From positions 1 through 22,419 of the IMG/VR virus record IMGVR_UViG_3300030451_002458: a DNA stretch of 22,419 nucleotides; one strand, written 5' to 3'. How positions within the stretch are numbered: position 1 is the stretch's first letter; the number at the start of each line of letters is the position of its first letter. Below are positions 1 through 22,419 of this stretch, piece after piece. Both the position numbers and the translations under genes were made by a program. The stretch is from a virus. The notes beneath the pieces are model-generated. The model had not been told where the DNA came from, did no database searches, and saw nothing but the letters and a program-made list of their open reading frames with translations.

Positions 1-1169
1 ACTGAGCGGAGTGATACGTTAAAGATATATGGAGAAGCAGATCCAACTGTGTCTGATTCTACAACAACACTAGAGTTCTGTATTTCCTGTGCTGTAGGTA
101 GAGCATTAGGAGGAATGTTTGAAGTCTGGAATGTGAACTGAGTAGGACTCAATATCTCATCTACAAGGAATGAACCATTGTAAGAATTGATTGCGGTTGT
201 AATACCAGCAATTAAGACAGGAGTATCTTTGAATAGTCCATGTGCCTTGTTTGTATTGACTGTAATAGTTGCAGTCGGAGTGTTACCGTCACCAGCCTTG
301 ATAGATGTAACACCAACTGGGTCTGATTGTAAGTCTCCAACGATTCTAAATTCATCTACGTTGGGTTCAAAGTCATCAAATGTTGGGTAGTCACCAACTG
401 GTCTACCAGATGAGTCTCCGTATGCTTTTGCAACCTTGAAGTAGAACATATCAAGGTCTGTCAATCCACTATCAACGCCATCAATCAAGACATTGTTGAT
501 ACCATCAGCATAGGTGAATGTTGCTAACTTATGGTGAGAGTATGAAGGAGTTTTTGTATTACTATCGTAGTCATAGTATGCAGTTTTGGTGATGTCTGCA
601 TCAAATATGGTGAAAGCAGTGAAGTAACAAGTACCTGTAACCCTAAGAACACCACCATATTCCATGGCATCGTTCGCTGGGTCGGGAACATAAAGTGGTC
701 TTAGTTTAGTTTTACGAAGATCTAAACCAATAATAGATGTACCACGAGGCATGATAGCACCACCTTCGGTACTATTATACTTGTATAGTTCGTTATTAGG
801 GTCTAATACATCAAAATTACTCTCTGTTGTAAACTGTGTGAGAGTTGTTACTTCATATCCAGCGTTCTTTCTTTGTTTAAATTCTGCGTTACCACCATTG
901 TTTGTAACAGTAAATCCAGGCCTGTTGTCAATGTAGTGTGTGCCAGGATATGCTAGAATAGTAGTTCTGTCAATCTTATCGTTATTCTGCCCAGGCTGAT
1001 ATGAAAATCTCGCAGCCTCAATCAATGCCCTCTGAATTGTCTTGAAGGGTCTTGTTTGAGAGTTACCTCTATTTTCTATACTATCTGTTGCATCAAAGTC
1101 ACTTGGGTTTACATAGAGTATATTACCCTCAGCGTTCTTTAGAAAGTTTTCTAATCTTGATAGAGGCAT
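1..1169 (-). CDS. Large virion structural protein, N-terminal part (runs off left edge)
   Basis: An open minus-strand frame starts at ATG 1169 (MPLSRLENFLKNAEG) and continues without a stop to position 1, about 389 residues, so the C-terminus lies outside the window. A purine-rich GAAGG sits 4 nt before the ATG. The N-terminal stretch (ENRGNSQTRPFKTIQRAL, then TTILAYPGTHYIDNRPG) resembles the opening coil of parallel beta-helix proteins (the 'KTIQ.A' and 'YPGTY' motifs of DUF1565/pectate-lyase-like spikes). I recall the MPLSRLENFLKNAEG start from structural proteins conserved among T4-like cyanophages. No catalytic residues are evident. A tail-fibre, spike or baseplate-periphery role is inferred from the fold hint and from its place at the end of the virion operon. 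It has its own late-type promoter candidate at 1202-1209. Confidence 0.75.
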   Translation of the reverse strand, partial: MPLSRLENFLKNAEGNILYVNPSDFDATDSIENRGNSQTRPFKTIQRALIEAARFSYQPGQNNDKIDRTTILAYPGTHYIDNRPGFTVTNNGGNAEFKQRKNAGYEVTTLTQFTTESNFDVLDPNNELYKYNSTEGGAIMPRGTSIIGLDLRKTKLRPLYVPDPANDAMEYGGVLRVTGTCYFTAFTIFDADITKTAYYDYDSNTKTPSYSHHKLATFTYADGINNVLIDGVDSGLTDLDMFYFKVAKAYGDSSGRPVGDYPTFDDFEPNVDEFRIVGDLQSDPVGVTSIKAGDGNTPTATITVNTNKAHGLFKDTPVLIAGITTAINSYNGSFLVDEILSPTQFTFQTSNIPPNALPTAQEIQNSSVVVESDTVGSASPYIFNVSLRS

Positions 1170-1201
1170 TTTACCTTCAACCTATAAAATTTCTTCTAAC
1201 C

Positions 1202-1209
1202 TATTTAGA
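1202..1209 (-). promoter_or_regulatory. Candidate late promoter (TCTAAATA) before structural gene
   Basis: The minus strand reads TCTAAATA, one mismatch from the T4 late consensus TATAAATA, in the 43-nt gap 33 nt upstream of the ATG at 1169. The same octamer lies before gp26 (16985-16992) and before gp4 (17975-17982). It overlaps the 3' side of the upstream gene only marginally. Short AT-rich motifs arise by chance, so position is the main support. Confidence 0.4.
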
Positions 1210-1212
1210 CAT

Positions 1213-1914
1213 CTACAAGAATATCTTCTGAGAGAGTCGATCTTCCTCCTCATACATCCCTGCCGTAATGAATGGTGCTTGTAATACATCTGCTGGTATA
1301 ATGATTGCTCTGTTATATTCCAATCCAAACATCATAGACTGTTTCCATGCAAGAACTGATTCATAAACATCTTTCCTGAGTGAGAAGGCATCAGCATCTG
1401 CGTACATGTTCTTCATGTCCTCATGAATAGTATTCTTACCAGCAAATGCCCAAATGTCAGTGCCACCCATTGAGGGCATATTTTTGTTGAGAAAAATTTC
1501 TACGGTAAATTGAAACGGACTTGGGTTTTCGGGATAGTAAGCCTGAAATGGTAAAAGTTGCAATGGTTGTTTAGCAACTGTGTCCTGATTCATCCAATCT
1601 ACCAAGAAAGGCATGACTGCCATATTCTTTTCAATATATTCCTGATCCGTTGGTCTACCCCAAAACTGCTCATCATAACATAGTTCTTTGAATAATCTCT
1701 CAGTATTTTTCCTTAACTCTTCTGTTTCATATACCGATCTTGTTCCTGAGTGATGATTTATAAGATTTATATCTTCTCTCTTTGGTAACTTAAATGCTAA
1801 CTCTCTAACCTTATCTGGATTTTTGTAAAAGTTATCTATCAACATAGCGTTCCTTTTTTCAGGTCCTATGTCAGTTATAGCAATAACTTCTAACTCATCA
1901 CTTAATTCAAACAT
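1213..1914 (-). CDS. Hypothetical protein, possible degenerate 2OG-oxygenase-like fold
   Basis: A 233-aa protein with AAGGA about 5 nt before its ATG; its start overlaps the upstream 62-aa gene by 8 nt. Residues about 25-42 (LIDNFYKNPDKVRELAF) match the pattern that opens many phage and marine bacterial 'NFY.dPd.VR..A' proteins (DUF6445-like, related to prolyl-4-hydroxylase-like jelly rolls). The end (NRAIIIPADVLQAPF... RLSQKIFL) matches the last two strands of that fold. I cannot find an HxD...H iron triad, so either it is not catalytic or the assignment is wrong. It lies a few genes from three clear oxygenases, which fits a diverged relative. The family call is tentative; the gene itself is secure because of length, spacing and ribosome binding site. 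Confidence 0.6.
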   Translation of the reverse strand: MFELSDELEVIAITDIGPEKRNAMLIDNFYKNPDKVRELAFKLPKREDINLINHHSGTRSVYETEELRKNTERLFKELCYDEQFWGRPTDQEYIEKNMAVMPFLVDWMNQDTVAKQPLQLLPFQAYYPENPSPFQFTVEIFLNKNMPSMGGTDIWAFAGKNTIHEDMKNMYADADAFSLRKDVYESVLAWKQSMMFGLEYNRAIIIPADVLQAPFITAGMYEEEDRLSQKIFL

Positions 1915-2095
1915 CTTTGTTCCTTTCTTCCACTAAATGTTCAACTTCTGAAGCAACTTTATCCATCACCTCTCTTACATCAGTTCCTGATCCAGAGGTA
2001 TGGTAGTAGTTTTGTCCTTTCGGAGCATAGTGTCTGGTGTGGAGTGTCCAATGCCACTGCTTTACACCCTTAGAATACCAGAATTGTAAACGCAT
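1907..2095 (-). CDS. Small hypothetical protein, 62 aa
   Basis: An aromatic- and histidine-rich small protein that begins MRLQFWYSKG and has a predicted C-terminal helix (DVREVMDKVASEVEHLVEE). The first half could form a beta-hairpin (FWYSKGVKQWHWTLHTR). There is a faint, unproven resemblance to DUF1508/YegP-like small domains, which have an 'aromatic-K-G-W-W/F-L' hairpin followed by 'SGxGY'. It is the first gene after the tmRNA and its terminator, and it overlaps the next gene by 8 nt in a different frame, which suggests translational coupling. A TATAAATT box lies just upstream. I do not recognise a function. Confidence 0.55.
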   Translation of the reverse strand: MRLQFWYSKGVKQWHWTLHTRHYAPKGQNYYHTSGSGTDVREVMDKVASEVEHLVEERNKDV

Positions 2096-2103
2096 AAAGT
2101 TTT

Positions 2104-2111
2104 AATTTATA
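2104..2111 (-). promoter_or_regulatory. Candidate late promoter (TATAAATT)
   Basis: The minus strand reads TATAAATT (one mismatch to TATAAATA) between the GC hairpin at 2119-2133 and the ATG at 2095. The ATG lies only 8 nt downstream, so a transcript from here would be almost leaderless. Alternatively this AT stretch may simply be the tail of the terminator. Confidence 0.3.
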
Positions 2112-2118
2112 TATGAAA

Positions 2119-2133
2119 GGGGGCAGAGCCCCC
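2119..2133 (-). terminator. GC-rich hairpin after tmRNA, possible terminator
   Basis: A perfect 6-bp stem GGGGGC / GCCCCC closes an UCU loop on the minus strand and is followed by UUUCAUAU. The U-tract is short, so termination may be partial. It could instead be a protective 3' structure of the tmRNA coding piece that is processed later. Confidence 0.45.
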
Positions 2134-2136
2134 TAT

Positions 2137-2162
2137 GGTCACTTGGTTAACAAGGAGTGACC
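2137..2162 (-). other. Stem-loop in 3' part of tmRNA coding piece
   Basis: GGTCACT (2162-2156) pairs with AGTGACC (2143-2137) over 7 bp, with a second possible short stem CTTG/CAAG inside. It follows the tag stop codon by 16 nt, where tmRNAs have PK2 or a related element. It is probably a structural part of the tmRNA rather than a separate signal. Confidence 0.5.
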
Positions 2163-2178
2163 GATCCCCGATTGCCCC

Positions 2179-2253
2179 TTAGGCAGTAGCGAGTTCGCTA
2201 GTGCGGGCAAATTCTCTTGTGAGAACACGAGAGAATGCTACGATGTTGTTCGC
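2179..2253 (-). other. tmRNA tag-peptide reading frame, 24 aa
   Basis: The resume codon is inferred as GCG (Ala) at 2253-2251, because from here the frame reads ANNIVAFSR, the hallmark start of cyanobacterial tags. Translation continues VLTREFAR, then TSELATA, and stops at TAA 2181-2179. Host tags that I recall are about 16 residues and end in VAA; this one is longer and ends ATA. The codons of the extension are the ones that build the hairpin 2187-2200. Confidence 0.7.
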
Positions 2254-2428
2254 AGCGGTGTCGATGTCTTTAGCATCTGTGTTTGCTCTCCGAGCAGGTT
2301 TTCAGTCATGCTCCTTATACCCTGTCGAAACCATTGCACCCCCTAGCTTATGGAGGTGAGGGGAGTCGAACCCCTGTCCAAAATATCGGTGGCACCACCT
2401 ACATGTCTTTTTAAGTCATACATCAGGA

Positions 2429-3016
2429 CTATACAATCCATTGTATCCAAGAATATCTAGATCCTTTTGTAACTGGAGTTACTTCATGTGGAAACAAATA
2501 CAGTGCTGGGAATACTAACACACCTCCCTTCTTTATGGTGACAGTATGTTCTTCCCAAAATACAAAATCACCACCTTCAAAGTCATCATTCAACACACCT
2601 ACTACACTTGTGACAGGTATGCCTCTGAACTGTCCTTGAAAGAAGTCACGAATATGATCGTAGTGAGGACTAAGATAATCGCCAACATTATACTTGTTGA
2701 ATTTTATACCCGAACTGGCTTCCCAAAATGAACCACCTCCACCAGACCCAACACTATAATAATTATATTTTTCATGGAAGGCATAATGCAACTCCTCATT
2801 TACATGTGGTTGTATTATAGATGTAGCCTCTGGGCAATCTACAGTTGATTGCATCTTTGAATCTTTGTCAAGATCAACCTGTTCATGATCTTGATACCAC
2901 ATGAAATCTCCCCACTGGCGAGAATCCAAATGAGAAACTATCTCATCACATTCCTGATGAGATAGCAAATCATATTCAAATATATGATCTTTAAGATTCG
3001 GGTACTTTAGGACCAT
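2429..3016 (-). CDS. 2OG-Fe(II) oxygenase (prolyl 4-hydroxylase type)
   Basis: A 195-aa protein with the full signature of the P4Hc family. H118 and D120 lie in SPHYDHIRD, H177 in LFPHEVTPV, and R187 in KGSRYS is the 2-oxoglutarate-binding arginine; GGDFVFW forms the typical strand between them. Such enzymes hydroxylate protein prolines or other residues using 2-oxoglutarate, O2 and Fe(II). T4-like cyanophages often carry several, with unknown substrates. It is the last protein gene before the tmRNA. Its start overlaps the end of a possible 49-51-aa ORF (2991-3146). Family assignment is firm; the substrate cannot be read from sequence. Confidence 0.88.
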   Translation of the reverse strand: MVLKYPNLKDHIFEYDLLSHQECDEIVSHLDSRQWGDFMWYQDHEQVDLDKDSKMQSTVDCPEATSIIQPHVNEELHYAFHEKYNYYSVGSGGGGSFWEASSGIKFNKYNVGDYLSPHYDHIRDFFQGQFRGIPVTSVVGVLNDDFEGGDFVFWEEHTVTIKKGGVLVFPALYLFPHEVTPVTKGSRYSWIQWIV

Positions 3017-3140
3017 CTTTTAGCACCTTACTACCAGTTTGTTTGGCAATATATGCCGCTAACTCTGGAGTTTCTTCCCATTCCCAGATTTGATTATGTT
3101 GTGGGTTCTTCTTTTGAATCGTGAGTGTGCGTTTTACCAA
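2991..3140 (-). CDS. Possible small protein with TTG start, about 49 aa
   Basis: The stretch 3017-3093 would otherwise be a gap between tightly packed genes. A minus-strand frame here encodes a plausible peptide (HNQIWEWEETPELAAYIAKQ, then TGSKVLKDGPKVPES) and stops at TAA 2993-2991, overlapping the next gene by 26 nt. It has no ATG. The best candidate start is TTG at 3140, preceded by a strong AGGGAGG about 7 nt upstream; a TTG at 3146 is the alternative. Its 5' third overlaps the end of the 100-aa gene in another frame. Amino-acid composition looks protein-like, but comparison with other cyanophages is needed to exclude chance. Confidence 0.45.
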   Translation of the reverse strand: MVKRTLTIQKKNPQHNQIWEWEETPELAAYIAKQTGSKVLKDGPKVPES

Positions 3141-3396
3141 TTTCAACCTCCCTAGTTAGTAATTCAATTTCTTTTTCAAGGCCAATAATCCTGAGTTCTG
3201 CATCATTAGCCGATCTCTCCAGTGCCCTTACTGAATGAGATATTTTTGCAATCTCTTTTCCAAAGGCATCAATGTTTTGGAGAAGTAAGTTATTTCCAAA
3301 TGACTGAGGGTGTCCCTGTTCTGCGTAGGCAGTATCTTCTACTTCCTCACATCTCTTGAGATATTCTTCTCTTGTCATTCGATTGTTTTCAGTCAT
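3094..3396 (-). CDS. Hypothetical coiled-coil protein, 100 aa
   Basis: A charged, probably all-helical protein. Residues about 45-87 (AFGKEIAKISHSVRALERS then NDAELRIIGLEKEIELLTREVE) show heptad-like spacing of I, L and V, indicating a coiled coil, and the C-terminus is short and polar. Its ATG overlaps the TGA of the upstream oxygenase-like gene by 4 nt (ATGA), a typical coupling. No domain is recognised. Location between oxygenase genes in the late operon gives no clear role; an oligomerising accessory protein is only a guess. Confidence 0.6.
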   Translation of the reverse strand: MTENNRMTREEYLKRCEEVEDTAYAEQGHPQSFGNNLLLQNIDAFGKEIAKISHSVRALERSANDAELRIIGLEKEIELLTREVEIGKTHTHDSKEEPTT

Positions 3397-3920
3397 GAGT
3401 AGTCCATGTAAATGTTTCCAGATATTGTAGTTCCCTCATTGCCTGAGTTTACCATGTGCATTAAGAATGATGGAAATATAATCATACTTCCAGGTCCTAA
3501 CTGCGGCTTATAGTCTAACGCAAACTGAGGTAAAGTGCAACCAAAGTGATTCTGAATGTTATGGATTGAAGGATTAAAGAAAGATGTTCTTGATGTCACA
3601 TCAACATAGATCACAAAACTCCACTGACTATGAGGGTGTATGTGAGCATCTTGATAGTCATGTTTTTGATAAACATTCTTCCATATATGTCCAAACCTAG
3701 CGTCCTTCCCCATCAATTGAGCTGGGTATAGGTTTCTCTCAACAACCTCTGACAAATATTGCCACACCGTTGTTGGAACCTCCTCTGGTTTTTGAGTTCC
3801 AAAACTAGAAGGAACTCCCGAATCCCACGTTGGTTCTAGTGGAGCAAAGGGGATATCTTCAAATTTACTAAGTTCAACCGTATCTTCAAAGATAGGGATA
3901 CTAAAGATTTCTTTTTTCAT
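3393..3920 (-). CDS. Putative 2OG-Fe(II) oxygenase, HxH-type
   Basis: A 175-aa protein. Its core (DAHIHPHSQWSFVIYVDV, residues 91-108) and later GPGSMIIFPSFLMHMVNSG (143-160) match the pattern of the TIGR02466 family of putative 2OG-Fe(II) oxygenases ('N.H.HP....G.YYV' and 'P..L.H.V'). Candidate iron ligands are H93 or H95 with H97, and H155. The usual 2OG-binding arginine near the end is not obvious (EGTTISGNI), so activity is less certain than for its neighbours. The start overlaps the upstream oxygenase stop by 4 nt (ATGA), so the two are likely co-translated. Confidence 0.72.
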   Translation of the reverse strand: MKKEIFSIPIFEDTVELSKFEDIPFAPLEPTWDSGVPSSFGTQKPEEVPTTVWQYLSEVVERNLYPAQLMGKDARFGHIWKNVYQKHDYQDAHIHPHSQWSFVIYVDVTSRTSFFNPSIHNIQNHFGCTLPQFALDYKPQLGPGSMIIFPSFLMHMVNSGNEGTTISGNIYMDYS

Positions 3921-4549
3921 TTTGAAGGTAGAGGATCAGTTCTCATTGTTTTATATACCAGACTCGCTCTGAGTCCACGATATACTTCATTTGGTGGCAT
4001 ACCATGATGCCAAATGTTTCCCTTAAAGAATACAATTCTGCCTGGGGCAGGGTCTACACCTTGCCACTCATCATTTAATTTATACTTTATTTGTCCTCCC
4101 CACTCTGGTGCCCAATGTTTATTGACATAGTAACAGAAACTGAGTCCGTTGTCACATGTACAATCTTGATGAGGCGTTGTATTATGTATCCACTGTTGTC
4201 CATTTATCATTATCTCTCCAAGTTCTACCTTGAATGGGAGAGTGTGCATAACTGCACTGTAGATCATTCTAAAAGCACTGTCCTGTGCAATGTCACTTCT
4301 TTCTGGCGGGAATATCTGTTGTTTTAAAGCTGGTGCTTCATCCCATGTAGGGTCTGCACCTACATCTCTACCATCTTCAGCATACCCACTGGTATGACCC
4401 CAGAACCAATTATATCCAGTCATCACCATATCATGTACATGATGAATGAACCAGCCTGGGAATAAGTTGTCTATAACATAGATTTCATCTTTAGATAGAT
4501 CATACTTTGACCAATCTAGAAACTCTCTATTTCCATCAATGTAAATCAT
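3917..4549 (-). CDS. 2OG-Fe(II) oxygenase
   Basis: A 210-aa protein with a clear facial triad: H127 and D129 in TPHQD, and H181 or H182 in NIWHHGMPP. R191 or R194 follows as the 2-oxoglutarate anchor. PGRIVFFKGNIWHHG is the classic double-stranded beta-helix end motif. The short N-terminal region (IYVIDNLFPGWF) is a typical family opening. It belongs to the diverse cyanophage oxygenase group; the product might be hydroxylated virion or host protein, but nothing in the sequence tells which. It overlaps the upstream gene by 14 nt and the downstream one by 4 nt. Confidence 0.85.
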   Translation of the reverse strand: MIYIDGNREFLDWSKYDLSKDEIYVIDNLFPGWFIHHVHDMVMTGYNWFWGHTSGYAEDGRDVGADPTWDEAPALKQQIFPPERSDIAQDSAFRMIYSAVMHTLPFKVELGEIMINGQQWIHNTTPHQDCTCDNGLSFCYYVNKHWAPEWGGQIKYKLNDEWQGVDPAPGRIVFFKGNIWHHGMPPNEVYRGLRASLVYKTMRTDPLPSK

Positions 4550-4865
4550 CTAATTTCTTTAACTCACTTTGTTCTAATACTTTGTCATAACCGTTTACGG
4601 CGGCATCTATGATTGCCTTTCTCATATCATCGTGTAATCTTTCTGTTGCGGAAGATAATCCTCGTTGCCCAGGCAATTCTTTATCTGTCTGTGCATCTAC
4701 ATCAATGATCTCAGGTGGCAATGGTTTAGGTGCATCTACTCTTCTGTAAGTAAATCCCTCACCCTCATGTAATTGTAGAGTGGTGATGGCATATTTTTCG
4801 TGACTACAATCACAATATTTTTGTCCTAGTCCGTCATATACTGACCAGTATGGATAAAAAGGCAT
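4536..4865 (-). CDS. Hypothetical protein, 109 aa
   Basis: Starts MPFYPYWSVYDG one base after the upstream structural gene ends, so it is surely part of the same operon. Residues 18-22 hold a CDCSH cluster that could bind a metal, but there is no second cysteine pair, so a zinc finger is not supported. The middle is proline-rich (APKPLPPEIIDVD) and the last third is helical and charged. I do not recognise the family. Position between a virion structural gene and an oxygenase suggests a late-expressed accessory or minor structural protein. Confidence 0.55.
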   Translation of the reverse strand: MPFYPYWSVYDGLGQKYCDCSHEKYAITTLQLHEGEGFTYRRVDAPKPLPPEIIDVDAQTDKELPGQRGLSSATERLHDDMRKAIIDAAVNGYDKVLEQSELKKLDDLH

Positions 4866-4866
4866 G

Positions 4867-6498
4867 TTAATTTGAGTTTAGAATGTCGTCCCAATCAAAG
4901 TCCTCTACTGCTTCTGCTTGTTTTAATTGTTTACTTGCTTTAGCATTATTAAATCCTACTGCTTGCAAGAATCCCCATGCAATAGTTTCATCATCATTTC
5001 TTAGACTACGCAATGCGTCTGCTCCATTTATATAGTGGTTGATTCTAGGTACATTTTCTTGAATAATATTATTCATTTCGTTCTCTGCATCTACAATCGC
5101 AGTGTCGTATGCACCACAATCGCCTGGGATATTTCCGCCTGGAGGGTTTCCTGTGTATCCTATTGCAGCAGTTAGAGATCCAATACCACTTATTACAAGT
5201 CTCTGTCCTAAAGATGCGTGTGTAGTAGTAGCATCTCCGTCCTCATCAAATATTGATACAGTAGGCCAATTAAATGTACCCTCATAATATTCTACTCTAC
5301 CAGCACCTACAGCAGGCTCTGGTCTCTGTAATACTTCTCTCCACTTAGCAATTATATCTGGATCTCCGTTGTTTGTAAGTTCTAACCTATGTCCTTTACC
5401 TATGTTAGCACCTCTTGCTATACCTATCTCTACTGGGTCTATCGGATTTTTACTAGACTCAAATTCTATGTCTTCCAAATCTCCAGGCCTTACAACTATA
5501 AATGAACTTTGGATGCCTGGGGCAGATGGTTGGGCACTGAGTTCTGCAAAGTAATATGATGATACTACACCAACATAGAATGAAGTGCCTATCTGTGGGT
5601 CAATAGAATTGGTAACTACGTTACTTAGAGTGGCAAAATCATATACTACTTCCACTGCTGTGGTTACTCCTGTCACACTGTCATATACACTTGTAATACC
5701 AACAGCAGTTCCAAATCCTGTGATTGTAGTTCCAGCTGCAACTATACCTAGACCAGCTTTCAATGGAGAGGCATAAACTTCGTCGCCTACACTAAATGAG
5801 GTGATGACTCCTATTTTCTGATCACCGTAAAGTTTGTTGTCTCCTGTTGTGCAGAATCCAGTCACACGATAATTGTATGCAGCGTAGTCAGTCAATCCGA
5901 AACCAGTAACAGATGTTCCAGCTCCTGCTAAATATATTCTCGGTTCGTCAAGACTATCTGTTATGAAGTCTCCTGTCTTAATACCAGATAATATACCTGT
6001 GGTAAATCCAGCTAACGTTTCTGCATCATCGTCAAGTAGTATCAAAGCATTACTACCAACATTAGCGTCAGCCTTGTCAATAGTTTCTACAACATTCGCT
6101 GAGTAGTCCATGTTTTTAGGATACTTGTAGAACTTAGGTCCATAGAATCCCAAAAATCTAAATGTGTTGGGATCTTTCGTAACTTCATAAGTTACAGTTG
6201 GTCCATCATCATCATTGTAATAGTGATAATCATTAGTTGCTACCTGTGTCCAAATTAAATCACTTCTACACCCATGAGATATTCTATCAAGATATGCCTG
6301 TTGAACAACTCTAATCTTTTGATTGATAGGGTCAACCAATGGTGGTATTTTTTGGTCGATTTTATTAATTAATTCATCATATTCATCAATCTTTACGTCA
6401 GTTAGTGCCAACTGTTCTGCAAGAGAACTGGTTTCATTTTTTGTAGTTTCTCTTTGCTCTCTGAGTCTCTTACCTATTTCTTGTGGGTCTACTGTCAT
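4867..6498 (-). CDS. Virion structural protein, 543 aa
   Basis: A long late-operon protein. The first ~70 residues are strongly helical and charged (IGKRLREQRE, then SLAEQLALTD), suggesting a coiled-coil oligomerisation stem. Residues ~95-440 are glycine/threonine/valine-rich beta structure with repeated turns such as 'VGVVSSYYF' and 'AGTTITGFGTAVGIT', the texture of fibre or baseplate-periphery proteins. The C-terminal ~90 residues are helical again and end acidic (DFDWDDILNSN). The start codon overlaps the stop of the upstream spike-like gene (ATGA). No enzyme motif is seen. Structural role is inferred from composition and operon position. Confidence 0.65.
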   Translation of the reverse strand: MTVDPQEIGKRLREQRETTKNETSSLAEQLALTDVKIDEYDELINKIDQKIPPLVDPINQKIRVVQQAYLDRISHGCRSDLIWTQVATNDYHYYNDDDGPTVTYEVTKDPNTFRFLGFYGPKFYKYPKNMDYSANVVETIDKADANVGSNALILLDDDAETLAGFTTGILSGIKTGDFITDSLDEPRIYLAGAGTSVTGFGLTDYAAYNYRVTGFCTTGDNKLYGDQKIGVITSFSVGDEVYASPLKAGLGIVAAGTTITGFGTAVGITSVYDSVTGVTTAVEVVYDFATLSNVVTNSIDPQIGTSFYVGVVSSYYFAELSAQPSAPGIQSSFIVVRPGDLEDIEFESSKNPIDPVEIGIARGANIGKGHRLELTNNGDPDIIAKWREVLQRPEPAVGAGRVEYYEGTFNWPTVSIFDEDGDATTTHASLGQRLVISGIGSLTAAIGYTGNPPGGNIPGDCGAYDTAIVDAENEMNNIIQENVPRINHYINGADALRSLRNDDETIAWGFLQAVGFNNAKASKQLKQAEAVEDFDWDDILNSN

Positions 6499-7352
6499 TC
6501 TACTGCTCCCTCATATTCTGTCACAAGTTTTTTAACGTCTTTACGTTCAGCATATACTGTGTAACTACAATGAATTGTATGTGGATAAAAGTCGTGAGGA
6601 TTCACTATTATAACTGTTTTATCTTTCATTCTGGCAATATTATAACATAAGTTTTGATGTTTTCCAATAGGCGTTAGTTGAACTGTTATGGTCTCATCAT
6701 CTACAAGATCAGTCCAATAGTATGGCAATTCTATCTCGTTTGTAGCTTTCAATACTCCTCTTACATATACACCTATCTCTGGTCCTTCTAAACAAGAATA
6801 CCTCAATCTATGTGGGAACTCTTTACTGGGGTGTGGTATATCAAAAAACTTAAATGGTGCTGCTACAGAGGAAAATACACCTAGTTTAGCAGTTATAGTC
6901 TGACATGTTATGACTCCCAAGCAATTAATTACACCATTAACCTGAGCTTTCCCCATTGTAGTTGTACTACCATTGAAAACAGATGGTGCATTTCCTAAGT
7001 TTAAAGCATTCTTAGTGTTGACACCGTTAGTTATACTTGCTGAGTTTCTAATTGTGATACCAAACTTCGTACACAATCCTGTAAAATTACTAACTGCAAT
7101 TACGTTTAATATACCGAAGTAATTAGATATACCATGAACCTGTAGAGATAGTGGTGTAGGTAAACCTATGGGAGGTCCTATCATGACAGTTGCCAAAGGT
7201 ACGCCTGGGTTTGGAACTAATCCAAAGTAAACAGGACCATTAGCAACCAGTGTGCCTGGAAAGACCTTTGGTACGCCTGGCAAAAATGATAGATCTAAAG
7301 CACCGACAACACACTTGTCACCGATCATTTGTATCGAACTTGTTACTGCCAT
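6495..7352 (-). CDS. Tail spike/fibre-like protein with conserved 'LEGPE' C-terminal module
   Basis: A 285-aa protein in two parts. Residues 1-130 are hydrophobic and glycine/proline-rich with short beta repeats; LATVMIGPP at 53-61 recalls PAAR-like or spike-tip modules. Residues 168-210 (FKFFDIPHPSKEFPHRLRY then SCLEGPEIGVYVRG) match a module found near the C-terminus of many phage fibres and virion proteins ('HP....LRYSCLEGPE.GVY.RG'), where it precedes a small beta domain. It sits directly between the beta-rich 187-aa protein and the 543-aa structural protein, with adjacent or overlapping starts. A fibre, spike or spike-tip role is inferred; it could instead be a baseplate-periphery protein. 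Confidence 0.65.
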   Translation of the reverse strand: MAVTSSIQMIGDKCVVGALDLSFLPGVPKVFPGTLVANGPVYFGLVPNPGVPLATVMIGPPIGLPTPLSLQVHGISNYFGILNVIAVSNFTGLCTKFGITIRNSASITNGVNTKNALNLGNAPSVFNGSTTTMGKAQVNGVINCLGVITCQTITAKLGVFSSVAAPFKFFDIPHPSKEFPHRLRYSCLEGPEIGVYVRGVLKATNEIELPYYWTDLVDDETITVQLTPIGKHQNLCYNIARMKDKTVIIVNPHDFYPHTIHCSYTVYAERKDVKKLVTEYEGAVE

Positions 7353-7916
7353 CTATAAGAAATCCTTAAATCTGTCTGCAAATGCTAGTATCATTCCCAA
7401 GAAACCTCCTTGTTTCTTGTCCGTCTGAGTTCCCAAACTGATCTCAACACCAGCACTAACATCAACAAAGTTTCCACCCATACTTAATTTACCCACACAT
7501 AATATATTCGCAGTGTTTCCTTCTAAGTTAGTTATTGGAGTTCTCACATAAAGTTGTCCAGTAACATCAACGGTCATCTCATTATCAACTTCAAATCTAA
7601 CATTTCTCGCCTTTATAGTCAAGTCTCCGTCTTGAACATCAATCAACATATCTCCATACTTACAAGCGATGTTCTTCGCCAAAGAACCTTTCTTTGTTCT
7701 TAATCCTACAGTTTCATATGAACAATCATTGACAACTAATTTTTGTGTGCCATCTTTATAAAATGCAATTCCCTGCCCTTCATCTGTGACCATTGAGTAG
7801 TCGATGGTTTTACCTTTTAAATCACCTTTGGTTATAGGGAATCCAGACGCTACCCTAAATCCAGGCACGTTTTTATAATACTGTTTGGTATTTTTCTTTT
7901 GAGTGTTATCTGACAT
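7353..7916 (-). CDS. Beta-rich baseplate/spike protein, possible detached gp5 C-terminal beta-helix
   Basis: A 187-aa protein coupled to the gp5-like gene by TAATG. Residues ~85-160 are a run of short strands with regular alternation (GDMLIDVQDGDLTIKARN, then NEMTVDVTGQLYV, NILCVGKLSMGG, NFVDVSAGVEISL), like the repeats of triple-stranded beta-helices such as the T4 gp5 C-terminal needle. The C-terminus has a hydrophobic stretch (GFLGMILAFADRF). The upstream gp5-like protein ends in low-complexity sequence rather than a beta-helix, so this gene could supply the needle as a separate chain. That is inference; the strand repeat is what can be seen. Confidence 0.6.
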   Translation of the reverse strand: MSDNTQKKNTKQYYKNVPGFRVASGFPITKGDLKGKTIDYSMVTDEGQGIAFYKDGTQKLVVNDCSYETVGLRTKKGSLAKNIACKYGDMLIDVQDGDLTIKARNVRFEVDNEMTVDVTGQLYVRTPITNLEGNTANILCVGKLSMGGNFVDVSAGVEISLGTQTDKKQGGFLGMILAFADRFKDFL

Positions 7917-10900
7917 TAGTATCCGCCTCCGTAGCCTCCGCCACCCGATCCGCCAGACCCGCCACCACCAGCAGGAGGAGGACTAGGAGGAGGAGTGCTT
8001 GGTGGAGTTGGTGGCGGAGTTGGTTGTTGAGGAGTTGTTGGTTGAGTTGTTTGCTGAGGTGTGTTATTGATTGTTGGAGTTGTATCAGCAACACTTGTGT
8101 CAGGCTGACTCGTTGTAGTGGTGTCGGGAACATTAGTAGTTTCAGTGGTCTGAGGAGATTGATTGTTTGCTGGTTCACTTGGAGGAACATAGTTTGATCT
8201 CACTGGTTGACCAAGACTTTCCTCTTTAGTATTGTATATTGTATCATGTGGGGTGTTCACATGGAAAGCACCGACCATCTTACGTCCTGTTGCTGGATGG
8301 AAGTGGAAAGGTCCAAAGTATGGGTTTCCGTTGACCCAACCAATTTGTTTCTTAGGTAAACTGTAAACACAATCAACCACCTTAACAAATAGATTTCCAC
8401 CAGCTTTCGCACCATCAGGAATTGGTATTCCTCCACCACCAAATCCACCGTCAATGGAAGGTCTAGCTCCACTATCTGCAACAAAATTAGGACTGTAGGA
8501 GATTATCGGTATTAGTTGAGCACCTCTTCCTGTCCTTGTATTTAGTGTGACTTCTGGGATTGACTTATGTTTATCTTGACAGTTTATATTGTTAATTCCG
8601 ACTATAGATCCAGCTGGAGTTACGACTAAATCAAATGTACAAGCACCAACTTGTCCAGAGTCTCCTGACGTATATCCAATGCCAGGTCTGTATGGTATGA
8701 GACTTGTAACAATACCTACTGCCTCACTACCTATTCCAGAAATTCCTCTAGTCGTAAAGTTATAAGTATCAGTTCTCGCCAAACCAGCGAAAGAGTTATC
8801 TGCAAGGTCTTTGAATGAACCCTCAGACATTGAAATATAGTATTCAGTATTGAATTTAAGATCATTCTTTGGATCAACTTTGATGATTCTGTCGGATAAG
8901 AATGATATCCTGTTGTTTTTTATATTGATTCTTTCATGTACAACATTGCTCACGGATTCTGTAATGACTACTTCTCCTACACCTTTTACAATAGGTTCGT
9001 TAAAAGTTATTGAAAGAGATGCAGATGTCTGAACACCAACAGCATCATCAGCTGGAGTTGTAAATGTAATGTATGGAGGAACATCCTCTGATCCCTCTAT
9101 TGGAGTAGGACCTTCTGTTACAGGATACTTTGGAGGAATGACATTAGTTGCTATACAGTATCCAGACCCAGCAGAGAGCATGTAAACATCAACAACTTTT
9201 CCTTCATCATCTATAATTGCCTCGGCCTTAGCACCACCACCCTTTCGAGTTTTATCTACAATGGTAATTGTTGGTGGTTCTGTGTAGTTTCTGCCTGGCT
9301 CTGTAATCTCCAGTGTTAGTATGCTTCCATCCTCAGATGATACGATTGGAACTAATGCAGCAGTTTTAGTTCCGTCACCATGAACTTCTACTTTTGGAGG
9401 AATACACTCTGACCAAAAGAATCCAGGCGGGATACCATGACCAAGATCATCTTGAGTCTTTGGACTTTGAGTTTTATTATTGCAATCGAAGAACTCAGGT
9501 ATTCCACCACCCATCATACTGAGGATAGAGAATCTTGCTCTCGCATCATATACTCCTGTTCCGTCTTCATTATCTCCTGAGAAACTAGCACTATCAGCAA
9601 ATTGTTCTAGTCCCTTCAACACTTCCATATTATCTAAAACACTACTCATCTTAGTAGCTGGTTTTGTGTTTAGACCCATACCCTGTGTCCAATCTTCATA
9701 TTCTTTACATGCTAAACCAGTACAATTTAAGAATGATAGTATCATATTAATATAACTACTGATCTTACCTAACAGACCACCGATACTACCTAGAGCACCC
9801 ATCAACCAATCTAATCCGTCTAGTATTGGTCCTAATAATCTAGTCAAACTATCATATATGCCTCCCAAAAGGTTGGCTATGGCCTGTTCGATGGCACAAA
9901 CTGTAGGGTTAATTGCTTTACCTACCATGTTCAACAACATATCTTTCAACATGTCGAACAAGTCCTCAAAACTGGTGTCAAACAAACAGAATATGATGTC
10001 TATAATTTTTTGTAGAGCCTTAGACACCATAGGTTTTTGTGGTTCTGGAACTATGAGTGCCTGTAATTTTCTGAATATACCCGATAGAAGTTTTGTTATC
10101 TTATCTCTAATCTTATTCATTATCTTCTTTATCGCAGCACTAATCAACCTAGTAAACTTGTTGACTATTCTCTTTATGTCTCCGATAAGATTATTGGCAG
10201 CATCAATATACACCCCAGCAAACTCCGTCAATGAGTTTACTGTGGTTAGGAAACTACCTAACTTTGTTGCTATGTCTGCTATGGGATCTTTACCACAACC
10301 ATCGTCTCTAGTATGAGGTCCTAATTGTGTGTTATTAAAGTTATTAGTTGCAGCATCTTCCTTAAATCCACCTTCTGTTTCTCCACTTCCATCTTCTTCC
10401 TGTTGTTTTTCTTCCTCTATTTCACCAGCTTTGTTCTCAGCGTTTTCCTCTGGTGTCGCTACTGGTTTCTCTTCTGCTATAAATTCAGTGGTAGGTTGAT
10501 AATCAAATATTTTACCAGTTACAACACCAAAGGCATTTTCCTCTGACGTTGCTATACTCTCTCCCTCTTGTATGGTACTGCCTTGATAATTTCCATAACT
10601 TTCTGGTGGTTTCTCAAAGTTTGCAGGACCAAAATCTTTGTTTACGTTTCTTGCTAAAGCACCAAAAATTACTGGTTGTTGTGCTTCCTCTCCATCCAAA
10701 AAGAAACCAAAGACAGTTTCTCCACCAACCATGCTAGAACTCTCACCCAACATTCCTTGTCCAGCACCTTTAGAGGCATCCACCAAAACATGAGCCCAAG
10801 GCAGATCCTCATCAGGTAAAATGTTCTTGGAAAATGAATGAAATCCTATTATTCTAACTTTACATCTAAATGCCCAGCCCTCTTCTAGATCAGTAGACTT

Positions 10901-10996
10901 GTCTCTCCAAACATCAGGAGGAGCAACTTGTCCAATCCACCATACGAATCCATCTCGTCCAACAAAGTTGGTCTGTAAAAGAGCACTGTCTAACAT
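7916..10996 (-). CDS. 5: Baseplate hub protein, gp5-like OB-fold protein without lysozyme domain
   Basis: A 1026-aa protein. Residues 1-118 resemble the gp5 N-terminal OB domain (VRIIGFHSFSKNILPDEDLP, then WAHVL, VFGFFLDGEEAQQPVIFGAL). An acidic linker (~140-215) leads to a long amphipathic helical region (~240-440). Next come a beta repeat around 545-615 (ITEPGRNYTEPPTITIV), a Big_5/SwmB-like Ig domain at ~639-749, a second beta repeat around 762-835, and a histidine-rich segment at 886-920 (GPFHFHPATGRKM). The tail is Thr/Gln/Pro-rich (940-1008) and ends Gly-rich (1010-1026). T4 gp5 is 575 aa with a lysozyme after the OB domain; no such domain is present, and a transglycosylase domain occurs two genes upstream instead. 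Start and stop are both TAATG-coupled. Confidence 0.8.
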   Translation of the reverse strand: MLDSALLQTNFVGRDGFVWWIGQVAPPDVWRDKSTDLEEGWAFRCKVRIIGFHSFSKNILPDEDLPWAHVLVDASKGAGQGMLGESSSMVGGETVFGFFLDGEEAQQPVIFGALARNVNKDFGPANFEKPPESYGNYQGSTIQEGESIATSEENAFGVVTGKIFDYQPTTEFIAEEKPVATPEENAENKAGEIEEEKQQEEDGSGETEGGFKEDAATNNFNNTQLGPHTRDDGCGKDPIADIATKLGSFLTTVNSLTEFAGVYIDAANNLIGDIKRIVNKFTRLISAAIKKIMNKIRDKITKLLSGIFRKLQALIVPEPQKPMVSKALQKIIDIIFCLFDTSFEDLFDMLKDMLLNMVGKAINPTVCAIEQAIANLLGGIYDSLTRLLGPILDGLDWLMGALGSIGGLLGKISSYINMILSFLNCTGLACKEYEDWTQGMGLNTKPATKMSSVLDNMEVLKGLEQFADSASFSGDNEDGTGVYDARARFSILSMMGGGIPEFFDCNNKTQSPKTQDDLGHGIPPGFFWSECIPPKVEVHGDGTKTAALVPIVSSEDGSILTLEITEPGRNYTEPPTITIVDKTRKGGGAKAEAIIDDEGKVVDVYMLSAGSGYCIATNVIPPKYPVTEGPTPIEGSEDVPPYITFTTPADDAVGVQTSASLSITFNEPIVKGVGEVVITESVSNVVHERINIKNNRISFLSDRIIKVDPKNDLKFNTEYYISMSEGSFKDLADNSFAGLARTDTYNFTTRGISGIGSEAVGIVTSLIPYRPGIGYTSGDSGQVGACTFDLVVTPAGSIVGINNINCQDKHKSIPEVTLNTRTGRGAQLIPIISYSPNFVADSGARPSIDGGFGGGGIPIPDGAKAGGNLFVKVVDCVYSLPKKQIGWVNGNPYFGPFHFHPATGRKMVGAFHVNTPHDTIYNTKEESLGQPVRSNYVPPSEPANNQSPQTTETTNVPDTTTTSQPDTSVADTTPTINNTPQQTTQPTTPQQPTPPPTPPSTPPPSPPPAGGGGSGGSGGGGYGGGY

Positions 10997-11223
10997 TAGT
11001 CGTCATACACCAAACATTCTGGTTCGTCTGGGTGCATATCGCAGAATAGTTCTAGTGCATTAGGATCATGGTGATCGCCAGCGGCAATCTCTTCTTTGTG
11101 ATGTTCTGCATAGATTTCTAGTTCCTCTAATTCTACTTTCGCATGTCTGCGAGCAGCAGGGTTTGCTAAAGGATCTTCTGCAATTTTCCTATCTTTTTCG
11201 ATGTGTTTTTCTATACTTTCCAT
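10996..11223 (-). CDS. CP12-like Calvin-cycle regulator homologue, 75 aa
   Basis: An ATG at 11223 is chosen over the ATG at 11247 because AAGGAG (11235-11230) lies 6 nt before it; this leaves a 10-nt gap to the upstream stop and gives 75 aa, the usual CP12 size. The C-terminus (LELFCDMHPDEPECLVYDD) reproduces the CP12 signature C-x8-C followed by '(R/L)VYDD' (C61 and C70). The middle (VELEELEIYAEHHKEE) aligns with CP12 'AWD.VEEL.AEAAH'. CP12 bridges phosphoribulokinase and GAPDH to switch off the Calvin cycle, and cyanophages are known to carry cp12. Here the N-terminal cysteine pair is absent and the core AWD is replaced, so PRK/GAPDH binding may be altered. It lies inside the baseplate hub operon, TAATG-coupled to gp5. 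Confidence 0.72.
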   Translation of the reverse strand: MESIEKHIEKDRKIAEDPLANPAARRHAKVELEELEIYAEHHKEEIAAGDHHDPNALELFCDMHPDEPECLVYDD

Positions 11224-11233
11224 AGGTTTCTCC

Positions 11234-12622
11234 TTATTGTATTCCATAAGAATCTCTTACGAGATTTAGAGCAGATACGTTCCGCCCTTCAGTAATTTCA
11301 AAATGATGTCTCAAACTACGAATTAAGTAGATTCCGCTTAGTTCCTGATCAGATTCTTTTGTTCCAGTTCCACCTGATTCCTCAGGTCCAACTTTAGGGA
11401 AAATTAGTCTAATCGGTGTACCAACTCTCAAGTTAATATTACATGGTATAGTTATATTTAGGGACTGTTGGAACAGCAATGTGTATCTAGAGAACGACTT
11501 TGCCATGTCAGAAATGGTTCTACCAGAACCTTTTTCGTTCAATTCGTGATCCCACATTCCCGAATCACCCAACCTTACTAATACTCTTGAGGCGAATTTT
11601 GTTATATCACCTTGGGGTATAGGAACAGAGTCGCCAGCAGTCTTTATGTTGGCTTCCTCAATTTCCTTTGCTAAGTTAAATTGTATTGCATCTGCTTTCC
11701 AGTTTAACGGATCATAGAAATATGTCAAGTTACTGTAAAGACCAACTCTTAAATTTTTCTGTAGATTAGTAGTCTTGTCAGTATAATGATTGATAATCTG
11801 TTTTTCATTCTCACTACCATCTCTGCTTATCATACCAGAATATGTGTATGTTTCTACGCCATACTCTTTTGATAGATCCTGAGAAGTTATATCTTCTGGG
11901 TATTCTACTTGTGTGGCATCTATCATTTTATCCACGGATCTAAAATTAAATCCATCATAGTCTTCGTAGAAAAAGAATCCAGCAGTTCCTTTTGCCTGAC
12001 TACCAGCCTCACCTGTAGCATTACCTGTCACAGGCACCGCCTTTGGGCATAACCATGTACAAGTATAAAATGCCTTTTTATTGTTTCCTATGAATCCATA
12101 TTCAGTGGCAGATGGTTCTATCTTCTTTATTCTTGCTTCATCAACCTCAAGTATATCCTTTAATATTGTCTCTACATGAGAACTGATTTGTGCTCTGGGG
12201 AATCTATTTCTACATCTGACAGTTTCATTCTTCAAGTTTTCTAGTGTACAACACTTAAGTGTGAATATCTCCTGTCCTTCCGTCTGTGTTAATCTTTCAA
12301 TGGCAACAACATACAGTGGATTTTCATTTGAATCACCAAATGTTATATCACCGTAATCAGTTCCAATAACTATATCTATTCTCTCATATCCTCTGATAGG
12401 AACTAAACTATACAATGCTTGAGTAGTAGATATTTTTAAGTCTACTGTAATAGAGGGTGATAGTATATCCTCATAATAATCGAATGACACCACAGAGGCA
12501 GTAATATCAAGATTATCTACCTCTCTCTTTTCTTCATCTTTTGACCCACCCTTCTTGAAAATAATCTTATTTTCTGGGGTTATTATTATTCTTTTGAAGT
12601 GAGTTTTTAAGAGTGATGACAT
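11234..12622 (-). CDS. 27: Baseplate hub protein, gp27-like
   Basis: A 462-aa protein directly upstream of the gp5-like gene in the hub cluster. It begins with a beta-rich domain (DITASVVSFDYYEDILSPSI, then TVDLKIS... LVPIRGYERIDIVIGT) typical of tail hub proteins of the gp27/gpD fold. It ends with a second beta domain (QSLNITIPCNINLRVGTPIR, then SGIYLIRSLRHHFE), a pattern common to hub proteins ('..V.G..I.l.fp... G.YLI..l.H.f'). T4 gp27 is 391 aa. In the virion, gp27 trimers adapt the six-fold tube to the three-fold gp5 spike. The start is TAATG-coupled to the transglycosylase gene. Identity rests on these patterns and on context. Confidence 0.65.
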   Translation of the reverse strand: MSSLLKTHFKRIIITPENKIIFKKGGSKDEEKREVDNLDITASVVSFDYYEDILSPSITVDLKISTTQALYSLVPIRGYERIDIVIGTDYGDITFGDSNENPLYVVAIERLTQTEGQEIFTLKCCTLENLKNETVRCRNRFPRAQISSHVETILKDILEVDEARIKKIEPSATEYGFIGNNKKAFYTCTWLCPKAVPVTGNATGEAGSQAKGTAGFFFYEDYDGFNFRSVDKMIDATQVEYPEDITSQDLSKEYGVETYTYSGMISRDGSENEKQIINHYTDKTTNLQKNLRVGLYSNLTYFYDPLNWKADAIQFNLAKEIEEANIKTAGDSVPIPQGDITKFASRVLVRLGDSGMWDHELNEKGSGRTISDMAKSFSRYTLLFQQSLNITIPCNINLRVGTPIRLIFPKVGPEESGGTGTKESDQELSGIYLIRSLRHHFEITEGRNVSALNLVRDSYGIQ

Positions 12623-14370
12623 TAACTAGCACCTAAACTATTGAGTGTTAAAGTAGCAATGATTGCACCTTCATCCGCAGGCATAAGAACTGTGCCTGTT
12701 TGCATTTCACCACCCATTGAAGCTGAAGCTATACTAGCATCACCTTTATTGTTTACTGGTGGCACCGCAATAATGTTTGTTCCTCCTCCGCCGCCTGGTT
12801 GGTCATAAGGCATGGATTTGTTTGGAAGAGTCATTGCCTGTATCATTTCTCCAGATGTTTCAACTGAAGATGCTGAAACCTCACTGGTTGTGTTCTTATT
12901 CAATTTGTCAACAACTTTGGATGCAGCCTCACCTTTAGTTATACTACCATCTTTATTCAAATCTAGACCCTTATTCGCTTCATATCTTTCCACAAACTTA
13001 TCATTCATTGCACCTTCACCAAACAAAACAAAGTCATCTGGTTTACCAACTGCAGCAGGGAATAATACACTCATATACAAATCAGAAACATCCCCCTCTT
13101 TACCGTCCATACGACCAGTATAGTTCTCTTCTAAAAACTTTTCAACATATTCTAACTGTTCTGTTCTGGTCATTGCAGCTAACTCCTCTGTACTGGTTCC
13201 CAATCCCTCAGCAGTAGAAGGCATGAATTGTATCAAACCAACAGCACCCGACCCTGCCATATTTGTTTGTGCTGGATCAAATGTTCCTCCAGTTTCAAAA
13301 TCCATAACTGCAAGTAGATCTTCTGTAGGAACATTTAACTTCTCAGCAAGGTCGCCTACACCAGACATGAATGATTCATCTTTAGCAACTTCTTCTGGAA
13401 GAGTATAACTTGCAGTACCCACAGACTCTCCAGCCATAGTTTGAAGTGGTTTCGCTGATGTGAGTATAACCTCTCGTAACGTGCTTCCATCTTCTTGCAA
13501 TACCTCTCCCTTTACTTCCTCTTGGACTTCCTCTTCAGTCTTATTGGCAAAAGGATTCTTAATACCTAACCATTTAGGTCCAAGGTATCCATCACCTTTT
13601 TCAGCTCCAACAAAATTTCTTATGGAATTTACTACTTGAGAGTTGTTTATAAACTCAGCAGTATCTTTCACAAAATTAACAACTTTCTCACCAGTATCCT
13701 TTAGGAAGTTCACGATTTTCTCACCTATGCCTGGTTCGTTACTAAACAATCCACCTCTCTTTACAATGAAAGCAAACTTCTCTGTCATCTCTTGAAAGGC
13801 ATCAAGATCAACACCCTCTTTACCAAATTGTACAAACTTCTCATCATTTATCTCTTGTCTTGTCTTTCCCTCATCCTCCCCTTCTTCTTCTTTAGGTTCT
13901 TCTGGAGTTTGTTCTGGCGCTTGTTCTGGTTTCTTTGTACTTATATCTGCCTTATCCTTATCAATATCCTTTGCTTTTCCATCAACAGTATCGTCCATCG
14001 TCTTTTTACTCTTATCCAACTGCTTCTGTTCTTCTCCTAAATCATCCTTCATTTTATCTACATCGCCACCATACTGAGTATTGAGTATGTCCGTTGGACT
14101 CTGAGATCTGGCTTTCAATGCAGTTCCTAAAACCATTGGTAGTATTATGGCACTACCAATCAACATCTTTCCTAACTTTTTACTACCACCACCATGAAAT
14201 GTGTTTGCGAACTTTCTCGCTTTCTTCATAGTTGATTTGCTAGGAAGACCACCCGATAGACCCTTAGACTCTGTTCCCATGAATCTAGCAAATCTAGTGA
14301 TTACGGTCTCTGCGCCAGTTACCGCTTTCGATGCTTTCTGTTTTACTTTTAAAATTGATGATTTATTCAT
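12622..14370 (-). CDS. Tail protein with lytic transglycosylase (SLT) domain and EF-hand loop
   Basis: A 582-aa protein. The basic N-terminus is followed by a hydrophobic helix at 67-85 (GKMLIGSAIILPMVLGTAL). An acidic, lysine/glutamate-rich helical region (~100-180) and amphipathic repeats (GEKIVNFLKDTGEKVVNFVK) come next. Residues ~345-460 form a GH23-type SLT domain: catalytic E359 in AVMDFETGG, then GSGAVGLIQFMPST (373-386). This fold cleaves peptidoglycan between MurNAc and GlcNAc. Residues 470-481 (DLNKDGSITKGE) are a textbook EF-hand calcium loop. It is TAATG-coupled on both sides between the possible tape measure and the gp27-like hub. It could itself be tape-measure-like (T4 gp29 is 590 aa). 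It probably supplies the wall-degrading activity missing from the gp5-like protein. Confidence 0.75.
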   Translation of the reverse strand: MNKSSILKVKQKASKAVTGAETVITRFARFMGTESKGLSGGLPSKSTMKKARKFANTFHGGGSKKLGKMLIGSAIILPMVLGTALKARSQSPTDILNTQYGGDVDKMKDDLGEEQKQLDKSKKTMDDTVDGKAKDIDKDKADISTKKPEQAPEQTPEEPKEEEGEDEGKTRQEINDEKFVQFGKEGVDLDAFQEMTEKFAFIVKRGGLFSNEPGIGEKIVNFLKDTGEKVVNFVKDTAEFINNSQVVNSIRNFVGAEKGDGYLGPKWLGIKNPFANKTEEEVQEEVKGEVLQEDGSTLREVILTSAKPLQTMAGESVGTASYTLPEEVAKDESFMSGVGDLAEKLNVPTEDLLAVMDFETGGTFDPAQTNMAGSGAVGLIQFMPSTAEGLGTSTEELAAMTRTEQLEYVEKFLEENYTGRMDGKEGDVSDLYMSVLFPAAVGKPDDFVLFGEGAMNDKFVERYEANKGLDLNKDGSITKGEAASKVVDKLNKNTTSEVSASSVETSGEMIQAMTLPNKSMPYDQPGGGGGTNIIAVPPVNNKGDASIASASMGGEMQTGTVLMPADEGAIIATLTLNSLGAS

Positions 14371-16061
14371 TACATTGCATCCACTATATTAAATACCGCT
14401 TTAGCATGTTGTATGTGTATATCATCTAGTCTCATGGCAGGGATCATAGGTAGTTCATTATTCATCTTGGTTTTATTTCTTTGCATAGGTTTGTTTCCCT
14501 GCTTAGAATCTGTAGGCATAGGCATTGTAGTAACCTGTCCACCAGAACCACCTTCATCCACAACACCTGTTGCTGGTTGAGATATGTCAGTAGCGATCTC
14601 TGACATAGCATCTGAATTTGATGTATCACCTTCAATCGTACTAGTGTCTGGAGTTTCGGCAGCTGACACCTCTGATGTACCACCCTCACCACCTGACACT
14701 TCACTATCCTCTTCTCCTTTTAAACCACCACTTGATGATTCTGTTGCATTGATGACAATGTTTCCAGCGGGATCTTCAAGACTCTTCCTAAATGCACTAG
14801 CATCAAACTTGAATGTTTTTCCAACATTCTGAGTTACATTAGATCCACCTTGTTCTCCTCTTTTTCCCTCTTCACCTTTATCACCCTTGATCATGTTTTT
14901 GAGACCATCCATTGCAGTTCCACGCTTATCAAGATCAAACATGTTTCCTGTAGCGAAGTCTAAAGCACCAGTTATTCCTCTCATAAAACCTTGAGGTTTC
15001 TCCTCTTCCTTTACTGGTTCTACTGTAGACTCTTCTTTTGTCTCTTCACCACCTGATGTTGGAGTGATAGTCATTGTACCATCTGCATCAGTCTTCAACG
15101 TAGCATTAGGTGATCCAGTAACAGTTTCTTGTGGTTTAACTTCGCTCTTCTGTTCTGTCTCTCCACCTGATTCATCCTCTACCTTTGGTGGTTCATCTAC
15201 TTGTTCTACACCATCTACATCGCCTGCGTTATCTTCTGTCTTGGTATCATCTTTCTTATCCTCTTCCTTATCATCTTGTTTCTTTCTACTCTTCATCTCC
15301 AATATTCTTAGTGTAGAAGCCATGTCCTCCACAAGTTTATTGAATCTCTTACCATCTATCTCATCTTTAGCTCTTACTTTACTATCTTTCTTTTTACCAA
15401 ATATCTTTTTAGCAAGGAATCCAGCACCACCAATAAGAGCACCACCCAATGCAACTTTACCTATCATCGGAGCAGCGGCAGCAAGTGCCATTGGTGCAGC
15501 TTTCAAGGTCATTGCCATCAAACCTATCTTGGCAATGTTTGTTATAAGACCTTTAAAGAAACCACCTTTAGGTTTAGTTCCTTTGGCCTTCGCCATCTTC
15601 TCGATAAGATCAACAACTATTCCCTTTGCTTCAGATAGGAAGTCGATTGTTTTTTGTAGAGACGATCTTAATCCACCTAGACTACTTGAGAATTGGTTTA
15701 ATGAATTTAATCCTCCTGAGAATATTGAACTTAAGAACCCTTGTGGATTAAATTGTTGTTCTGGTTGTACTGCCTGTTTTATTCTAGGAATCGCTTGTTG
15801 AATCTTACTGTCTATTAGTTTTGGAAGACGAGTAAGAACACTACCACCCATGGCTGGTTGTTCTGGTGGCTGCAACATCTGTGGAACAGATGCTAAAGGC
15901 ATCTGACTCCTTACTTTACTTAAACTCTTTTTACTTTGAGGACCCTGTGCTACACCTTTTAGAGCTCTACCGACTCTACTTTTACCAAATATCTTACCAG
16001 CCTTGGCAGTTTTTCTACCAAAGCGTCGAGCACCTTTTAATAGTCCTGATAGTTTAGCCAT
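14370..16061 (-). CDS. Tail protein in tape-measure position, 563 aa
   Basis: Starts MAKLSGLLKGARRFGRKTAK, a very basic N-terminus. A long hydrophobic/alanine-rich segment at ~174-220 (LMAMTLKAAPMALAAAAPMI, then GKVALGGALIGGAGFLAKKI) could cross or enter a membrane. It is followed by a highly acidic/lysine linker (~225-360). Residues 393-406 carry four collagen-like G-x-y repeats (GDKGEEGKRGEQGG). The C-terminal part is Ser/Gly/Glu-rich and ends in a helix. The size (T4 gp29 has 590 aa), the hydrophobic segment and the place right after a gp26/-1-frameshift chaperone pair all match a tape measure protein. The first codons overlap the 63-aa ORF by 8 nt. No sequence motif proves it. Confidence 0.55.
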   Translation of the reverse strand: MAKLSGLLKGARRFGRKTAKAGKIFGKSRVGRALKGVAQGPQSKKSLSKVRSQMPLASVPQMLQPPEQPAMGGSVLTRLPKLIDSKIQQAIPRIKQAVQPEQQFNPQGFLSSIFSGGLNSLNQFSSSLGGLRSSLQKTIDFLSEAKGIVVDLIEKMAKAKGTKPKGGFFKGLITNIAKIGLMAMTLKAAPMALAAAAPMIGKVALGGALIGGAGFLAKKIFGKKKDSKVRAKDEIDGKRFNKLVEDMASTLRILEMKSRKKQDDKEEDKKDDTKTEDNAGDVDGVEQVDEPPKVEDESGGETEQKSEVKPQETVTGSPNATLKTDADGTMTITPTSGGEETKEESTVEPVKEEEKPQGFMRGITGALDFATGNMFDLDKRGTAMDGLKNMIKGDKGEEGKRGEQGGSNVTQNVGKTFKFDASAFRKSLEDPAGNIVINATESSSGGLKGEEDSEVSGGEGGTSEVSAAETPDTSTIEGDTSNSDAMSEIATDISQPATGVVDEGGSGGQVTTMPMPTDSKQGNKPMQRNKTKMNNELPMIPAMRLDDIHIQHAKAVFNIVDAM

Positions 16062-16245
16062 TTCTTCTTGATGCTTCCCTTGCTTTTGCTTTTAGGTTTT
16101 CTTCTTCAATATGTAATTTAAGCAATCCAACGTAGATATCTCGTTCCCAAGGCGGCATGTTCTCTATCTCTGTTAAAGAGTATTTGTGAAACTGCATGAG
16201 TGCGAAATTGATTCGGAAGTATGTCTCAAGATTTATGTGAGACAT
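16054..16245 (-). CDS. Tail assembly chaperone extension (63-aa ORF, -1 frame of gp26)
   Basis: A small helical protein (MSHINLETYFRINFALMQFH, then IENMPPWERDIYVGLLKLHI) typical of the short ORF that follows gp26 in T4-like phages, sometimes called gp51-like. Its ATG is in the -1 frame of gp26 and the frames are open between them (R-L-G), so a -1 shift at 16254-16260 would give a fusion of about 303 aa. The ATG lies within the 5' strand of a 10-bp hairpin and has no Shine-Dalgarno nearby; GGAGGG is over 20 nt away. Independent initiation therefore looks poor, and expression by frameshifting is the better reading. The helical C-terminus would then be the 'T' part that contacts the tape measure encoded next. 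Confidence 0.7.
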   Translation of the reverse strand: MSHINLETYFRINFALMQFHKYSLTEIENMPPWERDIYVGLLKLHIEEENLKAKAREASRRNG

Positions 16246-16275
16246 ACCTAGGCGAAAAAATCGGCCAGTCCCTCC
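16219..16275 (-). promoter_or_regulatory. Programmed -1 ribosomal frameshift cassette
   Basis: In transcript order there are four elements. GGAGGG (16275-16270) lies 9 nt before a canonical slippery heptamer T-TTT-TTC (16260-16254) in the correct phase (GAT TTT TTC GCC TAG). A 6-nt spacer containing the gp26 TAG follows. Then comes a perfect 10-bp stem, GTATGTCTCA (16247-16238) with TGAGACATAC (16228-16219), around a 9-nt loop. This is the same three-part layout as E. coli dnaX: an upstream SD-like stimulator about 10 nt away, a slippery run and a downstream hairpin. Confidence 0.82.
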
Positions 16276-16964
16276 AGTATAACAGTGTTCTTTTTCTTGG
16301 TGTTTGGATTAACTACTTCTAATGTATGTTGTAATTTAGGCATAGTTTGGAAGAATTTTTCAATCTTTGCAAACTGTGCTGATGTTAATGACTCGACCCA
16401 TTCTTTAAGTTCTTTCTTAGTACACTCAGAAGCTGAGAACATCTCCTCTTCATTATATACCATATCAATGCAAGATCCTATAATACTAAATGATTGATCA
16501 ACTGTATCTTGGTTATCTAAAAAGTTAGTGTCAATAAACTGACTAAGAGAAGGATACTTCATCTTGACAGTATATCCATCTGCCAATTCAATATCTGTTG
16601 TATGATCCTCTGCTGTTATCACTTTAATATCATTGATTGGAACATTAACTCCAACCTCAGTTTTTCCATCATCACCACATGTAATTAAAAGATCTATTGA
16701 TTCACCAACAGATTTACCACGGATATTTAAAAACAAATATTCAATGTCAAAGGCAGGGAGAGTATCAATTTTGATTCCCTTTGTCAAAACACATTCTTTG
16801 ATTACTTGTTTTACAGCATTTGTGATCTCTTTCTGATTTTGTCCTTCTAATGCAAGTATCAGTATCTTTTCTTCTTTTACCAAGAACGGTCTATACTTTA
16901 CAGTCTTTCCGTTTGAAGGTAATACCAATTCATACTCAGAAGTCGTAATTTTAGGTAAAGGCAT
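16248..16964 (-). CDS. 26: gp26-like baseplate hub/tail assembly protein
   Basis: A 238-aa protein (T4 gp26 is 208 aa). The start (PLPKITTSEYELVLPSNGKT then VKYRPFLVKEEKILILALEG) and the helical second half (ECTKKELKEWVESLTSAQFA) match the 'T4 bacteriophage base plate protein' family (gp26). In T4, gp26 is needed for hub assembly; the position before a tape measure suggests a lambda gpG-like chaperone role. The last codons GAT TTT TTC GCC TAG carry the slippery site for the fusion with the 63-aa ORF. There is no clear Shine-Dalgarno, and a TCTAAATA box lies 20 nt before the ATG. Upstream gp54 ends only 37 nt away, so this may be a separate late transcription unit. Confidence 0.8.
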   Translation of the reverse strand: MPLPKITTSEYELVLPSNGKTVKYRPFLVKEEKILILALEGQNQKEITNAVKQVIKECVLTKGIKIDTLPAFDIEYLFLNIRGKSVGESIDLLITCGDDGKTEVGVNVPINDIKVITAEDHTTDIELADGYTVKMKYPSLSQFIDTNFLDNQDTVDQSFSIIGSCIDMVYNEEEMFSASECTKKELKEWVESLTSAQFAKIEKFFQTMPKLQHTLEVVNPNTKKKNTVILEGLADFFA

Positions 16965-16984
16965 AATATGTAATTATTCTTTAT

Positions 16985-16992
16985 TATTTAGA
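16985..16992 (-). promoter_or_regulatory. Candidate late promoter (TCTAAATA) before gp26
   Basis: TCTAAATA (one mismatch to T4 late TATAAATA) on the minus strand in the 36-nt gap between gp54 and gp26. It is followed 11 nt later by TTACATATTATG, which contains the start codon. The same arrangement precedes gp4 on the other strand. Confidence 0.45.
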
Positions 16993-17000
16993 GGACTTTT

Positions 17001-17975
17001 TTAAGCTGTATTTGATAGATTTTGTAAGGCATCAAAGTTACCTTTAACTTCTGTTTGTCCACTGTTGCCTTCAGTAACTTCTTTATCCATCTTATTCAGA
17101 ATCTTATTCTGTCCCGAAGTAGTTGGTAGTGTAGTTAGTTCATATCCAGACTTGGTGTAGTTGGATATCATAACGTATCTATCGTAGGCAAACTCAACTG
17201 TTATCTGTAGAACTGTTGAATTTTGATATGTCAATGCTACATCTTGTATTGCAGTTGGAAAGATGTTTATAAATTTATAACTTAGGGCATCAGGTGCAAA
17301 CATATTACCTGTAAGTTGAGAAGTTGAAGATCCAACATTTCTCTCAAACTTAGTTATCGACATGGTTTTCTTATATTCATTTGGATATCTGAATCTATGG
17401 AAACCATATTTATCTACAGCATCAGGATATCCGCCAGGAGCTCCTCTTACTGCTGGTGCTTCTTCTCCATCTCCAGCAGAAAAATATAATGGATTTATAA
17501 AGTTTATCCACTCTTGGAATAGTCTCAAGGATGAATAATCTGCTGGTATGTAGTAACTGATAGCAATATCATTATATGCTCTCTGTGATGCAAACTTTTC
17601 TGTTATACCTTGTCTACTTCCAGTTTCAGTAACAACAGACATGGTAGATCCTGGCAATACTGCTTCATTTGCCAGTAATTCAAACCTATGAATACCATTG
17701 TGATTATCTAAAACTCCACACGATGCTAAGTAGTCTTCTAAACTCGCTTCATCTCTACCTCCTACTGTTCCTGATACAACATTTGATATACCAGGCCCAA
17801 GATCCATAGTGACTTTATAGAACGTTGATAAAGCAGGAGCTCCCAACGATGTCTGAAAATCCTCTAGGAAATTTATACCAACATTACCTCTGGATTTTAT
17901 ATTTCCAGGCGTTATATCAGCACCAAAAGGGGTTATCTTTTGAAAGTGATTTTTTTGATTTCGTTCCTCAGCCAT
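17001..17975 (-). CDS. 54: Tail-tube initiator, gp54-like baseplate protein
   Basis: A 324-aa protein (T4 gp54 is 320 aa). Features of tube-initiator/tube folds are visible: MDLGPGISNVVSGTVGGR near 56-75, VLPGSTMSV (~106-114), a strand-helix-strand core (NDIAISYYIPADYSSLRLFQ then EWINFINP), and the C-terminal FINIFPTAIQDVALTYQNST followed by VEFAYDRYVM (~233-270). The last is the 'P..I....L.y......v.vtFaY' signature. In T4, gp54 caps the hub and nucleates gp19 tube polymerisation together with gp48, whose homologue is encoded divergently nearby. No strong Shine-Dalgarno precedes the ATG at 17975. Confidence 0.68.
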   Translation of the reverse strand: MAEERNQKNHFQKITPFGADITPGNIKSRGNVGINFLEDFQTSLGAPALSTFYKVTMDLGPGISNVVSGTVGGRDEASLEDYLASCGVLDNHNGIHRFELLANEAVLPGSTMSVVTETGSRQGITEKFASQRAYNDIAISYYIPADYSSLRLFQEWINFINPLYFSAGDGEEAPAVRGAPGGYPDAVDKYGFHRFRYPNEYKKTMSITKFERNVGSSTSQLTGNMFAPDALSYKFINIFPTAIQDVALTYQNSTVLQITVEFAYDRYVMISNYTKSGYELTTLPTTSGQNKILNKMDKEVTEGNSGQTEVKGNFDALQNLSNTA

Positions 17976-17982
17976 CTAAATA
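17975..17982 (+). promoter_or_regulatory. Candidate late promoter (TCTAAATA) for the gp4-gp53 unit
   Basis: TCTAAATA on the plus strand, 25 nt before the gp4 ATG at 18008, in the divergent gap between gp54 and gp4. It is followed after 10 nt by TTACATACTATG, nearly identical to the gp26 leader. Its first base overlaps the gp54 start codon. Confidence 0.45.
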
Positions 17983-18000
17983 TAGTTATGACTTACATAC

Positions 18001-18008
18001 TATGTATA
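18001..18008 (-). promoter_or_regulatory. Weak candidate late promoter (TATACATA) for gp54
   Basis: On the minus strand TATACATA, one mismatch to TATAAATA, lies 26 nt upstream of the gp54 ATG, the same spacing as the plus-strand box for gp4. It overlaps the gp4 start region, so the two promoters would be face to face and overlapping. Based on one octamer only. Confidence 0.25.
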
Positions 18009-18466
18009 TGGCTTATAAGGGAAAATTTAAACCAAAGCATACTAAAAAGTATAAAGGTGATCCCACTCAGATCATTTATCGCTCTCTTTGGGAGAGAAAA
18101 TTCATGGAATATTGTGATCTGACAGAGAATATAAGTCAATGGCAATCAGAGGAGTTCTGGATACCATACAAGAATCCCTTAGATAGAAAGATGCACAGAT
18201 ACTTTCCTGACTTCTTCATCAAATACACTGACTCAAATGGAAAGAAGAGATCTGTTGTGATAGAAGTGAAACCCAAGAAACAATGTAAGGCTCCTCCAAA
18301 GAATCCAAAGAGAAGAACTAAGGCATGGGCACACTCAGTTCAAACATGGGTTGTAAATGAAGCAAAATGGAAGGCAGCAGAACAATACTGTGCTGATAGA
18401 AAATATGAATTTAAGATCATGACCGAAGACGATTTAGGTATATCTCATGATCGCAGAAGATATTAA
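18008..18466 (+). CDS. 4: Head completion protein gp4 (nuclease fold)
   Basis: A 152-aa protein starting MAYKGKFKPKHTKKYKGDPT, closely matching the T4 gp4 start (MAYSGKW.PKN..KYRGDP) and its length of about 150 aa; for that reason the ATG at 18008 is preferred over 18002 or any longer upstream frame. YRSLWERKFMEYCD, HRYFPDF and VVIEVKPKK follow. These form a PD-(D/E)xK-like nuclease core with D68, E86 and K88. In T4, gp4 (once gp50) acts on packaged heads so that tails can join. There is no visible Shine-Dalgarno, and the leader is AT-rich. It is the first gene of the plus-strand late unit; the next start lies 20 nt inside its end. Confidence 0.88.
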   Translation: MAYKGKFKPKHTKKYKGDPTQIIYRSLWERKFMEYCDLTENISQWQSEEFWIPYKNPLDRKMHRYFPDFFIKYTDSNGKKRSVVIEVKPKKQCKAPPKNPKRRTKAWAHSVQTWVVNEAKWKAAEQYCADRKYEFKIMTEDDLGISHDRRRY

Positions 18467-18950
18467 AACACAAGCAAGTAATAGGAATAGAAGTGGTGCA
18501 TGGTATATTAATGCCCTATCCAATGCCCTATCAGAAGTGCAGAATATAGATGTTAGCGCACAAGATACTGGTGGTATAACTGTTGGGGATCTATTTTTCT
18601 TCTCATATAGTCCATCTTTCCCAGAAAGGTATGAGTTTTGGGATACTCAACCCCTAGCAGTTGCACTTACTTTCTATCGAGATGGGTTTCTTGGGTGCAA
18701 TCTACACTATGTAAATCCAGGCTATCGTGATTCTGTTGCGGTGAGCTTACTAAATAGCGGTGGCGGAGCATCCGTGCCTAAAAATACCATACACAAATAT
18801 CTGTATTCTGGTATAGGAAACTTACAAAAAGTTCCTAGAGAGGAAGATTGGGGAGAGATCTCTAAACTACCAACAGAACAGTTTATAGATAAGAGAGGTA
18901 TGAAATATCCAAAGCACAGAGCATTTAACTGGAATAAACACAGAAAGTAA
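18447..18950 (+). CDS. Conserved phage protein of unknown role, 167 aa
   Basis: Lies between gp4 and gp48, overlapping the first by 20 nt and the second by one (TAATG). The N-terminus is helical (GAWYINALSNALSEVQ). The centre is a beta domain with FFSYSPSFPERYEFWDTQPL and DGFLGCNLHYVNPGYRD (79-95); I recall a similar 'P.....DGFLG.NLHYL' motif in large myovirus proteins without a firm function. The C-terminus is basic (KYPKHRAFNWNKHRK), compatible with nucleic-acid or capsid contact. I do not assign it to a T4 gene. Context suggests a head/tail-joining or baseplate-associated virion protein. Confidence 0.6.
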   Translation: MIAEDIKTQASNRNRSGAWYINALSNALSEVQNIDVSAQDTGGITVGDLFFFSYSPSFPERYEFWDTQPLAVALTFYRDGFLGCNLHYVNPGYRDSVAVSLLNSGGGASVPKNTIHKYLYSGIGNLQKVPREEDWGEISKLPTEQFIDKRGMKYPKHRAFNWNKHRK

Positions 18951-20614
18951 TGGCCGAAACCGAAGCATTTATAAATGATCCAGACGTATATGGGTACGAA
19001 ATAGATACTCCTGTGATCAGGCAGCAAGTTGATGGTAGAGATACATCCTATAAAACTTTCATTAAAGATGGTGAAGTTACGATTCTTCCTATAGATTACA
19101 CTGGTGCAGTATTACCTAATGCAAAACCAATATACAAAGACGGAGTGTGGTTAGGACCTATTACAGCGCCTGGCACACAGCAAGTTGGTAGAGGTTCTTA
19201 TAAAAATATCGCAACAATAGATGGAATATCACCAATATATGATGATTCAACACCTCCTCAAATCATAGGATATTCAGGACCTTTAAATGATCAACTAAAA
19301 GAATCTGTAAGGCAACATTCTTTAGCAACTGGAACAGAGGTTCCAGCTTTCTCCCAAGTAAATGAGGGTAACTATACAAACAGCATACCAGACCAGATTG
19401 CTAGACTTAAAGCAGAAGTAGCGGGAGCAAACGGAAGAGATAAAAAATCTCTATGGATAAGAATTAATAGATTACAAGAACAATACGATAGAACTGAACA
19501 ACTGGTGAAAGAAGAGGCTGGTGGTGGTACTGGTCTGGTAACTAGAGGTTTACATGATTATGATACAGACAATGATATTATGTTTACCACACCTGTTAAG
19601 TATCCTATGGATATGTCTCTACAACAGGATCACTTTAGTATTCAATGTTATTCATATCAACCACCATATGCTACCGCAATGGTAGCTGGTAACGTGGGAT
19701 CTGCTTATGGTATTCAAAGATCCTCACCATACAGAAAAAAATTAGGTGCTGGTATAAAATTACCAATGCCCAATAATATGATTGATGGTAACTCAAGAAA
19801 CTGGGAAGAAGATAATATAAACCTACAGGCAATGGAAGCTATAAGAGAATCTATGAGTCAAGGTACACTTAAGATTCTTGCAAACAAACTTGGTATGGGA
19901 AACGTTACTGCATTTTTCAGTAATGCACTCAATACTGGTAGATCTCTGACACAAAGGTCTGGTAGACAAGAACTGATGGCGAATGAGATCAGTCAGTTGG
20001 TAGGTAATATGGGATATGATGTTAGTGCAGACTCCCTCTTAGCAAGATCTGGTGGTGTAATTGCAAACGCAAATACAGAACTAATGTTTGCTGGTGTGTC
20101 TCTAAGAAGTTTTGAGTTCTCATGGGTGATGAGTCCAAGAGATAGAAGAGAGGCGGGAAATGTAAGAATGATTCTTCGTGCATTGAAACAATGGTCTGCT
20201 CCTAGAAAATTATCTAAGTTAGCATCAGGAGAATCTGGTGCAGATGCTGGTAATACTGGTAGAGCTGGTGGTCCTAGTTACTTCTTAGGAACTCCAAACA
20301 TATTCAGACTAAGATATCTCACTGCTGGTAATAGAAACATTCTTGGTGTTAATAAATTCAAACCATGTGCTTTGACAGACATCAACATCAACTACACCCC
20401 AGAGGGAATGTGGATGGCATATGAAGGTGGTATGCCTGTTTCTGTACAGATGTCACTTAAGTTTAATGAATTAGAACCTATCTACAATACAGATTATAGC
20501 GATGATATAATTGAAAAGAGAAGGTTCGATGAAACAAATAACCCAATGGGTGATCTAATGCCTATAAGTGTTATTAGACAAGATACACCTTATTCAGCTG
20601 ACGTAGGATACTAA
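18950..20614 (+). CDS. 48: Baseplate tail-tube cap, gp48-like
   Basis: A 554-aa protein. The C-terminal part (~378-420: ELMFAGVSLRSFEFSWVMSP, then REAGNVRMILRALKQW) and ALTDININYTPEGMWMAYEG (~480-500) match the tube-cap signature shared by gp48/gp54 ('P..e..F.G...R.F.F...l.P....Ea..v..Ii..fk'). T4 gp48 is 364 aa; the extra length is mainly an N-terminal ~180 residues with a beta-rich part (DGEVTILPIDYTGAV) and a helix (PDQIARLKAEVAG). It would bind on the hub above gp54 and start the tail tube. TAATG coupling links it to the upstream gene. Confidence 0.78.
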   Translation: MAETEAFINDPDVYGYEIDTPVIRQQVDGRDTSYKTFIKDGEVTILPIDYTGAVLPNAKPIYKDGVWLGPITAPGTQQVGRGSYKNIATIDGISPIYDDSTPPQIIGYSGPLNDQLKESVRQHSLATGTEVPAFSQVNEGNYTNSIPDQIARLKAEVAGANGRDKKSLWIRINRLQEQYDRTEQLVKEEAGGGTGLVTRGLHDYDTDNDIMFTTPVKYPMDMSLQQDHFSIQCYSYQPPYATAMVAGNVGSAYGIQRSSPYRKKLGAGIKLPMPNNMIDGNSRNWEEDNINLQAMEAIRESMSQGTLKILANKLGMGNVTAFFSNALNTGRSLTQRSGRQELMANEISQLVGNMGYDVSADSLLARSGGVIANANTELMFAGVSLRSFEFSWVMSPRDRREAGNVRMILRALKQWSAPRKLSKLASGESGADAGNTGRAGGPSYFLGTPNIFRLRYLTAGNRNILGVNKFKPCALTDININYTPEGMWMAYEGGMPVSVQMSLKFNELEPIYNTDYSDDIIEKRRFDETNNPMGDLMPISVIRQDTPYSADVGY

Positions 20615-20615
20615 A

Positions 20616-21365
20616 ATGCAAGGATACTTTTCTTATCTACCAGAAATAAACTACGTTTCTAGATCTCCCGATAGAAACTCTAATGATGAGTTCATAAGAG
20701 TTAAGAATATTTTTAAGAGAGCAAAGATTCGTGAAGATATGTTGTCCGTTGTCACCGCTTTTGATGATTACAGTATCGTAGGTGACGGAAGACCTGAGCA
20801 AGTTGCACAAAAATTATATGGAGATCCAAGGTTCGATTGGGTTGTATTGATAGCAAATAACATTACAAGAATAAGAGATCAGTGGCCTCTTACAGAAAAT
20901 GATTTTAGAAATTATCTTTTAGATAAGTATGGTAGCGATAAAGAGTTAGAAAAGATACATCACTATGAAACTAAGGGTTTCTCAGATGATCATGGAAGAT
21001 TGGTGGTTCCGCCTGGATTAGTGGTAGACTCTAACTTTAGTGTAAGATATATGGAAAGAAACCAAGTAAGACAAACAACCGTCTCATATGGTGGAGCTTT
21101 GAATCCCATAGCAAGTGTTGATAAATCTGGAACTGCAAGAGATGCCAATGGTGATATTATAACTCATCAAAATGTCTTTCCAGTATCAAATTACATGTAT
21201 GAATTGGATATAAATGAATCGAAGAGAAAAATTAAAGTTGTAAGACCAGTATATCTAAACTCAGTTGTGTCAGATATGCAGAAAGCAATGAATTATAAAC
21301 GATCTTCTCAATTCGTAAGTAAGAGACTTAAGACATCAGATAACCCCAGACTAAGGGGAGGCTAA
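20616..21365 (+). CDS. 53: Baseplate wedge protein gp53
   Basis: A 249-aa protein (T4 gp53 is 196 aa). Residues 52-95 (YSIVGDGRPEQVAQKLYGDP, then DWVVLIANNITRIRDQWPL) are the hallmark of gp53, a LysM-like fold that glues wedges around the hub ('Y.I.dgdRPd.is.klYG....yW.lll.NNi.....ewPl'). Residues ~95-215 form the second domain and the basic C-terminus ends RLRGG. It follows gp48 by one base, as part of the same late unit, and ends just before a strong terminator. It is the best-conserved call on this strand. Confidence 0.9.
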   Translation: MQGYFSYLPEINYVSRSPDRNSNDEFIRVKNIFKRAKIREDMLSVVTAFDDYSIVGDGRPEQVAQKLYGDPRFDWVVLIANNITRIRDQWPLTENDFRNYLLDKYGSDKELEKIHHYETKGFSDDHGRLVVPPGLVVDSNFSVRYMERNQVRQTTVSYGGALNPIASVDKSGTARDANGDIITHQNVFPVSNYMYELDINESKRKIKVVRPVYLNSVVSDMQKAMNYKRSSQFVSKRLKTSDNPRLRGG

Positions 21366-21371
21366 AAAAAA

Positions 21372-21395
21372 GGGGTCGTAAGACCCCTTTCTTAT
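21372..21395. terminator. Bidirectional intrinsic terminator between gp53 and gp32
   Basis: GGGGTC (21372-21377) pairs perfectly with GACCCC (21382-21387) around GTAA. The plus strand continues TTTCTTATTGTTT, and the minus strand has an uninterrupted T8 (complement of the A8 at 21364-21371). It therefore serves both convergent genes and is stronger towards gene 32. Confidence 0.88.
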
Positions 21396-21398
21396 TGT

Positions 21399-22316
21399 TT
21401 ACTCTTCAGCGAGTTTCTGAAAATAACTCAGTGCGTCATCCTCGTCTTCATCTGTTGATGCTGTTGCAGCAGCAGAGAGATTAGATATCTCATCTAATTC
21501 AGCAGATGATGGTCGATTTAAACCTTCACTAAGATCTTCTAGTTCCTCATCAATAGATTGAGTAGGAGCTACAACTGCCTTTCTTGCAAGAACAGAGTCC
21601 AAACGTGCTTTGAGTTCATCATAAGTTTTGAACTGATCAGCAGCAGTAAACTCACTTAGATCATAGATCTTGTTGTAGATCTCTTCTAGTTTATCATCAT
21701 CATCTAAAAGTGCTTCAGACTTTGAAAATTCTGAACTATCATAGTTCCAGAATCCAGCAACCTGTTTGATCTTCAACTTGAAGTTAGCACCCTTCCAGAA
21801 ATCGAATGGGTTGATTGCTTCTTCATCGTCAAACTCAGGTTGCATTGCAGCAGTAATCTTGTCAAAGATCTTCTTACCAAACTTGTATAGTTTGACTTGT
21901 CCTTCGTTCTCAGGATTACTTGAATCTTTTACAACATAGACATTTGCATAGTAAGAAAGCTTACGCTTTTGCTTACGAGCAATATCTTTGTCTGATTCAC
22001 GACCACTGTTCCAGAGACTTCTGTTGAGTTCTCCTACAGGATCATCTTTACCGAGTGTAGTTAGACTATTCTCAATATACCAACCGCCTGGTCCTTGGAA
22101 AGCGTGACTCCAAACTTGAGTCCATGGCAATTCACAATTAGCATGTGCAGGGAGGAATCGAATAACTGCGTATCCGTTACCTGCTTTATCTACAGCTGGT
22201 TTCCAAAGACGTTCATCAGTATTGTTACCCTTCTCATTAAGTTTCTCAACTTTCTTCATTAACCTTTCGGTTAGAGAACCTGAGCGGGATTGTTTTTTTA
22301 ATGCAGCAAATGACAT
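21399..22316 (-). CDS. 32: Single-stranded DNA-binding protein gp32
   Basis: A 305-aa protein (T4 gp32 is 301 aa) with the T4 order of parts. The basic N-terminus is KKQSRSGS. The OB core has NGYAVIRFLPAH, VWSHAFQGPGGWYIEN, KLSYYANVYVVKDSSNPENE and KLYKFGKKIFDKI, and the C-terminal tail (256-305) is strongly acidic and would recruit replication partners. It coats ssDNA during replication, recombination and repair. T4 zinc ligands H64, C77, C87 and C90 are not kept: only the histidine (H71) remains, and the whole protein has one cysteine (C61). GGAG lies 8 nt before the ATG. Confidence 0.93.
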   Translation of the reverse strand: MSFAALKKQSRSGSLTERLMKKVEKLNEKGNNTDERLWKPAVDKAGNGYAVIRFLPAHANCELPWTQVWSHAFQGPGGWYIENSLTTLGKDDPVGELNRSLWNSGRESDKDIARKQKRKLSYYANVYVVKDSSNPENEGQVKLYKFGKKIFDKITAAMQPEFDDEEAINPFDFWKGANFKLKIKQVAGFWNYDSSEFSKSEALLDDDDKLEEIYNKIYDLSEFTAADQFKTYDELKARLDSVLARKAVVAPTQSIDEELEDLSEGLNRPSSAELDEISNLSAAATASTDEDEDDALSYFQKLAEE

Positions 22317-22355
22317 TTAGTATTCTCCGTATTTTTGTATTATTGGATTGTTTGT

Positions 22356-22384
22356 ATTATATCAGATAATTATGTATTAGTCAA
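22356..22384 (-). promoter_or_regulatory. Near-consensus sigma70-type promoter of gene 32
   Basis: On the minus strand TTGACT (22384-22379), a 17-nt spacer and TATAAT (22361-22356): five of six and six of six consensus bases at the optimal spacing. Start would be about 22349, giving a leader of about 33 nt with GGAG before ATG 22316. It is a host-RNA-polymerase (early-type) promoter, unlike the late boxes elsewhere in the window. Confidence 0.85.
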
Positions 22385-22419
22385 TCGGGTAGATTGGCTT
22401 CTAGTTTATCTAGAGTTAC

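Follow-up and report, generated by a model that had tools for sequence, protein, structure and literature searches.

The minus strand of a viral DNA stretch of 22,419 nucleotides (referred to below, at its full length, as the window) reads ANNIVAFSRVLTREFARTSELATA followed by a stop codon at positions 2253-2179. The preliminary description of this locus took the peptide for a 24-residue proteolysis tag with a cyanobacterial start and an altered end, which might allow a phage to rescue ribosomes without destroying the tagged proteins. The locus thus raises the question of what kind of gene carries the tag, where the tag begins, and whether its additions and its unusual end are shaped by RNA structure, by selection on the peptide, or by both.

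The permuted tmRNA gene and its relatives

According to both ARAGORN and Rfam, the reading frame lies inside a tmRNA gene, as had been supposed. The minus-strand gene (2423-2120) matches the Rfam family cyano_tmRNA (RF01851) with 127.9 bits against a gathering score of 70 (E 8e-35) and over the full covariance model (1-288 of 288), which makes it a member of this family. The Rfam family tmRNA_permuted (RF04321) matches the same gene with 92 bits, and ARAGORN independently calls tmRNA* at 2440-2088 on the minus strand, with the tag AKDIDTAANNIVAFSRVLTREFARTSELATA. The gene is a permuted two-piece gene of the cyanobacterial type: the T arm, the 3' acceptor strand CACCTCC (2358-2352) and the discriminator A, together at 2379-2351 and with CCA not encoded, precede the 5' acceptor strand GGGGGTG (2343-2337). 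As read from the sequence, the two acceptor strands pair fully, including G3-U70, the pair that confers alanine identity. A host-like pseudoknot-1 (pk1) segment, ACCTGCTCGGAGAGCA, was located at 2299-2284 by alignment to RF01851, and the gene is closed by a terminal hairpin, GGGGGCTCTGCCCCC, at 2133-2119, placed by the Rfam alignment and its coordinates.

The pieces are separated, from the discriminator to the 5' strand, by an intervening segment of 7 nt (2350-2344), and a loop this short raises the question of how it gets cut. By a rough measure, a simple pairing search that mis-set some phage and host loci (phage values 0, 2, 27, and 70), left 32 phage loci unassigned and is relied on for the window value alone, the segment is 5-7 nt long in most placed phage relatives and commonly longer in hosts. 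In locus L040 (2147-2577, minus strand), a tRNA-like sequence stands directly before the 5' acceptor strand and the 3' acceptor piece is not clearly placed. A run of small genes surrounds the tmRNA at 1213-4549 of the window; in cyanophage S-SSM7, two of the tmRNA neighbours are annotated as 2OG-Fe(II) oxygenases. A sigma-70 promoter at the gene was rejected, as the scan gave one weak site, inside the gene, and shuffled sequences give more.

Within the phage collection, the window is most closely related to two T4-like cyanophages of Synechococcus WH8109, S-SSM7 and S-SSM6a, which carry the same tmRNA gene with 88 % identity over 97 % of the query. The phage side of the comparison comprised 175 sequences: two groups of viral contigs (119 and 45), 9 regions from isolates, the window itself, and a copy of it, L120. 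The last two are identical, counting separately in numbers of loci and merged in numbers of distinct sequences. Counted phage loci are the 154 of these 175 with a complete permuted gene call. One set was recruited by the codons of ANNIVAFSR, and the loci of that scan and of one other are those among the matches listed. Without use of the tag, 91 loci were recruited, of which 12 lacked a complete permuted call, leaving 79 tag-blind loci. Host loci were recruited via pk1; 115 of 120 had a permuted call, and 114 remained after L213 had been dropped for its non-matching tag. The collections are phylogenetically redundant, and the counts below do not represent independent events.

Resume codon, extension, and hairpins of the tag

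The tag length of 24 residues that was first proposed probably has to be revised, as the open frame extends seven codons further upstream (GCU AAA GAC AUC GAC ACC GCU). Two observations favour GCU at 2274 as the resume codon: the ARAGORN call, although its choice of resume codon is heuristic and lengthened some host tags as well, and the A at position -4 (2278), the equivalent of E. coli A86. An A at -4 is the main frame determinant in E. coli, according to passages of PMC2481249. It is present at the upstream candidate in 91 of 91 distinct phage sequences and at the downstream ANNIV codon in 0 of 68, both among the matches listed. The tag is therefore probably 31 residues long, AKDIDTA-ANNIVAFSR-VLTREFARTSELATA (2274-2182), encoded with its UAA stop (2181-2179) in a frame of 31 codons at 2274-2179. 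The preliminary description had missed AKDIDTA, an N-terminal extension of seven codons (2274-2254). Among the matches listed, 108 of the 154 phage loci have an extension of exactly seven codons and 5 have one of a single codon; in 41 there is none. Its first codon specifies Ala in all 34 distinct sequences, the third base being A, T, or C.

Alternatively, translation might resume at the GCG of ANNIV, the upstream 21 nt being an untranslated structured spacer. Host tags do start with ANNIV or ANKIV, the upstream stretch holds a covarying hairpin as a spacer might, and parts of PMC2481249 report that the distance from pk1 is not critical in E. coli. The absence of A at -4 of ANNIV (0/68 against 91/91 upstream) nevertheless makes a 24-residue tag improbable, as does an extension that in this class is exactly seven codons long (108 loci), has an open frame, and always starts with an Ala codon with a free third base. 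The extension of the 31-residue tag itself begins with ANNID in 3 of 43 distinct extension sequences (L040, L048, and L116), which makes it likely that the extension arose by in-frame tandem duplication of the start of the tag.

The same extended architecture is found in the tmRNA regions of S-SSM7, S-SSM6a, Sf-FS3, S-CAM1, S-CAM3, and Marine virus AG-345-P14, with a tail and end that differ from those of the window; the S-SSM7 tag is AKSSDTAANNIVAFSRILTREFARTDELVTA. In these isolates the tmRNA stretch is annotated as a hypothetical protein or left unannotated. The GenBank hypothetical proteins SSSM7_025 of S-SSM7 (L121:1543-1761) and CYVG_00208 of S-SSM6a (L122:700-861) correspond to the tmRNA translated in the frame of the tag, with the tag as their C-termini; T4-GC 1277 looks spurious. 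Extended tags occur with two pk1 types, CCTGCTTGGATAAGCA and TGTTGACGGGACA, and identical tails are seen on different backgrounds (L004, L042, L127, L283, L290, and others), which suggests that tmRNA modules recombine among cyanophages.

The resume codon of the window lies in a hairpin, GAUG-CUAAAGA-CAUC (2277-2263), which is part of the minimum-energy fold. All 37 distinct extended sequences pair their bases -3 to +1 with a segment located 8 to 12 nt inside the frame; with shuffled upstream halves, the mean was 24.7 and the maximum 32 (2000 shuffles). The stem exists in three versions, AGAUG/CAUC(U), AUCUG/CAGAU, and AGACG/CGUC, both sides of which change together. In a fixed register, where 8 rows count as mostly unpaired because their loop is one base larger, 85.6 % of the cells were paired with 16 double changes, and none of 500 shuffles scored as high. 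The first two versions occur on several shared 5'-domain backgrounds. The stem must have switched at least twice to give these versions, but they do not call for dozens of switches.

All four core pairs of this hairpin were seen in 0 of 114 host loci and in 1 of 17 unextended phages. Hosts, too, can place the resume codon in a stem, which then begins at its first base, and in 36 of the 39 distinct host segments -4 stays unpaired; the phage peculiarity is thus a shift of the pairing into the upstream bases and not pairing as such. The hairpin must open, because the paired bases adjoin the A that is to be read by SmpB or the ribosome. A short helix including the resume codon, helix m, was likewise proposed in PMC1168896, parts of which describe it as predicted by energy only and weakly supported. 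In the relatives of the window, by contrast, a helix containing the resume codon is present in the extended tag with compensatory changes (37/37 distinct extended sequences), and evidence of this type is now available for a helix that could earlier be predicted from energies only.

Over the core of the tag, the hairpin GCUGCGA-ACAACA-UCGUAGC (2256-2237) shows 90 of 91 pairs in 13 distinct sequences, including a switch between A-U and U-A, against a shuffle maximum of 88. A third hairpin, UAGCG-AACU-CGCUA (2200-2187), precedes the stop codon. In 25 distinct 24-mers, 87.2 % of its cells are paired, with a covariation of 0.483 versus 0.271 in shuffled and at most 0.113 in slid alignments. In most TREL-type and long TREF tails, 5 nt separate it from the stop; in tails of the PVS..., PVK..., and PFSK... 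types the stem is absent in most cases. The earlier proposal that the extra codons build a helix around the stop codon is thus partly borne out by a covarying hairpin before the stop, but most host sequences already have a short stem nearby. An additional long-tail hairpin, AUUCUCU...AGAGAAU (2236-2211), comes from the minimum-energy fold; its lower stem is nearly invariant and provides no covariation support. The minimum-energy fold of the window contains all tag-region hairpins, with a fold z-score of -4.9.

The core behaves differently from the extension at the codon level. Its conservation was judged solely on loci recruited without the tag (33 distinct cores), in which the codon entropy is 0.30, 0.15, and 1.18 bits at positions 1, 2, and 3. 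The script used keeps tags matching AN[NK][IV]V.F, yet none of the 154 phage tags lacks AN[NK][IV]V. Low entropy at the first two codon positions points to selection on the peptide; by this measure the ANNIVxFxR core is kept as a peptide and hence translated. In the extension the values are 0.76, 0.53, and 1.04 and the core pattern is absent, in line with a constraint at the RNA level. With hairpins in the extension and before the stop, the additions to the tag look shaped largely by RNA structure.

The altered C-terminus and its expected recognition by ClpX

Comparison of host and cyanophage tags upholds the cyanobacterial origin of the core and also the altered C-terminus ELATA (2196-2182), which recurs in relatives and occurs in 0 of 114 host tags. 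Ala-Ala ends all 114 host loci (17 distinct ARAGORN tags) and only 10 of the 79 tag-blind phage loci (6 of 38 distinct tags); the other ends of these phage loci are LV (24), TA (22), AV (15), TV (5), and PA, SV, and LA (1 each). The window tag, with Thr-Ala, does not have the C-terminal Ala-Ala of a host-type ssrA degron. Among the matches listed, 153 of 154 phage loci have Ala or Val as the last residue, and charged ends do not occur. Cyanophage tags vary in length from 14 to 32 residues. As called from these genes, cyanophages have several ends that the hosts lack, -ATA among them. Five of seven other phage loci gave an ARAGORN tmRNA, with the ends VA, VA, VA, AA, and AA. As this comparison covered the phage side only, loss of Ala-Ala was not drawn as a general rule for phage tmRNAs.

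The ClpX motifs GYVGED, SITRDV, and GGRKHP, which should make contact with the two terminal alanines, are present in 4 of 4 host ClpX proteins and in two aligned PDB chains. We take them to hold Tyr153/Val154, Thr199/Val202, and Arg228/His230 of E. coli ClpX. These residues are named in PMC7652416, parts of which report that, for E. coli ClpXP, changing the last or the penultimate Ala raises KM with little effect on Vmax. As the motifs are kept in hosts, a lower affinity would be expected when Thr replaces the penultimate Ala. Weaker capture of -ATA by ClpX is, by this analogy, plausible and a fair expectation, and abolition is not indicated, because the ends stay small and uncharged. The suggestion of rescue without destruction of the tagged proteins goes beyond this evidence, given that the last residue is nearly always Ala or Val and never charged.

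The tmRNA might also work with a C-terminus whose change is functionally neutral, Thr-Ala, Ala-Val, and Leu-Val being degraded about as well as Ala-Ala and the changes following RNA structure or drift. We put the chance of this at somewhat below even. That all ends stay small and uncharged would suit such neutrality, and variants of the E. coli LAA end such as AAV are still degrons, though slower ones, in the accessible portion of PMC9382460. In all 55 Thr loci whose stem has at least 4 of 5 pairs, the A with which the penultimate Thr codon starts forms the closing pair of the stop hairpin with U, and penultimate Ala codons go with other hairpin closings (10 loci). RNA structure may thus contribute to the penultimate Thr, which counts against a purely adaptive reading. 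Neutrality is at odds, however, with the invariance of Ala-Ala in hosts and its rarity in phages, with the conserved ClpX motifs of the hosts, and with the raised KM of either Ala change.

Proposed function and comparison with known systems

The gene, its tag frame, the hairpins, and the host/phage contrast were established computationally. As a whole they are probably best explained by a working two-piece phage tmRNA with a 31-residue tag, RNA-shaped additions, a core kept as peptide, and an end of lowered ClpX affinity. A T4-like cyanophage would encode such a tmRNA, of cyanobacterial descent; host enzymes would process it, and charging with alanine would follow. Together with host SmpB, the charged tmRNA would enter stalled ribosomes, the upstream GCU (2274) would be placed in the A site, and the 31-residue tag would be added. 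The seven-codon extension and part of the tail would exist largely to build RNA hairpins, of which one would draw the first base of the resume codon and the three bases before it (-3 to -1) into pairs, one would lie over the ANNIV core, and one just before the stop. ANNIVxFxR would be retained as peptide, and the C-terminus would have left the invariant Ala-Ala of the host for ends such as ATA, VTA, VAV, and ALV that are small and uncharged and that probably lower rather than remove ClpX affinity. A search of 5 related isolate genomes found SmpB in none of them, which would make activity dependent on host SmpB, and a phage-encoded SmpB or ClpP as partner was rejected (0 of 5 for each). From these data we infer activity in infection, use of host SmpB, and slower degradation.

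That the gene is a decaying or passive host-derived copy without function seems very improbable. In its favour, partner genes were not found in the related phages. Such a copy would hardly be expected to show covariation, conservation of the core at the amino-acid level, intact acceptor pairing and the fold z-score reported above, or to have homologues in the isolates S-SSM7 and S-SSM6a. A more far-reaching extension of the working-tmRNA explanation, which we offer tentatively and rate as rather unlikely, is that a captured tmRNA has been remade as a rescue device tuned to infection. A duplicated covarying hairpin would gate the resume codon, the ClpX-facing end would be detuned, and ribosomes would be recycled, with tagged products either broken down slowly or passed to a different factor, one that recognises the conserved ANNIVxFxR core. 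The functional idea of the preliminary description is a plausible one of two live readings.

Two-piece tmRNA genes are already known from marine phages. The methylophage Melnitz encodes one, as the window does; its tmRNA is of the alphaproteobacterial type and linked to a glutamine riboswitch, unlike that of the window (PMC9004378). Passages of the same paper count 53 two-piece genes among 133 distinct phage tmRNAs, 50 of them from marine or aquatic samples. In the available parts of a 2014 survey, phage tmRNA was reported only from mycobacteriophages and Bacillus phage G (PMC4131195), and a 2025 database lists, in the section available, 79 phage sequences (PMC11915505). The tags, extension, ends, and resume hairpin of cyanophages are not discussed in the accessible text of the open-licence PMC literature searched, including PMC9004378, PMC4236655, and PMC3037559, and in that literature the tag architecture of the window appears to be undescribed.

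The nearest known system is the two-piece tmRNA of Prochlorococcus and Synechococcus (RF01851). The structure of the cyanobacterial two-piece molecule was reportedly studied in 2002. The host tmRNA shares with the window the permuted gene, the pk1 segment, the tag core AN[NK]IVxFSR and, in most sequences, a short stem near the stop. It differs in its tags of 16 residues, which end in VAA or GAA and have no N-terminal extension, and in the resume hairpin of the phage kind, seen in 0 of 114 host loci. The cyanophages offer a natural series of tags on one scaffold, from the host-like VAA through VTA and ATA to VAV and ALV, and the sampled hosts never vary the last two residues; this contrast makes it possible to test how degron strength and phage fitness are linked. 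Compared with these systems, the gene in the window is ordinary in kind, a phage tmRNA, and unusual in its architecture.

Follow-up and report, generated by a model that had tools for sequence, protein, structure and literature searches.

A cyanomyovirus cp12 between the baseplate hub genes of an uncultured S-SSM7-like phage, very probably an ordinary auxiliary metabolic gene

CP12 is a conditionally disordered protein with which hosts switch off carbon fixation, and its phage-borne gene is a central exhibit for viral redirection of ocean carbon fixation. Studies have shown that 15 of 16 cyanomyoviruses carry cp12 and that talC and cp12 lie either near psbA or near gp5 (Sullivan et al. 2010, PMC3037559). 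The class diversity of cyanobacterial CP12 has been reviewed together with the cyanophage forms (PMC3906501). The order T4-GC15 (the gp27-like tail protein), CP12, gp5 is found in S-SSM7, S-SM2, S-RSM4, and SynMITS9220M01. In P-SSM4 (PSSM4_018), S-SM1 (SSM1_018), Syn9, P-TIM40, and P-RSM6, cp12 occupies the same slot after T4-GC15, with extra genes (cpeT, small ORFs or tRNA) before gp5, cpeT being among them in P-SSM4 and S-SM1. The gene in this slot is annotated as CP12 (T4-GC 337) in the cultured phages S-SSM7, P-SSM4, S-SM1, and S-SM2. The orthologue of P-HM2 (PHM2_227) has the same GAPDH loop but is 70 aa long and stands beside talC, outside the hub operon; cp12 is also beside talC in P-HM1.

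In this study, we analysed the cp12 gene of a 22,419-nucleotide stretch of viral DNA (IMG/VR record IMGVR_UViG_3300030451_002458), hereafter the window. The nearest cultured relative is S-SSM7 (GU071098), which is colinear over the whole window, with 83% DNA identity in the part that can be aligned (38%). Its CP12 (SSSM7_015, 75 aa) lies in the same gene order with small gaps and is 69% identical to ours; it differs in the remaining 31% of residues and in a 6-nt gap between cp12 and gp5 in place of the TAATG overlap. We believe that the window gene is very probably a host-derived auxiliary metabolic gene, the ordinary cp12 of cyanomyoviruses, whose product would inhibit host GAPDH. Gene and locus have already been described, and the window adds an uncultured S-SSM7-like example; our only additions to their description are a host-lineage explanation of the sequence and a promoter pattern.

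The gene is read on the minus strand from an ATG at 11223-11221 to a TAA at 10998-10996 (Table 1). An 83-aa form starting at 11247 was also considered, and the 75-aa start was favoured because an AAGGAG motif is spaced 6 nt ahead of its ATG; the phrog_627 profile aligns to residues 1-75 of this form. The protein begins MESIEKHIEKD and ends in CDMHPDEPECLVYDD (full sequence MESIEKHIEKDRKIAEDPLANPAARRHAKVELEELEIYAEHHKEEIAAGDHHDPNALELFCDMHPDEPECLVYDD). The original prediction had described a 75-aa ORF with a C-x8-C-LVYDD signature and without the N-terminal cysteine pair and the AWD core, and all of this was confirmed; the protein has two cysteines in total. The predicted core motif is present as well, but what had been given as VEEL reads VELEEL.

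Table 1. Features of the cp12 region in the window
Feature	Position	Strand	Basis or remark
cp12: 75-aa CP12-domain protein (T4-GC 337 / phrog_627)	10996..11223	(-)	stop TAA included
cp12 ribosome-binding site AAGGAG	11230..11235	(-)	read from sequence; overlaps gp27-like gene end
TAATG: cp12 stop overlapping gp5 start	10994..10998	(-)	sequence
gp27-like tail protein (T4-GC 15 / phrog_350), upstream of cp12	11234..12622	(-)	phrog_350 E 3e-98
gp5-like baseplate hub / tail lysozyme, downstream of cp12	7916..10996	(-)	phrog_1922 E 3e-152 + Pfam Gp5_OB
late-promoter-like core (CTAAATA context)	16985..16990	(-)	motif scan, consensus match only

The HMM search that had been suggested along with the CP12 assignment matched PF02672 (CP12) at 52.3 bits (E 9.7e-14, profile 3-70 of 70), against a cut-off of 22.7 bits, and the PHROG profiles gave phrog_627 at E 7e-37. 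Both agree with the assignment, and membership in the CP12 family is far beyond chance. CP12 chains in the PDB (6gfo and others, E 2.5e-4) align to residues 4-75, including the GAPDH-binding C-terminus. With tblastn, the window CP12 matched 434 phage records, 384 of them with a query coverage of 80% or more. The good matches were cyanophages, in which the protein is labelled CP12, 'carbon metabolic regulator' or hypothetical; identity was 73% to P-RSM6, 72% to the 'CP12' of P-SSM4, and 69% to that of S-SSM7.

Canonical CP12 of plants and Thermosynechococcus (PDB 6gve, 3b1j) has a C-terminal GAPDH-binding hairpin that can be aligned to the window CP12, but it also has an N-terminal cysteine pair and/or an AWD_VEEL PRK-binding motif, which the phage and its hosts lack. 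By the measure of the green lineage, the window protein is therefore without both the pair used for PRK docking and the AWD_VEEL core, and the original prediction had offered a repurposed CP12 as one reading. We compared it with 31 chromosomal CP12s, all distinct sequences, from the family of a Prochlorococcus genome. C-x8-C and exactly two cysteines were found in 31/31 and AWD in 0/31; because all of the sampled host-family proteins lack both the N-terminal pair and AWD, their absence is not a phage loss, and repurposing argued from sequence loss was ruled out. The chromosomal CP12 of Prochlorococcus and marine Synechococcus (72 aa) likewise has two cysteines and C-x8-C-xVYDD. It differs from the phage form in a shorter linker (YKEHHPEDKHDPN vs YAEHHKEEIAAGDHHDPN in phage) and in forming a separate host clade. 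The window protein is thus a C-type CP12 of the host lineage, and its odd-looking features were inherited from there.

In Synechocystis, the effect in vivo depends on the C-terminal (GAPDH) pair, and CP12 lacking the N-terminal pair gives nearly full complementation; CP12 of S. elongatus likewise has no N-terminal cysteine pair (PMC9623430). The expected target of the phage protein is therefore GAPDH, not PRK. In the mechanism that we propose, the oxidised C-terminal hairpin (C-x8-C-LVYDD) would bind host Gap2 (GAPDH) near the NADPH site and lower the flux through the Calvin cycle; the phage could then draw on NADPH and pentose phosphates to make its nucleotides. Strong redox-gated recruitment of PRK is unlikely because the N-terminal pair and the AWD core are missing, as in the hosts, and GAPDH would probably be the main target.

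In Prochlorococcus sp. AG-402-N21 (QCIW01000013.1, L093:6001-6234), the chromosomal CP12 lies beside obgE as in other hosts and is mosaic. Nucleotides 1-108 are host-like (best host 81%, best phage 57%). At nucleotides 130-165, the linker is phage-like (best phage 94%, best host 76%) and of the longer phage type (KEEIEAGDHHDPN). This pattern suggests phage-host exchange within cp12.

Over its C-terminal 25 residues, the window CP12 has a mean identity of 95% with other hub copies, 99% with talC-located copies, and 81% with hosts; over the first 50 residues, the values are 78%, 76%, and 44%, respectively. Pairwise dN/dS on these related sequences (Nei-Gojobori) was ~0.08 in hub copies and ~0.05 in talC-located copies, and C-x8-C was kept in 69/69 hub copies. 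The divergence of the N-terminal half from canonical CP12 might be taken as the mark of a degenerate, non-functional remnant kept by linkage to gp5. This reading is already contradicted by the low dN/dS and stands against the invariant C-x8-C and an N-terminal half that matches the host form in layout, and we give it almost no credence. In the tree (75 columns, weakly resolved), hub and talC copies were intermixed and the hosts formed one clade (99/90); a distinct hub clade was accordingly rejected.

The original prediction had placed cp12 between a gp27-like and a gp5-like gene with a TAATG junction. Both neighbours were identified by their PHROG profiles, and the overlap is real. A spacer of 10 nt separates cp12 from the end of the gp27-like gene, and the TAATG is expected to couple its translation to that of gp5. 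The same junction is common to most close relatives, with a TGATG version in SynMITS9220M01. The location had also been considered unusual; in fact, it is a standard and published cp12 position in cyanomyoviruses ('near gp5', PMC3037559). A further cp12 of canonical type, for which the original prediction had suggested looking, was not found in complete relatives: there is one copy each in S-SSM7, P-SSM4, P-RSM6, P-HM2, Syn9, S-RSM4, and SynMITS9220M01, from which the copy number was taken, the window being a 22.4-kb fragment.

It had further been proposed that the protein is a hub accessory, that is, a CP12 repurposed to assist assembly of the gp27-like/gp5 hub or to be part of the virion. 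Tight junctions on both sides, the TAATG coupling and the long persistence of cp12 at the hub across many genera are in line with such a role. However, in P-HM2, T4-GC15 overlaps gp5 directly with no cp12 between them and cp12 stands at talC, which indicates that the hub operon can do without CP12 and CP12 without the hub operon. Moreover, hub and talC copies form no separate groups and share the same GAPDH loop, and the slot is also taken by other accessory genes (cpeT, speD) and tRNAs. T4-GC15 is a known virion protein, found in S-SM1 virions (PMC3037559). GenBank notes liken T4-GC15 and gp5, not CP12, to virion proteins of S-SM1, and in the Syn9 record it is the upstream neighbour, not gp17, that is called 'structural'; the GenBank notes are weak evidence because a virion protein of 75 aa could easily escape mass spectrometry. 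Insertions between T4-GC15 and gp5 are common, and a place in this slot is no sign of a virion function. Repurposing and hub function are not supported by any positive evidence, and we consider a hub accessory very unlikely. It is also highly improbable that CP12 is made with the hub, travels in or on the virion, and enters the cell on infection; in that case, the Calvin cycle would be hit before phage gene expression starts.

Hub-located cp12 was also met on cyanophage DNA inside assemblies labelled Euryarchaeota, Nonlabens, Rhodopirellula, and Anaerolineales (L086, L087, L088, L089, L091, L092), almost certainly as contaminating or co-binned phage contigs. Elsewhere in the window, at 1213-4549 (-), small ORFs resemble by eye 2OG-Fe(II) oxygenase or related phage accessory genes.

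With an ordinary metabolic cp12 as the preferred reading, the timing of its expression was considered from promoters. The late-promoter core of cyanophages, NATAAATA (PMC2984593), was scored as TAAATA. This motif occurred at -15 to -60 of cp12 in 42/73 non-redundant hub loci and 6/6 talC or other loci, always between -40 and -21, against ~0.03 per locus expected by chance; the loci are related and were chosen as best matches to the window, so the counts are not independent. It stood ~25-32 nt before cp12 in 33/33 hub loci where the gp27-like gene and cp12 are 20 nt or more apart, and was present in 9/39 where they are closer. Distinct cultured phages (P-SSM4, P-RSM6, S-SM1, P-TIM40, Syn9, S-RSM4, and P-HM2) share the motif, as do many IMG/VR loci. 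P-SSM4 and S-SM1 thus differ from the window, since the window clade has none at -15 to -60 of cp12, and both the window and S-SSM7 lack it. In the tight clade, a TAAATA near -235 was set aside because it falls within the gp27-like coding sequence. The nearest well-placed candidate promoter for the hub operon in the window is the core at 16990; the hub-side gene run begins 26 nt further on, with the gene at 16964. Since it has no nearby promoter to itself, the cp12 of the window clade is probably transcribed by read-through of the hub operon.

Late, operon-driven expression of cp12 is plausible in the window clade from this arrangement. We speculated further that a functional CP12 made late through its hub position would block the Calvin cycle chiefly during assembly and not during DNA replication. 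The likely read-through from a late operon, the late-type core ahead of the operon, and the cores close to cp12 in other hub phages all point that way. On the other hand, the same core precedes the talC-located cp12 of P-HM2, which is highly expressed and falls in the middle cluster by RNA-seq (PMC5082946), the only temporal data on cp12 that we found in the literature, and middle expression in cyanomyoviruses is thought to combine overlapping early and late promoters (PMC2984593). Late expression in the window is unproven for these two reasons, and we regard a block confined mainly to assembly as possible but rather doubtful. The pattern suggests a split between many cyanophages with their own late-type core for cp12 and a window clade on hub-operon read-through, which bears on when in infection the Calvin cycle is inhibited.

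Finally, cyanophage S-RIM44 has a short ORF beside thyX (L107:2986-3216) that matches the C-terminal half of CP12 only, at 20.3 bits, below the cut-off. S-RIM44 gave no other match to CP12, and the ORF may encode a divergent GAPDH-loop protein.

Follow-up and report, generated by a model that had tools for sequence, protein, structure and literature searches.

A conserved −1 programmed ribosomal frameshift most likely joins gene 26 (gp26) to the small gp51-family ORF that follows it, both in the T4-like cyanophage studied here and in its relatives. The two products, gp26 and the gp26-51 fusion, are very probably the short and long forms of a tail assembly chaperone pair. The slippage event, its efficiency and the chaperone role are predicted here from sequence comparison and structure models. 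The window, that is, the whole stretch of DNA analysed, comprises 22,419 bases of IMG/VR virus record IMGVR_UViG_3300030451_002458. The features that concern us are the following:

16248..16964, minus strand: gene 26, 238 aa, zero-frame product and proposed short tail assembly chaperone (TAC-N); PF12322, phrog_150
16270..16275, minus strand: SD-like GGAGGG, separated by 9 nt from the heptamer downstream (from the sequence)
16254..16260, minus strand: slippery heptamer T_TTT_TTC in the gp26 frame (GAT TTT TTC GCC TAG; from the sequence)
16248..16250, minus strand: gp26 stop codon TAG, inside the 6-nt spacer GCCTAG (from the sequence)
16219..16247, minus strand: 10-bp stem-loop containing the gp51 ATG, 6-nt spacer after the heptamer (from the sequence and its fold)
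16247-16238, minus strand: 5' arm of the stem, GTATGTCTCA (from the sequence)
16237-16229, minus strand: hairpin loop (from the sequence)
16228-16219, minus strand: 3' arm of the stem, TGAGACATAC (from the sequence)
16054..16245, minus strand: 63-aa gp51-family ORF, −1 frame; would form the C-terminal domain of the frameshift product (TAC-NC)
16057..16964, minus strand: 303-aa product of the proposed −1 frameshift, with gp26 up to ...GLADFF joined to RLGMSH... (conceptual translation)
12622..16061, minus strand: the two next ORFs, 563 and 582 aa, at the tape measure position (from the ORFs, their position and the annotation of relatives)

The preliminary description of the window had recognized a cassette leading from gp26 into the 63-aa ORF; every element was found in the sequence where it had been placed, and the strand, which had been left unsaid, is the minus strand. 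The 3' end of gp26 reads ...CTG GAG GGA CTG GCC GAT TTT TTC GCC TAG and is followed by GT ATG TCT CAC. A Pfam scan identified gp26 as PF12322 over its full length (residues 9-238, E 2.3e-73), and a PHROG scan matched it to phrog_150 (baseplate hub, E 2.9e-78). In the same scan, the 63-aa ORF matched phrog_634 (baseplate hub assembly catalyst, E 5e-25), which assigns it to the gp51 family. Upstream of gp26 lies a tube-like ORF (17001-17975) that matches phrog_45. The 563- and 582-aa ORFs downstream gave no tape-measure HMM match; relatives annotate a tape measure at this place, and the second of the two ORFs carries an SLT domain and matches phrog_196. By its position and by the annotation in relatives, the next gene would be the tape measure gene. 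The two ORFs overlap at a TAATG near 14370, likewise in S-SSM7, and a single long ORF occupies the place in other cyanophages such as ACG-2014d (L083). Elsewhere in the window (1213-4549, minus strand), several consecutive ORFs of 175-233 aa resemble by eye the 2-oxoglutarate/Fe(II) oxygenase-type proteins that cyanophages commonly encode.

TTTTTTC is not enriched in the window, with four copies found and 7.2 expected; the other three copies are antisense to predicted genes. As the heptamer is not rare in the window, a single genome is weak proof, and the argument depends on the relatives. T_TTT_TTC was present in the gp26 frame and at the same place in 80 of the 80 closest IMG/VR relatives. 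The search was widened with divergent queries and named phages to 238 non-redundant junctions, and T_TTT_TT[C/T/G] was in phase in 219 of them. Among the phages that also kept the site were those of Pelagibacter, Methylophilales, Sinorhizobium, Rhizobium and Ochrobactrum, the KVP40-like Vibrio phages and Aeromonas phage Ahp1; a KVP40-like gp26 used as query in the viral scan returned no loci. The exceptions among the 238 junctions were the Ackermannviridae, the T-even phages (where gp51 lies elsewhere), Vibrio phage K397 and one broken ORF (L180). The phase of the heptamer, which the preliminary description had proposed to compare in relatives, is thus conserved. It is this conservation, and not the frequency of the motif in the window, that ruled out a chance heptamer.

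Codon choice at the site pointed in the same direction. The base before TTTTTC was T in 219 of 219 sites, although seven different residues were encoded there (S, D, N, A, T, G or H). Of the two Phe codons, the first was TTT at all 219 sites, compared with 71% elsewhere in gp26, and the second was TTC at 204, compared with 29% elsewhere in gp26. Since the relatives are not independent, the tests were based on representatives with less than 60% or less than 50% identity. All 38 representatives below 60% had TTT as well as a T-ending preceding codon, and TTC was found in 31 of the 38 (p = 4e-11 against gp26 codon usage); the TTC excess was still significant in the 25 representatives below 50% (p = 2e-6). 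As read from these alignments, the constraint at the heptamer is one on nucleotides. The distance from the heptamer to the stop codon was 10 nt in 187 junctions and 7, 13, 16 or 31 nt elsewhere, a variation which indicates that the heptamer is kept and the stop is not. In one junction (L194, 2229) the heptamer is in place, but the zero frame runs on to a stop 31 nt after the start of the heptamer and so lengthens the tail of the short form; such spacing was seen in six junctions.

The frame of gp51 is open through the junction in the relatives, and the gp51 domain is intact even in the 76 of 219 junctions that have no ATG among the first ten −1 codons and in the 53 that have no ATG, GTG or TTG there. 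Given an intact domain with no start codon, frameshifting is the simplest route to gp51 in those phages. One could argue that gp51 is instead a separate 63-aa protein, made by termination-reinitiation at its ATG, and that the heptamer is a mere Phe-Phe codon pair. The window does carry the ATG, 2 nt past the gp26 stop, so that coupled re-initiation could also yield the free 63-aa protein. An ATG also lies within ten codons in 143 of the 219 junctions, separate gp51 genes are annotated in GenBank records, and Vibrio phage K397 has a TAATG overlap without the heptamer. This model is quite unlikely, however, not only in view of the startless junctions but also because the heptamer does not vary at synonymous positions and persists through amino-acid changes. 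In addition, the gp51 ATG of the window has no SD close to it and is buried in the stem, and the homologous gp51 of T4 is known only in fused form. Of the GenBank records concerned (L083, L084, L085, L087, L089), those of ACG-2014d and S-SSM6b leave gp51 unannotated, and those of P-HM2, HTVC008M and Melnitz place its start at an internal Met, which gives 30, 45 and 47 aa, respectively; such missing or short entries are likely annotation errors caused by the frameshift.

Two candidate stimulatory elements flank the heptamer, as judged from their presence and conservation. On the 5' side, GGAGG or GAGG was found at a 10-nt gap upstream of the heptamer in 164 of the 219 relatives. This results from the choice of GAG at the Glu codon four codons before the heptamer, where GAG was used in 164 of 193 cases, compared with 28% elsewhere in gp26. 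A 10-nt gap is the spacing of SD sequences that stimulate frameshifting, as in dnaX.

On the 3' side, RNAfold added two outer pairs to the 10-bp stem, giving 12 pairs, and the 76-nt junction region folded better than its shuffles (z = −3.1). The ATG of the small ORF, at 16245, lies inside the stem, as the preliminary description had noticed. In the relatives, the evidence for the stem was taken from the percentage of paired positions and from a tree-based count; raw double-changed cells were not used alone as proof, because 2-column slides gave more such cells. The stem pair (13,27) was TA in 61 sequences, GC in 15, AT in 8 and GT in 6, a compensatory change. In parsimony counts that depend on one FastTree of gp26, both sides of stem pairs changed on 12 branches compared with 3.8 expected, nine of these changes leading from one standard pair to another. 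Junctions with the gp51 ATG folded well, and at least 9 of 11 pairs of the window's helix were kept in 80 of 122 of them, against none of the 65 ATG-less junctions. Within the window's part of the family, the expected conservation of the stem was therefore borne out by compensatory changes; it did not extend to all relatives, and a universal stem was rejected, the window's stem being mostly absent from ATG-less relatives. On this comparative evidence, the stem is selected but facultative, mainly in lineages keeping the gp51 ATG. That a strong 3' stem is missing in many relatives counts against the frameshift model.

The link between stem and ATG raises the question of what the hairpin does. 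On the gp26 tree, stem and ATG were lost on the same branch four times. The association is partly mechanical, as loss of the ATG itself breaks three of the counted pairs, but pairs that do not involve the ATG were also weaker in ATG-less junctions. Part of the role of the stem may therefore be to hide the gp51 ATG. A hairpin that serves mainly this end rather than stimulating slippage would concern the stem only and be compatible with frameshifting; we find it rather doubtful, considering that the 6-nt spacing suits a stimulator and that a different strong stem occupies the same place in several ATG-less relatives (L121, L122, L126, L109, L133, L164). A dual-purpose hairpin is a further, tentative reading, less likely than not: where the gp51 AUG is kept, it would both stimulate the −1 shift and lock the AUG, so that gp51 would arise solely within the gp26-51 fusion, which would protect the short:long ratio, and loss of the AUG would relax selection on the stem.

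The same elements bear on whether it is the ribosome that slips. RNA polymerase slippage on the T run could also produce mRNAs joining the two frames, and a run of T6-T7 is present at nearly every site. Most sites, however, have only 6 T, compared with the runs of about 9 A or T on which such slippage is described in bacteria (PMC5009743), the X_XXY_YYZ phase is kept in all 219 sites, and both the SD-like element and the covarying stem would act on ribosomes. Slippage by the polymerase is thus highly improbable, and ribosomal frameshifting is the model we retain.

The identity of the products was approached through T4, where gp51 is needed for assembly and absent from the particle (PMC3004832). 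T4-type gp51, a single ORF of about 250 aa, matched phrog_150 nearly end to end (13-280/282), its N-terminal part being gp26-like, and its C-terminal part matched phrog_634; short and long forms thus share the N domain. The 303-aa frameshift product aligned end to end with T4-type gp51 across the junction (hhalign, E 3.5e-25, 240 columns). From this alignment, T4 encodes in a separate gene what its cyanophage relatives would make by frameshifting. In the phages with a separate fused gp51, the heptamer was absent from the end of T4-type gp26 in 8 of 8 cases. The structure model of gp26 (pLDDT 90) had the HK97 tail assembly chaperone (2ob9) as the first of 350,542 PDB chains, a weak match (probability 0.90, E 0.42, 62 columns); sequence searches of the PDB with gp26 and gp51 gave no match to a chaperone. 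The 63-aa gp51 domain gave a confident three-helix model (pLDDT 89), and a fold search of the PDB with it returned no match. Taken together, the T4 gp51 alignment, the T4-type gp26 genes lacking the heptamer and the weak HK97 match suggest the short/long chaperone pair. Sullivan et al. 2010 (PMC3037559) describe cyanophage gp51 as lacking the first ~200 residues of T4 gp51, and the portion of that text searched invokes no frameshift for the short protein.

Other arrangements of these genes were observed. In the Ackermannviridae (L094 PhiSH19, L267-L281), a gp51-like −1 ORF without ATG directly follows gp26 (phrog_634, E 0.0027; phrog_9633), and the junction, GA(G/A) ATT TTC ATT TAA, has no canonical heptamer. 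In Pseudotevenvirus Invicta (L292 1501-2794) and Slopekvirus Matisse (L293 1501-2795), a fused gp51 gene is arranged in tandem with gp26 on the same strand, plausibly an intermediate between the one-gene frameshift and the divergent arrangement of T4.

In layout the site resembles E. coli dnaX, with an SD-like element ~10 nt upstream, a one-base heptamer and a stem-loop ~6 nt downstream, but the dnaX heptamer is A_AAA_AAG instead of T_TTT_TTC and its shift shortens the protein, whereas here the shift extends it. T4 shares with this locus gp26 as the short form and a gp51 made of a gp26-like domain and a domain like the 63-aa ORF; there, however, the long form is a separate duplicated, fused gene on the other strand, whereas here one gene and a −1 shift would give both. 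In T4-like phages, TAC genes were reportedly identified by Vladimirov, Gautam & Davidson 2022 (Virology 566:9-15), in a paper that, by its title, proposed a mechanism other than frameshifting. According to the PRFect article (PMC10885494), Vladimirov et al. 2022 reported that some T4-like phages have a short gene and, apart from it, a fused gene for the long form. A study of the Vandenendeviridae/Andersonviridae TAC locus (Pseudomonas phage Adele, PMC12846349) cites Vladimirov et al. 2022 when it refers to poly-T −1 shift sites in the TAC-N genes of T4-like phages, so that frameshifting in the TAC genes of T4-like phages has probably already been reported. The Adele locus likewise has a conserved poly-T −1 site at the end of TAC-N in a myovirus, predicted from comparative genomics; it differs in its GTTTTT motif and its phage lineage, and the part of the article consulted reports no SD or stem.

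A close functional analogy, already drawn in the preliminary description, is the lambda gpG/gpGT family (Xu, Hendrix & Duda 2004; reviewed in PMC5009743). In both cases a slippery −1 heptamer close to the 3' end of a short ORF leads into a small domain in the −1 frame, the locus lies directly ahead of the tape measure position, and many short products are expected for few long ones. In contrast, neither the Pfam nor the PHROG scan returned a sequence-family match to lambda G/T, the heptamer here is T_TTT_TTC flanked by an SD-like element and a stem, and the gene lies in a T4-type baseplate hub cluster. The heptamer phase and codon choice, the startless gp51s, the homology to T4 gp51, the T4-type gp26 without the heptamer and the weak HK97 match nonetheless support a gpG/gpGT-like logic.

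Under this model, most ribosomes would end at the gp26 stop and produce the 238-aa short chaperone. A minority would pause at T_TTT_TTC, held upstream by the SD-like GGAGGG bound to 16S rRNA and, in the window's lineage, also by the downstream hairpin. Both Phe-tRNAs would then slip back one base, and translation would enter gp51 to yield the 303-aa protein with the junction ...DFFRLGMSH.... By analogy with gpG/gpGT, the tape measure protein may be coated by the gp26 part and connected through the gp51 part to the tail tube or the baseplate hub, the short/long ratio being set by the frameshift.

The surprise is moderate, as frameshifted tail chaperones and T4-like TACs had already been described; the present analysis adds scale, codon-level statistics, the SD-like element, and the covarying stem with its link to the gp51 ATG. 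The results support a history in which one frameshifted gene serves most of the superfamily, while in the T4-type phages a duplication and fusion of the gene took its place. In annotations, cyanophage gp51, now entered as a separate or truncated gene or missing altogether, should become part of one frameshifted gene. A 2010 review (PMC3004832) described T4 gp51 as essential for hub assembly and its function as unknown, and the frameshift model would offer a concrete mechanism for gp51 in the abundant marine T4-like phages.
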